Of a DNA stretch of 64,000 bases, positions 1 through 64,000 are shown one piece after another; position 1 is the stretch's first letter, and every line of letters starts with the position of its first letter. The DNA is from a virus, in the IMG/VR virus record IMGVR_UViG_3300021405_000007, positions 1-64,000 of that record, one strand, 5' to 3'. Position numbers and translations under genes: made by a program. The notes under the pieces are model-generated. The model had not been told where the DNA came from. It saw only the letters and a list, made by a program, of their open reading frames with translations, and made no database searches.

Positions 1-101
1 GTTAGTTCTAACCAAAGAAATAGTCTTTGAATCCACATTCAAAAGTTGAGAAAATGAATTTTTTATATGAATATTAATCATATAACAAGTTTATAATAAA
101 A

Positions 102-129
102 TTGATATAAAAGTAAAGGTTTATATAAA
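102..129 (+). promoter_or_regulatory. candidate sigma-70 promoter at left edge
   Basis: TTGATA at 102-107 and TATAAA at 124-129 are separated by 16 bases, upstream of the first gene. A second AT-rich box, AAGGTATAAAA, lies at 178-187. The rest of 1-206 is AT-rich leader in which I see no gene. AT-rich sequence gives chance matches easily, so this is tentative. Confidence 0.3.
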
Positions 130-206
130 AAATACCGATAGAGTAAATAGACTGGATTTTCTTGCTTGATCTTGCTAAGGTATAAAAAATATATGAAAGT
201 GAATTG

Positions 207-800
207 ATGCATTTTCTAGAATTAGAATTTAAACATAAAGCAAAGGGGATCTCTCTTAGAGATTTCAAAAAAGCTTTAAGTAATCTCATGAAAACTAGAA
301 AATTTGAAGTAATCACCGGAAAAAGTCCTGATTTTTATTATTCTAAGAGATTTTCAGCAGAAGAGTTTTATAGATATAGGGCAGGAGATAACCCAGAACT
401 CACAAAAAAAATAAAGTTACGAAAAAAAAATAACTGGGTTAGAATAGAAGTAGATCTACCTTTAGATGAAAAAAGGATTTCAAAAGAAATAGTAGAAAGT
501 CTAATGAATATAGAAGGTTATAAGTTCAATTTCTCTATAATAAAAACCTTTCATGTGATCAAGTTTAAAGAAGTTAACTATGTTTTTTACACAGTATATG
601 GGCCAAAAAACAATAAACTTGGCGCGTTTATAGAGGTAGAAATCAATAAAGAAAAAATTAAAGGTAAATTGAGTAGAGGTAAGCTTTTGAAGAAATATAT
701 GAAAATTCTAAATAAATCTGAAAAAGTCCTAAATTCTTTGAATTTGAATGAATCAACTAGACTCAATGAATCCATTTTCGAAATGTACAGGAAGTTTTAA
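207..800 (+). CDS. CYTH-fold (triphosphate tunnel metalloenzyme-like) protein
   Basis: A 197-residue protein. Near the N-terminus it has ELEFK (residues 5-9), matching the ExExK signature of CYTH proteins (class IV adenylate cyclases, thiamine triphosphatases, inorganic triphosphatases). Further along come the alternating basic and acidic strands of the tunnel: DFYYSKRF, FYRYR, KIKLRKK, VRIEVDLPL and GAFIEVEIN. CYTH enzymes bind triphosphates and a divalent metal inside a beta-barrel. The substrate here cannot be told. A TTG lies just before the ATG chosen. It starts the first visible operon; the next gene begins one base after its stop. Confidence 0.6.
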   Translation: MHFLELEFKHKAKGISLRDFKKALSNLMKTRKFEVITGKSPDFYYSKRFSAEEFYRYRAGDNPELTKKIKLRKKNNWVRIEVDLPLDEKRISKEIVESLMNIEGYKFNFSIIKTFHVIKFKEVNYVFYTVYGPKNNKLGAFIEVEINKEKIKGKLSRGKLLKKYMKILNKSEKVLNSLNLNESTRLNESIFEMYRKF

Positions 801-801
801 T

Positions 802-1083
802 ATGTTCAAAGTGAAAATACTGTGGTTAGGTTCAGAAGGTAAGGCTATGAGTATTATTGGAACTTGCCCTAAAATACCTAAAGTAGGTTCCGAACTCAAA
901 CTTGTTATTGATGATTTAAGTAAAATAGAGGTTATATTTGGCTCGATTAAAGAGATTAGAAATGATTGTAAAGGGTTATTAGATTTTTACACAACTTTCG
1001 GCAATTTTGAATTCTTAATTTTGGAGAAGGTGGATAAATATGAAGTTATTGATTTTTCCAAGTACCAAAAAAGAAGAGTCTAA
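802..1083 (+). CDS. hypothetical protein, 93 aa
   Basis: Not recognised. The ATG at 802 has AGGAAG about 9 bases upstream, which decides this start over an upstream in-frame ATG that would overlap the previous gene. It is a small, probably soluble beta-rich protein with one internal Cys and a basic C-terminus (KRR). It is translated with the CYTH gene upstream and overlaps the next small gene by 44 bases. Confidence 0.65.
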   Translation: MFKVKILWLGSEGKAMSIIGTCPKIPKVGSELKLVIDDLSKIEVIFGSIKEIRNDCKGLLDFYTTFGNFEFLILEKVDKYEVIDFSKYQKRRV

Positions 1084-1189
1084 ATTGGAAAAACTCTTAA
1101 AGAGGTCGTTATTAGCGCAAATACCGAAAATTCATAAACTATTTTTAAATGAAGAAAAACAAAAAGGGAAAAATAATGATAAAACGTAA
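1040..1189 (+). CDS. hypothetical small basic protein, 49 aa
   Basis: Short frame beginning MKLLIFPSTKKEESKLEKLL and ending in a lysine-rich tail. It is supported by a strong Shine-Dalgarno sequence, GGAGAAGG, 9 bases before the ATG, and by its position: it bridges the end of the preceding gene and the start of the chaperonin gene, overlapping the latter by 14 bases as in translational coupling. Function unknown. It could still be a chance frame, since nothing but the ribosome site and spacing supports it. Confidence 0.5.
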   Translation: MKLLIFPSTKKEESKLEKLLKRSLLAQIPKIHKLFLNEEKQKGKNNDKT

Positions 1190-2774
1190 AATTCTAAGCA
1201 AAGAAGAAATGAAGAAGCCAATTTTAGAAGGTTTTACTAAAATGGCTGATATAGTGGCTCAAACCCTTGGGCCAGGGGGACTACCAATCTTAATTCAACG
1301 CCAAGGTCAAATGCCAAATGGAGACCCCTTAGGCCCAATGATAACAAAAGACGGTGTAACTGTAGCTAATGAGTGTTATGACTCTAATGCTGAGGTAGAT
1401 GTAGTACTTCAAGCCATCAAAGATATATGTCGCAAGACCAACAGAATGGTTGGAGACGGCACAACTACAGCAATCGTTCTAGGTCACGCAATTCTTAAAG
1501 AAGCCCTTTTATTGATAGAAGCAAAGCATGCAAACCCACAAGTAGTGAGAAATCAATTAGAAGAAACCTTAAAAGAAGTCTCTAAAAAACTAGAAGAAAT
1601 GTCAATTCCATGCACCTCCATGGATATGGTGGAGCATGTGGCCTCTATATCAGCCAATGGTGATAAGGCTATAGGAAAACTCATTAGACAGGCTTTTGAA
1701 TCAGTCGGAGTAGAGGGGGTTGTAACAGTTGACGAAGGTACCGGCAAAGACCATACATTAGATATAGTAGCAGGTTATCAGTTTCAACGTGGTGCAGAAG
1801 CTCAAGAACGGTTTTTTAACGACTCTACTAATACCAAATTTGAAGCAGAAAATGCCTATATCCTACTTTATGATGGTAGACTAGAAGATCCTAAAGGAGT
1901 AGCGGATCTTCTAGATAAACTTCAAAAGAAATTAGGACAAACAATGCCACCTATAGTCCTAGTGGCTAATGATTTTACTCCCGATATAATTCAAACGCTT
2001 CTTATATGGAAGGCAGAACTTGGGTTAAGAGTTTGTGCGGTGAAAGGGCCACACACAACCACGGTGAGAACTCAGTTTTATGAGGATATGGCTGTTTTCT
2101 TGGGTGGTTATAGATTCGGCAATGGTAATAGAAACTTAGCTAGTGCTGAATTCGATGATTTAGGACTCACAGATAAAGTGGTAATCACCAAATATACAGC
2201 AACGCTTTATGGCGGCCAAGGAACTGAAGAAGCAGTTTTAGCTAGAATAGAACAACTTAAAGTTCAAAAAACTCAAGCAGAAAGTAGTTATGACGCCAGT
2301 ATTATAGCAGATAGAATTTCTTACTTAGGTGAGGGAATAGCCAAAATAGGGGTAGGGGGATTAACAGACTTAGAAATAAAAGAAGCTTATCACCGTATTG
2401 AAGATGCTGTTAATGCTGCTAAAGTAGCCATTGAAGGTGGTATCGTAGCTGGAGGAGGTTCGGCATTACTTAGAATTTCTAAAGGTCTAAATGAGGACAC
2501 TTTTGGGAATATGATTCTTAAAAAAGCTTTAAGGGCTCCTTTTCAACAAATATTGAAGAACTTAGGTGTTGATGAAACTTCTATAGCAGCGTATGCAGAA
2601 GGTTTTATCGATGAGCGTGGATTGGTCTATGACGGCACTAAAGGATTGATAGTGCCCGGAATAGAATCTGGAGTTATAGATCCGGTAAAGGTTACTAAAA
2701 CTGCTCTGTCAGCCGCCATATCAATAGCAGGATTGATGTGCACAGCTGGGGGAGCCATTATATTTCATGAATAA
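1176..2774 (+). CDS. groEL: GroEL-type chaperonin (Hsp60)
   Basis: 532 residues, the usual length for a group I chaperonin subunit, which forms ring complexes that refold proteins with ATP. Conserved equatorial motifs are visible: ITKDGVTVA, VGDGTTTAIVL (nucleotide-binding and catalytic Asp region), RIEDAVNAA and GGIVAGGGSALL. Divergent points: the usual LGPKGRN loop reads LGPGGLPI and carries a short insertion before ITKDG, and the C-terminus ends GGAIIFHE without a GGM tail. The ATG at 1176 follows AAAGGG at good spacing; an ATG nine codons earlier lacks a site. A GroES-like gene lies about 25 kb downstream in the head operon, so the pair is split. Confidence 0.93.
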   Translation: MIKRKILSKEEMKKPILEGFTKMADIVAQTLGPGGLPILIQRQGQMPNGDPLGPMITKDGVTVANECYDSNAEVDVVLQAIKDICRKTNRMVGDGTTTAIVLGHAILKEALLLIEAKHANPQVVRNQLEETLKEVSKKLEEMSIPCTSMDMVEHVASISANGDKAIGKLIRQAFESVGVEGVVTVDEGTGKDHTLDIVAGYQFQRGAEAQERFFNDSTNTKFEAENAYILLYDGRLEDPKGVADLLDKLQKKLGQTMPPIVLVANDFTPDIIQTLLIWKAELGLRVCAVKGPHTTTVRTQFYEDMAVFLGGYRFGNGNRNLASAEFDDLGLTDKVVITKYTATLYGGQGTEEAVLARIEQLKVQKTQAESSYDASIIADRISYLGEGIAKIGVGGLTDLEIKEAYHRIEDAVNAAKVAIEGGIVAGGGSALLRISKGLNEDTFGNMILKKALRAPFQQILKNLGVDETSIAAYAEGFIDERGLVYDGTKGLIVPGIESGVIDPVKVTKTALSAAISIAGLMCTAGGAIIFHE

Positions 2775-3153
2775 AGAAAAACCACCACTAGCTAAAGTGA
2801 AGAAAAAAACTTCTTTGATGAGGCAAAATGTGGGTAAAAGAAAAATAAATAATTCAGATAAAAATGATAAAAAAGAAGCTTTTAATGAGCTCAGGTCTGA
2901 AAATAATAAACTTAGAAAGGAAGCTGCACGACTAAGAAAAGAATTGCGAAAATACATCGAACAAGAGTATATTGAGGTTGATACAGAGTTTGAAGTAGTA
3001 GAGAAGAAGGAACCAAGAGAGTTTAAAAAGCATTGCCCTAAATGTGGAAGTCAATCAGTAAAAGAAATAGCTTTGGGGTCATATAAACTAGATATATGCG
3101 AAGATTGCACTTATAAAAAAACCAAGTTGAATAAGGGTGAGCGATGGAAATAA
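2767..3153 (+). CDS. coiled-coil / zinc-ribbon protein
   Basis: 128 residues. A lysine-rich N-terminus is followed by a charged heptad-like helix (about residues 35-70, ELRSENNKLRKEAARLRKEL). A C-terminal zinc ribbon has CPKCGSQ and, 18 residues on, CEDC. It overlaps the chaperonin stop by 8 bases and the next gene by 10, so it is in the same operon. The design suggests nucleic-acid or protein binding; no specific function is recognised. Confidence 0.7.
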   Translation: MNKEKPPLAKVKKKTSLMRQNVGKRKINNSDKNDKKEAFNELRSENNKLRKEAARLRKELRKYIEQEYIEVDTEFEVVEKKEPREFKKHCPKCGSQSVKEIALGSYKLDICEDCTYKKTKLNKGERWK

Positions 3154-3698
3154 AAATCAAAGATTTGGTAACTATCGATCTTGGAAGGTATTCAACAGCG
3201 GCCAATACCTATGAGGTAGTAGGATTTTCAGAAGATAAAACAGAAGCTTTTTTAACCCATCCTATCGTAGATAAAAAATTTTTTATTAGTGCCCCACTTA
3301 AATCTTTTAATCATGTTCAGGCTAGCCTACAAAGTGCGACAGAAAGATGTCTTCTATTCGCAAAACAAAATAAAGAATTGTTAGGTTATAAACTCCAAGC
3401 AGAGTTAGAGGCTTTAATTCTTTATTTTTTTGTCAATAAAGTTTTGGCACCTACCCAGAAAGAAAGTTTATCAGCTATCTGTGCAAAAATAGGCTCAATC
3501 ATACTCAAAAATGATCTTCAACAAGCTATTGATTTGGTTAATAGTAATGAAATGGTTTTAGATGATTTTAATCGAGTGTGGTATGAAAATGCTAAAGCCC
3601 TTTTTACCGACGTTAAAAAAATATCCAATAAAAATAAGCGATTGATAGTTTGGAAAATTTCAGGATTCATAATGGCTCAAATACAAGGAGATTATTAA
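3144..3698 (+). CDS. hypothetical protein, 184 aa
   Basis: Not recognised. A short beta-rich N-terminal part (about residues 1-50) precedes a mainly helical remainder containing ATERCLLFAKQNKELLGYKL. There is no signal peptide or membrane segment. It overlaps the preceding zinc-ribbon gene by 10 bases, and its stop overlaps the next start (TAATG), so it is translationally coupled on both sides. Confidence 0.7.
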   Translation: MEIKIKDLVTIDLGRYSTAANTYEVVGFSEDKTEAFLTHPIVDKKFFISAPLKSFNHVQASLQSATERCLLFAKQNKELLGYKLQAELEALILYFFVNKVLAPTQKESLSAICAKIGSIILKNDLQQAIDLVNSNEMVLDDFNRVWYENAKALFTDVKKISNKNKRLIVWKISGFIMAQIQGDY

Positions 3699-4984
3699 TG
3701 AAAAAAGTGGAAAAAGACACTGTACAGAAACTTTTCTGTAAATCTCTTAAGAAAACTGCAAAACTTTTAAAAAAGGAACCCTCGGAGGTTTCCAAGATTG
3801 AATTTTATGCAAATGATGAAGAAGATGTGACAGATTGGGCTATTAGAAAATTTGGAAGTTTCGCCGCATTAAAGGATCTATACTTTCCATCCCAAGTTGA
3901 TGCAACCGTGAAGCAGGGTTCCAAGATAGTAAGAAACTTTAGAAAAAAATTAGAAAAGGAATATGGACAACGTGATTTTATTCAAGATGAGATTCTAGGA
4001 ACTTTAAAAGAGGTTCTTGAAAAAAACCCCATAAAAATGCATAAACCAATAAAAAGTTCTTCCAAGAAAAAAGTTAAAAAGAGTAGAACTATAGTAGCTC
4101 ATATTTCAGATACACACTTTGGAACTAATATAGATACCAAAGAACTAGGTGGGGTAAATGAATATAACTGGACAATTGCTTCTCGTAGAATGGCTCTTTT
4201 TTCCGAGCAGATCGCTAAATATAAACGTCATTATCGTAATGAGACGGATCTAGTTTTAGTAGTTAATGGCGATCTAATAGGTGGTTTGATTCATAACCAA
4301 GAATGGGCGGTAGATCTCTGGACTATACAATTCGCTGGCGCGGTAGATATTATGGTTCAGGCCATATCCTACCTAGCTAATAACTTCAGTAAGGTAGTGA
4401 TAGAGTGGGGAACCGGGAATCATGGTCGTTTGGTTTCAAAAGCTGATAAGGGTAGAGCTAGTGCCCAAAAATGGGACTCCCTCGAATCTACTATAGGTTT
4501 AGCTGTTAAATTGATTATAGAAAAAACCTGCAAGAACGTTAAAATTAACATCCCCATGACACCCTATAATATTTTTGAGGTTCAAGGCCACATGTTGTTT
4601 TCTACTCATGGCGATACGGTATTTTCCACCGGCAATGTAGGAAGTTCTCTTAATATGAAAAGTATAAACACTCAAATAGCTAAGTTAAACGCTTCTGAAT
4701 TAGGAGGTGATAGGAAGTTTGCAGCCGTAATGTGCGGTCACGTACATACTCCATTAGCCACACTCACTGAGTCTGGAGCAATGATGATTATTAACGGGAC
4801 ACTGTCAGGTACCGACAGTTTTGCGCAATCCATAGGTATTTTTAGAAATAACCCAACCCAACAACTTTTTGAAGTCACGGAAGCACATGCGGTGGGAGAT
4901 ATGCGTTTTATTCAAGTTGGAACAGCAGATAAAGAAACTAGATTTGATGAGATAATTAAACCTTTTAAAGGTTTTTTAGAATAA
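3698..4984 (+). CDS. calcineurin-like metallophosphoesterase
   Basis: 428 residues. From about residue 130 the full set of metal-ligand motifs of the metallophosphatase superfamily is present: ISDTH (136-140), NGDLIGG (190-196), GTGNHG (238-243), STHGD (302-306) and CGHVHTP (346-352). The N-terminal 120 residues are helical and basic and may bind DNA. The start is set by AAGGAG 8 bases upstream of the TAATG junction. Whether the substrate is DNA, RNA or a small phosphodiester cannot be told. It is distinct from the SbcD-like phosphoesterase at 16.5 kb. Confidence 0.85.
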   Translation: MKKVEKDTVQKLFCKSLKKTAKLLKKEPSEVSKIEFYANDEEDVTDWAIRKFGSFAALKDLYFPSQVDATVKQGSKIVRNFRKKLEKEYGQRDFIQDEILGTLKEVLEKNPIKMHKPIKSSSKKKVKKSRTIVAHISDTHFGTNIDTKELGGVNEYNWTIASRRMALFSEQIAKYKRHYRNETDLVLVVNGDLIGGLIHNQEWAVDLWTIQFAGAVDIMVQAISYLANNFSKVVIEWGTGNHGRLVSKADKGRASAQKWDSLESTIGLAVKLIIEKTCKNVKINIPMTPYNIFEVQGHMLFSTHGDTVFSTGNVGSSLNMKSINTQIAKLNASELGGDRKFAAVMCGHVHTPLATLTESGAMMIINGTLSGTDSFAQSIGIFRNNPTQQLFEVTEAHAVGDMRFIQVGTADKETRFDEIIKPFKGFLE

Positions 4985-5056
4985 ACTCTTGACTAATTAA
5001 GAAGAGTGATTCAAATTAGTAAACAGTAAACTATTAAACTACGGAGCGTAAACAAA

Positions 5057-5623
5057 ATGGCTTACAAATCAGTTACCGCAAGTTACAAGTATCCAAAACT
5101 TCCCGATCCACGAGGTGTTCGTGAAGCAACAAGCGATGAAGCGAAACCCGGGGATGTGATTGCAGAAGGTACTTATCGAGGGCGGAATCGCACTCCAAGT
5201 AAATTTGGAAAATATTCTATCTTGGTAGCAGAAGAAGCAGGACAAACCGTCTCTCTCAACCCTTCTGGCCAATTAGAACGACTTTTAGAAGTTGGTCAAG
5301 TACGAGTGGGTGACCAAATACGAATTACATATGTAGGTATGGAACGTATTCAAAAAGGAGACTTCAAAGGCCAAAAAGCACACCAATTCAAGTTGGAAGT
5401 AGATGAAGAACGAAGAACAGATGCAGCAAGTCTTCCAGAATTGCCCTCAGAAGAAGATTCTTCTTTTTCAGAACTTCCAGAAGACCCTCTTTATGAACAA
5501 GATGATATTCCAGCTTCGCAGCCTCGAAAAATTGCTCATGCTGCATCAGATACTACAGTCGATACGAGTAAAAAAAGCTCTAATCAAGAATTACTAGATC
5601 GCTGGCGCAGTAAGATCAAATAA
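5057..5623 (+). CDS. OB-fold-like protein, candidate ssDNA-binding protein
   Basis: 188 residues. Residues about 35-115 show a beta-barrel pattern with VIAEGTYRGR, FGKYSILVAEE, GDQIRITYVGMERI and HQFKLEVDEE, resembling phage single-stranded-DNA-binding proteins. An acidic, proline-rich, low-complexity tail follows, as is common in such proteins. Arginine is mostly CGA, CGC or CGT here, whereas neighbouring genes mostly use AGA. Upstream is a separate leader with TTGACT at 4989 and AGTAAAC repeats, so it may have its own promoter. The function is inferred from fold pattern only. Confidence 0.55.
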   Translation: MAYKSVTASYKYPKLPDPRGVREATSDEAKPGDVIAEGTYRGRNRTPSKFGKYSILVAEEAGQTVSLNPSGQLERLLEVGQVRVGDQIRITYVGMERIQKGDFKGQKAHQFKLEVDEERRTDAASLPELPSEEDSSFSELPEDPLYEQDDIPASQPRKIAHAASDTTVDTSKKSSNQELLDRWRSKIK

Positions 5624-5625
5624 AA

Positions 5626-5853
5626 ATGAGCTTCAAAGAAATAACAACTTCAGAAAAAAATTGCAGGAAGATAGGAACTATAGTCGAATCCGATAAGGGT
5701 GAGGTTGAGTTCCACTTCTCTGCAGAATTAGCACTTTATGATAAAGTAACTGGAAAATATTTTAAACTAAAGAAAGCTATAAATAAAGCCGATAACTTAT
5801 TTATAGTGGATTTAGAAGATGAAAATCAGGTAAAATATTTAGGCCAAGATTAA
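5626..5853 (+). CDS. hypothetical protein, 75 aa
   Basis: Not recognised. A small soluble protein rich in Lys, Glu and Asp with a predicted beta pattern (GEVEFHFSAELALYDKVTGK). It starts two bases after the stop of the OB-fold gene, without a strong ribosome site, suggesting coupled translation. Confidence 0.6.
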   Translation: MSFKEITTSEKNCRKIGTIVESDKGEVEFHFSAELALYDKVTGKYFKLKKAINKADNLFIVDLEDENQVKYLGQD

Positions 5854-5856
5854 AAT

Positions 5857-6672
5857 ATGATAGAACATAAAGTTATAAATGTAGGTTCGGAATCAATTTC
5901 TTATTTATCAACTAGTATGGAGGATATATCAGGGGTATATTTTATCATTAACAGCAAAAGTGGTAAGTTTTATATAGGTTCGTCTAAAAATTGCCGTAAA
6001 CGAAAAAATAATCATCTGGCTTATCTCCGAAATAATAAACACGCTTGTAAATATCTACAGTATGCCTTCAATAAAGAAGGAGAGAATTTATTTAAATTTT
6101 TCTGCATAGAAAAAACTGATAGATTAGAGGAGCGAGAGCAATTTTTTCTAGATTTATTTCGCGATTCTAACTTACTATATAATAGTCTCAAAAGTGCTTA
6201 CAGGGTAACGGGAGAACAGCATCCCATGTTCGGAAAAACTCATACAATAGAAGCAAGGGCTAAGATTAAACAGGCTAGAGAGCGGCAGATAATTAAACAT
6301 TCTAAAGAAACTCGAGCAAAAATAGGAATGGGTAATGTTGATAAACACCTTTCACAAGAAACGATCGCAAAGATTTCTAGAACTAAGAAATTGCAAAAGT
6401 TATCTCCTTGGAATAAGGGTTTAACTGCACAAACTGATAAAAGATTGGAGAGGGTGAGTTTAAATAGCTCTAAAAAATTGGATGATGAAGCTCTTATTAC
6501 TACTTTATACATTGAAGGACAAAGTATTAGTGAGATATCTCAAAAACTAAATCATGGATGGAATCAAATCAGAAAGTCTCTGGTAAGAAATGGTATTAAA
6601 ATTCGTTCAATTTCCGAACAAAGAAAATTATGGTTTCTTTTACGAGGAGATAAACATGAAAAAAGAGATTGA
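5857..6672 (+). CDS. GIY-YIG homing endonuclease with NUMOD3 repeats
   Basis: 271 residues. The N-terminal nuclease domain has GVYFIINSKSGKFYIGSS (GIY...YIG as GVY...YIG), then an Arg-rich helix and EREQFFLDLF with the catalytic-type Glu. Two NUMOD3-like stretches follow: GEQHPMFGKTHTIEARAKIK and a degenerate one around LSQETIAKISRTKK. The C-terminus looks like a DNA-binding helix-turn-helix (ISEISQKLNHGWNQIRKSL). Such selfish enzymes cut homologous alleles lacking them. It is free-standing, not inside an intron, and its 3' end overlaps the start of the ParB-like gene by 17 bases. Confidence 0.85.
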   Translation: MIEHKVINVGSESISYLSTSMEDISGVYFIINSKSGKFYIGSSKNCRKRKNNHLAYLRNNKHACKYLQYAFNKEGENLFKFFCIEKTDRLEEREQFFLDLFRDSNLLYNSLKSAYRVTGEQHPMFGKTHTIEARAKIKQARERQIIKHSKETRAKIGMGNVDKHLSQETIAKISRTKKLQKLSPWNKGLTAQTDKRLERVSLNSSKKLDDEALITTLYIEGQSISEISQKLNHGWNQIRKSLVRNGIKIRSISEQRKLWFLLRGDKHEKRD

Positions 6673-7768
6673 AGGTTTAACTAGTTTTTTGAGTTCTAAT
6701 TATTCTGGCGATGAATTAGTAGAAGCTATTAACCAAGTCAAAATTGCATTAAATAAAATATCACCGATGAAAAATCATCCTATCGACTTAGTTTTATGGG
6801 TTCCAATTAAAGAAGTTCATAAGAATGAATATAATCCCAACGCCGTAGCCCCTCTAGAATTGAAATTATTGGAACAATCAATTATTTCTGATGGTTATAC
6901 CCAACCAATCGTAACATGGGTAAGTGAAGAAAAAGGCCGAGAGATTATCGACGGTTTCCATAGATCAAAAGTAGCCAAACAATCTGAAAAAGTAGCCGAA
7001 ACACTCAATGGTTTTTTGCCGGTCACAACCGTTAGGGATACTCAAACAGATAAATCTAATCGTATGGCATCCACTATTAGGCACAATAGAGCACGTGGCA
7101 CACATGCAATCGACGCTATGTCAGAAATAGTGTTAGAGTTAAAAGCTAGAAATTGGAAAACAGAAAGAATATGCAAAGAGTTAGGTATGGAGGAAGATGA
7201 AGTATTAAGACTTTGCCAAATAACTGGTTTATCTGGGTTATTTTCAGACGTGGAATTCTCTCTTGCTTGGGAAAGTGATACAGCCTCTAATGATGACGAA
7301 CTTGATTTTTCGGCTGATTTTGAGGCTATTACTCAAAATACTAATGATAAGACTAGAATATTTCACACTTTTGATAAATGGGAAGCAGTCCCGGCTGGAT
7401 TTTTTGCACCCGGCATTAAAGGTAGATCAAAAGAAGATTGCGAAAATGAATGCTGTGCTTTTTTAGGTGATCTAGAAGCCTTTGGAAAAGGTATGGAACG
7501 GGTATTCAAAGAGTGGCCTAATTCCAGTGAGCACAACCTTACAAATAGTTCAATGAACCGAATAGCATGGCTAGGACAAGCTGCTGCTTGCATTAGCATA
7601 GGGCTACCTTCAACTTTTAGGGGCGGTTTCGCTCTTCTCCCACAGGAAAAACAAGATGCTGCTAATGCTTTGGCGTTAAAATATTTAAATAAATGGATGA
7701 TAGAAAGAGGTTTAAAACCAGTTGAAATGGAAGTGGCAGTCAGCCATAGAGAGGCGGATTTATTCTAA
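6656..7768 (+). CDS. ParB/Srx-fold protein, IbrB-like
   Basis: 370 residues. After about 45 helical residues comes a ParB-type domain: VPIKEVHKNEYNPN, LKLLEQSIISDGYTQPI, IIDGFHRSKVA, then MASTIRHNRARGTH. A helical segment with WKTERICKELGMEEDEVLRL resembles the ParB helix-turn-helix. The remaining about 170 residues are unassigned. The next gene, two bases away, is a PP-loop PAPS-reductase-family protein; this ParB-plus-PP-loop pair is the arrangement known as IbrB/IbrA. GAGGAG 7 bases before the ATG fixes the start. Biochemical role unknown. Confidence 0.75.
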   Translation: MKKEIEGLTSFLSSNYSGDELVEAINQVKIALNKISPMKNHPIDLVLWVPIKEVHKNEYNPNAVAPLELKLLEQSIISDGYTQPIVTWVSEEKGREIIDGFHRSKVAKQSEKVAETLNGFLPVTTVRDTQTDKSNRMASTIRHNRARGTHAIDAMSEIVLELKARNWKTERICKELGMEEDEVLRLCQITGLSGLFSDVEFSLAWESDTASNDDELDFSADFEAITQNTNDKTRIFHTFDKWEAVPAGFFAPGIKGRSKEDCENECCAFLGDLEAFGKGMERVFKEWPNSSEHNLTNSSMNRIAWLGQAAACISIGLPSTFRGGFALLPQEKQDAANALALKYLNKWMIERGLKPVEMEVAVSHREADLF

Positions 7769-7769
7769 T

Positions 7770-9014
7770 ATGATAATACCATTAAACATATCGGTTTTAG
7801 AAGCCGCTAGAGATCGAATAAGTAAAACTTTTGACAAAATTGATCATCTATATGTTTCTTTGTCGGGAGGTAAAGATAGTACTTTAATGCTTCACTTAGT
7901 CATGGAAGAAGCAATTAAGAGAAATAAGAAAGTTGGAGTACTGATCATAGACCTAGAAGCCCAATACAAAGATACTATCGCCAATCTAGAAACTCTGGTA
8001 GAAATGTACAAAGATCATATAAACTTACACTGGGTTTGTGCTGAACTAAGATTACGAAATGCTACATCGGTATTTGAACCTTTCTGGGTATGCTGGGATG
8101 AAAAAGCAAAGGATAAATGGGTTCGCCCAAAACCTAAACTAGCAGCTGATTTAACTCAATATGATTTTTACCAACCCGAAATGGAATTTGAGGAGTTCGT
8201 ACCTCTTTTTGGAGAGTGGTATGGAGGTAATGAAACCTCAGCCGCTTTTGTTGGAATTAGAGCGGATGAATCTTTAAATCGATATAAAACGATTGCTGTT
8301 TTCAAAAAAGAAAACACTCTATACGGAAAATCTTGGTCAACTAAAATGTCGCCAACATGCTATAATATATATCCAATTTATGACTGGAAGGCTTCTGATT
8401 TATGGAAGTATCATTCAGTTTATCCAAATAAACCTCATAATAAAGTTTATGATAAAATGCAGATGGCCGGCGTACCTTTGAAACATCAAAGACTTTGCCA
8501 ACCATATGGAGATACTCAAAGACGTGGATTATGGTTATATTCCATTTTAGAAGCTGATACTTGGAGTAAATTGATAGCAAGAGTGATAGGTGCCAATTCA
8601 TATGCACTGTATGCAAAAGAAACTAACAAATATAATGGGGATGGAAGCATATCAAAACCAGAAAATTTGACTTGGGAACAATACTCAAAGGTTCTTCTTA
8701 AGAGTCTACCTAGAAAAACCGCCGAACATTACGCAGAACGTATAAGAAGATTTTTTGGTGGCTGGTCTAAAAGAGGGTACACACATATGCCGGATGAAGC
8801 AGATCACAACGTGGAAAATCTGCATTTCGCACCATCTTGGAGACGAGTCTGCAAGACTCTTTTACGGAATGATATCAATTGTAAAGGTCTTGGTTTTTCT
8901 CAACCTAAATCAGAAGCATATGGTAAATATTTAGAAATGAAGGGTAAGTTAAGAACTAAAGCAAAACCCATTAAATGGGGTGAAAAGAAAAATAAAAGTG
9001 AATCAAATAAATAA
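7770..9014 (+). CDS. PP-loop PAPS reductase-family protein, IbrA-like
   Basis: 414 residues. The ATP pyrophosphatase P-loop LSGGKDSTLML (31-41) is intact, followed by VLIIDLEAQYKDT. Later comes a GIRADESLNRY segment typical of the DUF3440/IbrA group, and a Cys- and Trp-rich middle. Relatives activate substrates by adenylation with release of pyrophosphate, as in sulfate reduction or thiolation. With the ParB-like partner upstream it probably works as a two-gene unit. Possible roles are nucleic-acid modification or control of host genes; neither is shown by the sequence. Confidence 0.8.
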   Translation: MIIPLNISVLEAARDRISKTFDKIDHLYVSLSGGKDSTLMLHLVMEEAIKRNKKVGVLIIDLEAQYKDTIANLETLVEMYKDHINLHWVCAELRLRNATSVFEPFWVCWDEKAKDKWVRPKPKLAADLTQYDFYQPEMEFEEFVPLFGEWYGGNETSAAFVGIRADESLNRYKTIAVFKKENTLYGKSWSTKMSPTCYNIYPIYDWKASDLWKYHSVYPNKPHNKVYDKMQMAGVPLKHQRLCQPYGDTQRRGLWLYSILEADTWSKLIARVIGANSYALYAKETNKYNGDGSISKPENLTWEQYSKVLLKSLPRKTAEHYAERIRRFFGGWSKRGYTHMPDEADHNVENLHFAPSWRRVCKTLLRNDINCKGLGFSQPKSEAYGKYLEMKGKLRTKAKPIKWGEKKNKSESNK

Positions 9015-9342
9015 ACTTCAAAATAGAGTTAAACATGAATGGTTGGAAGTACCCAGAACACAAGATCTAAAAACTTGGGCGCTTCTAGGTTTAGTCAGTG
9101 AAGTTGGGGAAGTTTCCGGAGAGATAAAAAAAGCCTTCAGAGGCGAACAGTTAAACACCGAGAACTTAAAAGAAGAGCTAGGAGATACTCTTCATTATTT
9201 AATTGCTCTAGGAAACTTATACGGTTGGGATTTAGAAAGTTTAGCAGAAAGTAATAATAGTAAATTAGACAAAAGATTCCCAAAAGGATACTCTCTAGAG
9301 GACGCAATTCTTAAGAGGGATAAAAGATGCGCTACAGATTAA
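8998..9342 (+). CDS. MazG-like NTP pyrophosphohydrolase
   Basis: About 114 residues from the GTG at 8998 (an in-frame GTG at 8980 is possible). The all-alpha NTP-pyrophosphatase signature is clear: LVSEVGEVSGEIKKAF (ExxE) followed by LKEELGDTLHYLIAL (ExxD), then KLDKRFPKGYS. MazG-type enzymes hydrolyse nucleoside triphosphates to monophosphates; phage versions may cleanse nucleotide pools or alter alarmone levels. It overlaps both neighbours and leads into the replication genes. Confidence 0.85.
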   Translation: MNQINKLQNRVKHEWLEVPRTQDLKTWALLGLVSEVGEVSGEIKKAFRGEQLNTENLKEELGDTLHYLIALGNLYGWDLESLAESNNSKLDKRFPKGYSLEDAILKRDKRCATD

Positions 9343-11255
9343 TAAAACCTGATTGGGCCAAAGACGGTCTAATTGTTGGCCCCAATGTTATAGAAGATGA
9401 CAATTTCTCAGAAGCTTTTCTTAAGGGAAAAAATGAACAAGGCTATAATATCTATTATTTTCCTAATCATAACTCTACCCCACTAGATAAACCCTTTCTA
9501 AGTGGCAAAGATGTAAATATATTCAATTATTGTTTTGTTGACATGGATCTTAAAGACGGCATCTATCAATCAGTAGAAACTTTTGTTGATCTTGTTCTAA
9601 CTGAATCTCCTAAACCTAATAGAGTAGTTTTTTCTGGTAATGGAGTACACGCCTATTGGGAGGTTGCTAATCTATCAGTTGAGTCTTACGTGGAATTACA
9701 ACTGAGGCTAATAAAAAAATACAAAACCGATAAGTCTATTTGGACAGTTCTTCAACTTATGCGTTTACCTGGATTTTATAATACAAAAGATCAAAATAAT
9801 TTTAAATTCGTAGAAGAACTAAAAGTTCATAGTGACAAATATTCAGTTTTAGATTTAAAATCAGTTTTACCGGAATTGAATAATGAGGACAAAAGAAAAA
9901 TGGAGACTCATTTGAATAAAGTAAAAGGTTTAGAAGAGTTCGCTGATTTTGATGAAACAGAAGTTGAGATACCAGAAAAATTTATTGAAATGCTCAATAA
10001 AAGTAAAGTGGTTCAGGATTTATGGGGGGCAGAACAGGGTGAACGCTCCGAAGCTGATTATAAATTGGCCAAAGTTCTTTTTGATCTAGATTATAGAAGA
10101 GATGAAGCTTTGGCAGTTATTATGAATACCAATAAAGCTTTGGCTAAAGGTGCACATAAGAAATCCTATGCCCTTACAGTTGTGGGTACGGCTTATGCTA
10201 ATAAGGCCAAAAACTATGTCCCTTCTGCAGCTCAAATGCTTAGAGATGGTCTATTAACCAAGAAAAGAGGCACTCAAGTGAGGGGACCTGCATATTTGGA
10301 TTGCTTATACCATGGTTGGAGAACAGGCCAATTATTAGGTTTAATTGGTTCCCCAGGAGTAGGGAAAACAACCACTACACTTGATATGTTTTATGGAATG
10401 ATCAAAAATAATCCACAAGAAGATGATATCTTTATATTTTTTAGTCTTGAAATGCCGGCTAGTGAAATAATTGAAAAATGGCAAAACTTGACACAGGGGG
10501 AAGATCATTTAAGTGAAAAACTTTACGTAGTATCCAATGAATCAGATGGAGGAGAAGGAAAATTTTTAAGTCTCCAAGATATTTATAGTTATACAAAAGA
10601 TATCAGCAAAGTCTCTGGAAAAAAAGTTAAAGCTATTGCCATAGATCATGGAGGTTTGATCAATCCAACTATAGATGTTAGTCGTGAACCTTCTTTTGGT
10701 TTAAAAGGACGAGAAGATCTTGGTTACGGCACTAAAAAGACTATGTCAGATAGAGATAAACCAACCTTTGTTAAAGCTTTAGCAAAAGAATTAGATATAT
10801 TCGTGATCCTTCAAAGTCAAACTACGAAAGATAAGGCCGGAGATGGAGATGTTCCTCTAGGTTTAGGTGCAGCTTTCGGCGCCAGTCAATATGAACAAGC
10901 TATGGACTTCATAATTACAATTTGGAGACCCCTGAAGCGTGTAAGTCATAAAAGCACTTTAGCAGTAACAGCTTGGCAATTATGTAAAAATCGCCACCAA
11001 CACAAACTCGATAAAGTTAAACCTTTCGAACCTTGCGTTTTATTTGTAGACTTAGATAATGGAAAATTTAGAGATTTGACGGATCTAGAATTCGAGCAAT
11101 TTCTTCACTTAAATGGTGAAGCTACCCAATTGAGAAAAATGAGTGAAAAAGAGAAAGGCGTCTTCTATAGTCACAATGGTGACTTTGAACTGAGTTCTGC
11201 AAACTTAGAAGGAGAGCAAGATGAATCACACGAAGTACAAGATAATAACCAATAA
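9327..11255 (+). CDS. PrimPol-type primase fused to DnaB-like helicase
   Basis: 642 residues. The N-terminal half looks like an archaeo-eukaryotic primase/PrimPol domain, with the metal-binding pair FVDMDLKDG (70-78) and the nucleotide-binding VFSGNGVHAYWEV (101-113). The C-terminal half is a RecA-fold replicative helicase: Walker A LIGSPGVGKTTT (339-350), IFFSLEMPASE, Walker B-like AIAIDHGG and VILQSQTTKD. One polypeptide would thus unwind and prime at the fork, as T7 gp4 does, but with an unrelated primase module. It lies directly before DNA polymerase, overlapping it by 35 bases. Confidence 0.85.
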   Translation: MRYRLIKPDWAKDGLIVGPNVIEDDNFSEAFLKGKNEQGYNIYYFPNHNSTPLDKPFLSGKDVNIFNYCFVDMDLKDGIYQSVETFVDLVLTESPKPNRVVFSGNGVHAYWEVANLSVESYVELQLRLIKKYKTDKSIWTVLQLMRLPGFYNTKDQNNFKFVEELKVHSDKYSVLDLKSVLPELNNEDKRKMETHLNKVKGLEEFADFDETEVEIPEKFIEMLNKSKVVQDLWGAEQGERSEADYKLAKVLFDLDYRRDEALAVIMNTNKALAKGAHKKSYALTVVGTAYANKAKNYVPSAAQMLRDGLLTKKRGTQVRGPAYLDCLYHGWRTGQLLGLIGSPGVGKTTTTLDMFYGMIKNNPQEDDIFIFFSLEMPASEIIEKWQNLTQGEDHLSEKLYVVSNESDGGEGKFLSLQDIYSYTKDISKVSGKKVKAIAIDHGGLINPTIDVSREPSFGLKGREDLGYGTKKTMSDRDKPTFVKALAKELDIFVILQSQTTKDKAGDGDVPLGLGAAFGASQYEQAMDFIITIWRPLKRVSHKSTLAVTAWQLCKNRHQHKLDKVKPFEPCVLFVDLDNGKFRDLTDLEFEQFLHLNGEATQLRKMSEKEKGVFYSHNGDFELSSANLEGEQDESHEVQDNNQ

Positions 11256-13851
11256 ATGGGACTTAGCTTCATTAAAAGAACAATTGCTACAAGATGATGG
11301 TGAAATTCCTGCTCACCCTTTACTAGCCTTTGATACAGAAACCAACGGTTTAGCTCACTGGAAAAATGTTGTTATAGGTTTCTCTATATCTACAAGTTCA
11401 AAAGATGGCTACTATATCCCCCTTCTTGATTGGAAGGATGGTCAATTTCAAGATTTTTGGAATCCCGAAAAGAAATATCCCGAATCTATAACTCAAGAAG
11501 GATACAAACCTCCTGATTTTATTATAGATTTTATGAAAATGCTCTATAACTCACAGTTTCAACTTATTATGCATAATGCTCCTTTTGACGTACTTATGGT
11601 TCGAGCTAATTTTGGAGTGGATCTAACAGATAACCTTTTTTGTGACACGCTGTTACTTAAGCATATTTTAGATGAGAACACTTCTTGTGGCCTAAAAGAA
11701 ACGGCTCTTTTATGGCAAAAAGACCTTAAAATTCCAGTAGATGAGGTAGCTAATCAAGAACAAATAGATATGGCTAAATCAGTCATAAAAAATGGGGGAA
11801 AATTTAATAAAAAAGGTCGAAAAGATATATGGAGGGCTGACCTAGAAGTTTTGGGACATTACGCCGCAGCTGACACTGCTTTGACTTTCGGTCTCTTTGA
11901 AGTTGGTATGACTAAACTTGAAAAAGAATATGAACCTAAACACTTTAAATGGTTTTTCGAAGATGAAGTTATGCCCCTCTGTAAAGAGGTGGTCATTCCC
12001 ATGAAGAGACAGGGAATGCAGATAGATGTTGACTATTTCAATAAACTGAATATTGAAACCGATGCCAAATTAATTGAACTAGAAGATGAAATTATAAACG
12101 CCTTACAAAAAGATAATTATCTTTCAGACTTTAAAAAAGGTAAATCAGTAGAAGAAGTCGCAAATAAAAAGAAGTTAATAGAAGTTTTTCTTGAAATTGA
12201 AGGTTTAGAGATCCCAATAAATGTTAAAGGTAAAAAATCTCTATCAAAAGATTTAGTCGCAAAAAAATATGCAGAAACAGGTCATTGGATTTGGGGCTAT
12301 ATATTAGGGGAAGTAGAATGTCCTTACTCAGAGGAACAAGTAAATGAATTAAAAGCCTATATATTCAAACTGAAGACTAAACATAGATATGCCTTCAATA
12401 TAAACTCAGTTTTCCATCTTAGGTGGCTATTTTGTGAAAAATTAAAACATGATCCCAAGAAACTTCCTCAAACTGACTCAGCTACTGAACTTAAACCCAT
12501 TCCTAGCATGGACGCTGAAGTAATTGAACAGTTTTTTGCTCCAAAGTATGATTTCGCTAAGAAATTGCTAACTTATAAAAAACTTCAGAAGTTGAGTGGA
12601 ACCTATATAAAAGGTGCCTTAAATTTACACCACAATGGAACCCTTTATGTAGATATGTTTCAAAATGGTACGATATCGGGAAGATTTTCCTGTGGTGGCG
12701 GATATAATCTTCAAACCCTTCCAAGAGCGGAAGATTTAACTAGCTGCAGATCTTGTGGAAGTAAAAATGTCGAAGTTACCAATAAGATAGAAATCTTAGC
12801 CACAGTTTCCTGTAAAGATTGTAAGAAAGTTCATACAGATATAGTATGCCCTTCAGTCATAAAGAAAGGTATTATAGCTCCAAAAGGTAAAAAAATTATC
12901 GCAGCTGATTATTCTAGCTTGGAGCCTAGAATTTTCTGCGAAATTTCAACTGATTCTAGACTTAAAGCCATATTTTTGAATGGTTGGGATTTCTATTCTG
13001 CTTTGTATTGTGATACAGAAGGTAAAAATAGCGGATACTCCAAAGATCCAAACCATCCTAGATACCTTAAAAAGGTTGCCAAAAACATTCGAGATGAGTT
13101 CAAAGCTTGTGCTCTTGCGATTCCTTATGGAGCTAGAAGAGGGCAAGTAGCCAACCTTAGAGGGTACAAAAAGACTATTTATAATTTTGACGGATCTAAA
13201 AAAGAAGTTCTAGATTTTGACAAAGGTCAAAAATTCATAGATGAATATTTAGGCGCTTATCCAGACCTCCATGCTTTTATGCTTAAGCAAATAGAGAAAG
13301 CTCACAAAGACGGATGGGTGGAAACTTTTATTGCTCGAAGACGACATTTCATGTGGACTCAAGAAGTCTATAAAGTTTTAAAAAAAGCAGGAATAAGTTA
13401 TGAAAAATTCTTGGATGAGAGTTCTAAAAATCTAAAAACTTTTTATTATGAAAAACAGATGGGAAAAACTGAACTAACTGAATTGTTAGAGAAAGTCGGA
13501 GTAAGTTCTTGGGATCAAAAGAAGAAAAGAGCCAGAGACTGGTTATTTGTAAGGAATGTTTATAAAAATGAGGTCAATAACGCCATAAATGTAGCTATAC
13601 AAGGAGCTGCAGCCCATGTATGCAATAGAGCGATGCTTGAGATAAATCGTAGGTTTAAAAAAGAAAAACTCGATAGTTGGATATGCTTGCAAGTCCACGA
13701 TGAGGTTGTAACCTATGCAAATGCTTCAGAAATTTCAGAAAGTGAAAGAATAATTCAAGATTGCATGGAACACAATGAGTATGCTAAGTTAATTAGTGTG
13801 CCTTTGATTGCTGAACCTAAAGTAGCCTTAAATATGCGAGATGCAAAATGA
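11221..13851 (+). CDS. family A DNA polymerase with 3'-5' exonuclease domain
   Basis: 876 residues. The proofreading domain shows LLAFDTETNGL (Exo I), MHNAPFDVLMV and YAAADTALTFGLF. The polymerase domain shows GRFSCGGGYNLQTLPR, motif A IAADYSSLEPRIF, motif B as R-x3-K-x7-YG (RDEFKACALAIPYG) and motif C LQVHDEVV. Unusual: between LQTLPR and motif A lies a four-cysteine insertion, C509-x2-C512 and C531-x2-C534, resembling a zinc ribbon. It is the replicative polymerase of the phage. The start has GGAG 7 bases upstream. Confidence 0.95.
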   Translation: MNHTKYKIITNKWDLASLKEQLLQDDGEIPAHPLLAFDTETNGLAHWKNVVIGFSISTSSKDGYYIPLLDWKDGQFQDFWNPEKKYPESITQEGYKPPDFIIDFMKMLYNSQFQLIMHNAPFDVLMVRANFGVDLTDNLFCDTLLLKHILDENTSCGLKETALLWQKDLKIPVDEVANQEQIDMAKSVIKNGGKFNKKGRKDIWRADLEVLGHYAAADTALTFGLFEVGMTKLEKEYEPKHFKWFFEDEVMPLCKEVVIPMKRQGMQIDVDYFNKLNIETDAKLIELEDEIINALQKDNYLSDFKKGKSVEEVANKKKLIEVFLEIEGLEIPINVKGKKSLSKDLVAKKYAETGHWIWGYILGEVECPYSEEQVNELKAYIFKLKTKHRYAFNINSVFHLRWLFCEKLKHDPKKLPQTDSATELKPIPSMDAEVIEQFFAPKYDFAKKLLTYKKLQKLSGTYIKGALNLHHNGTLYVDMFQNGTISGRFSCGGGYNLQTLPRAEDLTSCRSCGSKNVEVTNKIEILATVSCKDCKKVHTDIVCPSVIKKGIIAPKGKKIIAADYSSLEPRIFCEISTDSRLKAIFLNGWDFYSALYCDTEGKNSGYSKDPNHPRYLKKVAKNIRDEFKACALAIPYGARRGQVANLRGYKKTIYNFDGSKKEVLDFDKGQKFIDEYLGAYPDLHAFMLKQIEKAHKDGWVETFIARRRHFMWTQEVYKVLKKAGISYEKFLDESSKNLKTFYYEKQMGKTELTELLEKVGVSSWDQKKKRARDWLFVRNVYKNEVNNAINVAIQGAAAHVCNRAMLEINRRFKKEKLDSWICLQVHDEVVTYANASEISESERIIQDCMEHNEYAKLISVPLIAEPKVALNMRDAK

Positions 13852-14501
13852 TAGTTTTTGGTTTAATCGGAGCTAAAGGTGCTGGTAAAACAACAGCCTT
13901 TAAAATTATGAAGGAGTTAAATCCAGAAATAGTAGAAATCACTCTCGCTAAAAAGCTGAAAGAAACTTGTGCCAATATATTTGAGTTACCATTTGAAATA
14001 TTTGATGATCCTAAACTTAAAGAAAAAACATTAGATATCCCAATCTACCTATCTAGAGATTCAATTGAGGCTATTTTAATCTCATTTGGTCAAGTGCTTA
14101 ATTTTAATGCTTATATTAGACACCATATTGGCAAAATATTCACTACTCCTAGAAAAGCCATGCAATACATAGGTACTGAAATACTCAGAAGTATAGACGA
14201 AAATATTCATTGCGAACAAGCATCTGAGAATATTAATGGCAAAAAGTCTGCTGTGGTTACAGATATCAGATTCCCAAGTGAAGCAAAATTTTTTCAAAAA
14301 AATTATAATGATTTTCTAATGTTATATATAAAAAATACCCATGCTGAAATGGCTGCTCAAGTAGACAATCATGCTTCAGAACGACATTTAGAAACCCTCA
14401 AAAAGGGAGCATTAATAATAGAAAACGAAACATCTATAGATGCTTTTGAAAAAAATATTAAATCAACATTAAAAATTTTTCTAGATTCTAAGGGAGTTTA
14501 A
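13848..14501 (+). CDS. deoxynucleoside monophosphate kinase
   Basis: 217 residues. The P-loop GLIGAKGAGKTTAFKIM begins at residue 5. RKAMQYIGTEILRSID and AVVTDIRFPSEAKFF match the T4 gp1-like dNMP kinase family, which phosphorylates dNMPs to dNDPs for phage DNA synthesis. The start overlaps the polymerase stop by four bases (ATGA), so it is coupled. Confidence 0.85.
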   Translation: MIVFGLIGAKGAGKTTAFKIMKELNPEIVEITLAKKLKETCANIFELPFEIFDDPKLKEKTLDIPIYLSRDSIEAILISFGQVLNFNAYIRHHIGKIFTTPRKAMQYIGTEILRSIDENIHCEQASENINGKKSAVVTDIRFPSEAKFFQKNYNDFLMLYIKNTHAEMAAQVDNHASERHLETLKKGALIIENETSIDAFEKNIKSTLKIFLDSKGV

Positions 14502-14502
14502 C

Positions 14503-14682
14503 TTGGATAAAGTTCAAATATATACTGCATTTGCTCTTTTTCTAGAGATACTTTGGACTGGTATTCGCGCTGCACGAACTAATGAAACCTCAGTAATAAC
14601 TTTCTTATCTGCTTTAATTTCTGGATTGACTTTAGTCATACTATATTTACCAATTTTAGGAAGGATATTCAATTTATGGTGA
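14503..14682 (+). CDS. small membrane protein, 59 aa (TTG start)
   Basis: This frame starts with TTG, 7 bases after a GGGAG ribosome site at the end of the kinase gene, and ends inside the start of the next gene (TGGTGA overlap). The product begins MDKVQIYTAFALFLEI and has two hydrophobic stretches (about residues 6-22 and 32-52), so it is probably an inner-membrane hairpin protein. It fills an otherwise empty gap in the operon exactly. Function unknown. Confidence 0.6.
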   Translation: MDKVQIYTAFALFLEILWTGIRAARTNETSVITFLSALISGLTLVILYLPILGRIFNLW

Positions 14683-15068
14683 AACAAACAAATGATGAAA
14701 TCTTGAAACAAAAAATTTGGGAGCATTTAGAATTAATAAAATATTCCACTAAAAGTATCTCTGAATCTCCTGATAGAGCTACTAAATTCTTGATTATGCA
14801 AGCTATTTTAGTGGATGAAAAACGAAAAAGTGAAGAAGATAAAGTTAAATTAACGACTCTAGTAGAAGCTTCATTTTCGGAAGCTGTTGGAAAAGCTTCT
14901 GGTGGAATAACTGAAAAAAAGCTTTCTGCAGAGCGGGATTTATCGTATATTGAAGCTAGGGAAGCTTTAGGGGAGTGCGAAGCAAAGATTAGTTGGCTCA
15001 AGTCTTATGTTGAAATTTTTAATAACGGACACATCTGCTATCGCGGATTAATGAGGGAGTCTCTATGA
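14676..15068 (+). CDS. helical hypothetical protein upstream of recombinase
   Basis: 130 residues, mostly helical and charged. The C-terminal region ECEAKISWLKSYVEIFNNGH is followed by CYRGLMRESL. It overlaps the UvsX/RecA gene by four bases. Size, helical character and place just before the recombinase would fit a UvsY-like recombination mediator, but I cannot show homology; that part is speculation. Confidence 0.65.
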   Translation: MVKQTNDEILKQKIWEHLELIKYSTKSISESPDRATKFLIMQAILVDEKRKSEEDKVKLTTLVEASFSEAVGKASGGITEKKLSAERDLSYIEAREALGECEAKISWLKSYVEIFNNGHICYRGLMRESL

Positions 15069-15970
15069 GTAAATTTAATTTTTCAGATGTGATAACAGAT
15101 ATTAAGGATTCTTTGAAAAAAGACAAAAAATCTGAACTTTTAGATGGAGTAGCTTTAGGTTCAGATATGGTAGAAGCATCAAAAGATCCAAAAGACTACG
15201 TAGTTATGCCTTCTTGGTTTGAAGAGTCTTATGGAGTTCTTGGCTTGCCCTTCGGTAAAATGTTTCAGATAGCGGGACTTAGCGACAGTGGAAAAACTTC
15301 CACAGCCATTACAGCCATGAAAGCAGCACAACAGCAAGGTTTTGGAATCGTCTACATCGAAACCGAGAGCAAAACTTCTCCTCAGGATTTGTTAGATTGG
15401 GGAGTTGATCCTGACGACGTAATGTTAATTAAAACCAATATTACAGAAAGAGCTTTTGAACTTGCCTTTAGATCAATCGAAGCTTTTTTTGCCTCTTACC
15501 CTAAAGAAAAACTCCTATTTATTTATGATAGTTTTGGAAACACCACATCCCTTCACGACCAAGCTGTGGATTTACTTGAAGGTCATCAAAAGGTTGGTGG
15601 TGCAGCAAAAACTAATAGATTAGGTTTGGGTAGGCTGGTAACTTTGATGGATAAATACCCTATTGCAGTTTTGATTGTTAATTATCATTATGCTAATATG
15701 GGATCTCCGGGTAATACCCAAGCGGGAGGAAACGCGCTGAAATTTTATTCAATGATCATTGTGGAGTCTTCTCGAACCGGAGATTGGATTAGAACTATAG
15801 ATAAACAAAAGGTCAAAGCTGGAGCCTTTGTTAAGTTTAAAACTATTAAGAATCATTTTCAAAAAATCGCTACTGATGCTGAGGGAAAACGACGCATGCT
15901 ACCAAAAGAACTTAACCTAAGAATTTCAGCATCAGGCATGGAAAAAGTTGATGGGAATTCAGATGAGTAG
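15065..15970 (+). CDS. UvsX/RecA-like recombinase
   Basis: 301 residues. The core has Walker A GLSDSGKTST (71-80), the conserved-Glu strand IVYIETESK, LLFIYDSFGN (Walker B), KTNRLGLGRLV and VLIVNYHYANMGSPG before the DNA-binding loops. It is shorter than bacterial RecA, close to phage UvsX. It would form filaments on ssDNA and carry out strand exchange in recombination-dependent replication, with the nearby SbcCD-like and RuvC-like proteins. Confidence 0.88.
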   Translation: MSKFNFSDVITDIKDSLKKDKKSELLDGVALGSDMVEASKDPKDYVVMPSWFEESYGVLGLPFGKMFQIAGLSDSGKTSTAITAMKAAQQQGFGIVYIETESKTSPQDLLDWGVDPDDVMLIKTNITERAFELAFRSIEAFFASYPKEKLLFIYDSFGNTTSLHDQAVDLLEGHQKVGGAAKTNRLGLGRLVTLMDKYPIAVLIVNYHYANMGSPGNTQAGGNALKFYSMIIVESSRTGDWIRTIDKQKVKAGAFVKFKTIKNHFQKIATDAEGKRRMLPKELNLRISASGMEKVDGNSDE

Positions 15971-16010
15971 CTACGCAGCTTGTAATATGAGTAGTTACGC
16001 CATTTGTAAT
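15963..16010 (+). repeat. 24-bp tandem duplication at a start codon
   Basis: Two adjacent 24-base units, 15963-15986 and 15987-16010, match at 20 of 24 positions. Each begins with ATGAGTAG and encodes MSSYAACN then MSSYAICN, so the start region of the following small gene has been doubled. Confidence 0.8.
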
Positions 16011-16265
16011 AAGTGCCATTGGATTCATTATAAAGTCTCCAGACAACAAGCGGAAGAGCAAGTCATTAAATTTAATGAATATTTTGATAAACTTTCTTTA
16101 AAAGAACAAGAAAAGTTTTTTGGTGAGGAAAGGCCACACATCAAAAAATACGAAAGTTGCCATTTATGTGCTGGTTCTTACAAGAATTTTCGGGAAGGAA
16201 CAGAAGAGGATGATAAAAGGGCTTACGGCTGTACCATCAGTCCTATAATAGGGAAAGAGGAGTAA
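15963..16265 (+). CDS. conserved phage zinc-finger-like protein, 100 aa
   Basis: After the duplicated N-terminus comes CNKCHWIHYKVSRQQAEEQV, then FNEYFDKLS and YESCHLCAGSYKNF. The two Cys pairs suggest a structural zinc site. A family with this KCxWxHxxVS...CxxCGxSYKNF pattern occurs in many phages and bacteria without known function. GGGAA precedes the ATG at 15963; the second copy of the repeat offers an alternative start at 15987. Confidence 0.7.
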   Translation: MSSYAACNMSSYAICNKCHWIHYKVSRQQAEEQVIKFNEYFDKLSLKEQEKFFGEERPHIKKYESCHLCAGSYKNFREGTEEDDKRAYGCTISPIIGKEE

Positions 16266-16541
16266 ATGAAAGCAAGCCTTAATTTTGATTTACCAGAAGA
16301 AAAAGAAGCGTTTGAAGCTGCTTTAAATGGTGAAAAAGCTTTAATTGCTCTCCATGAGATAAGACAAAAGATCTTTAGACCCGCCCGTAAGAGTGGGTAT
16401 TCTAACAGAAAGATAGAAGAGTTGTTGGAAAAGCTTGATACTCTGGTAGGATCTACAGAGGGGGGTGCTACGGAACTAATAAGTATGCTTGAAACAGAGT
16501 TTTTAGAAATTTTAAAGGACTTCGAAATTACAGGAATTTAA
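16266..16541 (+). CDS. conserved hypothetical phage protein, 91 aa
   Basis: Starts MKASLNFDLPEEKEAFEAAL and continues with EIRQKIFRPARKSGYS, a pattern I recognise from small conserved phage proteins found near replication genes. Helical and acidic, no catalytic motif. It abuts the stop of the preceding gene with no gap. Function unknown. Confidence 0.7.
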   Translation: MKASLNFDLPEEKEAFEAALNGEKALIALHEIRQKIFRPARKSGYSNRKIEELLEKLDTLVGSTEGGATELISMLETEFLEILKDFEITGI

Positions 16542-16542
16542 A

Positions 16543-17514
16543 ATGTCTAAATTTACAGTAGTTGGGGATATACATTGCAAACTTGAAAATTTGGATAAAG
16601 TTAAACTTTTATTCGAAATAATCGAGAGTTTAGGTAACCCGACTATTCTACTTGGGGATCTTTTAGATACGAAGGATTTAGTTAGAGCTAGATGCCTCAA
16701 TCTTTACTATGAGTGTTTTTCTAAATCTAAATTGGAATTCACTGTGTTAGTTGGGAACCACGATTTGATAAATATCGATAGGAAAGATCATGCCCTCACC
16801 CCTCTCTGTGCTCTAAAAAATGTCACAATAGTCGATGAACCTTATATATCTACCAACTACCTTTTTCTACCCTATAATAAGAGTTTATCAGAACTTTCAG
16901 AAAGTGTGATTCATGCTAAAGAATCAGAAATAAAATTTATATTCGGTCATCTAGATATTCAAAATTTTAATTATGGGAATGGAATAATTTCTCAAGAGGG
17001 CTTTAAATTAGAAGACTTTAAAGGTTTTAAAAGAGTACTATTAGGACATTACCATTGTTTCCAAACAAAGGATAATCTTACTTACCTAGGAACCCCTTTT
17101 TCTCACTCTTTTGGCGAATCAGATCAGACTAAATACATAGGAATCTTAGATATCGAAATAAATCAACTAGAATTATTAGAAACACCTTTCCCTAAACATA
17201 GAACTTTTGAAATAAATTGTGATGCAGTAACTCCAAACTCATTAGAATTCAAAGATTTAATGGAAAACTCCTTTAAGATAAATATGAATGATTACAATAG
17301 GATAATTCTTAGCGGAAGTTCTTATAATATCAGTCAAGTTCAAAGACAAGCAGGAATCAAATATATCGAGAAACCCACTATTTCGAAAGTCCAAAAATTC
17401 AATATTGACGAAACTCTCACCCATGAGCAACAATTTAGAAAATGGTCAGAATTGATCAAAAAATATGATGGTAAGACCCTAGAACTTGGAATGGAGATTT
17501 TAAAAAATGTTTGA
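16543..17514 (+). CDS. SbcD/Mre11-like nuclease subunit (T4 gp47 type)
   Basis: 323 residues. Metallophosphoesterase motifs in order: VVGDIHCKLEN (about residue 6), LLGDLLDTKD, VLVGNHDLIN, FIFGHLDIQ and VLLGHYHCF. The next gene encodes the SbcC/Rad50-like partner and overlaps by 8 bases, so together they would form the ATP-dependent nuclease that processes DNA ends for recombination. Confidence 0.88.
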   Translation: MSKFTVVGDIHCKLENLDKVKLLFEIIESLGNPTILLGDLLDTKDLVRARCLNLYYECFSKSKLEFTVLVGNHDLINIDRKDHALTPLCALKNVTIVDEPYISTNYLFLPYNKSLSELSESVIHAKESEIKFIFGHLDIQNFNYGNGIISQEGFKLEDFKGFKRVLLGHYHCFQTKDNLTYLGTPFSHSFGESDQTKYIGILDIEINQLELLETPFPKHRTFEINCDAVTPNSLEFKDLMENSFKINMNDYNRIILSGSSYNISQVQRQAGIKYIEKPTISKVQKFNIDETLTHEQQFRKWSELIKKYDGKTLELGMEILKNV

Positions 17515-19228
17515 GCGAATTTCTGCAGAAAACATTTTTTCATGGAAAAGTCTCAATTATGAAGTAAAATCAGGACTGTCTCAAATATCTGGAATCAATT
17601 TGGATGATGGTACTAGAGAAGGTGCCGGAAAATCCAGTATTTTCAATATTCTTTGTTGGACTTTATTTGGAAAAATCCCCAAAGATGTAAGAATTGATGA
17701 AGTTATAAAACAAGGAGAAAAGTATTGTGCGGGTAGAGTTGATCTACTAAATGGTTGGTCTGTTTATCGATCTAGAAATCCTAATAGATTTACTGTACTT
17801 GATGAAAATGAGAAAGAGCTACAAGGAAAAGATTCCAAGGAAACCCAAGAACTATTGGAAAAAAAGTTAGGGCTAACATTCGACCTTTTCTGTCAATCGA
17901 TATATTTTTCTCAAAATCATGATAAAAAGTTCATAACAGCAAATGAAACGGAAAAAGCTAAAATTTTATCAGATATTCAAGGTTTAAGCATATATGATAA
18001 GGCTAGAGATTCGGCGGTAAAACAGATAAAAGCCGCTCAAGTTGAGATTATCAGCCTCAATAATCAAAAATTAACCAATAATTCTGATTTAGAAGCAACT
18101 AATAAACTTATTCAATTTTTACAGATGGTTATCTTAGACACTGAAATAAAGAATCAGCAAATTCTTAAGAAATCTAAGGAAACTAAGGAAGGTCTTCAAG
18201 TTCAAATTAAAGCATTTGGAGAAGTAAGTTCTCAAAAGAGTGAAGTCTTAATAGCTCTTGAAAATGCTAAGAAAGAGAAAAAGTCTCTAGAAGACTCTAG
18301 AAAACAATATTTTAAGCTTCAAACTAGTATTAGGCAAAAAGAGCTTCATGAAAACAATCTTCCGAATGCCTGCACCAAGTGTGGGCATTACCCGAAAGGC
18401 TCTGACGAAGATTATAAAGCCCTCAATAGCTATAGGACGGAGATTATCAGACTGGAGAAGAGTGGCGCCCCACGTATTGATCCTCTTCAAAATATTGAAC
18501 AACTAGAAAATGATATTGAAAGCTTGCGTGGAATTCTAGAAAGTTTAGATATTCAAGAACGAGAAAAACTCCGTTTAGAACAGAAATTGGAGACTTTCTC
18601 AGAAGAGGCTGAAGTTAGGCTTAAAGGAGTAGAGAAAGAACACATTAAACTTGAAGAAGAAGAACTCCGTTTTGGAGAACTTCGTGAAAAAATACGAATG
18701 TTGAATCATAAAATAGATCTTAAACAAGAATTAGTAAAACATTTGGAACTTTTGAAAGATGGTTTCAAAGAAATAAAATCTTACATTTTTGCTTCCATAT
18801 TAGTAGATTTATCAATAAAAGCAACAGATTATGCCTTAGAACTCTTTGAAACTCCTATAATAATTAACTTTACAAATATTTCAGAAGATAGTAATCTATC
18901 AAAGATAGAAACTAGGATCACTCTTGATGGAGCTGAGAGATCACTTGGATTGCTAAGTGGCGGACAATCTCGGAGAGTTCAGTTAGCTACAGATCTAGCA
19001 CTATCCGAAATAGTTTCAAAGCGAGCTATCAGCCCAATTTTATTTAGAATTTTTGATGAAGCTAGCAAAGATCTCTCAACTGTTTCTATTGAACGTTTTA
19101 TGAAAATCTTGGAGAGATTGCCTGGATCAACAATCGTAGTTGATCATTCTGAATTAATTCAACCGATGATTCAGCAAAATTTTATGATAAAATTAGAGAA
19201 CGGTATAAGTACTGAAGATTCAAACTAA
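17507..19228 (+). CDS. SbcC/Rad50-like ATPase subunit (T4 gp46 type)
   Basis: 573 residues. The N-terminal ATPase half has REGAGKSSIFNILCWTLFG (Walker A). Long coiled-coil arms flank a zinc-hook motif, CTKCGHYP (about residue 290). The C-terminal half has the ABC signature LLSGGQSRRVQLATDLALSE and Walker B-like LFRIFDEASKDLS. It would clamp DNA and control the SbcD-like nuclease. Confidence 0.9.
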   Translation: MFERISAENIFSWKSLNYEVKSGLSQISGINLDDGTREGAGKSSIFNILCWTLFGKIPKDVRIDEVIKQGEKYCAGRVDLLNGWSVYRSRNPNRFTVLDENEKELQGKDSKETQELLEKKLGLTFDLFCQSIYFSQNHDKKFITANETEKAKILSDIQGLSIYDKARDSAVKQIKAAQVEIISLNNQKLTNNSDLEATNKLIQFLQMVILDTEIKNQQILKKSKETKEGLQVQIKAFGEVSSQKSEVLIALENAKKEKKSLEDSRKQYFKLQTSIRQKELHENNLPNACTKCGHYPKGSDEDYKALNSYRTEIIRLEKSGAPRIDPLQNIEQLENDIESLRGILESLDIQEREKLRLEQKLETFSEEAEVRLKGVEKEHIKLEEEELRFGELREKIRMLNHKIDLKQELVKHLELLKDGFKEIKSYIFASILVDLSIKATDYALELFETPIIINFTNISEDSNLSKIETRITLDGAERSLGLLSGGQSRRVQLATDLALSEIVSKRAISPILFRIFDEASKDLSTVSIERFMKILERLPGSTIVVDHSELIQPMIQQNFMIKLENGISTEDSN

Positions 19229-19237
19229 AAGGTTATT

Positions 19238-19549
19238 ATGGCTATTTGGTGCTATTTCTGCAAAATTTGTGGAGAGTCCTTTAAGACCAAGAAAACCATG
19301 CCCAAACATTGTGGAGTTGAATCCAATCGCCTTTTAACAAGTCCAGCAACCAAGTTTATGGAGAAAGAAGCTGGATCGGATAAGTCTACTTTGGTAAATG
19401 CAGATAAGATCTACCTAGAAAGAAGCAGGGCATATTCAAGAGACCATGAAATGGGAGATTTGGTAGAAATGAATAAAGAACATACCAATGCTGAAACACA
19501 GGGTTGGATTGTGGATGGTCGATTAAGGAAAAAAATAGATGATTTATAA
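19238..19549 (+). CDS. small Cys-rich (zinc-ribbon-like) protein, 103 aa
   Basis: The N-terminus WCYFCKICGESFKTKK with a later KHC resembles the FmdB-type zinc ribbon. The remaining 70 residues are charged, with no motif recognised. It lies between the SbcC-like and RuvC-like genes. A DNA-binding or structural role is possible but not shown. Confidence 0.65.
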   Translation: MAIWCYFCKICGESFKTKKTMPKHCGVESNRLLTSPATKFMEKEAGSDKSTLVNADKIYLERSRAYSRDHEMGDLVEMNKEHTNAETQGWIVDGRLRKKIDDL

Positions 19550-19563
19550 AAAGAATCAAAAAA

Positions 19564-20193
19564 ATGGATAAAATCCTTCTATCCCTAGATTACTCGACCT
19601 CGTGCACTGGTTGGGCAAAATTTAATTTGGAAACTGGAAAATTGGTCTCTTTTGGGGAGATATATCCGGATTTTAAAAATAAAAAAATAAAAGGTAAATT
19701 TGAATTTGAATACCCAGAGTATCAGACTTTAAAATTAGAACGCTTAGCAGAACAAATAATAGAAAGTCTGATAGAAGATTCTATACAAATAATAGTGATA
19801 GAAGAAATAAATAAAGGTTCTGGAAGTGGTAGAATCGGGCAAAAAGTACTTGATGGCGGTCATTTTCTTTTACTTAGTTCACTTCCGAGAAATTTCTTAA
19901 AAAAAACAGTATATTGTGATTCAGACGGAAAAAAGGGTTGGAGATCAGCATCAGGACTGAAGCTTCAATTATCGGAAGTAGATCGCTTGAACAACAAAAA
20001 TATAAGGAAACTCAACAATAAACTTAAAAAAGGCAAAAAGTTACCTTTGTTAGATATTAAACAACTAGCTTGTAATTTCGTTAATAAACAATTTAGTCTA
20101 CATTTAGATATATCACAAAATGATATATGTGATGCAATTGGTATGGGTTGGCATTATTTGACTAATGTTTTGGGTGAAAAAAATGAAAGTTGA
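19564..20193 (+). CDS. RuvC-like Holliday junction resolvase
   Basis: 209 residues with an RNase H-like fold pattern: LLSLDYSTSCTGWAKF (first Asp, residues 5-20), IIVIEEINKGSG (acidic second motif) and a C-terminal DICDAIGMGWHYL with the paired Asp. This matches RuvC-type resolvases that cut four-way junctions before packaging. The middle is longer and more basic than in bacterial RuvC. It sits between the recombination genes and the terminase genes. Confidence 0.8.
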   Translation: MDKILLSLDYSTSCTGWAKFNLETGKLVSFGEIYPDFKNKKIKGKFEFEYPEYQTLKLERLAEQIIESLIEDSIQIIVIEEINKGSGSGRIGQKVLDGGHFLLLSSLPRNFLKKTVYCDSDGKKGWRSASGLKLQLSEVDRLNNKNIRKLNNKLKKGKKLPLLDIKQLACNFVNKQFSLHLDISQNDICDAIGMGWHYLTNVLGEKNES

Positions 20194-20554
20194 AGATTTA
20201 GGAGCAGCATATGGTGAGGGTTTGTCTTGGCTTTTGGAATTGCAATTATTGCAAAATCCGGAACTCCTAAATGCCATTGTTTTAAACATCTTTAAGCTCT
20301 CTAACAGGGTAAAGAATCTTGAGTTTTTAGCAGATCAAAATAACAAAAGATTGCTAATTTGGTTGGAATTAGATTGGCTCGGAAAAAATTTTCATAAGAA
20401 AAACATCGAAAGATCCGTAATGGAGATGTTAGTATCTGTAATCCCCAATTTTAAAATTAGAGTCTGTTATGACCGGGTTTTATTTGATAAAGCTGTGAAA
20501 ACAGTAGAGGAACTAAAAAGTGGCAAGAAGAATCCAACAACAACAAATAAGTGA
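20183..20554 (+). CDS. hypothetical protein, 123 aa
   Basis: Not recognised. Helical, with GLSWLLELQLLQNPELLNAI near the N-terminus. The ATG at 20183 follows GGGTG 6 bases upstream. It overlaps the RuvC-like gene by 11 bases and the terminase small-subunit candidate by 35, so it belongs to the packaging operon. Confidence 0.6.
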   Translation: MKVEDLGAAYGEGLSWLLELQLLQNPELLNAIVLNIFKLSNRVKNLEFLADQNNKRLLIWLELDWLGKNFHKKNIERSVMEMLVSVIPNFKIRVCYDRVLFDKAVKTVEELKSGKKNPTTTNK

Positions 20555-21161
20555 ATCTGACATTATTCAGTCAGAAGTCGCGGGTAGAAACTACCCAGTA
20601 GACGTTCTTAAAGATTTATTTGTAAAATCGGGAATGACTCCGAAACGCATCTCCCAAAAGTTCTTCATTTCTTTACCTAAACTTATGGAATATGCTGAAA
20701 CTTTCGAATGGTTTAGATTGAAGAAAGAGCATGATCGACTTCGACTTTTCACGGCACTCAATATACGTGCTGACAGCTTTTTAGATCATATGACGGCTGA
20801 TCAACGGGAACAAAGTCTAAAAATGGATCAAAGAAATCAAGAACTTGAGGAAGTAGAGAAACACTATGCTCAGCATCATCATCTTTTCTGTGTAGATGAG
20901 TACGGTAATGTTTTGAGAAACAAGATAACGGGACTTCCTATAAAAATGGAATTTGGATCTTCTAAAGAAGAACTACAAGAACGGCGGGAACTACAAGCAA
21001 GCGTAGAACTTAATGTAAAACTATTATCTGAAGCTATAAAACGCCTTCCTATAGATATTTCCGATGAAATAATTAACATTGACTCTAATAGTAGTATTAA
21101 AAAGGTTAAGAGTTTGGAACAAGCAGCAGACGCTATTTTTGAGGATGCTGAGAAAAAATGA
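20520..21161 (+). CDS. terminase small subunit candidate
   Basis: 213 residues, GTG start with GAGG upstream. The N-terminal part contains a helix-turn-helix-like segment (LFVKSGMTPKRISQKFFISL), followed by charged helices suited to oligomerisation. It lies directly upstream of the large subunit, overlapping by four bases. The assignment rests on position and this pattern; there is no diagnostic motif. Confidence 0.6.
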   Translation: MARRIQQQQISESDIIQSEVAGRNYPVDVLKDLFVKSGMTPKRISQKFFISLPKLMEYAETFEWFRLKKEHDRLRLFTALNIRADSFLDHMTADQREQSLKMDQRNQELEEVEKHYAQHHHLFCVDEYGNVLRNKITGLPIKMEFGSSKEELQERRELQASVELNVKLLSEAIKRLPIDISDEIINIDSNSSIKKVKSLEQAADAIFEDAEKK

Positions 21162-22996
21162 AGTTCGATCCAGAATTCGTAGAAAAAATGAATGAATTAG
21201 AGTTCGCTCGTTTTTTTAAACGAATAAGAGAAAATATTCTTAAAGATCCCCTTAATAATTTTGTAAAGAATGAGCATCTTATAAATTTTCAACCGGGGCC
21301 GGGACAATCTGTATTTTTTAAGGTAATATTTGGTCAAAAACTAGATTATATAACTAAACATCCGGTCTTAACAGAAACCTCTGAAGGACTGAGATCTGAA
21401 GACTTTAAGCTGGAATATAGGAATTATACAGAGGTTGAACTCTATGAATTGTTCTCAGGATTAGTATATAGATATACCCCAGAACCTAGAAATCGTATAA
21501 ATAATATTTTGGGAAGACGTGCAGGAAAAACAATTACAGCCTCGATACTTTCTTTATTTCAAGCTATAAGAGTAAACTGGAAACCCTTTTTGACAAAAAC
21601 CCCCGTCGCATCGGTAGTCGTACTCTCTCACTCCGTTGAATTTTCCCAAGAAGTACTCGATGTTATCAAAGGTTTAATAGATGACTCTCCTATTTTTACT
21701 AGATTGCGAGATCTTCAACGTAAAAATACCCAATCAGTATTTCATTTAGCCGTTCCTTTTCTGCAAGATGATGGAAAAACTATAGAATACTCTAGAGTAG
21801 CTATCAAGGTTGGTGCAGCTTCTAAAAGAACAACCCGTGGTCGTGCCGTATGTACTTATATCGCAGACGAAATCGCTCACTGGGGTGCAGGAGACGAAAG
21901 TAAAGAGACAGATGTAGATATCATTAGAGCACTTCGTCCCTCTCTTTTGCAGTTTGGAAAACATGCTGCTCAATTTAAACTCTCTTCTCCTTGGGCAAAA
22001 GTTGGAATTTTATATGAGGAGTGGATGCGTAGAGAAGAGCTTCAAGAAGATTATATTCAGTTGAAGGCACCCTCTTGGATGATGAATCCGATACTTCCTG
22101 AACAGGAGTTTGCCAAAGAATTTAGAGATGATCCTGAGGGTTTTGATACCGAATTTAGAGCAAACTTTTCCGACTCTGTATCAAATTTCATCCAATCCGA
22201 ATTCGTGGATACTTGTGTTCTCAAAGACACCATTTTCTTACCTCCCGCTGAAAAACGGCAAGGAGTGAGGTATGAAGCCGCTATTGATGCCGCCTTTAAA
22301 TCAGATAGGTTTGCTTTTGTTCTAGTCGGCAATAATGGACACAGAATTACCCAATACGTATCCAAAAAGTGGGAAGGATCCAAGGGTGATCCAGTAAAAG
22401 CCTTCGAAGTGGCTAAATTTATTAGTAATATTTGTAAAGACTATGGAGTAAACCAAGTATCTGCTGATCAATATGCTTTTCAGCCATTAAAAGAGATTTT
22501 TCAACAATTTAATATTTCTCTTGTAGAACAAACCTTTACGATCACTTTCAAAAAGAAGATCTTTTTTACTTTAAGAAGAGCCATACACAACAATACTTTA
22601 GATTTACTTGATGATAGAACTCTGATAAAAGAGATAAAGGAGCTTCAAGTTGAACAAACTGGAATGGGACAGATTCGAATAGGTCACTTAAGGGGTGGTC
22701 ACGATGACATCGCATGTGCTTTAGCTATAGCAGTTCATACGGTTATGGAAAAATCAGGAACTGGAGAGATGACTTCCGCAGGAACTACAACTTATTCAGA
22801 GCAACCTACTGATATGTTTGGGAGAACCTTTACAGCTCCTAATCCAGAGTTATTGGGTGCATATAAAGGCTTTGAAGGGGTAGTTGATAACACTAAAGAT
22901 TGGATTAGGGATTCCCAAACTGGCAAAATGAGAAGGGTATCAGAAATAGAACAAGAAAATGAAGGGGATAACGACGGCTTCAATTTTGCAATTTAA
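21158..22996 (+). CDS. terL: terminase large subunit
   Basis: 612 residues. ATPase domain: Walker A LGRRAGKTIT (118-127), Walker B VCTYIADEIAHW (231-242) with the catalytic Glu, and a coupling region KLSSPW. The C-terminal nuclease has RNase H-like acidic sites: YEAAIDAAFKSDRFAFVLVG, VSADQYA and RGGHDDIACALAIA. It packages DNA into proheads and cuts concatemers. It ends the replication-to-packaging run; a promoter follows immediately. Confidence 0.93.
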   Translation: MKFDPEFVEKMNELEFARFFKRIRENILKDPLNNFVKNEHLINFQPGPGQSVFFKVIFGQKLDYITKHPVLTETSEGLRSEDFKLEYRNYTEVELYELFSGLVYRYTPEPRNRINNILGRRAGKTITASILSLFQAIRVNWKPFLTKTPVASVVVLSHSVEFSQEVLDVIKGLIDDSPIFTRLRDLQRKNTQSVFHLAVPFLQDDGKTIEYSRVAIKVGAASKRTTRGRAVCTYIADEIAHWGAGDESKETDVDIIRALRPSLLQFGKHAAQFKLSSPWAKVGILYEEWMRREELQEDYIQLKAPSWMMNPILPEQEFAKEFRDDPEGFDTEFRANFSDSVSNFIQSEFVDTCVLKDTIFLPPAEKRQGVRYEAAIDAAFKSDRFAFVLVGNNGHRITQYVSKKWEGSKGDPVKAFEVAKFISNICKDYGVNQVSADQYAFQPLKEIFQQFNISLVEQTFTITFKKKIFFTLRRAIHNNTLDLLDDRTLIKEIKELQVEQTGMGQIRIGHLRGGHDDIACALAIAVHTVMEKSGTGEMTSAGTTTYSEQPTDMFGRTFTAPNPELLGAYKGFEGVVDNTKDWIRDSQTGKMRRVSEIEQENEGDNDGFNFAI

Positions 22997-23014
22997 CCCT
23001 TCTAATGGTATAAT
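22986..23014 (+). promoter_or_regulatory. promoter, TTGCAA-17-TATAAT with extended -10
   Basis: TTGCAA (22986-22991), a 17-base spacer and TATAAT (23009-23014), preceded by TG at 23006-23007 so that the extended -10 reads TGGTATAAT. It overlaps the end of the terminase gene and lies 34 bases upstream of the next start. This is the best promoter in the window and the model for the others listed. Confidence 0.7.
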
Positions 23015-23047
23015 TTTATTGAAATTTTTTAAAATTGGGATAAATCT

Positions 23048-23419
23048 ATGTTAGATCTTTTATTGAAGCTCACGCAATATGACGGCCAGTTATTTTTGAA
23101 TGATCCCCCAGACAGTATTCGTTTTCAAAATAGAATCCAAGAAAAAGTAATTTCGGACATCTCCAGAATTCAAATCCCTTTAGCCAATTCAGCGACCAAT
23201 GCTACATTGATTCCTGCTAGTGTTGATTATTTGATTATAGCAGTTGATCAACAAGTTACAGCTTTATTAAATGGTTCAGTTACTCCAGTAACATTAACCC
23301 CACAAATGCCGGGAACTAAAGCAATCGTATTCTTAAATAAAGGTACGGTTAGCTCTTTATCAATAACTAATAATTCTGGTTCTATTGCTAATTTGGATGT
23401 CATAACAATAATCCTTTAA
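23048..23419 (+). CDS. hypothetical virion protein, 123 aa
   Basis: Not recognised. The first 45 residues are mixed; the rest is beta-rich and low in charge (TPVTLTPQMPGTKAIVFLNK and SLSITNNSGSIANLD), like small phage decoration or adaptor domains. It is the first gene after the TGGTATAAT promoter and precedes the portal. A head-associated role is inferred from position. Confidence 0.6.
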   Translation: MLDLLLKLTQYDGQLFLNDPPDSIRFQNRIQEKVISDISRIQIPLANSATNATLIPASVDYLIIAVDQQVTALLNGSVTPVTLTPQMPGTKAIVFLNKGTVSSLSITNNSGSIANLDVITIIL

Positions 23420-23439
23420 TCGTTTGAGACAAATGCAAA

Positions 23440-25347
23440 ATGGCTGATGAAAAAAAATCTAATATTTTTAAAAAAGCTCTAGAGGCAGGAGAAGCTCTTC
23501 TAGATGTGCAGATAGCAAAAGCTAGAAGTAGTGCCATTATGCAAATACCTGAGCAAGGTGATTTTGATTTTGGGACGGCCGTAACCAAAGATAGATATCA
23601 GATAGTCAATTCTCAAGGCTACCAAGACAAGATAGGTTCTGTAGGATACGAATTTCTTAAAATGATGGCTTTTAGATCATCCGTAGTTTCAGGCATTGTA
23701 AGAACTCGCCAAAATTTAGTCGCATCCTACGCCCTACTATGTAGAGAAGGTATCGATAGAGGTTGGAGGATTAGTATAAGGGATGAAGGGGAGAAAATTG
23801 CCGCTCTAGTCGAAGCTAAAATGGGTAAAGATGGAGAAAAAAAGGGACTAGATGAACGACAACTTAAAATTGAAGCCAAAAAAGAACTAGAAATAAAAGC
23901 TAAAGCTAAAAGACGGTACGTAGAAGATTTTATAGCCAATTGCGGTGAAAAAGAACATAAACCATTTGAAGCAAAAAGATGGAATTTTGATAGATATTTG
24001 AGAGCTTTAGTCTATGATTCCCTAGTGTATGATCAAATGGTAACAGAGTTTATAGAAAAAGAAGCGGCGATAAAAGGTGCCTCCACTTTATCCTATATAA
24101 GGCCTATTGATGCTTCTACGATTCGGTTTGCATCCTATCAATTGAGCTCTTCAATAAATAGTACTGCAATTGGTGACTACAACATTCTTTACCCGGAAGA
24201 AGAGCTTAGACAATTAGAGGAAGAAGGCGGAAAACTTGAATTAGATCAAAAACTTCTAGATGAAGGCGCCTATAAATATGTTCAGCTTATAAGAGGTAAA
24301 GTAGAAAGAGCTTTTACAGAAGAACAACTAGCATTGGGGGTTAGAAATCCCATCACCGATATAGCTTTCAATGGTTACGGGTTATCGGAGTTGGAAGTAA
24401 TACTAAGTTTGGTAACTTCCCACATGCAAACCGAACACTTTAATATCCTTTTTTTCCGTCAAGGTTTCTCTGCAAAAGGCATCCTGCATATAAAAGCTAA
24501 TCTAAATAGAAGCAAACTCGAAGAAATTAGAACTCATTGGAAACATTTGATTTCTGGTAATAGAAATACGTTTCAAACCCCAATATTTTCTGGTGCAGAT
24601 GATATTCAATGGATACCACTCACACAAAATCATTCAGAAATGGAATTCAGTCTTTGGATGAATTATTTGATTAAAATGATCTGTTCTACCTATCAAATAG
24701 ATCCTTTAGAAATTGGATTCGGTATTCAAGACGCTGGCGGTAGTAGTGGGGGAATGGGTCGTGACAACTCTGCAGAAAAATTAGAAAATTCCAGAGATAA
24801 GGGTTTCATTCCTTTAATGCGCTTCATGGAAAACTATATAAACGACAATATAATCTCTAGATTAGATCCTGAATTCAAGTTTGAATGGGTAGGATTAGTG
24901 GAAGATGATCCAGTTCAGCAAGTGCAACAGGAAGCACAGGAAGTCATCTACAAAAAAACTGTTAATGAAATTCGAGCAGAAAGTGGCTTAGAACCACTAG
25001 AACTTGGTGATATGATTCTAAGTCCGGTTTACTTCCAAGCTTGGTCTCAATTCAGCGAAGAAGCTCGTAATCTTAAAATGGAAGATCAGCAAGCACAAAT
25101 GGAGATGCAAAGCCAGTTTGCTCCACCGGAGCAAGAAGCTGATGAAGGACAATTTGAGGAAAATCCGGATGAACAGTTTGCTCGAGAAGAAGAAAGTAAA
25201 CAAAACGATCATGAACGAGATTTGGAATTAAAAGATAAAGATCATGAGAATAAACTCGAACAGATCAAAACTGAAGCGAAGGCTAGACCTGCTTTAAAAA
25301 AATCTATTAAACCAATTAAAATAGAGTATTATAAAATTAATGAGTAG
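23440..25347 (+). CDS. portal protein
   Basis: 635 residues, typical of large portals. Recognisable features: FNGYGLSELEVILSLV, FFRQGFSAKGILHIKANL, STYQIDPLEIGFGIQDAGG and RDNSAEKLENSRDKGFIPLM, the wing-to-stem part of SPP1/HK97-type portals. The long C-terminal tail is acidic and Gln/Glu-rich and ends with a basic KKSIKPIKIEYYK. It forms the dodecameric DNA channel and the terminase docking site. Position right after the terminase supports this. Confidence 0.88.
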   Translation: MADEKKSNIFKKALEAGEALLDVQIAKARSSAIMQIPEQGDFDFGTAVTKDRYQIVNSQGYQDKIGSVGYEFLKMMAFRSSVVSGIVRTRQNLVASYALLCREGIDRGWRISIRDEGEKIAALVEAKMGKDGEKKGLDERQLKIEAKKELEIKAKAKRRYVEDFIANCGEKEHKPFEAKRWNFDRYLRALVYDSLVYDQMVTEFIEKEAAIKGASTLSYIRPIDASTIRFASYQLSSSINSTAIGDYNILYPEEELRQLEEEGGKLELDQKLLDEGAYKYVQLIRGKVERAFTEEQLALGVRNPITDIAFNGYGLSELEVILSLVTSHMQTEHFNILFFRQGFSAKGILHIKANLNRSKLEEIRTHWKHLISGNRNTFQTPIFSGADDIQWIPLTQNHSEMEFSLWMNYLIKMICSTYQIDPLEIGFGIQDAGGSSGGMGRDNSAEKLENSRDKGFIPLMRFMENYINDNIISRLDPEFKFEWVGLVEDDPVQQVQQEAQEVIYKKTVNEIRAESGLEPLELGDMILSPVYFQAWSQFSEEARNLKMEDQQAQMEMQSQFAPPEQEADEGQFEENPDEQFAREEESKQNDHERDLELKDKDHENKLEQIKTEAKARPALKKSIKPIKIEYYKINE

Positions 25348-25552
25348 AATAAAGATTTTTCTAGACAAAGATCAAACTCCAGAGCAAGCTAAAGAAGACC
25401 TTAAGAAAGCTATTGAAGCGTCTTCACCAGAAGCTGTTCATACTGAAAAATTTCATGATTCTGCAGCAGAAGATATCCTAGCTAAGATGGAAGACCTGCA
25501 CCGAAAGACTCTTAATAAGATACTAGAAGAAGTATACACCGTTATAAGGTAA
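25340..25552 (+). CDS. hypothetical protein, 70 aa
   Basis: Not recognised. Acidic and helical (DQTPEQAKEDLKKAIEASSP, then MEDLHRKTLNKILEEVY). It overlaps the portal stop by 8 bases. It may be a small head-assembly factor. Confidence 0.6.
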   Translation: MSRIKIFLDKDQTPEQAKEDLKKAIEASSPEAVHTEKFHDSAAEDILAKMEDLHRKTLNKILEEVYTVIR

Positions 25553-25559
25553 TAATTAC

Positions 25560-26450
25560 GTGCTCTTATCTAAAGAACAAATTTCTAAAATTCGAAAGAT
25601 AATAGAGCTAAATTACACTCGTTTACTACTTGAAATTTCTGGTAAAGGATCGCTTACTACTGATCAAATTGAACTTCTTGAAGAGTCCGATATCGATATA
25701 TCTAAATATTCCGATTCATTATTAAAACTAATATACATAAATCATTTTTTGAATAAAGTAGATGGAAAACATCAAACTCCCACTTCTGAAGAGTGGCTTC
25801 GAGCTCAACAAAATGGAGAACCTGATGGGCAACAGGCTAGGTTCATAGAGCATCTTAACGATAATTTGGCTAACTATATTAACAAGATAAAATCAAATGC
25901 CGTCTCAAAATTCGATGAGATTATAAGAGCCGCAAACCTTAACTACTATCACAAAGATTTGATAGAAGAAGATGTGGGCAAAATCTTTAAAGAAGAAACA
26001 ATTGCTCAAATAAAACAAAGTTTAAGAGACGCTTCAAAAGATTTATCTAAAGATTGGCAAAGAGTCGCTACTACTGAAATATCGAATGCCATCAGTCTAG
26101 GCGGTTTGCATAGGATAGCTTCCGAGAACGAAAACAATGATCTCGGAGAAGTATACGTTTACAGATTGGTTGTACCCGACACTAAAGCTTGCGACAAATG
26201 CAAGGAATTCTTTCTAGACTATGATGGAAGTCCAGTTCTTTATCGACTTAGTACACTTCTGTCTAATGGTTCAAATGTGGGTAAAAAGCAAGTGGATTGG
26301 TTACCGGGCATAGGTGCAATACACCCAAATGAACGGTGTTCTACTATATTGCAATTACCTAGAGGTTGGCGGCTTGGATTGAATGGAAACAACACTTATA
26401 TGGGAAAAGGGGAATGGGATGATTATATCAAACAAAAACTCCGCGGGTAG
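25560..26450 (+). CDS. MuF-like phage head morphogenesis protein
   Basis: 296 residues, GTG start. The C-terminal third shows the MuF-type pattern: WQRVATTEISNAISLGGLHR, PDTKACDKCKEFF and IGAIHPNERCSTIL with paired Cys. The N-terminal two thirds are helical. MuF-family proteins lie next to the portal and enter the prohead in few copies. The order portal, small protein, MuF, protease is standard. Confidence 0.75.
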   Translation: MLLSKEQISKIRKIIELNYTRLLLEISGKGSLTTDQIELLEESDIDISKYSDSLLKLIYINHFLNKVDGKHQTPTSEEWLRAQQNGEPDGQQARFIEHLNDNLANYINKIKSNAVSKFDEIIRAANLNYYHKDLIEEDVGKIFKEETIAQIKQSLRDASKDLSKDWQRVATTEISNAISLGGLHRIASENENNDLGEVYVYRLVVPDTKACDKCKEFFLDYDGSPVLYRLSTLLSNGSNVGKKQVDWLPGIGAIHPNERCSTILQLPRGWRLGLNGNNTYMGKGEWDDYIKQKLRG

Positions 26451-27147
26451 ACTTAATAAGGATGAAAATCAAGAGTATATGGATATAATCCTACCCCCTA
26501 ACAGGTCTAATGATGAAATTTGGATCACTTCTTTTGACTTAGAAGCAGCTATTCAATTTAAAAAAGATGTTTTTAGAAAATTTGAAGAAGATCCTAAAAA
26601 ACCCATAGTGATAAATATTAACTCCTACGGCGGATCTGCTACAGGGTTATTTATGATGCTTGATACTATGGGTTCTATACTCGCAATAGCTGATACCCAA
26701 CATTTCTGTTTCGTTACTGCTTGCATGGGTGCAGCCATGTCGGCCGGCGCAGTTCTTTTATCGGCGGGCGGTATACGTTTTGCAACCCCCCTATCCTCAA
26801 TTATGCTTCACCAAGTTTCTAGCGATATTTATGGGCCAATGCCAGACGCAAGTGTTGAGTATGAAGAAATGAAAAGAATAAATGAAACAGTCTTGACTTT
26901 TCTTAATGAGAAATGCAAAATAAAAGGTGGAGTTGAAGAGTTAAAGGGTTTATTAGCAAGAAATAAATATTTGTCTCCGTGGGAAGCAAAAGAACTTGGA
27001 ATTATTGATCACGTAGGATACCCTAAACTCATAGCACATACTATCTATGAAATTGGAATAATGGGGTTAGTACAAGATGAGCCAAGAGAATTACCTAAAT
27101 CAAATAAAGTCTCTGGAAAAAAAGCTAAATCTCGTAAAGGCTTATAA
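26419..27147 (+). CDS. ClpP-like serine protease (S14 fold)
   Basis: 242 residues. ININSYGGSATG forms the substrate-binding strand. The nucleophile is Ser108 in ACMGAAMSAGAVLLSAG, His131 lies in SIMLHQVSS and Asp197 in AKELGIIDHVG, so the Ser-His-Asp triad of ClpP is complete. Many phages use ClpP-fold enzymes near the portal as head-maturation proteases, yet this genome also has an S78-type prohead protease downstream. The ATG at 26419 follows AAGGGG; the gene overlaps the MuF-like gene by 32 bases. Confidence 0.85.
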   Translation: MIISNKNSAGRLNKDENQEYMDIILPPNRSNDEIWITSFDLEAAIQFKKDVFRKFEEDPKKPIVININSYGGSATGLFMMLDTMGSILAIADTQHFCFVTACMGAAMSAGAVLLSAGGIRFATPLSSIMLHQVSSDIYGPMPDASVEYEEMKRINETVLTFLNEKCKIKGGVEELKGLLARNKYLSPWEAKELGIIDHVGYPKLIAHTIYEIGIMGLVQDEPRELPKSNKVSGKKAKSRKGL

Positions 27148-27559
27148 AACTATAATAAATGATTCCTTAATTCTAGTTCAAAGCCTTAAACTGGAAGATA
27201 AAGAGTTAGAAACTGAAATAGTAGCTTCCCTAGCAAACTTTGCTCAAAGTAAAATCTCTGAACAGTTTGAAACTGCAACACCTAAAATATTAATACAACC
27301 AAACTCGCAACCTACTGAACAATCAGCGGCTAGCCGCTCTATTCAATTGCCAGAACCAGACTTTATGAAAGATCCCTTAAAGTTTGTAACTAAATTTAAA
27401 CATTGGTGTAATAAAGTAGGTAAATTTAAAGATGGACAAGGAAACGAAATTCAAGGTATCATAACAGGGTTAACATACCCTACACTTCAAGTATCGGTAG
27501 GAGATATGGATTTTTCAGTATCCCCAGCAGAAATACAGCTTATATTGGAGAAAAAATAA
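27077..27559 (+). CDS. hypothetical protein, 160 aa
   Basis: Not recognised. A helical N-terminal half is followed by a Gln/Pro/Ser-rich linker and a C-terminal beta-like domain (KFKDGQGNEIQGIITGLTYP). It starts within the ClpP-like gene in another frame (71-base overlap) with GGGGT upstream. It is probably a head-assembly factor by position. Confidence 0.6.
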   Translation: MSQENYLNQIKSLEKKLNLVKAYKTIINDSLILVQSLKLEDKELETEIVASLANFAQSKISEQFETATPKILIQPNSQPTEQSAASRSIQLPEPDFMKDPLKFVTKFKHWCNKVGKFKDGQGNEIQGIITGLTYPTLQVSVGDMDFSVSPAEIQLILEKK

Positions 27560-27560
27560 A

Positions 27561-28100
27561 ATGGGCGAGAAAAAAAGTAAACCACATGCAACACGTTCTT
27601 TTGAAGATATGATGGCTAGTGCTCAACTTAAAGCACTTCAACCATTTATACAACAACAAGTTTTGATTTCTGGTCGCGAGAATTTGATGCAACTTTCTCA
27701 ACTACTGCTTCAACATTTAGCAGAGTTTAGATTGAGAAATTTTGCTATTGAAGCAATTTTAAAAGAAAAACTTGGAGTTACTGATGAAGACATCGCTGAA
27801 AAAGTAAGTTCTGAAGAGGATAAAATTTTCAACTATTCAGAAGTAACTTATGGAGCATCGCAAGGAGATTTAGTTCGATTTGAGATTACAACTACTCTTG
27901 GAAAAGATTCAAAAAGACAGCCTTTAAATGGAAAAGTGGCTATTCAAGCTTTAAATTCAAAAAATGAATCTGGACAAGTTCAAACAATGTCTGAGTTAGA
28001 AGAAGCTCTTATCGGTATGACAAAAGGGGAATCTAAAACTTTAACATTAGATTCAGATGCTTATCATTTTACAGTTAAGAGAGTATCCAAAAAATTATAA
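27561..28100 (+). CDS. FKBP/trigger-factor-like peptidyl-prolyl isomerase candidate
   Basis: 179 residues. After a helical N-terminal half, the last 80 residues have GDLVRFEITTTLGKDSK, then MSELEEALIGMTKGESKTLT and HFTVKRVSKKL. This resembles the C-terminal part of FKBP-type isomerases (FEEALxGMxxGExKxxxL). The central active-site strands are not obvious, so it may bind rather than isomerise. It lies directly before the GroES-like gene, making a folding-factor pair plausible. Confidence 0.45.
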   Translation: MGEKKSKPHATRSFEDMMASAQLKALQPFIQQQVLISGRENLMQLSQLLLQHLAEFRLRNFAIEAILKEKLGVTDEDIAEKVSSEEDKIFNYSEVTYGASQGDLVRFEITTTLGKDSKRQPLNGKVAIQALNSKNESGQVQTMSELEEALIGMTKGESKTLTLDSDAYHFTVKRVSKKL

Positions 28101-28112
28101 AGGGCATTGAAA

Positions 28113-28403
28113 ATGATAGAAGTAGTAAATGGAAAACTTTTTGTAGAGAAATTAGCCAAACGTAAAAAAGAGGAAACAACAAATTCATTTTCTTCTTTTG
28201 GTCAGTTTTTAGATGCCGACAATAATATGGGTACTATTTTGATGCTTGAGGAAACTGCCACAGCCCTGAAGTATGGTATCAAAGAAGGCTGCACTGTTTA
28301 CTTTGGTAATAAAGTCGAGAAAATTTTTCTAGGTGGTAGAGAAGTTTTAGTAATGGAATTTGACAATGTTTTGGCCGTCGTTCGTTCCGATGAAAACGCA
28401 TGA
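28113..28403 (+). CDS. GroES-like co-chaperonin
   Basis: 96 residues, the size of Cpn10. The N-terminal strand GKLFVEKLAKRK corresponds to GKVLVKR in GroES. The C-terminal strands GCTVYFGNKVEKIFLGGREV and LVMEFDNVLAVV correspond to GDKVLFGKYAGTEVK and REDDILAVI. The segment where the mobile loop would lie (KEETTNSFSSFGQFLDADNN) is diverged, as expected if it binds the phage GroEL. The ATG at 28113 has AAAGGG 8 bases upstream. It sits in the head operon, far from groEL. Confidence 0.75.
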   Translation: MIEVVNGKLFVEKLAKRKKEETTNSFSSFGQFLDADNNMGTILMLEETATALKYGIKEGCTVYFGNKVEKIFLGGREVLVMEFDNVLAVVRSDENA

Positions 28404-29188
28404 ATTTGGAACGCTTAAAAACTCTTCTTAATCCACAACCTTCTGTTATAGAAGTTATAAATCAATTTCTAAAACAAGAAGCCGCCAATAAACCTAAATC
28501 CGCAAAACAAGGTCACAGACCTTCTTCTCTAGGTTCTCCATGCCTAAGAAAGATTTATTATTCTTATTTTAGGGTAGAAGAAGAACCTATAAGTCCTGAA
28601 ACAGCTAAAATATTCAAAATGGGGATTTATGTAGAAAAGATGATGATGGAATTCCTTAAAGGAGTAAAACTTCATATTCCTTTCAGAGAAAAGAGTGGGA
28701 GTATTCCCACAGAAGATGGTGAACCTGATCCTCAATTTAGGGTTGGATCACCTAGATGGCGTATACGAATGGGAAAAATTGACAATGTAGCTCATTTCAA
28801 TGAAAAATTATGGATTTTTGAAATAAAATCAAAGAAATCAACCACTTTCAATAAAATGAAAACTCCTGATGAAGAGCATATAGTCCAAGTAGCTTTATAC
28901 TTTCAAATGTTTAATGATTATTATTTAGCAGGTAATTTTGCGCATATTCCAGAAATAACAGGTAAAGCTGAAGGTGCACGCCTTGTTTATGTAAATAAAG
29001 ATACAGCTGAACTCAAGGAGTTCGTACTAGATAAAACGGTGCTCCATGCAGCAGTCTATGAAATAGATAAAAAAGTAACCCTGGTTAATTCTTTTGCAGA
29101 TAAAAAGGTGTTGCCACCTAAAACCGCTCACTTTTGTCAGAATTGCCCATTTAAAGCAAAATGTGATAAAAATGCAAACGTAATCTAA
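28400..29188 (+). CDS. Cas4/RecB-like PD-(D/E)XK nuclease with Cys cluster
   Basis: 262 residues. Features: RPSSLGSPCLRKIYYSYF near the N-terminus with the first Cys, GKIDNVAHFNEKLWIFEIKS (Asp and E-x-K of the PD-(D/E)XK core), VQVALYFQMF (QxxxY motif) and a C-terminal FCQNCPFKAKC. The single N-terminal and three C-terminal cysteines match the iron-sulfur arrangement of Cas4/AddB nucleases. It would be a DNA exonuclease, odd within a head operon. Its start overlaps the GroES-like stop by four bases. Confidence 0.78.
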   Translation: MNLERLKTLLNPQPSVIEVINQFLKQEAANKPKSAKQGHRPSSLGSPCLRKIYYSYFRVEEEPISPETAKIFKMGIYVEKMMMEFLKGVKLHIPFREKSGSIPTEDGEPDPQFRVGSPRWRIRMGKIDNVAHFNEKLWIFEIKSKKSTTFNKMKTPDEEHIVQVALYFQMFNDYYLAGNFAHIPEITGKAEGARLVYVNKDTAELKEFVLDKTVLHAAVYEIDKKVTLVNSFADKKVLPPKTAHFCQNCPFKAKCDKNANVI

Positions 29189-29196
29189 ATTAAAGT

Positions 29197-29225
29197 TTGA
29201 CCATTTAGCCAAAAAGTGTTAAAAC
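29197..29225 (+). promoter_or_regulatory. promoter, TTGACC-17-TAAAAC with extended -10
   Basis: TTGACC (29197-29202), a 17-base spacer and TAAAAC (29220-29225) with TG at 29217-29218. It is 47 bases before the exported protease gene, suggesting that gene is transcribed independently of the head operon. Confidence 0.6.
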
Positions 29226-29271
29226 TTTACTATAAGAATGGAAAAAGTCTTAAATTATAGGAAAAGTCAAA

Positions 29272-30234
29272 ATGAAAAATCAATTCTTAACCACTGCTTT
29301 GATAGGTTTACTTTCTGGCCAAATTGGAGCAGCCCCTATTCCAGTGCCAGCAAACACCAAACATGTTGCTTCAACGGCTGAAGTCGCTAAACCTAAAAAA
29401 ACCTATAAAACTGATATTGTACTTACTGATTCAAATACTATAGTATTCAGAGACGTCTTCATGGAAAATACGGTCGCAGTAGCTACGGTGAAAGCAAGAG
29501 AATTTGATGCTAAATTACCCAAAGACGCTGTGATCTACTTGATCATCAATTCTCCGGGCGGGGATATCGATGCTGGCATTGAATTCATTGAAAATATGAA
29601 TTCTTTGAATCATAAAGTGGTTACTTTAACTCAATTTTCAGCCTCTATGGGTTTTCAAACAGTACAAGGAGTAAACGGAGAACGTTTGATTCTAGCCAAT
29701 GGAACACTTATGAGCCATAAAGCTAAAGGTGGATTCAGTGGGGAGTTTGGACCAAATGGCGGTCAAATGAACACTAGATTTGAATATTATCTTAAAAGAG
29801 TCAAACGCTTAGATGAAAGAGCGGTTCAACGCACCAATGGCAAAATGGACTTAAAACAATATGAAGAACTTATTCGGGATGAATACTGGTGTGATGGTCA
29901 AGATTGTGTGAATAAAGGCTTCGCAGATAAAGTTGTTACTGCTACTTGCGATGATTCTTTATCTGGAACCCAAAATCTAGCAGTATCATTACCTTTCATG
30001 GGCATGATGATTCAAGCAAAAGCAGAAGTGGCCAAATGCCCCTTGATTACAGGGCCTTTGGGAATCGAAGCCGGAATGAAATTTTACGTCGATGGCAAAG
30101 AATATACTTCTGATACATTTAATGACATTAAATCAGAAAAATTGAAACAATACATTCTTGCCGAGTTTGAAAAAGCTACTGATAAACTCTCTCAAATTGC
30201 TGCTGGAACTTACAGAAATGCCGAAAGATACTAA
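29272..30234 (+). CDS. exported ClpP-like serine protease
   Basis: 320 residues. The N-terminus has a classical signal peptide: MKNQ, a hydrophobic core FLTTALIGLLSGQIGA and a cleavage-like AAPIP. The mature part has ClpP/SppA-type motifs: IINSPGGDIDAGIEF, FSASMGFQT with Ser125, LMSHKAKGG with His149 and KGFADKV with Asp219. Extra cysteines (YWCDGQDC and later C) suit disulfides outside the cytoplasm. Unlike head proteases it should leave the cytoplasm. It has its own promoter. A periplasmic or envelope target is inferred; none is shown. Confidence 0.8.
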   Translation: MKNQFLTTALIGLLSGQIGAAPIPVPANTKHVASTAEVAKPKKTYKTDIVLTDSNTIVFRDVFMENTVAVATVKAREFDAKLPKDAVIYLIINSPGGDIDAGIEFIENMNSLNHKVVTLTQFSASMGFQTVQGVNGERLILANGTLMSHKAKGGFSGEFGPNGGQMNTRFEYYLKRVKRLDERAVQRTNGKMDLKQYEELIRDEYWCDGQDCVNKGFADKVVTATCDDSLSGTQNLAVSLPFMGMMIQAKAEVAKCPLITGPLGIEAGMKFYVDGKEYTSDTFNDIKSEKLKQYILAEFEKATDKLSQIAAGTYRNAERY

Positions 30235-30529
30235 AAAATCAAGCAAAACTCGTTTAATCTCTTCCAAACCAAGCGAACAAATCTCAAAATTAGAAGATTT
30301 GGCCGATCTAAAAAATCGGCCTTGGTTTATTAATAGTGAGGAGGATTTTTATTATTTCTGGAAGTATATACAAAGAAAGAGTGATGTTGGAGGCGATATG
30401 CCTCCTTTGGAAGCTCTAGAAATATCTAGACTTTTAGCTTTGCCAAAAGAAGATCTTCAAACCCACTTAGATCATTTACTTCTCAATTTAAAAAAATCAA
30501 AAAAAATCAAAGACTTATTCTTTAAATAA
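30218..30529 (+). CDS. hypothetical protein, 103 aa
   Basis: Not recognised. A basic Ser/Lys-rich N-terminus (MPKDTKKSSKTRLISS) is followed by PWFINSEEDFYYFWKYIQRK and helical repeats of Leu and Lys. It overlaps the exported protease by 17 bases, so it may be co-translated. No membrane segment is seen. Confidence 0.6.
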   Translation: MPKDTKKSSKTRLISSKPSEQISKLEDLADLKNRPWFINSEEDFYYFWKYIQRKSDVGGDMPPLEALEISRLLALPKEDLQTHLDHLLLNLKKSKKIKDLFFK

Positions 30530-30542
30530 GCAAAACTAGGCG

Positions 30543-30551
30543 TGCTATACT
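30543..30551 (+). promoter_or_regulatory. extended -10 element TGCTATACT
   Basis: TGCTATACT lies 61 bases before the prohead protease gene in the short gap after 30529. No good -35 box is seen at 16-18 bases. It fits the window-wide TGnTATAAT family. Confidence 0.45.
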
Positions 30552-30611
30552 TTATAGGTGTCTTAGTTTAGATCCTAAATGGTCTTCTTGGTACATTTCT
30601 AAGGATGCATA

Positions 30612-31505
30612 ATGGAAAATTTTCAGTTTAATATGCCTGCTATTCTCGAAAAGTCAGATGATGGAGAATACCGGGTTAAAGGATTAGCTAGTACCGAAGA
30701 CATTGATCTTCAAGGAGAAATAATTAAAGCTGCGGGAGCAGATCTTTCACCAATAGATGAAAAAAAAGGTTGGTTAAATTTTGAACATCGTCAAGGAGTG
30801 GAAGATTTAGTTGGAGTTCTAGAAGGTTATAATAAAACTCCTAATGGGATTTTCGTTTCTGGAAGAATGTTTAAAGATCATGATAGGGCCAAAGCTATCA
30901 TTCAGGTGATGCAAGGACTTTCAGAAAAAGATGGTCCCAGAATCGGCCTAAGTGTTGAAGGAAGCGTTCTTGAACGTGATCCGAATAATGAAAAAGTAAT
31001 CACTAAATGTATCATAAAAAATGTAGCCATAACTATGAGTCCAGTAAACCCAAAAACTCATTTAAGTTTGGTAAAATCATTAGCAGCTTCTAATGTGGAA
31101 TTTAGTTCCACTTTACCCGTTGCGAATAATATAGAAAAAGTTAACGCAACAGAAACACCTATCTTTACAGCGAATCAAGTTGTCGATCTGATTCAAAAGA
31201 CTTTAGGAGTTGGTGGAGGATATGCAACCCAAACACCAGCACAGATGAGTGGCGGAACTGCTTTATCTCAAGAATCTTTAGATTCCAAACCTTCCGATGT
31301 TTCTTCTTCTGAAGAAGAAAAAAAGAAGAAAAAAGAGCAAGAAGAAACTCAAAAAGCGTTGCAACGCATGCCTAAATCACTTTATAAAGCTACTTTGCAG
31401 GAAATTCTTAGTAAAATAGGCACTTTATATCCTGAGTATACTAAAGAACAACTCTTTGCATGCATGAAAGAAAGATTGGAAACAAAATTTCCTGATTTAA
31501 AATAA
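30612..31505 (+). CDS. prohead protease (S78/HK97 type)
   Basis: 297 residues. The protease domain (1-160) opens with the typical YRVKGLASTEDIDLQGEII. The catalytic His lies in WLNFEHRQGVEDLVG and the Ser in RIGLSVEGSVLE, with TMSPVNPKTH closing the domain. The C-terminal part (about 180-297) is a charged extension. Residues 195-224 share 18 of 30 positions with residues 25-54 of the major capsid protein. The enzyme should cleave scaffold and capsid precursors during maturation. Confidence 0.87.
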   Translation: MENFQFNMPAILEKSDDGEYRVKGLASTEDIDLQGEIIKAAGADLSPIDEKKGWLNFEHRQGVEDLVGVLEGYNKTPNGIFVSGRMFKDHDRAKAIIQVMQGLSEKDGPRIGLSVEGSVLERDPNNEKVITKCIIKNVAITMSPVNPKTHLSLVKSLAASNVEFSSTLPVANNIEKVNATETPIFTANQVVDLIQKTLGVGGGYATQTPAQMSGGTALSQESLDSKPSDVSSSEEEKKKKKEQEETQKALQRMPKSLYKATLQEILSKIGTLYPEYTKEQLFACMKERLETKFPDLK

Positions 31506-31520
31506 ACAATATAAATCTCA

Positions 31521-31529
31521 TGTTAAAAT
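31521..31529 (+). promoter_or_regulatory. extended -10 element TGTTAAAAT
   Basis: TGTTAAAAT, 40 bases before the gene at 31569, without a clear -35. The same nine bases occur at 42222 and 45152, each just upstream of a gene, which supports it as a promoter element. Confidence 0.5.
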
Positions 31530-31568
31530 TCTTATGAATTCGAACTTATTTTTTCGGAGTTTAATTTA

Positions 31569-32123
31569 ATGGCACAAGCAGCATTATCAAAATTGGCAGC
31601 TGAACGCTTAAGCGTGGCTATAGGTCACACCGCTGAAGCTAATGAATTAGTTGGCAATATCAACAACTTAAGCGCTTCTGTAGATGTTAGCGCTCAACAA
31701 AACCTTGCAATTGGCTCTTTAAGCCAAGCACAAATTCAAACCCTCCATTCAGTGGGTGCTGTTTTGGTGGCTGCTCCAGCAGCTGGCACAGCTATCATAG
31801 TAGATGAAGTTCACTTTAAATACAACTATAGCACTGCTGCTTTCACTGGCGGGGGCGTAATATCTTTGGCATACACCAGCGGTGCAACCATTATGGAACT
31901 TGCAGCAAGTCTTTTGACTGGCGGCTCCTCAATTGGTCGTTTCGCAAAACCTTCAGTTTATAACCTAGATGCATCAACTGGTACTGCTACTGGTTTTGAT
32001 CTTCTTTCTGCAGCAGCTGAAGGACTTTCTTTGTCAGCAGCTAGTGCAGATTTTGCAGCTGGCAATGCAGCTTCTACTTTGGACTATAGAATTAAATACC
32101 GTGTAGTAACGGTATTAACCTAA
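31569..32123 (+). CDS. virion structural protein (head decoration candidate), 184 aa
   Basis: Low-charge, Ala/Ser/Gly/Thr-rich protein with beta patterns such as GTAIIVDEVHFKYNY and GGGVISLAYTSGA. No known motif. It lies between the prohead protease and the scaffold candidate, has its own promoter, and favours frequent codons like the capsid gene. I infer an abundant head or decoration protein. Confidence 0.6.
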   Translation: MAQAALSKLAAERLSVAIGHTAEANELVGNINNLSASVDVSAQQNLAIGSLSQAQIQTLHSVGAVLVAAPAAGTAIIVDEVHFKYNYSTAAFTGGGVISLAYTSGATIMELAASLLTGGSSIGRFAKPSVYNLDASTGTATGFDLLSAAAEGLSLSAASADFAAGNAASTLDYRIKYRVVTVLT

Positions 32124-32143
32124 TATAACGATTGGATTTAACG

Positions 32144-33061
32144 ATGAAGCCAACTGATAAACTTAAAAAATCTATCGATCAGCTTATTGATGAGCTTTTT
32201 GCTCCTGAAGTAAAGAAATCAATGGATCATTTCGCTGCAGCTACTACAGCGGATGAAGCCATTAAAAATGCTCCAAGTGGAGAAATGGATGAAGCTCGTG
32301 GAGCAGGTCGCCCAAAACAAATCTCAGAAATTCCACAAGTCGATGTAGACGGCAAACGTGCTGGTCGCTATGACACCGACATTGTAGAAGATGAAAATAA
32401 AGAAGAAGCTCCAGCAGAAGGCGAACAGGTAAAATCCGGTAAACGTAAAAAAGAAGAAGAATCAGAAGCAGCCCCAGCAAAACTCCCAGGCATGCCTGAA
32501 TCCCCAGTAGCCCCAGTCGAAGCTCCAGCAGAAGGCGAACATGATTCTGTGCCAGAACATGAAGCAGAAGATGAAGACGATAGTATTGAAGAAAAAGGTA
32601 TCAAAAAATCTTTTGCCATTTCTAAAGCTCAATATGCTGAATACGTAGCTCTTAAAAAAGCTCGCGAAGCGACTATTAAAGCTGAAGTTTTGAGAAAAGC
32701 AAAAGCAGAACACACCTCTTTGATTAAATCAGCGGTTGTTGAAGCTACTGCTGATATCCGTAGAGAAAATGAAAATCTTAGAAAATCTCTTTCAGAACAA
32801 AGTGAATTGATCAAAGCCATGGCTAATAAGCCTAAAGCAGCAACCGCAATTACTTCAATGTCAGCCCTTGAAAAAGGTGGATCAGCTGCTAGATCAAACA
32901 ACGGTCTTTCTAAAGCGGATCTAGTTGATATTGCAGAGAGATTGGTTAAATCCAACGAACTAATGCTTGATTCAGCAATCGAATTGGATCAAACCGGTTT
33001 TATTGTAGATCCAAATGAAAGAGCGACTTTAGAAAAAGCAATTAGAAGTATTAGAAGATAA
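32144..33061 (+). CDS. scaffold / internal head protein candidate
   Basis: 305 residues, highly charged. Features: an N-terminal helix (LKKSIDQLIDELF), an acidic Pro/Ala/Glu-rich disordered region (about 85-145) and a long coiled coil (RRENENLRKSLSEQSELIKA). It sits between the prohead protease and the major capsid protein, the usual place for a scaffold. Such proteins are digested by the protease during maturation. No sequence motif proves it. The ATG at 32144 is preferred over a TTG at 32132. Confidence 0.6.
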   Translation: MKPTDKLKKSIDQLIDELFAPEVKKSMDHFAAATTADEAIKNAPSGEMDEARGAGRPKQISEIPQVDVDGKRAGRYDTDIVEDENKEEAPAEGEQVKSGKRKKEEESEAAPAKLPGMPESPVAPVEAPAEGEHDSVPEHEAEDEDDSIEEKGIKKSFAISKAQYAEYVALKKAREATIKAEVLRKAKAEHTSLIKSAVVEATADIRRENENLRKSLSEQSELIKAMANKPKAATAITSMSALEKGGSAARSNNGLSKADLVDIAERLVKSNELMLDSAIELDQTGFIVDPNERATLEKAIRSIRR

Positions 33062-33067
33062 TAAAAT

Positions 33068-33095
33068 GGCGTGATAAATGTTCGTGATCAACGCC
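33068..33095 (+). other. hairpin in the leader of the capsid gene
   Basis: GGCGTGAT (33068-33075) can pair with ATC-A-ACGCC (33087-33095) with one bulge. A second, weaker fold (GGCCTTA/TAAGCC) follows at about 33112-33126. No T-tract follows, so it is not a terminator; it may stabilise or mark the 5' end of the capsid message. Confidence 0.4.
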
Positions 33096-33178
33096 TTAAA
33101 GAAAGATCGCCGGCCTTATTTAAGCCAAAACGTTAATTTAACAAAGTTTTTTTCAAAACAACGAAAGAAGGAACAGCA

Positions 33179-34588
33179 ATGAACGTCCAGTCACAAACTC
33201 AAGAACTTACCGGTTTCGGTTACCATACCGCCGAAGAAGTTCAAGAACTCCAAAAAGCATTGTCCATTGGTGGACAATATGCTACGACCACCCCAGGTAA
33301 CTTGTCTGGCGGTCCAGCATTAGCAGTCGAAGATCTAGATCGTACTTTGAAACTGGTAACAGCTTCACTAGAAGATTTAGTACTTTGGAAAGATGTTATT
33401 AAACAAAAAGTTATGCAAACTGTTGGTCAGTACAACGTACAAAACCAATACGGTAATGAAGTAAGCCCCTTCTTTACTATGGGTTCAACTCCTACCTCAA
33501 CAGATGCTGGCTATAACCGCGATGTATTCATAGTTAAATACTTGGGTACCCAAGGTTCAGTACAGCATAACTTAACCCTCATCCAAGCTGCACACGGCCC
33601 AGTCGTTGCACGTGAGGTAAAAAACAAAACTGTTGAATTGCTCGAAAGAAATGAAAGAGCAATGTTTGATGCAGATTCTACAATCAATTCATTAGAATAC
33701 GATGGTATTGATTCACAGATCCGCGTTAAAGGCGTACAATCAAAATATATCCCACAAGGTTGGGTTGGTTATAATAAAGTTGGCGTAGATGACACTCCTG
33801 TTTTGGATACCCGTTCAGCAGGCGCAACTTCACAACTTAGCCAAGATTTCAATGAAGAAGCAGCTCTACGTGCTTTGAACAACTTCGGTCGCCCAAAACA
33901 AATGTACTTAGCTACTGACATTCATAGTGAATACAGCAGAAGCTTTTACTTATCCCAACGTACGATGCCTGGTATGATGCAACCATCCGGTTGGTATACT
34001 CCAGACTTCCGTGGGACTTTGAAATTCGACTTCCGCCCTTCAGTTTTCCTACGTGCACGTCAAGGTGTTTTATCTAGCGCAGTAAGTGCTGGATCAGCTC
34101 CTACCTTCACTTTAAGCCACACTGCTGGCGCTGGCTCTATGTTTGCTGCAAGCGATGCTGGTACTTATAGCTACCAAATCAGTGCAGTATATGCTGACGG
34201 CGAAACCCTTCCAGCCGCTGCTTCTTCAGTATCCGTTGTTGCTGGTGATGTTGTTAGTGCAGCTATTACTTATAGCGGTAGCCCACTTTACTTCAACATC
34301 TTCCGCGCCCCAATCAACACCACCGTTGGTCAACTGTTCATCGGTCGTATTGCTCCTGCAGGTACAGGCGTAAGTACTCCTATTGATTCTAACGTAAGAC
34401 TTCCAGGTTCTTCAAGAGCATATTTGCTTATGAATGATCCTGATGTTTTAGCTTGGAAACAACTTGGTTCACTTATAAAATACGATTTAGCAGTAACTAA
34501 TACCTCTTATCAATGGTTGCAATTGCTTTACGGTTCCATGTTAGTGACTGGCCCAAGAAAGAACGTAATAATTGATAACCTCGGGTAA
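33179..34588 (+). CDS. major capsid protein with Ig-like insertion
   Basis: 469 residues. Position after protease and scaffold, a strong leader and ribosome site (GAAGGAA), codon use with many CGT/CGC and GCA/GCT, and a terminator behind it all fit the most abundant virion protein. HK97-fold-like segments include VQHNLTLIQAAHGPVVAREV and RRPKQMYLATDIHSEYSR-type core strands. Residues about 297-384 form an extra beta-rich, Ig/fibronectin-like domain (GTYSYQISAVYADGETLP). The first 55 residues may be a removable N-terminal region; they carry the peptide shared with the protease. Confidence 0.85.
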   Translation: MNVQSQTQELTGFGYHTAEEVQELQKALSIGGQYATTTPGNLSGGPALAVEDLDRTLKLVTASLEDLVLWKDVIKQKVMQTVGQYNVQNQYGNEVSPFFTMGSTPTSTDAGYNRDVFIVKYLGTQGSVQHNLTLIQAAHGPVVAREVKNKTVELLERNERAMFDADSTINSLEYDGIDSQIRVKGVQSKYIPQGWVGYNKVGVDDTPVLDTRSAGATSQLSQDFNEEAALRALNNFGRPKQMYLATDIHSEYSRSFYLSQRTMPGMMQPSGWYTPDFRGTLKFDFRPSVFLRARQGVLSSAVSAGSAPTFTLSHTAGAGSMFAASDAGTYSYQISAVYADGETLPAAASSVSVVAGDVVSAAITYSGSPLYFNIFRAPINTTVGQLFIGRIAPAGTGVSTPIDSNVRLPGSSRAYLLMNDPDVLAWKQLGSLIKYDLAVTNTSYQWLQLLYGSMLVTGPRKNVIIDNLG

Positions 34589-34610
34589 TTCTTTTCCTTT
34601 TTAAAAACTA

Positions 34611-34648
34611 AAAGCTGCTTGGGAAAACTACTAAGCAGCTTTTTTTTA
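34611..34648 (+). terminator. rho-independent terminator after capsid gene
   Basis: AAAGCTGCTT (34611-34620) pairs perfectly with AAGCAGCTTT (34633-34642), loop of 12 bases, followed by a run of T. It closes the head operon. Confidence 0.88.
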
Positions 34649-34666
34649 TTATCTAAATATAAAGTG

Positions 34667-34675
34667 TGATATAAC
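34667..34675 (+). promoter_or_regulatory. extended -10 element TGATATAAC
   Basis: TGATATAAC, 32 bases before the HNH endonuclease gene and just after the capsid terminator. No good -35. It restarts transcription into the accessory region. Confidence 0.45.
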
Positions 34676-34706
34676 ATTATCATAGATAATCTTAAGGTTT
34701 TTTAAG

Positions 34707-35456
34707 ATGAAACTTTGTTATATTTGCAAAATAAATGAAAGTCTTAATTCTAGTAGGTGCAAAACTTGCAATACTGAGTATTTCAAAAAATACAGAGAAA
34801 AGAATGAAAAGAAAATAAAAACCTACAAGAAAGAATATTATTATTTGGAATTTAAAGAATCGATTAATGATAAAAATCATAGATACTATGAAAAAAATAA
34901 AGAATCAGTTAACAAAAGAAATAAAGAATATTATACCAATAACAAAGAAAAAGTTAGAAAAATCAATGATCTTTGGATGGAAGAGAATAAAGAAAAAGTG
35001 ACTATTTATCAGGCGGCCTACCGAAAAGAAAATTCAGATAAAACAGCTTCTTATAATAAAAAATATAAAATTAAAAACAAAAAAGATTTAACTTTAAAAA
35101 GAAGAAATTATGAGAATAATAGACTTGCAAATGATCCTTTTTATCGAGTTAAAAAAAATATAAGGCGCTCGATCAATAGAGCTATTAAAACTTCGAATTG
35201 GCGTAAAACAAAAATTACAGAAATTATTTTGGGGTGCACCTTTTCAGCATTAGTCACCCATTTAAAAGTTACTTGGGAGAAAAACTACCCAGGAGAGATT
35301 TTAAACTGGAGTAAAAATGTTCATATAGATCATATAATTCCATTAGTTACTGCTAAGACTTTAAATGATGTTTATTTGTTGAACCATCATTCGAACCTTC
35401 AATTATTGAAAGCTTTTGATAATATTAAGAAAGGTGGCAAAGTTTTAAACCCCTAA
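34707..35456 (+). CDS. HNH homing endonuclease-like protein
   Basis: 249 residues. The N-terminus has a small zinc-finger-like CYICK...SSRCKTCN. A long Lys/Tyr/Asn-rich repeat-like middle follows (KNKE-Y units, about 45-125). The C-terminus has an HNH nuclease core: NVHIDHIIPLVTAKTLND and NHHSNLQLLKAFDN. Free-standing HNH enzymes are common beside conserved phage genes such as capsid genes. It is separated from the capsid gene by a terminator and has its own promoter-like element. Confidence 0.82.
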   Translation: MKLCYICKINESLNSSRCKTCNTEYFKKYREKNEKKIKTYKKEYYYLEFKESINDKNHRYYEKNKESVNKRNKEYYTNNKEKVRKINDLWMEENKEKVTIYQAAYRKENSDKTASYNKKYKIKNKKDLTLKRRNYENNRLANDPFYRVKKNIRRSINRAIKTSNWRKTKITEIILGCTFSALVTHLKVTWEKNYPGEILNWSKNVHIDHIIPLVTAKTLNDVYLLNHHSNLQLLKAFDNIKKGGKVLNP

Positions 35457-35462
35457 AGTTTC

Positions 35463-35490
35463 TTACACTCCCTACCGATATATCTAATAT
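35463..35490 (+). promoter_or_regulatory. candidate promoter TTACAC-16-TAATAT
   Basis: TTACAC (35463-35468), 16 bases, TAATAT (35485-35490), then AAAGGG and ATG at 35512. Modest match in the short gap after the HNH gene. Confidence 0.35.
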
Positions 35491-35511
35491 AAGTTAGAAA
35501 GGGAATAAAAC

Positions 35512-35754
35512 ATGAATAACAACAATACAATAGCAAAAATCCAAAAAGTAACAGTTTCAGGTTTAGAAATGTTTGAATACGTAGTTCTCCAATACCGAGA
35601 AATCGAAGTCCAATTGGAAGAGGCCGGTTTGATCATAGAACCAAGCGCAGGTTGGAAGGTATTAGGTGAGGGCAAACGATGGTCTATTGAAGCAGCTAGA
35701 GCGGTTGTGCAGAACTTAGCAAATAGTAATGTTTATTCCTTAATCATAAGGTAA
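35512..35754 (+). CDS. hypothetical protein, 80 aa
   Basis: Not recognised. Mixed alpha/beta (SGLEMFEYVVLQYREIEVQL and AARAVVQNLANSNVYSLIIR). Good ribosome site AAAGGG. First of a long series of small accessory genes. Confidence 0.6.
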   Translation: MNNNNTIAKIQKVTVSGLEMFEYVVLQYREIEVQLEEAGLIIEPSAGWKVLGEGKRWSIEAARAVVQNLANSNVYSLIIR

Positions 35755-35758
35755 ATTT

Positions 35759-36031
35759 ATGTACAAAATAACAGAAAAAGTATACAAGTCTGAAACAATT
35801 AAAAAATTCTTAAAAGAAACAAAGGATGATAAAACCATGCAAAACATAGACTTGGAAGTAGGAAGCTTGGAAACATTAGAAGTAGAAGAACTAAGGGATT
35901 TAGCAATCAGTCTCTTTCACAAGACTTTTGGGACTGGGAGATTAGACTGGGATGCTAGAACGTATCTTCATGAAATTAAAGAGTATTATTCTAGACAAGA
36001 TTTGATTGATTTTATTTACGCAGAAGGCTAA
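35759..36031 (+). CDS. hypothetical protein, 90 aa
   Basis: Not recognised. Acidic and helical, with LDWDARTYLHEIKEYYSRQD near the C-terminus. TAAGG precedes the ATG by 6 bases. An internal ATG at 35837 is a possible alternative start. Confidence 0.6.
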   Translation: MYKITEKVYKSETIKKFLKETKDDKTMQNIDLEVGSLETLEVEELRDLAISLFHKTFGTGRLDWDARTYLHEIKEYYSRQDLIDFIYAEG

Positions 36032-36092
36032 AGTTTAATTAGAATATGCCGATAAAGAACTAAAGTGAGTTCTAAAAACTAAGGAGATAAAA

Positions 36093-36665
36093 ATGGATAA
36101 ATTAGTACCGATCATTGAAAAGTTAATCGAGGTATCTTCAAGTTCAGTAAACCTTTTAATGGATGAGTTACTCAGATACTACTTAATCACTACGGGGCTA
36201 CATTTACTATTAGTATTTGTAATTACAGGGATTATCTATAGATTTCTGAGTCTAGGGAAGAAATTTCTTGATTTGTGTGAGCCGAGTCAATCTAGAACTT
36301 TGTTTAAGTTTTTGTATTCGACTGTGATGGGTCTAGTATTGATTGTAGGTTTGGTATATGCTTATACTGAAGCCAAAGACACAATTAAACTGGCAGCAGC
36401 TCCACATATTTTCTTGATCGAAAAAGTTAAGGAATTGTTGCCACATAAAGAAGTGGAAAATAAGCAAACATCTCTGGGAGGTTTTTCCGTCGGCGATTGT
36501 ATACTTAGCAATGAGAAGACTGATGTGGAAGGAAAAGTTATTGCAGTAACCACAGAGGGCGCTATAATACACTTCAATTACACTGATTCAGATTCGGCGG
36601 ATTTTCTTTATAAAAAGAATCTAAAAGAATATACAAAAGCAGATGATTCAAAGTGTCGAGGATAA
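36093..36665 (+). CDS. membrane protein with C-terminal soluble domain, 190 aa
   Basis: Two hydrophobic segments (LITTGLHLLLVFVITGIIYR at about 31-50 and LYSTVMGLVLIVGLVYAYT at about 74-92) are followed by a soluble domain with SLGGFSVGDCILSNEKTDVE and a beta-rich end. The domain resembles small SH3/KOW-like barrels. TAAGGAG precedes the start; a weak inverted repeat AGAACT/AGTTCT lies at 36056-36073. Function unknown. Confidence 0.65.
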   Translation: MDKLVPIIEKLIEVSSSSVNLLMDELLRYYLITTGLHLLLVFVITGIIYRFLSLGKKFLDLCEPSQSRTLFKFLYSTVMGLVLIVGLVYAYTEAKDTIKLAAAPHIFLIEKVKELLPHKEVENKQTSLGGFSVGDCILSNEKTDVEGKVIAVTTEGAIIHFNYTDSDSADFLYKKNLKEYTKADDSKCRG

Positions 36666-36742
36666 GGGCATTTTTTGTGGAATTGAGATTACTTTTATGT
36701 TTGTTTTACTTAGCTAGGATGATTTCCAAATAAGGAAATAAA

Positions 36743-36904
36743 ATGAGAGACATATTAGATGTGTTAATAGTTTGTTTCCTTGTTCCAATTGGAATTATAG
36801 GTTGTGCCGCATTAGCACTCTTAATATACACAAGTATTGTGATAGGACTATTATTCATGTTTCGCATCAGATTGCCTAGGGAGAAATCTAATGGACGAAG
36901 ATGA
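36743..36904 (+). CDS. small membrane protein, 53 aa
   Basis: Starts MRDILDVLIVCFLVPIGIIG and is almost entirely hydrophobic to residue 40, ending with basic residues. TAAGGA lies 7 bases before the ATG. It overlaps the next small gene by 14 bases. Function unknown. Confidence 0.6.
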   Translation: MRDILDVLIVCFLVPIGIIGCAALALLIYTSIVIGLLFMFRIRLPREKSNGRR

Positions 36905-37034
36905 ATTTATGTTTGCAGTATATATATTTATTATGACATTAGGAGGGATATTAATATTAATAAGAATCTACTTTATAGATGTAAATTTAACTTCCTTATT
37001 CTTGAAACTTATTCCTAAGGAGAAAGATAAATGA
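36891..37034 (+). CDS. small membrane protein, 47 aa
   Basis: Starts MDEDEFMFAVYIFIMTLGGI, one membrane segment, then a charged tail. AGGGAG lies 7 bases upstream, and its stop overlaps the next start by four bases (ATGA). Function unknown. Confidence 0.6.
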   Translation: MDEDEFMFAVYIFIMTLGGILILIRIYFIDVNLTSLFLKLIPKEKDK

Positions 37035-37306
37035 AATATAAATTAAGACAGTCTGTAAGAATTGTAAATTATAATCGATTAACTGAGAGTGAAATTTGTT
37101 ATATATTCCGCAAAATCCCCTTGAATTCTGTAGGAATTATAAGAGATTTTAATTTAACTCATAATAGGTATAGAGTTGAGTTTAAGAGATGTCCTATAAC
37201 CTACTATAGTAGTCCCAATTATATGGTTGAGTTATACGAAGAAAATCTTACAGATGCTGCATTTAAGTTTCCTAAATTAATTCCTATTGAGAAATCAGAG
37301 AGGTAA
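37031..37306 (+). CDS. hypothetical protein, 91 aa (KOW/SH3-like)
   Basis: Basic, beta-rich: YKLRQSVRIVNYNRL, SVGIIRDFNLTHNRYRVEFK. The last part, GIIRDF...NRYRVEF, resembles the GKIIYI...YYRVEL stretch in the next broken gene, so the two may share a domain. AAGGAG upstream. Function unknown. Confidence 0.6.
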   Translation: MKYKLRQSVRIVNYNRLTESEICYIFRKIPLNSVGIIRDFNLTHNRYRVEFKRCPITYYSSPNYMVELYEENLTDAAFKFPKLIPIEKSER

Positions 37307-37310
37307 AGAA

Positions 37311-37517
37311 ATGTCTAACCTACTTCCAGCTATTCTTTGTTTATATGGGATAGGTATTATGCCTGCAGTAGCCCTTTTACATGAGTCTTATTCGCCTGAT
37401 GATAAGTCCTTATTTTTGGGTATGGTATGGCCCATAACACTGTTATTGCTATTATTAAAACCAAGAATCAAATTAGGACAAATTGTAAGAGTCAAAATAC
37501 ATTCATTCTTCTTCTAG
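37311..37517 (+). CDS. membrane protein, 68 aa; 5' part of an apparently frameshifted gene
   Basis: Two hydrophobic segments (LLPAILCLYGIGIMPAVALL and LGMVWPITLLLLLL), then KPRIKLGQIVRVKIHSFFF and a TAG. GAGAGG precedes the ATG. Right after the TAG another frame continues as coding-like sequence with no start codon; a single +1 shift in the TTCTTCTTC run joins them into about 148 residues. So this may be the N-terminal part of a longer membrane-anchored KOW-like protein. Confidence 0.55.
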   Translation: MSNLLPAILCLYGIGIMPAVALLHESYSPDDKSLFLGMVWPITLLLLLLKPRIKLGQIVRVKIHSFFF

Positions 37518-37758
37518 TAGAGAAGTCCTTATAAGAGGAAAAATTATATACATTACTCGTTTCGAACATGAAAATTATTATAGAGTAGAGTTAATTAGGC
37601 CACTAGAACCAGGAATACATGGAACTAAAATCACTGTTACAGACACAAACATTTTTCCTTATAAGCGAAGATTAATAAAGCATTATATTCGGCAACTTAT
37701 AAAAATCTTCAACAAGGTGTCTAAAAGTAACACCTTTCCAATAGAAAGAAAATTATGA
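37518..37758 (+). pseudogene. orphan 3' part of the frameshifted gene
   Basis: In the +1 frame, coding-like sequence with no start runs to TGA at 37756-37758: SREVLIRGKIIYITRF, HENYYRVELIRPLEPG and ending FPIERKL. It resembles the domain in the gene at 37031. Joined to the preceding gene by a one-base shift, it would complete a beta-barrel domain. It could be a real lesion, a sequencing indel or programmed frameshifting. Confidence 0.5.
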
Positions 37759-37827
37759 GTTTACCTGATTTCATCCTCGCTTATTTAGTCGGGATTTTGG
37801 AATAACTATATTTTTAAAGAAACTCTA

Positions 37828-38274
37828 ATGAAAAAAGTAACCAAAGCCTTGAAACAGAAAATGATTGATATAGCTCATGCCAATGGCTTAAAATTACATT
37901 TTATAAAAAGAAAAAGTTATGGTGGTATGTATGATGATACCAAAAAACTGATCACAGTCAGTCTAGTCACCCAGAAAGGGTATATGTTAAATGCCCTTAA
38001 TCTAGTTTCTTGTTTTTGTCATGAATTAGGGCACGCTGCTCAAGATAAGCTACAGACAAAATTGACAAAAATAGTAAACAATAGGCTAAGACCAGAAACT
38101 AGATATTTTATCTCAAAATTTAGACTTCAATATGAATACGAAGCTGATAAATTTGGGTCTAAATTTAAAACTTGGGCTTTCCCTGAAATAAAAGGTGAAT
38201 ATTTAAGTGGTTATCCAATCGAAAACAAGAAAGAAACAATCGAATATTTACTGAAACATTACGAAGGAAGATAA
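37828..38274 (+). CDS. HExxH zinc metallopeptidase
   Basis: 148 residues. The zinc motif CFCHELGHAAQ (His-Glu-x-x-His) is followed about 45 residues later by QYEYEADKFGSKF, the E-x-D third-ligand region seen in M48- and IrrE/ImmA-type peptidases. No signal peptide or membrane segment. ImmA-like enzymes cleave repressors; M48 relatives degrade membrane proteins. Neither target can be chosen here. The short size favours a compact ImmA/SprT-like core. Confidence 0.7.
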   Translation: MKKVTKALKQKMIDIAHANGLKLHFIKRKSYGGMYDDTKKLITVSLVTQKGYMLNALNLVSCFCHELGHAAQDKLQTKLTKIVNNRLRPETRYFISKFRLQYEYEADKFGSKFKTWAFPEIKGEYLSGYPIENKKETIEYLLKHYEGR

Positions 38275-38277
38275 TTT

Positions 38278-38406
38278 ATGTTTGTTATTGTTGCGTATTA
38301 TATAGTAATTGCTGTCATTCTAGGTAATGGAGCAGCGAAGGAAACTCCAAAACAAGATTGGTCAGTTACTCAAAATCACGGAACAAGAGATATTCCGAAA
38401 GAATAA
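38278..38406 (+). CDS. small exported or membrane-anchored protein, 42 aa
   Basis: Starts MFVIVAYYIVIAVILGNGAA, a hydrophobic helix that could be a signal anchor, followed by a polar tail to DIPKE. GGAAG lies 9 bases before the ATG. It abuts the peptidase gene. Function unknown. Confidence 0.5.
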   Translation: MFVIVAYYIVIAVILGNGAAKETPKQDWSVTQNHGTRDIPKE

Positions 38407-38419
38407 AGGTAAAAAAATA

Positions 38420-39011
38420 ATGAACAAAACCTATTACAAATTTACCAATCTAATAAACAGATTGTTTTAAAAGTGATTTATATTTTGAAGACCAAAATAA
38501 TTATACCAATAGAAAGAAAGCTAAAATAATAAATTTCTTACATAAATTTTTTTATTGGCTCAAAGCATTATTTGAATATAGTATATTCTTATGGGATAAC
38601 TTATATGATTTCGATTATGTTTTTATATTAACTCTTCTAAAATATAAACTCTCTAGAACTCGTAAAGCGATCGTCAAAGCAAATGTTATAGTTGATTCAA
38701 AAAGAGTAGAGAAGCAGATAAAATATGCCGAGTTCTTATTAGAGGCGATCATAAAAGATGATTTTGCATACAAAGAATATCTTGCACATGATCAAAAATG
38801 GGGAGAGTTGGAATTTATCTTAGACTCTAAGAAAAGAACTAATCCTAGTCAGTCCGCTCTTAATAGAGCTAAAATTCTTACAGAAGAGGATAAAAAATTG
38901 GAAGCTGCAGAGTTTATAAAAATATTGGAATTGGAGGCAGCAAGAAAGAAAGGTGCTTATAAACGTTTGTGGCGACACTTAGATAAATATATCCAAGGAT
39001 GGTGGGATTAA
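38420..39011 (+). pseudogene. apparently frameshifted helical protein, about 196 aa
   Basis: ATG at 38420 opens 16 codons (MNKTYYKFTNLINRLF) ending at TAA within GTTTTAAAAG. Removing one T continues without a stop to 39011: SDLYFEDQNNYTNRKK, FLHKFFYWLKALFEYS, KRVEKQIKYAEFLLEA and ending YIQGWWD. No start codon exists in that frame until a TTG at 38808, so 38808-39011 alone (67 residues) is unlikely to be the whole gene. AAAGG precedes the ATG. Homopolymer indel or true inactivation. Confidence 0.5.
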
Positions 39012-39208
39012 TGAATTTTAAAAAAAGAAATGTTTTAGAAATAAAAAATGAGGATCTTATGACCGAAGAAAAAGTAAAAGAATTTATGAAATTACTTGAG
39101 GAGGCCTTTGAACAAATGGGGAAAAAAATTCAAACGGCTGTTCTCATAGATGCTTCTAATGAGCCCAAACTTCTAATTGACAATCGAGAAGAAAAAGATA
39201 TAAATTGA
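39011..39208 (+). CDS. hypothetical protein, 65 aa
   Basis: Not recognised. Acidic helical centre (MTEEKVKEFMKLLEEAFEQM), then a strand and charged tail. GGTGGG precedes the ATG at 39011; an ATG at 38999 is also in frame. Confidence 0.55.
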   Translation: MNFKKRNVLEIKNEDLMTEEKVKEFMKLLEEAFEQMGKKIQTAVLIDASNEPKLLIDNREEKDIN

Positions 39209-39224
39209 AAGAAAAGGGATTAAG

Positions 39225-39317
39225 ATGCTGTTTTCTGCATTGTTTATAGTGACCACCATTTATGTGTTATTTTTTCTAGTAGCTGGAATTTTAGCAATTT
39301 TAGAGAATAAAAAGTAG
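39225..39317 (+). CDS. tiny membrane protein, 30 aa
   Basis: MLFSALFIVTTIYVLFFLVA followed by a short polar end, a single membrane helix. AAAAGGG lies 6 bases before the ATG. Typical of very short phage membrane peptides. Confidence 0.45.
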   Translation: MLFSALFIVTTIYVLFFLVAGILAILENKK

Positions 39318-39334
39318 TTAATAAAAGGGGTTAA

Positions 39335-39583
39335 ATGTTTTCAACTAAACAACTAATATTCCTATGGGGTTCAATTGGAGTATCTTTGGGTTTCTTAGGT
39401 CTAATAACCTACCTTAAAGCTCCCAAAACTCCAATGGAGCAGTGCCGTAAAGAATTCGAGAAACTCTCAGGAGAGCAAACACAAACTATAAATATAGTGG
39501 CAAAATTAAGTGGACACAAAAATATTGAAGGGTTTATAAAAGACTATTGTGAATCTGCAATCAAAAAAGGAGAGTATAAGTGA
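39335..39583 (+). CDS. membrane-anchored protein, 82 aa
   Basis: One N-terminal hydrophobic segment (LIFLWGSIGVSLGFLGLITY), then a soluble part with two cysteines (EQCRKEF and DYCESA) that could form a disulfide outside the cytoplasm. AAAAGGGG precedes the ATG. Stop and next start overlap by four bases. Function unknown. Confidence 0.6.
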   Translation: MFSTKQLIFLWGSIGVSLGFLGLITYLKAPKTPMEQCRKEFEKLSGEQTQTINIVAKLSGHKNIEGFIKDYCESAIKKGEYK

Positions 39584-39840
39584 AAGTATTATTGATAAGT
39601 TCATTATTGTTGAATACAGGTCTAATTTATTTAGCTATATCCCTTCATCAAGGAGCAGTCGAACTACACAATGATTTAGTATATTGTACTTCAAAGGATG
39701 ATTACGGTTCAAAACCGGGATATGTGAATGAGCTTATCAGTGATCTTAGATTAGAGTGCATTGCGCAAAAGCATAAATTTCACGGTCTCTTTAAAAGAGA
39801 CAATACATTTTTTGTAGGGTGTGTGAATGATAAAGAGTAG
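39580..39840 (+). CDS. membrane-anchored Cys-containing protein, 86 aa
   Basis: GTG start after AAAGGAGAG. The N-terminal hydrophobic segment KVLLISSLLLNTGLIYLAIS is followed by a soluble part with three cysteines (VYCTSKD, LECIAQ, VGCVND). Topology like the preceding gene; the two may act together at the membrane. They could be spanin-like or exclusion proteins, but no motif supports either. Confidence 0.6.
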   Translation: MKVLLISSLLLNTGLIYLAISLHQGAVELHNDLVYCTSKDDYGSKPGYVNELISDLRLECIAQKHKFHGLFKRDNTFFVGCVNDKE

Positions 39841-40182
39841 CAAAATAATCAAACTGACCAAAGAACAGTTTTGTACAGCTTTAACCCTTGGTTATCATTT
39901 AGCTTTTATAGGCGGTGCATTTTTAGGAATTGGAAACTATATTGATAGGATTGAAAAGTTAGAAAAGCTGCCATTACTCAAGTAGATCGAGTAGAAACCC
40001 TTTCTAAAGATATCAAGACTACTATAGCTAATGCAGAACTAGATGCTAAGAAAACTGCTTCCGAAGTTCAAGAATCTCTCCAAAAAGCAAGCGCATTGGA
40101 AGATAATGCTCTAAAAAGCCTAGATGCTGTGAAAAAAGAACTAGATTCAGTTAAATCTACTTGCGGAAAACTTAAAATTTAA
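39827..40182 (+). pseudogene. apparently frameshifted membrane-anchored coiled-coil protein
   Basis: The first frame (39827-39985, 52 codons) has a membrane helix (GYHLAFIGGAFLGIGNYI), then RIEKLEKL and TAG. From 39964 a second frame without a start continues: AAITQVDRVETLSKDI, coiled-coil residues, ending STCGKLKI at 40182. One extra A in the GAAAAG run would join them into about 118 residues with an N-terminal anchor and long coiled coil. That layout resembles i-spanins or phage envelope proteins, without proof. Confidence 0.5.
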
Positions 40183-40208
40183 ATAAAATACTCCTTTTCA
40201 TAAATGCG

Positions 40209-40224
40209 TGCTATATGGTATAAC
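40209..40224 (+). promoter_or_regulatory. overlapping extended -10 elements before the transporter
   Basis: TGCTATATG (40209-40217) and TGGTATAAC (40216-40224) overlap, about 64 bases before the transporter ATG. Immediately downstream, AGTGA-TAAC-TCACT (40227-40240) is a perfect inverted repeat at the likely transcription start, operator-like. Confidence 0.45.
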
Positions 40225-40287
40225 TAAGTGATAACTCACTAGGAAACTACCTATAGAACATTAAAATTTGTGGAAAAGGAGAACCTC

Positions 40288-41529
40288 ATGCTGAGGGGGT
40301 TTTTACAAAAAATACAGCGCTTTCTTCTGGTTTTTGGCCCCGGCTTGATTGTGCTTGAATGCGATAACGATTTCGGCGCAGTTTCCACATATACCCAGCT
40401 TGGTGCTCAATATGGTACCAACTTTCTTTGGATTCTACTTCTTTTACTACCTATATGCTACCTTTGCCAAGAAATGGTTGTTAGGTTAGGAATAGCCACC
40501 GGTAAAGGTCACGCCGTTCTTATATATGAAAAATTTGGAAAATGGTGGGGAAGGTATTCTTTCGGAACTCTTCAAATAGTCAACTTCTTGACAGTATTGA
40601 CCGAATTTATAGGAATAAAACTAGCCTCGGAAACTCTAGGTTTTGACCCTAAACTAGCAGTAGGTCTTTTTGCTATATGTTTAATAGCTTTAGTATTGAG
40701 CGGGAGTTATTTTGTATGGGAAAAGCTCACTATTCTTTTATGTCTCGCAGATGGGGTTTGGTTTTACTTAAGCAGCGAAATAGGCCCTCCAACCCATGAG
40801 AGCATAACAAACTCTTTCATCCCAAGTATGCCAATTGGAGGGATAACCCTCCCCCTCATATTTCTTTTAATAGCTACTGTAGGGACAACTATAGCTCCAT
40901 GGCAATTATTTTTCCAACAAAGTTGTGTAATAGATAAGAACTTGAAAGCTTCTGATCTGAATCATGAAAGGCTTGATACATTTTTGGCTAGTATTTTCAC
41001 TATATTAGTAGCCGGAGCTATGGTTTGCGTAGGGGTCGTCCTTTTTAGCAAAGGAATAACCTACGTCGATCCAGCACAAATGGCCGAGGTTTTGAAACCT
41101 CTAGCAGGGGATTTTATAAAGAAGCTTATTTTAATCATGATTATAAATGCCTCTGTTCTCGGAGCGATGGCGGTAACCCTTTCTAGTTCTTGGGCTTATT
41201 CTGAAGTAGTAAATTCGGCATCGGGATTAGGTAAAAAAATAACTGAAGCACCCCAGTTTTACGGGATGTATATCTTTGGGGTTTTGCTCGCAGCAGGAAT
41301 AGTGCTAATCCCACAATTACCATTACAGCTGGTGACCATAAGCGTGCAAGTCTTAGCGGGATTACTATTGCCCCCAGCTTTAATATTTTTGCATTTACTA
41401 TTGAATGATGAAAAATTTGTTCCCAAAGAGTTTTTAAATAAACGGTGGAACAATATCGCTAATATAATCGTGATTGGTTTGATGATTGTTTTATCTTTAG
41501 CTTTAATAGCAATACCCTTTTTCTCTTAA
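40288..41529 (+). CDS. Nramp-family divalent metal transporter
   Basis: 413 residues, about 11 hydrophobic segments. Helix 1 reads GPGLIVLECDNDFGAVSTYT (17-36), aligned with the broken metal-binding helix (DPGN) of Nramp/MntH. Helix 6 reads GTTIAPWQLFFQQS (199-212), aligned with the Nramp TM6 AxxMPH site; the usual Met is Ala here. This is closest in pattern to bacterial Nramp-related transporters rather than classical MntH, so Mn, Mg or another ion is possible. AAGGAG 7 bases before the ATG at 40288 fixes the start. A full-length transporter is very unusual in a phage. Confidence 0.85.
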   Translation: MLRGFLQKIQRFLLVFGPGLIVLECDNDFGAVSTYTQLGAQYGTNFLWILLLLLPICYLCQEMVVRLGIATGKGHAVLIYEKFGKWWGRYSFGTLQIVNFLTVLTEFIGIKLASETLGFDPKLAVGLFAICLIALVLSGSYFVWEKLTILLCLADGVWFYLSSEIGPPTHESITNSFIPSMPIGGITLPLIFLLIATVGTTIAPWQLFFQQSCVIDKNLKASDLNHERLDTFLASIFTILVAGAMVCVGVVLFSKGITYVDPAQMAEVLKPLAGDFIKKLILIMIINASVLGAMAVTLSSSWAYSEVVNSASGLGKKITEAPQFYGMYIFGVLLAAGIVLIPQLPLQLVTISVQVLAGLLLPPALIFLHLLLNDEKFVPKEFLNKRWNNIANIIVIGLMIVLSLALIAIPFFS

Positions 41530-41544
41530 AAAAGAAGATTTTTT

Positions 41545-41712
41545 ATGTTTATACCACTTTTAATAGCTTTTTTTGTAGGAACAGCTTCTGGCTTTACAGC
41601 ACAAGTAATAGCTGATAGAATCAAACCAGCAGACCCAACGACCATAGTCTGTGTAGCGACTTCCAAAGACGCTAAACCCAAGTGTGAAGAGGTTGAAAAT
41701 AAGGGGAAGTAA
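41545..41712 (+). CDS. small exported/membrane protein, 55 aa
   Basis: MFIPLLIAFFVGTASGFTAQ forms a signal-anchor or signal peptide; the rest is polar with two cysteines (IVCVATSK and PKCEEVE). It lies between the transporter and the CPBP-like protease, 15 bases after the former and abutting the latter, so all three are probably one operon. Function unknown. Confidence 0.6.
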   Translation: MFIPLLIAFFVGTASGFTAQVIADRIKPADPTTIVCVATSKDAKPKCEEVENKGK

Positions 41713-42189
41713 ATGGGTAAATATATTAAAGGTTTTGCCAAATATATATCTCAAGCTTTAATATTTACTATCCTTAATACGGCTTTATCAATCTTAATGG
41801 GCGCCCTAATAACTTTTGCAGCCCCAAAGCTAGGTCTACGCTTAGAACCTTACAGCGTCGGAATAAATCCTGATGCGTTTCATAAATTAGCTCTTATTCC
41901 TATGTGGAAGTTTGCATTAGCAGGTTTTGAAGATGTAGCTTTTGTACTCCCTTCTCTAATTTTGGCAAAAAGAGACTATCCAATATTGACTGGTATGGTT
42001 TTAGCAATTTGCTCAATTTGTTTTGTGGTTGGTCACCTCTACCAAGGTCTTGGAGCAGCACTCTGCAAGCTTCATTACGTGCCTCTCGCATTCTTATATG
42101 CACGTAGATTTGGTATATCTCGAACGATTACAGGGCATTCTATTCAAGATGTTTTGATAATGGCTTCGATTAGGTTAGGAATAGGTTGA
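41713..42189 (+). CDS. CPBP-type intramembrane metalloprotease candidate
   Basis: 158 residues, four or five hydrophobic segments. Three spaced motifs match the CPBP/Rce1 family: acidic GFEDVAFVLPS (71-81; the usual EExxxR has ED but no Arg), FVVGHLYQG (104-112; FxxxH) and GHSIQDVL (141-148; HxxxN/D). CPBP proteins cleave membrane or lipidated substrates; in bacteria some mature bacteriocins or confer immunity. The missing Arg and the distance from typical members lower certainty. Coupled to the Nramp-like operon. Confidence 0.6.
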   Translation: MGKYIKGFAKYISQALIFTILNTALSILMGALITFAAPKLGLRLEPYSVGINPDAFHKLALIPMWKFALAGFEDVAFVLPSLILAKRDYPILTGMVLAICSICFVVGHLYQGLGAALCKLHYVPLAFLYARRFGISRTITGHSIQDVLIMASIRLGIG

Positions 42190-42221
42190 CTAGTATAATA
42201 ACCTCAAAGGTATTTTAAGAC

Positions 42222-42230
42222 TGTTAAAAT
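42222..42230 (+). promoter_or_regulatory. extended -10 element TGTTAAAAT
   Basis: TGTTAAAAT lies 22 bases before the exonuclease ATG. A TTGACT at 42186 and a TATAAT at 42194 are also present but wrongly spaced for one another. Confidence 0.45.
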
Positions 42231-42251
42231 GATCAAAATTGGAGACCAAAA

Positions 42252-42857
42252 ATGCGTATAGCAGTAGTAGACTTAGAAAATAACACTCCCCAAAATGAAT
42301 GGCAAAAATCATTAACTGAACGAGTAGAATGGGCGCCCATAATTGAGATAGGCGCTGTAATGCTTGATATTAGATCAGGTAAAATAATTTCTTCTTTTGA
42401 AACCTTTGTAAATCCCAATGAAGCAATTTTTCCAGAAATCACTGCTTTAACAGGAATAAGTGATGTAGAAACAACGGGACCAAATTCGGGGTCTCTCGAT
42501 GTAGCTTTAGATAACTTTTATCAGTGGATGGCAGATAATAACTGTAAATTAATGGCTGCTTGGGGTAGAGATTGTGATGAAATTGAGAAGCAAGCTATTA
42601 AATCAGGAATAATCAATAAGTTTAAGAAATTAGACATTAAAAGTATGTTTGATGTTTTAAAAGGTGGTTTATCCGGAAAAAAAATGAAGGGCGGTTTAAA
42701 AGGGACTTTGGAAACCTTTGGTTTAACCTTTGAAGGGAAACAGCATAGAGCCAAAGTAGATGCTTTAAATACAGCAAAACTATTATTTCACGCTAAAGAA
42801 ATTTCACTTTACGCCGATAAGATTAAGGAACATAAGTTTAGAGGATTGCAGGAGTGA
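42252..42857 (+). CDS. DnaQ-like DEDD 3'-5' exonuclease
   Basis: 201 residues. Exo I: IAVVDLEN (D-x-E, residues 3-10), with IIEIGAVMLDIRSGK and ITALTGISDVETTGP typical of the DEDDh group. Exo II lies around LMAAWGRDCDEIEK, and Exo III is HRAKVDALNTAKLL (His-x4-Asp). It degrades single strands of DNA or RNA from the 3' end. Its operon then carries small zinc proteins and peptide deformylase, suggesting host takeover rather than replication. Confidence 0.85.
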   Translation: MRIAVVDLENNTPQNEWQKSLTERVEWAPIIEIGAVMLDIRSGKIISSFETFVNPNEAIFPEITALTGISDVETTGPNSGSLDVALDNFYQWMADNNCKLMAAWGRDCDEIEKQAIKSGIINKFKKLDIKSMFDVLKGGLSGKKMKGGLKGTLETFGLTFEGKQHRAKVDALNTAKLLFHAKEISLYADKIKEHKFRGLQE

Positions 42858-42875
42858 GAACATTGGAGACATACT

Positions 42876-43073
42876 ATGAAAGTATACTGGAAGTGTTCAT
42901 GTGGCAAAGAAGGAAGTGAAATAGAAAAATCTTCTATCATAGGTATTACTGAATTTGGAGTTTGGTTCAACTGTGAATGTAAGTCTACTCATCTAATCCG
43001 ACCAGAAGCTATTGAAAAATCAGACTTTGATTGCCCTTTGATAAATAAAGTTAATAATGCAAATGACTTATAA
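42876..43073 (+). CDS. small zinc-ribbon-like protein, 65 aa
   Basis: Two Cys pairs, WKCSCGKEG and FNCECKST, about 23 residues apart suggest a zinc ribbon. It overlaps the peptide deformylase gene by 17 bases. Function unknown. Confidence 0.6.
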   Translation: MKVYWKCSCGKEGSEIEKSSIIGITEFGVWFNCECKSTHLIRPEAIEKSDFDCPLINKVNNANDL

Positions 43074-43536
43074 ACTTCAAAAACTTGGCGCACCCATCCT
43101 TCGAAAAAAAGTAGATAGAGTTTTAAAGTTCAAACCTAAAGAACTCGAACAACTTTTCGAAGAGATGGTTTATATTATGATCTTAAATCAAGGTATTGGG
43201 TTAGCCGCTAACCAAATAGGCCTTAATAAACAGATCTTTATAGCAGCTTTAGAAACTTCACAAGGTATAATAACTCCTCGAATGTTCATAAATCCAACAA
43301 TGTTCACACTCAGCGAACAAAAATATGAGGCTTTCGAAGAAGGTTGTTTATCAGTAAATAAAGATAAAAGAATTTCAGACTTCCGTTCTAACTCCTTATC
43401 TCTGCACTATCAAGATACTCACGGTTTAGTCAAAACAGAATCTTTTTCAGGATTCAATGCAGTTATTATCCAACATGAATGCGATCACCTAGAAGGTAAG
43501 CTCTTCATAGATTACACTAATCCACATAAATGTTAG
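43057..43536 (+). CDS. def: peptide deformylase
   Basis: 159 residues. All three signature motifs are present: GIGLAANQIG (46-55), EGCLSV (95-100, metal-binding Cys) and QHECDHLEG (139-147, the HExxH zinc site). It removes the formyl group from nascent proteins. Phage deformylases are known, notably in cyanophages, where they are thought to favour turnover of short-lived host proteins. Compact form with no C-terminal extension. An ATG two codons later (43063) is possible. Confidence 0.93.
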   Translation: MQMTYKLQKLGAPILRKKVDRVLKFKPKELEQLFEEMVYIMILNQGIGLAANQIGLNKQIFIAALETSQGIITPRMFINPTMFTLSEQKYEAFEEGCLSVNKDKRISDFRSNSLSLHYQDTHGLVKTESFSGFNAVIIQHECDHLEGKLFIDYTNPHKC

Positions 43537-43579
43537 AATTTTCTTAGATTAATAAATATCATATTTAAAGAAATAATAA

Positions 43580-43888
43580 ATGATTACAGTACATTGCAAA
43601 TGCAAAAAATCTATAATGAAATTTCAGCATCTTAAAGAAGGTCATATCACTGAATACGAAGGTAGTTGTTGCAAAGACCTACAAAAACAACAACTTATGG
43701 AAGAGGCTCCAGTTTCTCAACCAACCAAACTATCTGAAAAAGATGCTGAAGTTTTTATGAAGGTTTTAGAAAATCCTCCAGAACCTAGCGAAGCTTTAAA
43801 AGCGCTCATGGCAGATCAAGAAAAAGTTGATACAGAAAAAACCAAGAAAAAATTCACTTACTTCGAACCTAAAGGAAGTAAGAAATGA
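43580..43888 (+). CDS. Cys-rich protein with TacA/DUF1778-like antitoxin tail
   Basis: 102 residues. The N-terminal part has a metal-site-like CKCKKS...CCKDL. The C-terminal part LSEKDAEVFMKVLENPPEPS followed by EALKALM matches the toxin-binding tail of DUF1778/TacA antitoxins (LxxxDxxxFxxLLxNPPxPxxxLxxL). The usual ribbon-helix-helix DNA-binding domain is absent, and no GNAT acetyltransferase toxin gene is adjacent. It may neutralise a host TacT-like toxin; this is inference from the motif. Confidence 0.55.
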   Translation: MITVHCKCKKSIMKFQHLKEGHITEYEGSCCKDLQKQQLMEEAPVSQPTKLSEKDAEVFMKVLENPPEPSEALKALMADQEKVDTEKTKKKFTYFEPKGSKK

Positions 43889-44142
43889 TACCTGAAATAA
43901 AGCAATTTTATACTTATGATGTTGATCTTGCAGCTTTTTTAATGGTTCAAGGTCTAAAATTTTACGAATGCAAGTCAGACCCAATTGATAAATCTAGAGC
44001 TCTTTTTTGCTTTTTTGATGAGAGAGATATAGGACGGGATTTAGAGCGAAATTGGATGTCTAGTGATACTAAGAGATTCTCTGATTTCCGAAAATACCTT
44101 TTAAGAGAAGTACATAGGGTAGTTAAGCAAGGTATAAAATAA
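43885..44142 (+). CDS. DUF5659-like small protein, 85 aa
   Basis: The pattern FYTYDVDLAAFLMVQGLKFY followed by a CFFDERD strand and SDFRKYLLREVHRVV matches the small DUF5659 family found in phages and mobile elements, function unknown. It overlaps the antitoxin-like gene by four bases. Confidence 0.6.
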   Translation: MIPEIKQFYTYDVDLAAFLMVQGLKFYECKSDPIDKSRALFCFFDERDIGRDLERNWMSSDTKRFSDFRKYLLREVHRVVKQGIK

Positions 44143-44151
44143 GCTTACGGA

Positions 44152-44160
44152 TGTTATAAT
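44152..44160 (+). promoter_or_regulatory. extended -10 element TGTTATAAT
   Basis: TGTTATAAT, 29 bases before the ATG at 44189 and directly after the accessory operon. -35 not evident. Confidence 0.5.
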
Positions 44161-44188
44161 TGTTTGGATTCTATATAAGGAGTTTAAG

Positions 44189-44611
44189 ATGATTGAGGGA
44201 TCGTGGCTAGCAGTAGCTCCTCAGGCATTCACTGCTAATGGCACTCAATATGGTCTGATCACCCTCGCCTCAACTGCAGGGTTTTATACAAGACAGATCG
44301 TCACTATTCAAGCTACTGCTTTACCTGATTTACAAGTTCAGGTTAAACGCGTAAACGCAGACGGCGCTACAATGATTGTGGGTCCTACTGATGGAAACAT
44401 TGGAACTTGGAGCAATATTGCCCTTTACACTACAGCTGCAACCTCTACAGTTAGGGCAGCGGAACAACGTAGAGCAGCTTTGGCAATAGATGCTATATCT
44501 AGAGCAGTCTTCCAAGAAGATCCGGTTGTTGCTTTAAGGGTGGTTCTAGTGGATGGTTCCGGCAATGTTTTAGGGGTAGAAGGCAACCCGCTTCACACAA
44601 CTACTACCTAG
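44189..44611 (+). CDS. virion protein, paralogue of the N-terminal half of the 58.5-kb gene
   Basis: 140 residues. WLAVAPQAFTANGTQYGLIT, then VTIQATALPDLQVQVKRV, AAEQRRAALAIDAISRAVF, VVLVDGSGNVLG and NPLH. The same order of elements occurs in residues 1-130 of the gene at 58482 (PPQAFTADGTSNGIV, AAQRRSIVGSIDVLRAVY, TTLVDQLGNSY, NPLP), so the two share an ancestral domain, probably an adaptor at the tail or fibre. It has its own promoter and terminator. Confidence 0.65.
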   Translation: MIEGSWLAVAPQAFTANGTQYGLITLASTAGFYTRQIVTIQATALPDLQVQVKRVNADGATMIVGPTDGNIGTWSNIALYTTAATSTVRAAEQRRAALAIDAISRAVFQEDPVVALRVVLVDGSGNVLGVEGNPLHTTTT

Positions 44612-44633
44612 TCTTTTAAATTAAAGATTTACA

Positions 44634-44679
44634 AAATAAACTCCGATAAGTATATTGTTCTTATCGGAGTTTATTTTTA
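44634..44679 (+). terminator. rho-independent terminator
   Basis: A long perfect stem: AAATAAACTCCGATAAG pairs with CTTATCGGAGTTTATTT around a loop near 44651-44659, followed by T residues. It ends the single-gene unit at 44189. Confidence 0.9.
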
Positions 44680-44693
44680 TAGGAATGGTTTAT

Positions 44694-45080
44694 ATGAAGC
44701 TTGGCCAATTAGTAGATAATCCTCTTTTCTTGAAAGCCTTAAAGGATCTTTCATCACAACCCCTCCCCGTTCTTGCAGCCTATAAACTTGTAACTATTAT
44801 GGAGATTAGAGACCGAGAAGTCGGAAGATGGCAAAAGGTTCGAAATGCCCTTTTACAAAGTTATGGAAAAAAAGATGAAAAAGGAGAGTTAGTTATATCA
44901 GAGGATGGTACTCAGTATGTTTTGGAAAAAACAACCGCTTTTAATGAAGATTATAATCATTTGATATCTTTACCAGTAGATATACCAAAACTCTCCATTG
45001 AGGAGTTAAAAGATGTTAAACTCTCCGCCGAATCTCTTCTGATTTTGCGACCAATACTCGCTTTAGAAACCTCGGATTAG
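44694..45080 (+). CDS. helical phage protein, 128 aa
   Basis: Features: NPLFLKALKDLSSQPLPVLA, VGRWQKVRNALLQSYGKKDE and KGELVISEDGTQYVLEKTTA. The alternation of helix, KYGxxDExG and a charged C-terminus resembles short phage proteins of unknown role in tail or assembly operons. AGGAA 8 bases before the ATG at 44694 selects this start over an ATG at 44685. Confidence 0.6.
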   Translation: MKLGQLVDNPLFLKALKDLSSQPLPVLAAYKLVTIMEIRDREVGRWQKVRNALLQSYGKKDEKGELVISEDGTQYVLEKTTAFNEDYNHLISLPVDIPKLSIEELKDVKLSAESLLILRPILALETSD

Positions 45081-45100
45081 GTTCTCCCCCGCCGAGTTCA

Positions 45101-45124
45101 ATGGGATCCAAACTAGGATCCCAT
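45101..45124 (+). other. 9-bp perfect hairpin without T-tract
   Basis: ATGGGATCC (45101-45109) pairs with GGATCCCAT (45116-45124), loop AAACTA. It is GC-rich for this genome and is followed by CCCC-rich sequence, so it is not a standard terminator. It may be an RNA processing or stability element. Confidence 0.45.
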
Positions 45125-45151
45125 ACCCCTCCCTCTAGCAGTTTGAATACA

Positions 45152-45160
45152 TGTTAAAAT
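45152..45160 (+). promoter_or_regulatory. extended -10 element TGTTAAAAT
   Basis: TGTTAAAAT, about 63 bases before the ATG at 45223; a plain TATAAT follows at 45172-45177. One or both may start the next unit. Confidence 0.42.
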
Positions 45161-45222
45161 TTTGTAAGTTCTATAATAATAGACACTTATAATAATCTTT
45201 ACTTTCAGTGAGTTATATTTCT

Positions 45223-45567
45223 ATGACCCCAGAATTCATGGATAAAATCAGTGAATTGCAAGCCGCTCAAAGAGAAATGGCACTTCTTCAAAAAATTCAT
45301 ACTGAAACTCTTGATAAACAGTTAAAACTTCTTGAAAGTCAAAGAGATATATTAACAACCAATACTGTAATAGTAAAAGATCATGAACGTAGAAGCACGC
45401 AATTGGAAGGACGGATGGGTATTTTAGAAGAAAAGTTATCGCCCATTGAAAAATACTTAGCTGAGTTAGCAGCAGTAAATAAAGTTATGAAGATTCTTGG
45501 AACAACCTTTACCTTTCTAGCCTCTGCAGCCACAATAATAGAACTAATCAAAATGTTTGCCAAATAA
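45223..45567 (+). CDS. coiled-coil protein with C-terminal membrane helix (XhlA/holin-like topology)
   Basis: About 114 residues. A long coiled coil (MDKISELQAAQREMALLQKI to EEKLSPIEKYLAEL) ends in a hydrophobic helix (ILGTTFTFLASAATIIELIKM). This topology resembles XhlA-type phage lysis accessories and some holin-like proteins, but there is no endolysin beside it. A GTG at 45208 is an alternative start; no strong ribosome site marks either. Confidence 0.5.
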   Translation: MTPEFMDKISELQAAQREMALLQKIHTETLDKQLKLLESQRDILTTNTVIVKDHERRSTQLEGRMGILEEKLSPIEKYLAELAAVNKVMKILGTTFTFLASAATIIELIKMFAK

Positions 45568-45577
45568 GGAATTTTCG

Positions 45578-45982
45578 ATGCTGATAGGTAAACTTTTAAA
45601 TAGCGATGCAACTATCAATAATTATTACGAAATTGGTAGTTTACAATTTGTTTCGGGTGAAGCTTTCACCGTAGTAATGCAGGTTTTTGGAGCTCAAAGC
45701 GGTCTTAGAAAGATGCTAATAGCTCAAGATAACAATCCTTCCCATATAGCTGTTACTTTAACCCTACCCAATTTAGATGGTTCTGATTTATCACTAACAA
45801 TGACTCAAATGACCAATGACGCTAGTATATGGTCGGCAGCCGTTAACTCCACTCAATCAGCACTTTTAGCTATGGGTAATGCTCAATTTTCAGTAGTAGA
45901 TTCAAGTATGGGAGCGCCCGGACCAGTTATGGGTTTTATTCCTAGTGCTCTAAGTTTAGTTATAACCGGGGATGTTCCTTAA
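45578..45982 (+). CDS. virion structural protein, 134 aa
   Basis: Beta-rich and low in charge: YEIGSLQFVSGEAFTVVMQV, VTLTLPNLDGSDLSLTMTQM, MGAPGPVMGFIPSALSLVI. AAGGA precedes the ATG at 45578. By position just before the connector gene it may be a neck or fibre protein; no family recognised. Confidence 0.55.
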   Translation: MLIGKLLNSDATINNYYEIGSLQFVSGEAFTVVMQVFGAQSGLRKMLIAQDNNPSHIAVTLTLPNLDGSDLSLTMTQMTNDASIWSAAVNSTQSALLAMGNAQFSVVDSSMGAPGPVMGFIPSALSLVITGDVP

Positions 45983-46045
45983 ATATGAGCCGATTAAACT
46001 ACTGAATCGGCTCACACTTTGACCTAATTAGGAAAAAAAACAATA

Positions 46046-46882
46046 ATGACAAGAACTTATGGTAAGTCTAACAGGGGCGAGTCCCAATTGCAACCATTGA
46101 TGACCGTTGCACGTCTAAAAGCGGAATACCTCTTCGGCGCTGTAGACGTGACTGATTCTAATGGTAATACTATTTCTGATTCTGCTCTCCAATCCTATAT
46201 TGATTCAGCTATAAACATGCTTGAATTAGACTTAGATATGGCTTTTACTCCTCGTCAAGAATTAGAAGAGAGAGACTTCTTTGGTAATGACTATTTTAAC
46301 TGGGGGTATAACCAGCTTAATCGATACCCTGTAATTTCTATTCAAGACGTATTCTTTGCTTTTTTAAGAAACGATGATGGTACGTACGATGAAACTATTG
46401 ACATCCCACAAGCTTGGTGGCGTTTGAAGAAAGAAACCGGACTCTTTCGAATGATACCAAATAACAAATTCCCAGCTAACCTTCAAATTGATCAAACGGG
46501 CACCTTTTTCCCTGAATTATTTCGTAGGGAAGGTCACGTCCCTCAATTATTTGTTATATCTTATACTTGGGGATTACAAGAAGGTCAGATACCACCATTA
46601 ATAAATCATGCCATAGGCATGTTAGCGGCAATATTCGCTTTATCACCTCTTGGTAACTTAATTTTAGGCCCTGGCATAGCTAGTTCTAGTTTAGGTATTG
46701 ACGGACTCTCCCAATCGTTGTCTACTACCAATAGCGGTGCAGATGGGGGCGCCTTTGCAAGCCAAGTTAGAGACTACAAAAATCAACTTTGGGGTCAACG
46801 AGGCGATGCTACTGATAACACCAGTATCGTTCATATTTTAAGAAACTACTACAAGGGTGCCCCACTAATGTCCATGATATAA
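46046..46882 (+). CDS. head-tail connector (adaptor) protein candidate
   Basis: 278 residues. The N-terminal helical part (VARLKAEYLFGAVDVTDSNG, then ALQSYIDSAINMLELDL) is the pattern of gp6-like connector proteins that sit under the portal. A beta region and the helix PPLINHAIGMLAAIFALSPL follow, with a Gly/Ser-rich stretch before the C-terminus. Confidence 0.6.
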   Translation: MTRTYGKSNRGESQLQPLMTVARLKAEYLFGAVDVTDSNGNTISDSALQSYIDSAINMLELDLDMAFTPRQELEERDFFGNDYFNWGYNQLNRYPVISIQDVFFAFLRNDDGTYDETIDIPQAWWRLKKETGLFRMIPNNKFPANLQIDQTGTFFPELFRREGHVPQLFVISYTWGLQEGQIPPLINHAIGMLAAIFALSPLGNLILGPGIASSSLGIDGLSQSLSTTNSGADGGAFASQVRDYKNQLWGQRGDATDNTSIVHILRNYYKGAPLMSMI

Positions 46883-46891
46883 GGGGAAGCA

Positions 46892-47170
46892 ATGAAAGAA
46901 GAAACTCCTCAAGATAAGATCGTGGGATATACTAAATCAAAAAAGCCTATCTATGACGTGGATGCGCATCACCCGGATCCTGAATGGAAGCATCTTTACT
47001 CCGACTTCACTAGAAATGATCACGCTGATGCGGCGATTGTTTTGCTGGCTCAAGGACACAACCCTGAAACAGAGTTAAACAAGAAAAAAGCTTATGGTTT
47101 CGCGGCCTCATGCCATGAAAGACATGTAGTGAATTGTGATTGGATCGAAGCGCATCCTAAAGGTAGGTAA
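46892..47170 (+). CDS. stand-alone GKPIY-module protein, 92 aa
   Basis: The start IVGYTKSKKPIYDVDAHH, then FTRNDHADAAIVLLAQGHN, matches the module repeated three times in the next gene (IGHTKSGKPIY...DHxDA...H). The rest is helical with His and Cys (ASCHERHVVNCDW). Here one module is the whole protein. Function unknown; probably virion-associated by position. Confidence 0.6.
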   Translation: MKEETPQDKIVGYTKSKKPIYDVDAHHPDPEWKHLYSDFTRNDHADAAIVLLAQGHNPETELNKKKAYGFAASCHERHVVNCDWIEAHPKGR

Positions 47171-47172
47171 GG

Positions 47173-47178
47173 TATAAT
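47173..47178 (+). promoter_or_regulatory. candidate -10 TATAAT before the large repeat protein
   Basis: TATAAT within TAAGGTATAATTTT, 54 bases before the ATG at 47232. It lacks the TG extension and a clear -35. Confidence 0.35.
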
Positions 47179-47231
47179 TTTCACGTAACAAGTTTGTTTA
47201 TATTGATAAATTTTTTAGATTAGGCTTATAA

Positions 47232-49943
47232 ATGTCAAAACCTTTTGATATTAATGAAGAAATTGATCAACTATCTGAAAAAATGGTTAAAGCTCAAAAA
47301 ATCACCTTTTTTGAGTTAGCTTCTGAATTAGGCCTGGAAGGTCTAAAAAAAGCAAGCTCTAAAATGTCAGAAGCACAACTCACTGCTTTTAAAGAAGAAT
47401 TACAAAAACATATACCAAAAAGTGTAACTAAATCTGATTCTACTCCTGATGGTATGAGTGAAGAAATGGCTGGAGTTTCAATGGCTCCTAGAGATGAAAA
47501 TGAAACTGAACAAAAAAAAGAAGAACGAGAAAAAGCCGCTAAAAGAGTCGAAGATGCCGAAGGTTTGAATAAAGATGAAAATGCTTTAGGAGAAATGCTA
47601 ATGGCCTCTGAAAAAGCTCCAATGAAAAAGTCTGAAGGTGCTAGAGGGGGACATGTGATAGGTCATACCAAGAGTGGTAAGCCTATATATGCTTCTGGTG
47701 ATGGCCAATCTTATTGGAAAACATTTAACTCAGATGAGCATTTGACAGCTGCTGCAATCCATGCTAAAGAAGCAGATAAATATAAAAAAAATGTTAATGA
47801 AATACGTGCAAAGTATAAAGAAAATGAAGCACCAATGAGTGATCAGGATCAACGTTTGCATAGTTATAATTGGAATAAATGGGATCACCATCACCATGAA
47901 GCTCAACAACATCAAGAAATAGGTCGGGTTTTAAGGGACAGAGAGGAGCGTAAGAAAAAAACTCTAGAAAAATCTAAAGGTGCTAGAGGAGGCCACGTAA
48001 TAGGGTACACCCAATCAGGCAAACCAATCTATGAAGCAGCTAATCACTCCAGCCATAAAGATTTTTCCAAAAAAGATCATGCTGATGCACTTCAAGCCCA
48101 CAAAGAATTAACTCCTACAGCCGGTAATCTTAAAGCTTTGATGGAAGCGAAATACCATGCTGAGCAACAAAAAACTCATTTAAATGCTATGGAAAACAAT
48201 AAAATGAAAAAAAGTGTAGTAGAAAAATCAATTATAAACAATACCATGAGTCTTGAGCCTTTTATCGAAACTGATAGAGGCGGTAAATTTGAAATGAATA
48301 TGGACGATATGAACCGTCAAGCATTGCTTGATGAACTTATTGCTATGGATGCAATGGCTTCAGAAGAGATGAGAGACGTACTGCACCAAGGCGGCCCCGA
48401 AATGTCAGAATCTTGGACTGGACAAACAATAGACGATCCACAACCCCATATGGACTATGAGTTGGGTGCGGAAGATCTTAAAACTCCAAAATCTGAAAAC
48501 AAAAATGATCAAATTGCTGATAAGATTATAGAATTAAACAAATTAGGCGAAATGTCTCACGAGGAAAGAATGGAAATGCGCGAAAAAATAATGATGATTC
48601 TTGAGGCTTTAATGGAGCGTCAACTAGAAAAAGCTGTTATTTCTAAAGCTCTTGACACTTTATCTGTGAAATTGAATCTACCAAATGGTAAATTGCATAC
48701 TCTTTACGACAAAGTAGTTGAATTGAAAAAGTCTGAAGGCGCCAGAGGTGGGAAAATTATAGGCCATACTAAATCGGGTAAACCTATTTACGAACATGCC
48801 GAACATAAAGGGCATGAAGGCTTTCATTATGAAGATCATTTCGATGCTATGAAAGTTCATCATAAATTGGCGCATTCCCATGAAGATAAAGCTAAAGGCA
48901 TGATTGCCGCTGATGGAATGAAAGACTTTAAAGAGCTGAAAGGTCACGCTGAAGGCATAAAACACCACCTCAATGAGGCTTCCAAACATGAAAAAATGTT
49001 CCGTAAAATGACGCCAGGCATTAAAAAAGCCCTAGATCCTTTTTATGATAACATCGAAACTAACGAAGATTTCTATAAATCTGATGCTTTAAATCCTTTC
49101 GAATATAGAAAGATTGGACAAAACTACCATGCAGATGTCGACGCTTATATTGAAGCAGAAGAAAAAGCAACAAAAGAAAATCTAGATAAATCAACTTTCT
49201 TTTACCCAGACCAAAAAGCTTTGACCAAGTCATCAGGCATCCAAGAGTTGATCGAAAAGGGCGCTCACATGGACGAGCTGGAGCTTGAAACTGCTTTAAT
49301 TAATAAAGGTATTTCTGCTACCTATCGTGGAGTTAACATAGTAAAATCATTCACAGACTCTTCTATGGAAGACCTTTTTGTACAACGAGATACTTGGGGT
49401 CAACCAATTAAAAAGTCATACGATGATATTCATCGCGAAGGTAGCGGTTCTGCAGAAGACCATGATGACGTAATGCATCAAGATGCCGGCGAAGCAATGG
49501 AAGAATCCGGAGAGCCGATCCGTAAAGATGAGTCAGAAGAGTCTGATGAAGAAAAGAAAAAAAGAGAAGAAGCTAAAGAAAAACTCATGGAGATGGAAGA
49601 ACGCGAACATGCAACCAAAGATCCAGAAGAGTTGATTGAAGCTGAAAAAGAAGAGCATATGGAAAAAGCTGAAGATGACCACAAAGAAAGCGACAATTGT
49701 GAAGATGTTGACTTGGAAAAATGTGGTGGCTATGATATGCTTTCTAAAGAGTTAGATGATATGAAAGAAGATGCTAAAGATGAAGAGATTGAAAAAGCCT
49801 ATATCGGCTTTAAAAAACTTGAAAGCAAAATAGCTCATCGTGGTGGAGTTAAAAACCCAGCTGCAGTCGCCGCTTCGATAGGTAGAAAAAAGTATGGAAA
49901 ACAAGGATTTGCAAAATTAAGTGCTGCAGGACGTCGTAAGTAG
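47232..49943 (+). CDS. large virion-associated protein with three GKPIY modules
   Basis: 903 residues, strongly charged with Lys/Glu/His/Met-rich regions. Three modules begin with GARGG near residues 136, 250 and 503, each reading G-x-x-IG-x-T-x-SGKPIY, then an F/W, a DH or EH pair and a His-rich helical hairpin. The rest is acidic coiled-coil-like sequence. The C-terminus ends in KNPAAVAASIGRKKYGKQGF and a basic tail, a short motif frequent at ends of phage proteins. It may be an internal head or ejected protein, or a target of the prohead protease; no enzymatic motif. Confidence 0.65.
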   Translation: MSKPFDINEEIDQLSEKMVKAQKITFFELASELGLEGLKKASSKMSEAQLTAFKEELQKHIPKSVTKSDSTPDGMSEEMAGVSMAPRDENETEQKKEEREKAAKRVEDAEGLNKDENALGEMLMASEKAPMKKSEGARGGHVIGHTKSGKPIYASGDGQSYWKTFNSDEHLTAAAIHAKEADKYKKNVNEIRAKYKENEAPMSDQDQRLHSYNWNKWDHHHHEAQQHQEIGRVLRDREERKKKTLEKSKGARGGHVIGYTQSGKPIYEAANHSSHKDFSKKDHADALQAHKELTPTAGNLKALMEAKYHAEQQKTHLNAMENNKMKKSVVEKSIINNTMSLEPFIETDRGGKFEMNMDDMNRQALLDELIAMDAMASEEMRDVLHQGGPEMSESWTGQTIDDPQPHMDYELGAEDLKTPKSENKNDQIADKIIELNKLGEMSHEERMEMREKIMMILEALMERQLEKAVISKALDTLSVKLNLPNGKLHTLYDKVVELKKSEGARGGKIIGHTKSGKPIYEHAEHKGHEGFHYEDHFDAMKVHHKLAHSHEDKAKGMIAADGMKDFKELKGHAEGIKHHLNEASKHEKMFRKMTPGIKKALDPFYDNIETNEDFYKSDALNPFEYRKIGQNYHADVDAYIEAEEKATKENLDKSTFFYPDQKALTKSSGIQELIEKGAHMDELELETALINKGISATYRGVNIVKSFTDSSMEDLFVQRDTWGQPIKKSYDDIHREGSGSAEDHDDVMHQDAGEAMEESGEPIRKDESEESDEEKKKREEAKEKLMEMEEREHATKDPEELIEAEKEEHMEKAEDDHKESDNCEDVDLEKCGGYDMLSKELDDMKEDAKDEEIEKAYIGFKKLESKIAHRGGVKNPAAVAASIGRKKYGKQGFAKLSAAGRRK
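47631..49000 (+). repeat. three protein-level module repeats (GKPIY module)
   Basis: Copies begin at about 47631, 47973 and 48732. Shared positions are ARGG, IG, T, SGKPIY and a downstream D/E-H. DNA identity is limited, so the duplications are old. A fourth copy is the gene at 46892. Confidence 0.75.
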
Positions 49944-49959
49944 TAAATGGAGTTTGGAT

Positions 49960-50346
49960 GTGGATAGCAACAATAAATCTATTGATTTTTGGGTTCAATT
50001 TGGAATTGATGTTCCTTTGGATGAAATTTTCCAAAAAGCGACGCTCACGACGCCCAAAGCTCCACGCCTCCCTCACCCCGGGGAAGGCGCAAAAGCCAAA
50101 CAACCAGAAAGCTATAAACCACCTAAAGGTACTATAACTAAACCTGAATCTTTGCAACCACACTATTCTGATAAGCCTAATATGAGTAAATTCAAAAAGA
50201 TTTTGAGTCACCCAGAATTAGGTCCAAAACTTCAAGGACGTATTGGATATCATCCTAAAACCGATACTATTCACGTATTGCATCCCTCAGCACATAAAAT
50301 AATCAGTGAGCATGTTTCACAACAGAAAGAGATGGCTCATGGTTAG
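49960..50346 (+). CDS. hypothetical virion-region protein, 128 aa
   Basis: GTG start with GGAG 9 bases upstream; an upstream in-frame GTG would overlap the previous gene. Sequence: SIDFWVQFGIDVPLDEIFQK, a Pro/Lys-rich linker (HPGEGAKAKQPESYKPPKG) and a C-terminal globular part with GYHPKTDTIHVLHPSAHK. Not recognised. Confidence 0.55.
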   Translation: MDSNNKSIDFWVQFGIDVPLDEIFQKATLTTPKAPRLPHPGEGAKAKQPESYKPPKGTITKPESLQPHYSDKPNMSKFKKILSHPELGPKLQGRIGYHPKTDTIHVLHPSAHKIISEHVSQQKEMAHG

Positions 50347-50378
50347 TTCTTTTTCCACTAGAGTTTCGGAAAAATATT

Positions 50379-51185
50379 ATGACGTCCATTAAAAAGGGTT
50401 GGAATGTAGAAGTAGCTAAACCTACAAAACGTCAATCCACTCTCCCTAAAGTAAATTTAAAAAAAGAACAATTTGACCAACTTATACTTGACCAAGGTGT
50501 AAATGTAAGAGTCTTTAGAACAGTTCCATGCCCTAATGTTAAGTCTATTGAAGCTGGGGAGCATGAGATTGATTGTCCACTTTGCCGTGGTTCTCAATTC
50601 GTGGATCGATACCCATTAGAAACTAGAGTTGTGATTCAATCCGTACAAACAGAAGTAGCTCACTTAGTTGAAGGTCTTTACGACGGTAATACGGTCACTA
50701 TTACCCTCCCAAGCGGTGTAGAATGCCAATATTACACCATGATTGAATTAGTTAACTATACCGAAATTTATATTGAACGTGTGTCCCGGCAATTAGGACA
50801 AGTAGATGTTCTAAAATTCCCAGCTACTAGGGTCAATTTGTTAATTGATCAACACGGCAAGGAATACCTTGAAGGTGCAGACTTTAGCGTAGATCTTAAC
50901 AGCAATATAAAATGGGGAACTAATAGAGGCCCGGTAGAAGGCACTATTTACTCAATTCATTATGAAACCAAAGTACGGTACCGTACTGTACGGGCACTGC
51001 ACACCAATCGTTATGGCAATATAACCGAAAACGGTGTGGATGATATGACTAAGATGGCGGAATCATGGTTAGGCTTCAAAATTTTCTTAGTTGACAGAAA
51101 AGATCAACTGGGCAATCTAGTTAGGAGTAATAAACTCCCACTTCATGAGATTTCTGATGATTCCGATTATTACACTACAACTTAA
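50379..51185 (+). CDS. neck/tail structural protein with Cys-rich knuckle, 268 aa
   Basis: The N-terminal third has VRVFRTVPCPNVKSIEAGEH followed by DCPLCRGSQFVDRYPLET; Cys spacing suggests a zinc knuckle. The rest is beta-rich (GNTVTITLPSGVECQYYTMI, VRYRTVRALHTNRYGNI). Similar proteins lie near connector genes in myoviruses. Its stop overlaps the stop of a reverse-strand gene by three bases. Confidence 0.6.
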   Translation: MTSIKKGWNVEVAKPTKRQSTLPKVNLKKEQFDQLILDQGVNVRVFRTVPCPNVKSIEAGEHEIDCPLCRGSQFVDRYPLETRVVIQSVQTEVAHLVEGLYDGNTVTITLPSGVECQYYTMIELVNYTEIYIERVSRQLGQVDVLKFPATRVNLLIDQHGKEYLEGADFSVDLNSNIKWGTNRGPVEGTIYSIHYETKVRYRTVRALHTNRYGNITENGVDDMTKMAESWLGFKIFLVDRKDQLGNLVRSNKLPLHEISDDSDYYTTT

Positions 51186-51355
51186 ATAGTGGATTCTAAG
51201 TCTTCTACTTCTAATATTTCAAAAGATCCGACTGCATAACCCTCGATTACTAGGTGCCTAGCCTCTTTATCTACTTCTCTTCTTGTTGAGAAGATTCCTG
51301 AGTGGATCGCATCTTCCATGGATTCATCCTTGAATTTAATTACGTATTTTTTCAT
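51182..51355 (-). CDS. small reverse-strand protein, 57 aa
   Basis: On the reverse strand ATTAAAGGAGTAAAAAACT precedes the ATG, a strong ribosome site. The product starts MKKYVIKFKDESMEDAIHSG and ends LEVEDLESTI, a compact alpha/beta protein with an acidic end. It is convergent with the structural gene ending at 51185. With the next entry it forms the only reverse-strand pair in the window. Function unknown. Confidence 0.7.
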   Translation of the reverse strand: MKKYVIKFKDESMEDAIHSGIFSTRREVDKEARHLVIEGYAVGSFEILEVEDLESTI

Positions 51356-51419
51356 AGTTTTTTACTCCTTTAATTTTTTAGAAGTCAAAGCCGTCATTAT
51401 CTAGCTCTTCGTCATCTTC

Positions 51420-51587
51420 CTAATAATTTTCAGTTTCTAGAAAGTCTTCATCATCAAAGTCTTCTTCTAATAGATCATCTGATTCTTTATCTTCGTGAAA
51501 TCCACCATCTTCGTATTCTTTTTCTAAGTTTCCAAAGGCTAACTCATTCATTTCTTTACTTAATTTTATCATTTCTTCTATTCTCAT
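51420..51587 (-). CDS. small acidic reverse-strand protein, 55 aa (amber codon, possible 69-residue form)
   Basis: AAAGGAGTAACG lies before the ATG at 51587. The product begins MRIEEMIKLSKEMNELAFGN and becomes extremely acidic. It ends at TAG (51422-51420), but the same frame goes on in identical style (EDDEELDNDGFDF) to TAA at 51378, 13 codons later. So the TAG may be a recent mutation or allow readthrough. The next gene's ribosome site lies just after that TAA. Acidic mini-proteins can mimic DNA; not shown here. Confidence 0.6.
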   Translation of the reverse strand: MRIEEMIKLSKEMNELAFGNLEKEYEDGGFHEDKESDDLLEEDFDDEDFLETENY

Positions 51588-51785
51588 GATCGTTACTCCT
51601 TTATGGTTACTTTTTACAATACACTCTTCGGTAGATTTTTAAAAAACTTTAGAAAAAAGTTGCATCTTTTGACAATAATCAGTAAACTATAATTAACTCA
51701 TTGAGGGTAGTATAGCTAACTCTTCAAGATTCTTACCAAATTTGGTAAAATAATTAAAAAATTTTTATTAAATTTGGATTCAATC
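51588..51785. promoter_or_regulatory. divergent intergenic region between reverse-strand pair and sigma factor
   Basis: About 200 AT-rich bases without a gene. It must hold the promoter for the reverse-strand pair and probably one for the sigma factor. A TATAAT at 51688-51693 and a TTGACA at 51669-51674 are only 13 bases apart, too close for a normal pair. GGTAGTATAGC at 51706-51716 is another -10-like box. Confidence 0.4.
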
Positions 51786-52976
51786 ATGCAAGATGACTTA
51801 GATATCGTCAACGAGAATGATATTCTTGTTATAGAGACGATAGTTTACAATGACAACTCTTCTTACGCTGAAGACAATTCTTCACCTTCCCTTAAAACCT
51901 ATATAAGACAACTATCTAAATTTCCACTTCTTACCCGAGAACAAGAACTTTCGCTCACGAGAAACCTCAAAAAGAACCGTGAGATCCTTTATTCAGCCTT
52001 TATGAAAACCCCAGAATGTCGTCTAGAACTTATGCAAATGCTCAACGCTAAGGTAGGTAGAGCTCGTAGAATGTTTGATCATATAGCAGAAGCTACCGAT
52101 GACGATGAGAAGGTTCTGAATCTTCAAGAAGAGCTAGCCAATGCCATAAAAGATAATAACTTCTCCAAGAAAAATCACAAGAATTTTCAGAACTTAGTTA
52201 TCCCTTTTAATGATTTTTATAGACTAGTTAATATTCTAAAAGCAAAAGAACTCACTCCTGAAGTCTCTAAAGCCCTCAATGAATACAACCAAATGAAGAA
52301 AAGGTTGTCAGAGTGTAATCTTCGTTTAGTCTTCGCTAGGGCTAAGAGATTTATGAATAGAGGCATGTCTTTAGAGGATCTTATCCAAGAGGGTAACGTG
52401 GGATTACTTAAGGCAATTGAGAAGTATAATCCAGAAAAAGGAAACAAATTCAGCACTTATGCTACTTGGTGGATTGATCAAGCTTTTGGCCGCGCTTTAG
52501 TGGACAAAAGTAAACTTGTACGTATCCCTGTACATATGGTTGATTCCATCAATAAAGTCAATAAAGCTTTTCAGACTCTTTCTGAGACTCTGACACATGA
52601 ACCTAGCAATGAAGAAATAGCAAAACTTACGGGACTAACTCTAGAGAAAGTTCGAAAAGTCAGAAACTCCATTATTCTAAAAGCTAAGTACCTTCAAGAA
52701 TTTCAAAATGATAAAGCTCTTCCTAAAATTATGGATTTTCCCGACGAGTCTAAAAATCCCGAAGAGCAACTCGAAGAGAAAGAATTAAGTGTTAAAGTAC
52801 GGGAATTTTTAGCAACTCTTTCGCCGCAAGAAGAAAAGATTTTAAGACTCAGGTTCGGAATTGGTGAAGCGAGAAGCTATGAAGTACAAGAAATAGCGAA
52901 CACTGTAAAATTAACACGTCAAAGAGTTTCTCAAATTCTCAATAAGACTAAGAAATTATGGGAATTTAAGGTATAA
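51786..52976 (+). CDS. sigma-70-family RNA polymerase sigma factor
   Basis: 396 residues. Region 1.2: PSLKTYIRQLSKFPLLTREQ (34-53). After a non-conserved insert, region 2: NLRLVFARAKRFMNRGMSLE, IQEGNVGLLKAIEKYNPEKG, FSTYATWWIDQAFGRAL (178-238). Region 3: KLVRIPVHMVDSINK and SNEEIAKLTGLTLEKVRKV. Region 4: LSPQEEKILRLRFGIGEARS with helix-turn-helix VQEIANTVKLTRQRVSQIL (336-392). All core- and promoter-binding regions are present, as in RpoD-type factors; region 1.1 is missing. It would redirect host RNA polymerase, probably to late genes. ATG at 51786 is preferred to a TTG at 51774. Confidence 0.93.
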   Translation: MQDDLDIVNENDILVIETIVYNDNSSYAEDNSSPSLKTYIRQLSKFPLLTREQELSLTRNLKKNREILYSAFMKTPECRLELMQMLNAKVGRARRMFDHIAEATDDDEKVLNLQEELANAIKDNNFSKKNHKNFQNLVIPFNDFYRLVNILKAKELTPEVSKALNEYNQMKKRLSECNLRLVFARAKRFMNRGMSLEDLIQEGNVGLLKAIEKYNPEKGNKFSTYATWWIDQAFGRALVDKSKLVRIPVHMVDSINKVNKAFQTLSETLTHEPSNEEIAKLTGLTLEKVRKVRNSIILKAKYLQEFQNDKALPKIMDFPDESKNPEEQLEEKELSVKVREFLATLSPQEEKILRLRFGIGEARSYEVQEIANTVKLTRQRVSQILNKTKKLWEFKV

Positions 52977-52982
52977 TTTAGA

Positions 52983-53747
52983 ATGGCCTCGAATGAAATT
53001 ACATTCAAAATTAGTGATGAAATCAAGAAGTTAGGTCAAGACTTAGAAGCCTTAGCACCTAGAATTCGTGATGAGCTAAATGGCATTGTTGGAGATTTAG
53101 CAAAAGCTACCTACAATCAAATAGTGGCAAAAGCTCAAATGGAGCTTCATAGCACCAGATTAGACTACCTTAGAGGTTTACAATTTCAACAAGTTGGCCC
53201 TAATGACTATATGATAAGTTTGGATGGTTTTTTTGCTAATTCATTAGAAGATGGTCGGCCACCTTATTCTTTGAATGAGGCGCTGCTCAAGTCAGCCAAA
53301 GAGGTAAGCACGGGTAGTAGAGCGGGTGAACCTTGGGTTCGAAAGAACAAACAAGGGAAGCGTTATGCGGCTGTACCATTTGAACAGTCTCAAATGAGAG
53401 TAGAAATGGGTTTGCCTACTTTGAGAGTTACAAACCCTTTTACCGATAAAAAACAAAAGATAAATCAACTATTTAAAGATTTTGATAAAAATATAATTCA
53501 AGGAAAAGTAGGTAGTTTTAACATCCCTAGTGCACCTAACGAACTGCAAGGATTGACTAAATACCAACACACAAATAAAGAAACCGGCAAAACTAGAAGT
53601 ACTTACGTGACTTTTAGAATGATCAGTGAAAATGGTAAACAATGGACTCACCCCGGTTTTTCTGGACTTCATGCTTTCGAAGAAGCCATGAAAATGGTAG
53701 ACGTCCAATTTGAAAAAATGCTAAATGAATTATTTGATAAAATATAA
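52983..53747 (+). CDS. tail completion / neck protein candidate
   Basis: 254 residues. ELNGIVGDLAKATYNQIVAK, LDYLRGLQFQQVGPNDYMIS, FFANSLEDGRPPYSLNEALL and a C-terminal WTHPGFSGLHAFEEAMKMVD. A helical start, a central beta part and the HPGF motif recall HK97 gp10-like minor tail/neck proteins. TAAGG in the sigma-factor stop region serves as ribosome site. Confidence 0.55.
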   Translation: MASNEITFKISDEIKKLGQDLEALAPRIRDELNGIVGDLAKATYNQIVAKAQMELHSTRLDYLRGLQFQQVGPNDYMISLDGFFANSLEDGRPPYSLNEALLKSAKEVSTGSRAGEPWVRKNKQGKRYAAVPFEQSQMRVEMGLPTLRVTNPFTDKKQKINQLFKDFDKNIIQGKVGSFNIPSAPNELQGLTKYQHTNKETGKTRSTYVTFRMISENGKQWTHPGFSGLHAFEEAMKMVDVQFEKMLNELFDKI

Positions 53748-53756
53748 GGTATTGAT

Positions 53757-54710
53757 ATGGCAATGATAATTCCAGAAATTATTTTACAAAGTATTATCGA
53801 TGATGGTTTTACTGATATCAGAAATAACCCTGATACTTTTAGTGATGTTTTCGGTAGTTTAACTCGCGGTTTTGCAACAAGAAGATATGGTAATTCTGAA
53901 ATTGCAAAAATTACCAAAATGGTACAAAATACTCAAATTCCAGTAGTTTTTAGCTACGGAATAGTTGAAGCGAATATCCCCTGTATAAGTATCCTTATTA
54001 ATTCAGATTTAGAAGATACTAATCGGTCTGGTATGTCTGACCATCTTGGATTCGCTGATATACCTTTTATAGACCCTTCTCAGTTAGCTGCTTTAGTCTA
54101 TGCTGGCCCTTTTCAACCCACTTCCTATAATCCTTTATCCGGTCAAATTGTCATCCCAGACTCAGTAGATTTATCTCAGGTTTATGCCAACCTTTTGTTC
54201 GTAGATAGCACCGGTACCGAATTCCCAATCTTAGGAGGTATTTCTGACACTGTTGGGAGTAAGCAGATCGTAATAGCCAAACAAGCTACTGTTAGCCTTA
54301 ATCCCGGAGCGGTCATAAAATCTTCAATAGACTTTAGTCGAGTTGAAGTTAAAGCCAACACTGAGAATGTTTCTCTAATGGTGGGAGTGCACAGCAAAGA
54401 CCCTTTAACCACTAAGTGGTTGTATACACTAGTAAAATACTTTCTTCTTTCTAGAAAAGAATCTTTAATTAAACGTGATTTCAATTTAGCTACTTATTCA
54501 GGTTCAGATTTTGCTAGGGACATGAATTACTCTGGAGATGCCGTTTTTACAAGATTTTTAACTGTTTCCGGCGTCATTCAGAATCAATGGAATTCTGAAA
54601 ACATCGATCTATTTGATAATGTTGAGATTAATCTACAAATTCCAAAAGATGTTTATGATAGCCAACAATTAGGAATAGAAGCCGACGAAACTATAAAAAC
54701 AATTCTATAA
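53757..54710 (+). CDS. tail/neck structural protein, 317 aa
   Basis: Mixed alpha/beta: IVEANIPCISILINSDLEDT, LVYAGPFQPTSYNPLSGQIV, VEVKANTENVSLMVGVHSKD, LYTLVKYFLLSRKESLIKRD. Located just upstream of the sheath gene, it may be a tail terminator or sheath-associated protein. TAAGGTAT precedes the start. No family recognised with certainty. Confidence 0.55.
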   Translation: MAMIIPEIILQSIIDDGFTDIRNNPDTFSDVFGSLTRGFATRRYGNSEIAKITKMVQNTQIPVVFSYGIVEANIPCISILINSDLEDTNRSGMSDHLGFADIPFIDPSQLAALVYAGPFQPTSYNPLSGQIVIPDSVDLSQVYANLLFVDSTGTEFPILGGISDTVGSKQIVIAKQATVSLNPGAVIKSSIDFSRVEVKANTENVSLMVGVHSKDPLTTKWLYTLVKYFLLSRKESLIKRDFNLATYSGSDFARDMNYSGDAVFTRFLTVSGVIQNQWNSENIDLFDNVEINLQIPKDVYDSQQLGIEADETIKTIL

Positions 54711-54720
54711 GACACGGGCA

Positions 54721-54729
54721 TGATATAAT
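54721..54729 (+). promoter_or_regulatory. extended -10 element TGATATAAT
   Basis: TGATATAAT, 51 bases before the gene at 54780, at the head of the sheath/tube operon. -35 not evident. Confidence 0.5.
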
Positions 54730-54779
54730 TATTATGTTCTTGTCCCATATTATGTTAATAAATCCAAGAGATTGAATTA

Positions 54780-55025
54780 ATGGGAAAGAAATTGAAAAAA
54801 ATAAATCTAGATTCAAATGTTCTGGAATCTGAAGCGGTTGAGATTGTTCCTCAAATGATCAAAGTCTCTCCAATGATGACTTTTGAAGCTTGGTTCCAGA
54901 AAAAGGTTAAAGAAGGCAAACTTCAGGAATGGCAAACAAAAGCTGTGAGCATTTTCTTTAAGAAGCGAGGCTTAAAGGAAATAGAGTCTGAAGATCAATT
55001 CGATGAAATTTTCAAAATTTTTTAG
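54780..55025 (+). CDS. hypothetical protein, 81 aa
   Basis: Lys/Glu-rich helical protein (MMTFEAWFQKKVKEGKLQEW, AVSIFFKKRGLKEIESEDQF). First gene of the sheath operon, 17 bases before the sheath start. It may be a small tail-assembly factor. Confidence 0.55.
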   Translation: MGKKLKKINLDSNVLESEAVEIVPQMIKVSPMMTFEAWFQKKVKEGKLQEWQTKAVSIFFKKRGLKEIESEDQFDEIFKIF

Positions 55026-55042
55026 ATTAAGGTATCAACAAA

Positions 55043-57190
55043 ATGGCTATTAAAACAAATTTCGGTGGAAGCACTATTTATCATCCAGGTGCTTATTCAA
55101 AATCGATCACCAACCCAACTCCCGGCTCTAATGTTGTATCAACCGATACCCTATTTCTTATTGGTGAGGCCTCTGGTGGCCAACCAGGTTCAAGCGCTGG
55201 TATAGTGTTTTACCCAGCTTCAGCTGCTTCCCAAATTCAATCTATTTATCAATCCGGCCCTATTGTAGACGCAATCATGAATTGTTTAGCTCCCCTGAAA
55301 CTATCAGGCGGTGGTGGTCCGGGTTTAATTGGTATATATAAAACCAACGCATCTGTGCAAGCATCTCTATCATTAGCTAGTTCTTACGCTACCTTAAAAG
55401 CTTTAGATTACGGCGTAAATGGAAACAGGATCACTGCTAAAATTATTGTTTCTGCAGAAGTATCTCCAGCAGTAACTGGTTCAGCAGCAGTAACTAACTT
55501 TGGTGGTTTAAACACTGAAACTTTAGTAATTAGAACAAATGGTGCAGCTTCAGTCACAGTTACATTCTCTTCTCCTGCAAGTATTGCTGATGTGATTTCT
55601 CAAATCAATTCTCAAGACACCCAAGTAACAGCGAGTCAAGTTGGTGGAATTCTTACGATTACCAAAAATACATCGGCTAATCATAATAGGGATGGTTTTG
55701 GTTCTACTATTGAAATTGTTAGCGGTTCTGCCTTAGGCCTTTTGTTTCTAACAGCTGGTCAATTTGGAGTAGCCGCTTCAGAACAAACCGCAACCGTAAC
55801 CTTAGCAAGTTCTGCTATTAATGTAACTGAAACTGATGTAGAAGGCGGAGCAATCGCTCTATCTATCGGTAGAACTAATGCTAGTTCTTGTACAGCTGCA
55901 ACAGTTCAAGTCAGTTCAACTAGTTTGGTGCTTACCGCAACGGGTTCAACTTCTTATAACTTTACCTTAAGCCAATACCCTTTAATTAAAGATTTAGTAG
56001 CAGCTATTAATAACGTAGCTGGAGGTTGGTCTGTAACTGCTAATGCAACCTTACAAAGTCTACCGTCATCAGCACTTGATGAAATGACCATTGGAGCATT
56101 TTCTGAAGCTGGTAACCAACCTGCTAGGATTAAAATTGATGCTTATTCAATGTCTCACGCTTTTGATTCATCCCAATTAGTTTCTATTGCCATGACTGCA
56201 GTAGCTGGTTTACCAGACCAACTTTCTCCTGCTGCTAGTTTAGCTGGTGGATTGTTGGGTGCAAGCGCTTCTTCTGACTTCGAAAATGCTTTAACTTTAT
56301 CTTTATCCGAAGACGTAAATGTTATCGTTCCTTTAATTAGCCAAGATGCTTCGGCTGACATCAGTATGGGTGTAACTGACTCTAGTTCTACTTACGATGT
56401 AGAAGCTGTTCAAGCAGCCCTTTCTTCTAACTTGGCATTACGCGGCAATATTAAAAATCGTCGCGAAGCTCAAGGGGTTGTAGGATACAGAGTTAATACT
56501 GCAGCTGCTATGTATGCCCAAGCAGCTTTGTTAGCCGATTCCAATACTCAATTAGTTGGACAGGATGTTTTAGTAGTAGATTCAACTGGTAATCTAAATT
56601 ATAAACAACCACACATCTTAGCTGCAATGATTGCAGGTGCTCGTTTAGGTGTTGATATCGGTGAACCTTTAACTTACAAATTCATTGCAGTTTCAGCAGT
56701 GGGTCATTTTGTTAATCCATCTACTGGTGTTTCTGGTGGTGATTTCAACCCAGTAATCGATGGTGATGCAGCTATCCAAGCCGGGGTTACTTATTTGGAA
56801 CCAGCTCAAGGAGCTTTCCGAATAGCAGTAGACAATACTACTTACGGTGCAGATGCTAATTTTGTTTACAATCGTGGTTCAGTGGTACAAGCTGCTCAAT
56901 ACATTGCTAAAACGATCCGTAATGATGCTGAACTTACTTTCGTAGGTAAGAAAACTTCAATCGTTGATGCTAATGCCATTAAATCAAGAATTTCAACAAT
57001 ATTACGTCAATTATTAGTAGCTCAAATTATAGTCCCTTCAACTGGTTATCCTTTGGGTTATAATACTGACACTTTTACCGTACAAGTTGTTGGAAACACA
57101 GCTAGCGTTCAACTCGAAGTATTCCCAGTACTTGGCCTCGACTTTGTGCTGATTACTTTTACGTTATCGGAAGCTACTTCTAACGCTTAA
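55043..57190 (+). CDS. contractile tail sheath protein
   Basis: 715 residues. The N-terminus GGSTIYHPGAYSKSITNPTP and TLFLIGEASGGQPGS match sheath proteins. The C-terminal domain has LTFVGKKTSIVDANAIKSRI and LRQLLVAQIIVP, the conserved sheath core. The middle is a long Ser/Thr/Ala-rich beta region, probably surface-exposed extra domains, which explains the larger size than the minimal sheath. Together with the tube gene just downstream it defines a myovirus. Confidence 0.85.
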   Translation: MAIKTNFGGSTIYHPGAYSKSITNPTPGSNVVSTDTLFLIGEASGGQPGSSAGIVFYPASAASQIQSIYQSGPIVDAIMNCLAPLKLSGGGGPGLIGIYKTNASVQASLSLASSYATLKALDYGVNGNRITAKIIVSAEVSPAVTGSAAVTNFGGLNTETLVIRTNGAASVTVTFSSPASIADVISQINSQDTQVTASQVGGILTITKNTSANHNRDGFGSTIEIVSGSALGLLFLTAGQFGVAASEQTATVTLASSAINVTETDVEGGAIALSIGRTNASSCTAATVQVSSTSLVLTATGSTSYNFTLSQYPLIKDLVAAINNVAGGWSVTANATLQSLPSSALDEMTIGAFSEAGNQPARIKIDAYSMSHAFDSSQLVSIAMTAVAGLPDQLSPAASLAGGLLGASASSDFENALTLSLSEDVNVIVPLISQDASADISMGVTDSSSTYDVEAVQAALSSNLALRGNIKNRREAQGVVGYRVNTAAAMYAQAALLADSNTQLVGQDVLVVDSTGNLNYKQPHILAAMIAGARLGVDIGEPLTYKFIAVSAVGHFVNPSTGVSGGDFNPVIDGDAAIQAGVTYLEPAQGAFRIAVDNTTYGADANFVYNRGSVVQAAQYIAKTIRNDAELTFVGKKTSIVDANAIKSRISTILRQLLVAQIIVPSTGYPLGYNTDTFTVQVVGNTASVQLEVFPVLGLDFVLITFTLSEATSNA

Positions 57191-57201
57191 GGAATTGTTG
57201 A

Positions 57202-57744
57202 ATGAGCGATAAACTCATAGATTGGGATGCGATACGAGTACCTCTAGACTTTAATAAAGCTAAAAAAGCTAGAGGTGAATACTCTTCTTACAGAGAGTTA
57301 GTAGCAAAATCTCAAGAAATGATGGTAAAAGCTCAACAAGCACAAGAACTTAGAAAAGCTCAAGAATTAGAACTGAAACCAAAGTTGATAGATAGATTGG
57401 TTAACCGCACTCCAATCACTGTTATGAGATCTTTTCAAAATCCCACTGAGACCGCTAACGGTATGGTGAACGATGAAGAAGATGACGGATTTTATACAGT
57501 AGTTAAAAGTAGTAATAATGGTAGTGGAATTAGATTTCAAGAAGTGATGGAAACGATTCCAGCTGGAGAAGTGCTCCAATTTAAAACGTTAGAAAAGACT
57601 CTAGGACAATTAATATTTAAAAGTAAGTCAGGTCGAGAATATTGCATATATAAAGATCCAACAGTTATGTTTCAGGGACAAACGATAGATAATCCAGCAT
57701 ACTGGGGACTTATTTTTAACTGTGATTTGAATAAAGAAATTTAA
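57202..57744 (+). CDS. hypothetical tail-region protein, 180 aa
   Basis: A helical N-terminal third (YSSYRELVAKSQEMMVKAQQ) and a beta-rich C-terminal domain (IRFQEVMETIPAGEVLQFKT, REYCIYKDPTVMFQGQTI). It lies between sheath and tube. TAAGGA upstream. Not recognised. Confidence 0.6.
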   Translation: MSDKLIDWDAIRVPLDFNKAKKARGEYSSYRELVAKSQEMMVKAQQAQELRKAQELELKPKLIDRLVNRTPITVMRSFQNPTETANGMVNDEEDDGFYTVVKSSNNGSGIRFQEVMETIPAGEVLQFKTLEKTLGQLIFKSKSGREYCIYKDPTVMFQGQTIDNPAYWGLIFNCDLNKEI

Positions 57745-57755
57745 GGAGATAAAAA

Positions 57756-58196
57756 ATGGCAAGAATTTTAACGGGTTCCAAAGCGCAGATTAGAATCAAT
57801 GGAAACATCGTTGCATTCGCATCAAACGTTTCTGTTGACTATGATTATGCATTGGCTAATGCAGATATCTTAGGACAATTGGAAACAGGCGATCTTGCGG
57901 AAGTTGGACATACTGCGAGGGCTACTTGCGATCACTTCATGCTCGTAGATCAAAGTTTTGCTTCTACTGCAGTAGAACTTGGTTTTGAAAATGCAATTCT
58001 TTCAGCAATGAGAGACCAAGCATACTTCGATATCGAAATCTTTGATACCACCAATAACAATGAAATTCGCATGAAATTAGGTGACTGCAAATTTGCTGGC
58101 GGTAGTGGTAGAATGGCTTCTCGTGACATGTTTACTGGTACTTGGAACTTCACAGCTAGGTTCGTCGAACACACTAGTGCTCGCGCTGGTTTATAA
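57756..58196 (+). CDS. tail tube protein
   Basis: 146 residues, the size of phage tubes. ILTGSKAQIRINGNIVAFAS, then DILGQLETGDLAEVGHTAR and a C-terminal MFTGTWNFTARFVEHTSAR show the beta-sandwich of tube proteins. Strong ribosome site TAAGGAG. It follows the sheath after one small gene, the standard myovirus order. Confidence 0.78.
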   Translation: MARILTGSKAQIRINGNIVAFASNVSVDYDYALANADILGQLETGDLAEVGHTARATCDHFMLVDQSFASTAVELGFENAILSAMRDQAYFDIEIFDTTNNNEIRMKLGDCKFAGGSGRMASRDMFTGTWNFTARFVEHTSARAGL

Positions 58197-58244
58197 CCTA
58201 AATACTTGAAATAATTAGTCATTTAACTTTTGAAGGAGGGCTTT

Positions 58245-58478
58245 ATGCCAGACCAAAAACCTACTAAGCTTAAGATCTACAATAAAAAACCAGGTCAGAT
58301 CTCTTCTGGCTCAAACACTGCTATAGAAGTTGACGGTAAATTATTACCTCACGTAACTTTCATTAAAATTGAACTAAAACCCAATAAATTAGCAAAAGTT
58401 ACCATGGAACTACTTCTAGATATGGAGAGCGTAGATCTAGAAGTAGAGTCATCTACTTTGAAGTGTTTAAGGTCATAA
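58245..58478 (+). CDS. hypothetical tail-region protein, 77 aa
   Basis: Beta-rich: NTAIEVDGKLLPHVTFIKIE, LKPNKLAKVTMELLLDMESV. The strong GAAGGAGGG site before the ATG at 58245 suggests high expression. Function unknown. Confidence 0.6.
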   Translation: MPDQKPTKLKIYNKKPGQISSGSNTAIEVDGKLLPHVTFIKIELKPNKLAKVTMELLLDMESVDLEVESSTLKCLRS

Positions 58479-58481
58479 GAA

Positions 58482-59306
58482 GTGGCTCTTGAAAAAACAT
58501 TTAGGAGTGTCCCACCCCAAGCGTTCACTGCAGATGGTACTTCCAATGGTATTGTAAAAATTGCTGATACTACATCTTTTAAGATTGGTCAGCATGTTAG
58601 AGTTCAAGCTGTTGGTCAATCTGATCTTATAGTTAAAATTACTGATATCACAGATATAAACACGATTATGGTAGATGCTAATATAAGCCTCTACACTTTA
58701 ATTGATTCTGCTAGTATTAGTGCAGCAGCTCAAAGACGCTCGATAGTTGGCTCTATAGATGTGCTAAGAGCGGTATATTCGGAAGCCCCAACAGTAGCAT
58801 TTAGAACTACTTTGGTTGATCAATTAGGTAATAGCTATAATGATAGTAATCCCTTACCGATGGCCTTCGATGGCACTATCAATATAGGCGATGTAACGAT
58901 CACCGATGGGACAAATGATTTAAAGGTAAACTCTGATGGTTCCATAAATGTAGTAACCGAGTCTATAGCGGGCGCAGTTACCAATATTTTTTCTCAGATT
59001 TCTTCCCTAGTAGCTAACTCTCAAACTCAAATTTTAAGTTATACCGTACCTATATCTCAGACTTTTCTTTTGGCTGAAGTAGAAGTAAGCGGGACTAATA
59101 TTGCCGTTTACGAGGTCTATATAGGCGGGGTTTTGCAAGCTCGGAGAAGAACCTATTTTGGGGGTTCTTTATCCGATGAGTTTAATTTTACTGCCGGTAG
59201 TGGCCCTTTAATGATTGCCTCGGGAGGTATAATTAGTGTGAAAGTAACACACATGCGTCCTGACGTTGGTGATTTTGAGGCTAGATTATTAGGCGTACTT
59301 CAATAA
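58482..59306 (+). CDS. virion protein, two-domain paralogue of the 44.2-kb gene
   Basis: 274 residues, GTG start after AAGG. Residues 1-130 repeat the pattern of the gene at 44189. The C-terminal half (ILSYTVPISQTFLLAEVEVS, VYEVYIGGVLQARRRTYFGG) is a beta-sandwich-like domain typical of tail-fibre tips. Probably an adaptor or fibre protein. Confidence 0.6.
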   Translation: MALEKTFRSVPPQAFTADGTSNGIVKIADTTSFKIGQHVRVQAVGQSDLIVKITDITDINTIMVDANISLYTLIDSASISAAAQRRSIVGSIDVLRAVYSEAPTVAFRTTLVDQLGNSYNDSNPLPMAFDGTINIGDVTITDGTNDLKVNSDGSINVVTESIAGAVTNIFSQISSLVANSQTQILSYTVPISQTFLLAEVEVSGTNIAVYEVYIGGVLQARRRTYFGGSLSDEFNFTAGSGPLMIASGGIISVKVTHMRPDVGDFEARLLGVLQ

Positions 59307-59321
59307 CAATTAAGGTATCTT

Positions 59322-59504
59322 ATGCTTCCTCTAGATTTAAAAAGAATAAAACTTGAATTAGTTAAGGTGGCGGCTGCAAGAGCTGAACTTGAGTTCAGAA
59401 TTGAAGAGCGCTTAGACGATATCGAAAGAATAAAAGCTAACATTCAAATTCAATTAGATAAAGAATCAGAATTACAAAAAAAGATAGCAGAAGCTTCAGT
59501 TTAA
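59322..59504 (+). CDS. coiled-coil protein, 60 aa
   Basis: Almost entirely heptad-patterned helix (LKRIKLELVKVAAARAELEF and IERIKANIQIQLDKESELQK). TAAGGTAT upstream. It may be a trimerisation or chaperone-like partner of the fibre proteins. Confidence 0.6.
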   Translation: MLPLDLKRIKLELVKVAAARAELEFRIEERLDDIERIKANIQIQLDKESELQKKIAEASV

Positions 59505-59530
59505 ACAAATGTTTTTTATAAGGTATCGAT

Positions 59531-60613
59531 ATGTCAGACTTTAATAGTAGCCTTCCGGTACGCACCCAAAGCGCCGGCGACGTAATTGCCAAAATCTCAG
59601 ACGCTACAACCCCATCACAGCAATTAGCTGTCGATGTTACCGGTAAGATAACAGTAAAAATAGACGACGCTTCTGGCTCTGGTTTAACTTCACAAGTAAA
59701 TGGTACTCAACAAGCTTTAGATGTTGGTATCAACGTTTCCGGTGTCCAAATTGATCCGCGAAATCAAGGCTCTGCTGCTGCAACCCATGCTAGTCCTTGG
59801 TGGGTTCGACTAACAGATGGTACTAATGACTCTTCTTTATTAGCTACTGGCGAACTCAAGGTATCGGTGACTCAGTTACTAACTGAAGATCATAACTATG
59901 GAGCAGTTGGTGCAAGCACGCTTAGAGTAGCTGCTCAAATTGGTAATGCTACTGGAGCAGCCAGTTTTGGGGGAGGTGCCACTAGTGCTCAAACTCTTAG
60001 AACTTCAGCCAATTTAAGTGATGGTGCCGGTACAGCTTTGACCTCTTCTTTGGTCAACTCTAAACAACGATTAGATGTTGGCTTAGCTGCTGAGGGAGTA
60101 ACTGGTGCTGCTGTTCCTTTTGATTCAGTTCAAATTGGTGGTTCAGATGGAACAGACCTAAGAACGTGGTCAATGTTTTCCTCTGGTATTGGTAAAGTTG
60201 GCATTTTTGACTCCCTAGGGAATGCTTTTAGCATAAGTAACCCGTTACCTGTAACTGTTGATACGGTTATTGGTAGCTCAGTTAATGACTTCAAGGATGC
60301 TTCTTCAATCGCTGCAAGTTCTAGTGACAACCACGACTACACCGTAACTGCTGGCAAAACTCTAACTTTAGATCAAATTGAATCAGCAGCTTCTGGTAAA
60401 GCTAAAATGCAAGTTCAAATTGAAACCGGAGTTGCGACAGGGGTATTCAATGCTAAATTTACCCAATTTAACTCAACTGCAACCCCTAGCATGAGTGTAA
60501 AACTGTCTGACCCTATTCAAGTAGCAGCAGGCGTAAGAGTTCGAATTGTAATGACAAACTTAGATGTTAATGCAATGGATTTATATTCAACTGTATCGGG
60601 TACAGAAAATTAA
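59531..60613 (+). CDS. tail fibre/adhesin-like virion protein, 360 aa
   Basis: Gly/Ser/Thr/Ala-rich and low in charge, with recurring LDVGINVSG and LDVGLAAEG units and TDGTNDSSL. The C-terminus (SSDNHDYTVTAGKTLTLDQI) is a beta-sandwich-like module that recurs in phage fibres. TAAGGTAT ribosome site. No enzymatic motif. Confidence 0.6.
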   Translation: MSDFNSSLPVRTQSAGDVIAKISDATTPSQQLAVDVTGKITVKIDDASGSGLTSQVNGTQQALDVGINVSGVQIDPRNQGSAAATHASPWWVRLTDGTNDSSLLATGELKVSVTQLLTEDHNYGAVGASTLRVAAQIGNATGAASFGGGATSAQTLRTSANLSDGAGTALTSSLVNSKQRLDVGLAAEGVTGAAVPFDSVQIGGSDGTDLRTWSMFSSGIGKVGIFDSLGNAFSISNPLPVTVDTVIGSSVNDFKDASSIAASSSDNHDYTVTAGKTLTLDQIESAASGKAKMQVQIETGVATGVFNAKFTQFNSTATPSMSVKLSDPIQVAAGVRVRIVMTNLDVNAMDLYSTVSGTEN

Positions 60614-60623
60614 AGGGTAAATC

Positions 60624-62975
60624 TTGGCTGATCTATCTTACATTCAATCTACTCAAGAAGTTAAAATTGCTGGACAAGATGCAACTGGCCATAATGTTAA
60701 CTTCGTTGGTGCCGATACCAATGGCAATATGCTGGTTAAAGATTTTGCTGATGGCACGACTGGCTCTGTAACGCCTGCTACTGCGATACAAATAGGCGTT
60801 AAAAATGTAGCCGGTAATCTACAAGCTCCCTCCTTGGATCGGAATGGCTTTTTAAGTACTACTATAAATACGGATAAATCCGTTTTCGGACCATTGATCA
60901 CTTTATCAAGGGTGCAACAATTATCTGCAGATTTTTCCCAAACAGTTGCTGCTAATAATTTATCACAAACAGTAACGGGAACCGGAGTAATAGCTCTTTC
61001 AAACTCCAATGCAACGATATCTAGTGGAACGGGCGCTACATCCTCAGCACAACTCCAAACGATAGGATCTATAAACTATTCCCCTGGTAGAGAAATTTAT
61101 ACTCAATTCACGGCTGCTTTTACTTCACCTACTAGTGCTGCAAGTACCCAATATACAGGTCTTTATAATGGAACCGATGGTTTATTAATTGGGTATAACG
61201 GTCTTAATTTTGGTATAGCAAGTGTTGCAGGGGGATCTCTAACCTTTGTCTCCTCAGCTTCTTTCAATTTAGATACTTTAGCCGGCGCTGCAACGTCTTT
61301 ATTCACTCGGGCTGGTACTCCAGAGGCGGTGAACTTTACTTTAAAAAATGTTTATAGAATTCGTGCCGGATGGTTAGGTGCCGCCCCAATATATTACGAG
61401 ATTCTTTCTCCTGATGGAAATTGGGTAACTTTTCACATAATACGTCAACCAAATAGCTCAGTAAATCCAGCATTTTTACAGCCATCCTTGCCAATTACGA
61501 TGTTGGTTACAAAAACTGCCTCGGATAGTACGAATTTAGTTATTACGACTACTTCCTGGGATGCGGGCATTGTCGACGTATCTTCAGGTGTTGATATCAG
61601 CAATAATGGCACCATTTCAGTACTAAATGGAGCAGTGTTAATTAACACCGAGGAACGTTCAACTGTAGTTATGGACGTTACCGGTACTTGGTCCGGAACT
61701 TTACAAATTCAAGGAGATGTTGGTGATAGTACTTGGAATGCTATATATGGTATTAACACCAATGCTGTTTCCGCTCAAAATTACACAGCCAATGCAACAA
61801 TAATAGTTCCTTGCGCAGGTTTTGCTTCTATAAGAGTTATAGCCACTGCTTGGAGTTCCGGAACTGCTAATGTTAACTGGGTCGCTACACAAGGTATACA
61901 AGGTGTATTAGCTCAAAGTGTGGGGAATATAGCATCTGGACAGCCGGATATTGGTAATCCTATCAAGATAGGGGGGGTTTACAATTCAACCTTGCCTGTA
62001 GTCTCCACTGGAAGCAGAGTAGACTTGCAGGTTGATGCTAATGGTAGGTTAAAACTAGCAGGATCTAGCTATTTTCATCCTATTTTCTCCGTAAGAGTTC
62101 AAAATGTATCAGCTGTTACGACCATTCTTTCTACCTCCCTAACTGCAACCATTAGTGCCACAAAAGCGGGAAACACCATAATTGTGGCCGCATGCTGCAA
62201 TGCTGGCACCCTAACTATAGCAGATAGTGCGTCACAGACTTACTCAACAGCGACAACGTTAGCTGGAAACGGCACCCAAACTTCTAAAATATTCTATTTT
62301 CCTAATACGGCTGCAGGGGTAACCACGGTAACTATTTCTTCGACCTCTTCTACTGACCTAAACTTAGTAGTAGCTGAATATTCGGGAGTTTTGACTGCTT
62401 CTCCTTTAGATCAGACTTCTACCCACGGTCAAACAGCTTCCACTTCTTGGACTAGTAATTCTACTCCAGCTACGGCTCAAGCTTCAGAATTGCTAATCGG
62501 TAACTGCATGGGGACTTTGCATAATAATACAACCTTCACTCCGGCTACTGGATGGAATTCCATAAGTACAGCATTAAGTACTAGGGGTGGTGCTAATTTA
62601 GAACTATTTATGGCTGATCAATATGTACTAGCAACAGGCACATATGCTTTTACCGGGACGACTAGTCAGAGTGATGATGAGTATGCTGCTATAGCTACTT
62701 TTAAATTCGCTACCCCAAACATGATTGTGCCGGTCAATACAGCCGCACTAATAAAGTCGGGCGCGGGAATACTCAGAAAAATTACTGTTAATACAATCGG
62801 AACAGGCTCTGCAAGTGTAACTATTTATGATAATACCACTAATTCTGGAACTATTGTGGCGACTCTGGCTTTAACATCTGCAATTGGATCAGTGGAATAT
62901 AATTTGAATTATGCAACTGGGCTGACGATAGTAGTCAATTCAACTACAGCTGACCTTACGGTGATATATGACTAA
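60624..62975 (+). CDS. large receptor-binding/adhesin-like protein, 783 aa
   Basis: TTG start (MADLSYIQSTQEVKIAGQ) after AAAGGG. A lectin-like beta region (about 100-320), then a module around VTGTWSGTLQIQGDVGDSTW (351-370) also found in the next gene, then SVRVQNVSAV...VVAEYSGV segments, and a C-terminal IKSGAGILRKITVNTIGTGS domain. Multi-module architecture of a tail spike or fibre. Both the TGTWSG and KSGxG modules recur in the downstream gene. Confidence 0.6.
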   Translation: MADLSYIQSTQEVKIAGQDATGHNVNFVGADTNGNMLVKDFADGTTGSVTPATAIQIGVKNVAGNLQAPSLDRNGFLSTTINTDKSVFGPLITLSRVQQLSADFSQTVAANNLSQTVTGTGVIALSNSNATISSGTGATSSAQLQTIGSINYSPGREIYTQFTAAFTSPTSAASTQYTGLYNGTDGLLIGYNGLNFGIASVAGGSLTFVSSASFNLDTLAGAATSLFTRAGTPEAVNFTLKNVYRIRAGWLGAAPIYYEILSPDGNWVTFHIIRQPNSSVNPAFLQPSLPITMLVTKTASDSTNLVITTTSWDAGIVDVSSGVDISNNGTISVLNGAVLINTEERSTVVMDVTGTWSGTLQIQGDVGDSTWNAIYGINTNAVSAQNYTANATIIVPCAGFASIRVIATAWSSGTANVNWVATQGIQGVLAQSVGNIASGQPDIGNPIKIGGVYNSTLPVVSTGSRVDLQVDANGRLKLAGSSYFHPIFSVRVQNVSAVTTILSTSLTATISATKAGNTIIVAACCNAGTLTIADSASQTYSTATTLAGNGTQTSKIFYFPNTAAGVTTVTISSTSSTDLNLVVAEYSGVLTASPLDQTSTHGQTASTSWTSNSTPATAQASELLIGNCMGTLHNNTTFTPATGWNSISTALSTRGGANLELFMADQYVLATGTYAFTGTTSQSDDEYAAIATFKFATPNMIVPVNTAALIKSGAGILRKITVNTIGTGSASVTIYDNTTNSGTIVATLALTSAIGSVEYNLNYATGLTIVVNSTTADLTVIYD

Positions 62976-64000
62976 AGTAACATGGACTCAAATAAAACAG
63001 TCAATTATATCAAATAATTCCGATTATAGCTGGCTCCAAGATGACAATTCTTACACGGTTACCACATTTGGAGGTTCTCAAGAACTAACGGCTATTATTC
63101 CTATTACCGTACCAGCTTCTTCCGATCAGACTGATTTTGAGACCAATTATAAAAATTCAAGTTCAATTCCTAGAAGTAGTCTTTTTCCTAAACCCTTCAT
63201 CGATAACAGTGTGGCTACGACCTTTACTGGTGCAGGACAAACTCTTGTAATTGATACTACTGGCTGTTCTACAGTACAGTATGGGACGATAAACCATAGT
63301 TGGATTGGTGATATAAGCACTGAATTAAGTTATGATAATGGAGCTAATTGGTTTCCTTGTGCTACAGCTGATACAGACCCCTCAACCAACCTACTTATGC
63401 TTGAGTGGGGGGGTGCCTTTTCCTCAGCATTCAACGATGATCCGTGGGAAGTTAATAGCTCTGGTAGTACAAATTTCAGACTTAGAGTTTTAGACTATAC
63501 GTCAGGATCTTTAGATGTAACAATGATATCTTCGGCGGCATCTACGGATGTTGCAACACCATCAAATGATAGGTGGAATGTAGGTACTGCTAGTGCTTTG
63601 AATGGCACAATCACAGGAGCAACCGCCGGCTGTAGTTCATGCGGAATAGCCGTATCAGGTACTTGGTCTGGAGTTTTAACTTTTCAAGCCAGTATAGATA
63701 ATGTTAACTTTTTCAATATTTCAGTTATTGACCTATCAACAGGGTTCCAAATCCCAACCGTAAGTGCTAATGGCAATTATATGACTCCTTGTGGGGGGTA
63801 CAATCTTATAAGAGCTTTAGTTACTTCATACTCTTCTGGTTCAATAGTGGTGACCTTTGATGCAGGTACAGGTAGCCAAGAGGGCTTGTATCCAATAGAT
63901 CCTCCTACCAAATATAATCATATAACCGGTAACGCCACGACCACTGTTAAATCGGGTGTAGGAAGACTTCATTCAATTTGCATAAACAATAATACTACTG
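62968..64000 (+). CDS. adhesin-like virion protein, 5' part (continues beyond window)
   Basis: Open from ATG 62968 to the window end (344 codons seen), overlapping the previous stop by 8 bases. The start is MTKVTWTQIKQSIISNNSDY. From about residue 229 it has VSGTWSGVLTFQASIDNVNF, then PCGGYNLIRALVTSYSSGSI, matching the module in the preceding protein (VTGTWSG...PCAGFASIRVIATAWSSGT). At the window edge KSGVGRLHSICINN begins the second shared module. Likely a fibre or baseplate-associated adhesin. Confidence 0.75.
   Translation, partial: MTKVTWTQIKQSIISNNSDYSWLQDDNSYTVTTFGGSQELTAIIPITVPASSDQTDFETNYKNSSSIPRSSLFPKPFIDNSVATTFTGAGQTLVIDTTGCSTVQYGTINHSWIGDISTELSYDNGANWFPCATADTDPSTNLLMLEWGGAFSSAFNDDPWEVNSSGSTNFRLRVLDYTSGSLDVTMISSAASTDVATPSNDRWNVGTASALNGTITGATAGCSSCGIAVSGTWSGVLTFQASIDNVNFFNISVIDLSTGFQIPTVSANGNYMTPCGGYNLIRALVTSYSSGSIVVTFDAGTGSQEGLYPIDPPTKYNHITGNATTTVKSGVGRLHSICINNNTT

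Follow-up and report, generated by a model that had tools for sequence, protein, structure and literature searches.

The stretch of DNA analysed here (the window, 64,000 nucleotides) comes from virus record IMGVR_UViG_3300021405_000007 (108,106 bases), whose two ends share a 126-bp direct repeat and which looks like a complete bacterial virus genome of ~108 kb. At the locus of interest, an uninterrupted frame of 413 amino acids, with an ATG start and AAGGAG ahead of it, encodes a transporter of the Nramp family, followed by two small genes (Table 1). An alternative GTG start at 40270, 18 bases before the ATG, would give a protein of 419 amino acids; residue numbers refer to this longer form (minus 6 for the ATG form). 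The Nramp profile PF01566 matched the transporter at E 7.7e-64 (216.4 bits, cut-off 29.8) over positions 2-349 of 357, which bears out the intact, full-length Nramp reported in the initial annotation, and the two sites singled out there, DNDFG and TIAPWQLFFQQS, are both read in the translation.

Table 1. Features at the transporter locus (window coordinates)
Feature	Position	Strand	Basis
NRMT-like Nramp transporter gene	40288..41529	+	PF01566, 7qia EleNRMT match, AF2 fold
TM1 ion-site motif D34-F35-G36-A37	40369..40380	+	aligned to D55xxG58 of EleNRMT
TM6 ion-site motif T206-T-I-A209-P-W211	40885..40902	+	aligned to T224/A227/W229 of EleNRMT
55-aa protein, one N-terminal TM segment	41545..41712	+	ORF, TM peak 1-19, codon-position GC
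158-aa membrane protein, ORFan	41713..42189	+	no relatives in searches; PF02517 below cut-off
85-aa DUF5659-like gene	43885..44142	+	PF18903 E 3.4e-5, barely over its cut-off

The locus in its phage genome

Both small genes are probably real, having ribosome-binding sites and codon-position GC like that of their neighbours, with the stop of the first abutting the start of the second. The 55-aa product is the small membrane-anchored protein that had been described after the transporter; it had no family match in profile searches and no homologue in the sister phage introduced below, and by eye is unlike the 72-aa TM gene found downstream of cellular relatives of the transporter. The 158-aa product had been read as a CPBP protein with four to five helices. 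It does contain the ED, FVVGH and GHSIQD strings, and its FxxxH and HxxxD strings are shared with the CPBP/Rce1-like intramembrane proteases (PF02517), but it reads EDVAF in place of EExxxR, the first CPBP motif, and the profile score reaches half of the cut-off (11.1 against 22.4 bits, E 0.51). PF02517 had no match genome-wide either, a simple hydropathy scan shows three TM peaks, and the single-sequence structure model (pLDDT 53) is too poor to use. Profile, homology and structure searches thus gave no support for a CPBP protease, and that identity was dropped.

Being adjacent on the same strand, with two of them abutting, the three genes might form a module in which the transporter works jointly with the small anchor protein and a CPBP membrane protease. 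We regard this as very improbable, because the CPBP match is not significant, the 158-aa protein is without relatives in viral contigs (exact-pattern scan), INPHARED or PLSDB, and the three-gene set does not recur in the sister phage, whose genome encodes the transporter but nowhere either of the small genes. Since neither small gene has a homologue there, the transporter is the conserved unit.

The transporter is surrounded by portal, head protease, major capsid, connector and sheath genes, together with genes for a DNA polymerase, a sigma factor and a GroEL-like chaperonin. In a sister phage record (108,914 bases, 97-bp end repeat), dozens of genes recur in matching blocks, among them a transporter copy that is 51% identical, as compared with 55% for TerL, 52% for the DNA polymerase and 47% for the portal. 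The DUF5659-like gene lies 2.4 kb downstream of the window transporter and directly downstream of the sister transporter, where its product (also 85 aa) is 59% identical to the window homologue. This orthologue beside the same DUF5659 gene indicates that the transporter was inherited from a common phage ancestor; judged by its sequence context, it is a resident phage gene, as had been proposed. That it represents an assembly chimera or stray host DNA, the possibility against which the initial annotation had hedged, is practically negligible: the gene has a cellular origin, but phage genes lie on both sides in a genome with end repeats, its orthologue in a separately assembled phage adjoins the same neighbour, its codon-position GC resembles that of the rest of the phage, and its closest cellular match is merely 57% identical. 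A scan of viral contigs for TerL found no relatives (one scan), and a promoter scan returned 18 sites against 14.6 expected by chance.

The transporter sequence also shows signs of constraint. The cellular subclade described below has 130 invariant positions, of which 111 are kept in the window phage and 115 in the sister, as against about 50-57% overall identity; differences between the two phage copies at codon positions 1, 2 and 3 stand at 0.43, 0.24 and 0.64. We omitted dN/dS because synonymous change is saturated between the two copies. These patterns support a protein that is constrained rather than decaying.

Several other genes of this phage deserve record. The GroEL-like chaperonin (window 1149-2774; phrog_5725, E 2e-106) is 58% identical in the sister, and window 36093-39985 holds a series of small membrane proteins that match no family and may serve in lysis or membrane modification. 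A carrier of the BT1 (folate/biopterin transporter) family (L085:5176-6558, minus strand, genome about 101,176-102,558; E 2e-28) is also present in the sister at 40% identity, and a ThyX-like protein, identified by eye, is encoded at L083:3528-4232; folate supply is a possible link between the two. A class II-like (B12-dependent) ribonucleotide reductase (L083:5613-7250, minus strand) is 76% identical in the sister, against 64% or less for other large shared proteins, possibly reflecting a recent exchange. A peptide deformylase (window 43057-43536, E 1e-38) and a 2OG-Fe(II) oxygenase (L083:2480-3484, minus strand, E 4e-17) have no match in the sister phage; enzymes of both kinds commonly use Fe2+.

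Family branch and ion site

Sequence, fold and phylogeny converge on the branch of the Nramp family known as NRMTs. The best match among solved structures by sequence is 7qia, EleNRMT (E 4.6e-55, runner-up 8e-13), and an AF2 model (14 natural sequences as input, pLDDT 89) has the LeuT-type fold of solved Nramps and finds EleNRMT as its best Foldseek match (TM-score 0.83, E 6e-20); MntH structures score E 4.5e-13 or weaker. The rooted tree separates the MntH outgroup at 100/100, with the phage protein and EleNRMT on the NRMT side, and in it the window and sister copies form one clade (99/99) inside a 16-row subclade (100/99) drawn mainly from Terriglobia/Acidobacteriota, plus Armatimonadota and others; a preliminary quick tree had given long-branch flags. 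Reading the host from this Terriglobia-rich subclade was tried and rejected, the phage being of ~35% GC and roughly equidistant from all subclade members.

Alignment with EleNRMT and MntH gives the phage ion site as D-x-x-A/T-x-x-A. Its T206, A209 and W211 align to A, M and H of MntH; the MntH methionine, the TM1 asparagine and both TM6 histidines are replaced, as in NRMTs (N to A, M to A, H to W at W211, H to Q at Q216), and the MntH TM3 Asp is Val, while E112 in TM3 and Q360 in TM10 are kept. D34, T206, A209, E112, W211, Q216 and Q360 all align with EleNRMT residues discussed by Ramanadane et al. (PMC8806188), who defined the NRMT signature as DxxG-TxxA/T, described the site Met as a soft ligand favouring transition metals, and found that EleNRMT carries Mg2+ and Mn2+ without proton coupling. 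Our results uphold the earlier suggestion, made from the Met-to-Ala change, of an ion preference different from that of MntH; the assumption that metal would be imported with protons finds no support, because, as in EleNRMT, the two histidines of TM6 and the Asp of TM3 have been replaced (PMC8806188).

The TM6 motif and the lost proton-path histidines conform to published NRMTs, and the single deviation from the signature is A37 in TM1, where NRMTs have Gly, so that we file the protein, from its sequence, as an NRMT-like variant rather than a signature NRMT. The change from Gly to Ala is not phage-specific, DxxA being present in 35/35 full-length members of the nearest cellular subclade; cellular relatives have DAGA or DAGG at the TM1 site. 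F35, by comparison, occurs in this phage only within the compared set (DNDFG, with DNDAG in all others). MntH identity was ruled out by ion site, tree and score, the NCBIfam model for classical MntH (NF001923) giving 78 bits against a cut-off of 430. On sequence and model evidence, then, the transporter is an Nramp of the NRMT (Mg2+) branch and not MntH-like.

Nramp genes in other viruses

Genes for transporters of the NRMT branch were found in just two other virus genomes, the sister phage and a third contig (61,782 bases) whose NRMT has DxxG-TxxA. Like jumbo phages, this contig has multisubunit RNA polymerase genes, in two sets, and a gene for a baseplate hub; topoisomerase-like genes are present too (further parts at L137-L140, the contig itself being L133), and its NRMT adjoins an anaerobic-type ribonucleotide reductase gene that seemingly contains an intein. 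A single phage clade for all three viral NRMTs was rejected (p 0.016), which makes at least two acquisitions likely, and the unrelated jumbo-type phage likely gained its NRMT separately. Three is a minimum, because the collection scans need exact short patterns.

Searches elsewhere were largely empty. The transporter had no PHROG family match, and the predicted viral proteins of BFVD held no Nramp, only distant amino-acid-permease-like folds. Twelve INPHARED records match MntH, all unannotated, most of them fragments of 2-34 kb and one tagged UNVERIFIED; none is close to the window protein, and we do not count them as known phage Nramps. A truncated mntH on an IMG/VR contig was likewise set aside, since the contig looks like a prophage-host junction. 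In the open literature, with subscription papers mostly outside scope, we found no report of Nramp, MntH or Mg2+ transporters in phages.

Substrate, role and nearest known systems

Divalent cations are important for condensing DNA, for stable capsids and for the synthesis of nucleic acids, and phages are usually assumed to depend on their host for them. By the mechanism that we infer, a gene acquired from a bacterium would encode a protein that inserts into the host inner membrane and admits partly hydrated Mg2+, with the membrane potential as driver and without proton co-transport; cell Mg2+ would thereby be kept or raised during large-scale DNA synthesis and packaging, to the benefit of the phage. 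Expression may come late in infection, as the position of the transporter among head and tail genes on the same strand suggests. Taken whole, the proposal of a resident, functional phage importer of divalent metals, of bacterial origin, belonging to the DxxA/TxxA subclade of the NRMT branch and passing hydrated Mg2+, stands evenly poised between right and wrong.

The same even balance applies to Mg2+ as the putative main substrate. Against it stand A37 in place of the NRMT Gly, the bulky F35 unique to this phage, and the finding that an MntH site converted to NRMT residues gave no Mg2+ transport (PMC8806188). An M-box riboswitch or an MgtE-like partner is common, though not universal, among NRMTs; Rfam had no M-box match at 38000-43500 and no MgtE-like gene was matched among the scanned neighbours. 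A metal-sensing repressor of the CsoR family is encoded near about a third of the cellular relatives, and MgtC near only two.

Sequence alone cannot tell which substrate is carried, and Mn2+ is a serious rival to Mg2+. The same transporter might, during infection, carry mainly Mn2+ or a different transition metal, Fe2+ for example, and so supply metal enzymes or relieve oxidative stress. EleNRMT carries Mn2+ too (PMC8806188), and NrmT of Acidobacterium capsulatum rescued Mn2+ transport and Mg2+ transport only weakly, making it mainly a Mn2+ transporter (PMC4072509), although that protein may lie outside the DxxA subclade. The CsoR-family repressors near cellular DxxA relatives and the oxygenase and deformylase encoded by the phage point the same way. 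The site, however, is without the soft Met that favours transition metals (PMC8806188), and the ribonucleotide reductase of the phage resembles class II enzymes, which need cobalamin and not Mn/Fe. We consider a transition-metal cargo possible but on the unlikely side.

A further reading, in which the protein is no longer mainly a transporter and alters the membrane instead, for example through superinfection exclusion or a lysis-linked ion leak, could draw on the lysozyme gene ~1.3 kb from the sister phage's transporter, the several small one-TM genes near the transporter in the window, and the unusual F35. It is improbable, since the ion-site and family-invariant residues are retained in both phages, and the independent uptake of the NRMT branch by an unrelated phage points to transport itself. 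Superinfection exclusion, one of the roles offered in the initial annotation, gained no support.

Returning to Mg2+ import, we suggest tentatively, and as a reading with somewhat less than an even chance, that phages took up NRMT-type Mg2+ carriers at least two times and thereby control cell Mg2+ during genome production and packaging. If true, this would be a viral takeover of ion supply, of which we found no description for bacterial viruses. With a Mg2+-branch importer kept in two diverged phages and apparently gained separately by a third, phage Mg2+ management becomes directly testable, and the DxxA plus F35 variant of the ion site should be useful for studies of Mg2+/Mn2+ selectivity in SLC11 proteins.

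Nramp transporters themselves are nothing new; the novelty lies in the DxxA/F35 site and in the occurrence in a phage. Classical Nramps (MntH; Mn2+, Fe2+, H+-coupled) share the profile and fold, but Terriglobus MntH is only 19% identical, and the phage protein is without DPGN, the A-x-x-M methionine and both TM6 histidines. NRMT/NrmT proteins (EleNRMT, CabNRMT; PMC8806188, PMC4072509) are nearest by fold and sequence, with A for the site Met, T in TM6, the conserved TM3 Glu and TM10 Gln, and W and a non-His in place of two proton-path histidines; the phage protein differs in being ~30% identical to EleNRMT, in having Ala at the fourth and Phe at the second TM1 site position, and in its phage-borne setting without MgtE-like partner or M-box. 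The cellular DxxA NRMT-like proteins (Terriglobia, Armatimonadota and others; L003-L038) are 48-57% identical and match at all site residues except F35. Directly downstream of nearly every one of their genes lies a ~72-aa one-TM gene without Pfam match, a candidate transporter partner, and sometimes a CsoR-family repressor lies upstream; in contrast, neither adjoins the phage genes, and the candidate partner is missing from the phages.
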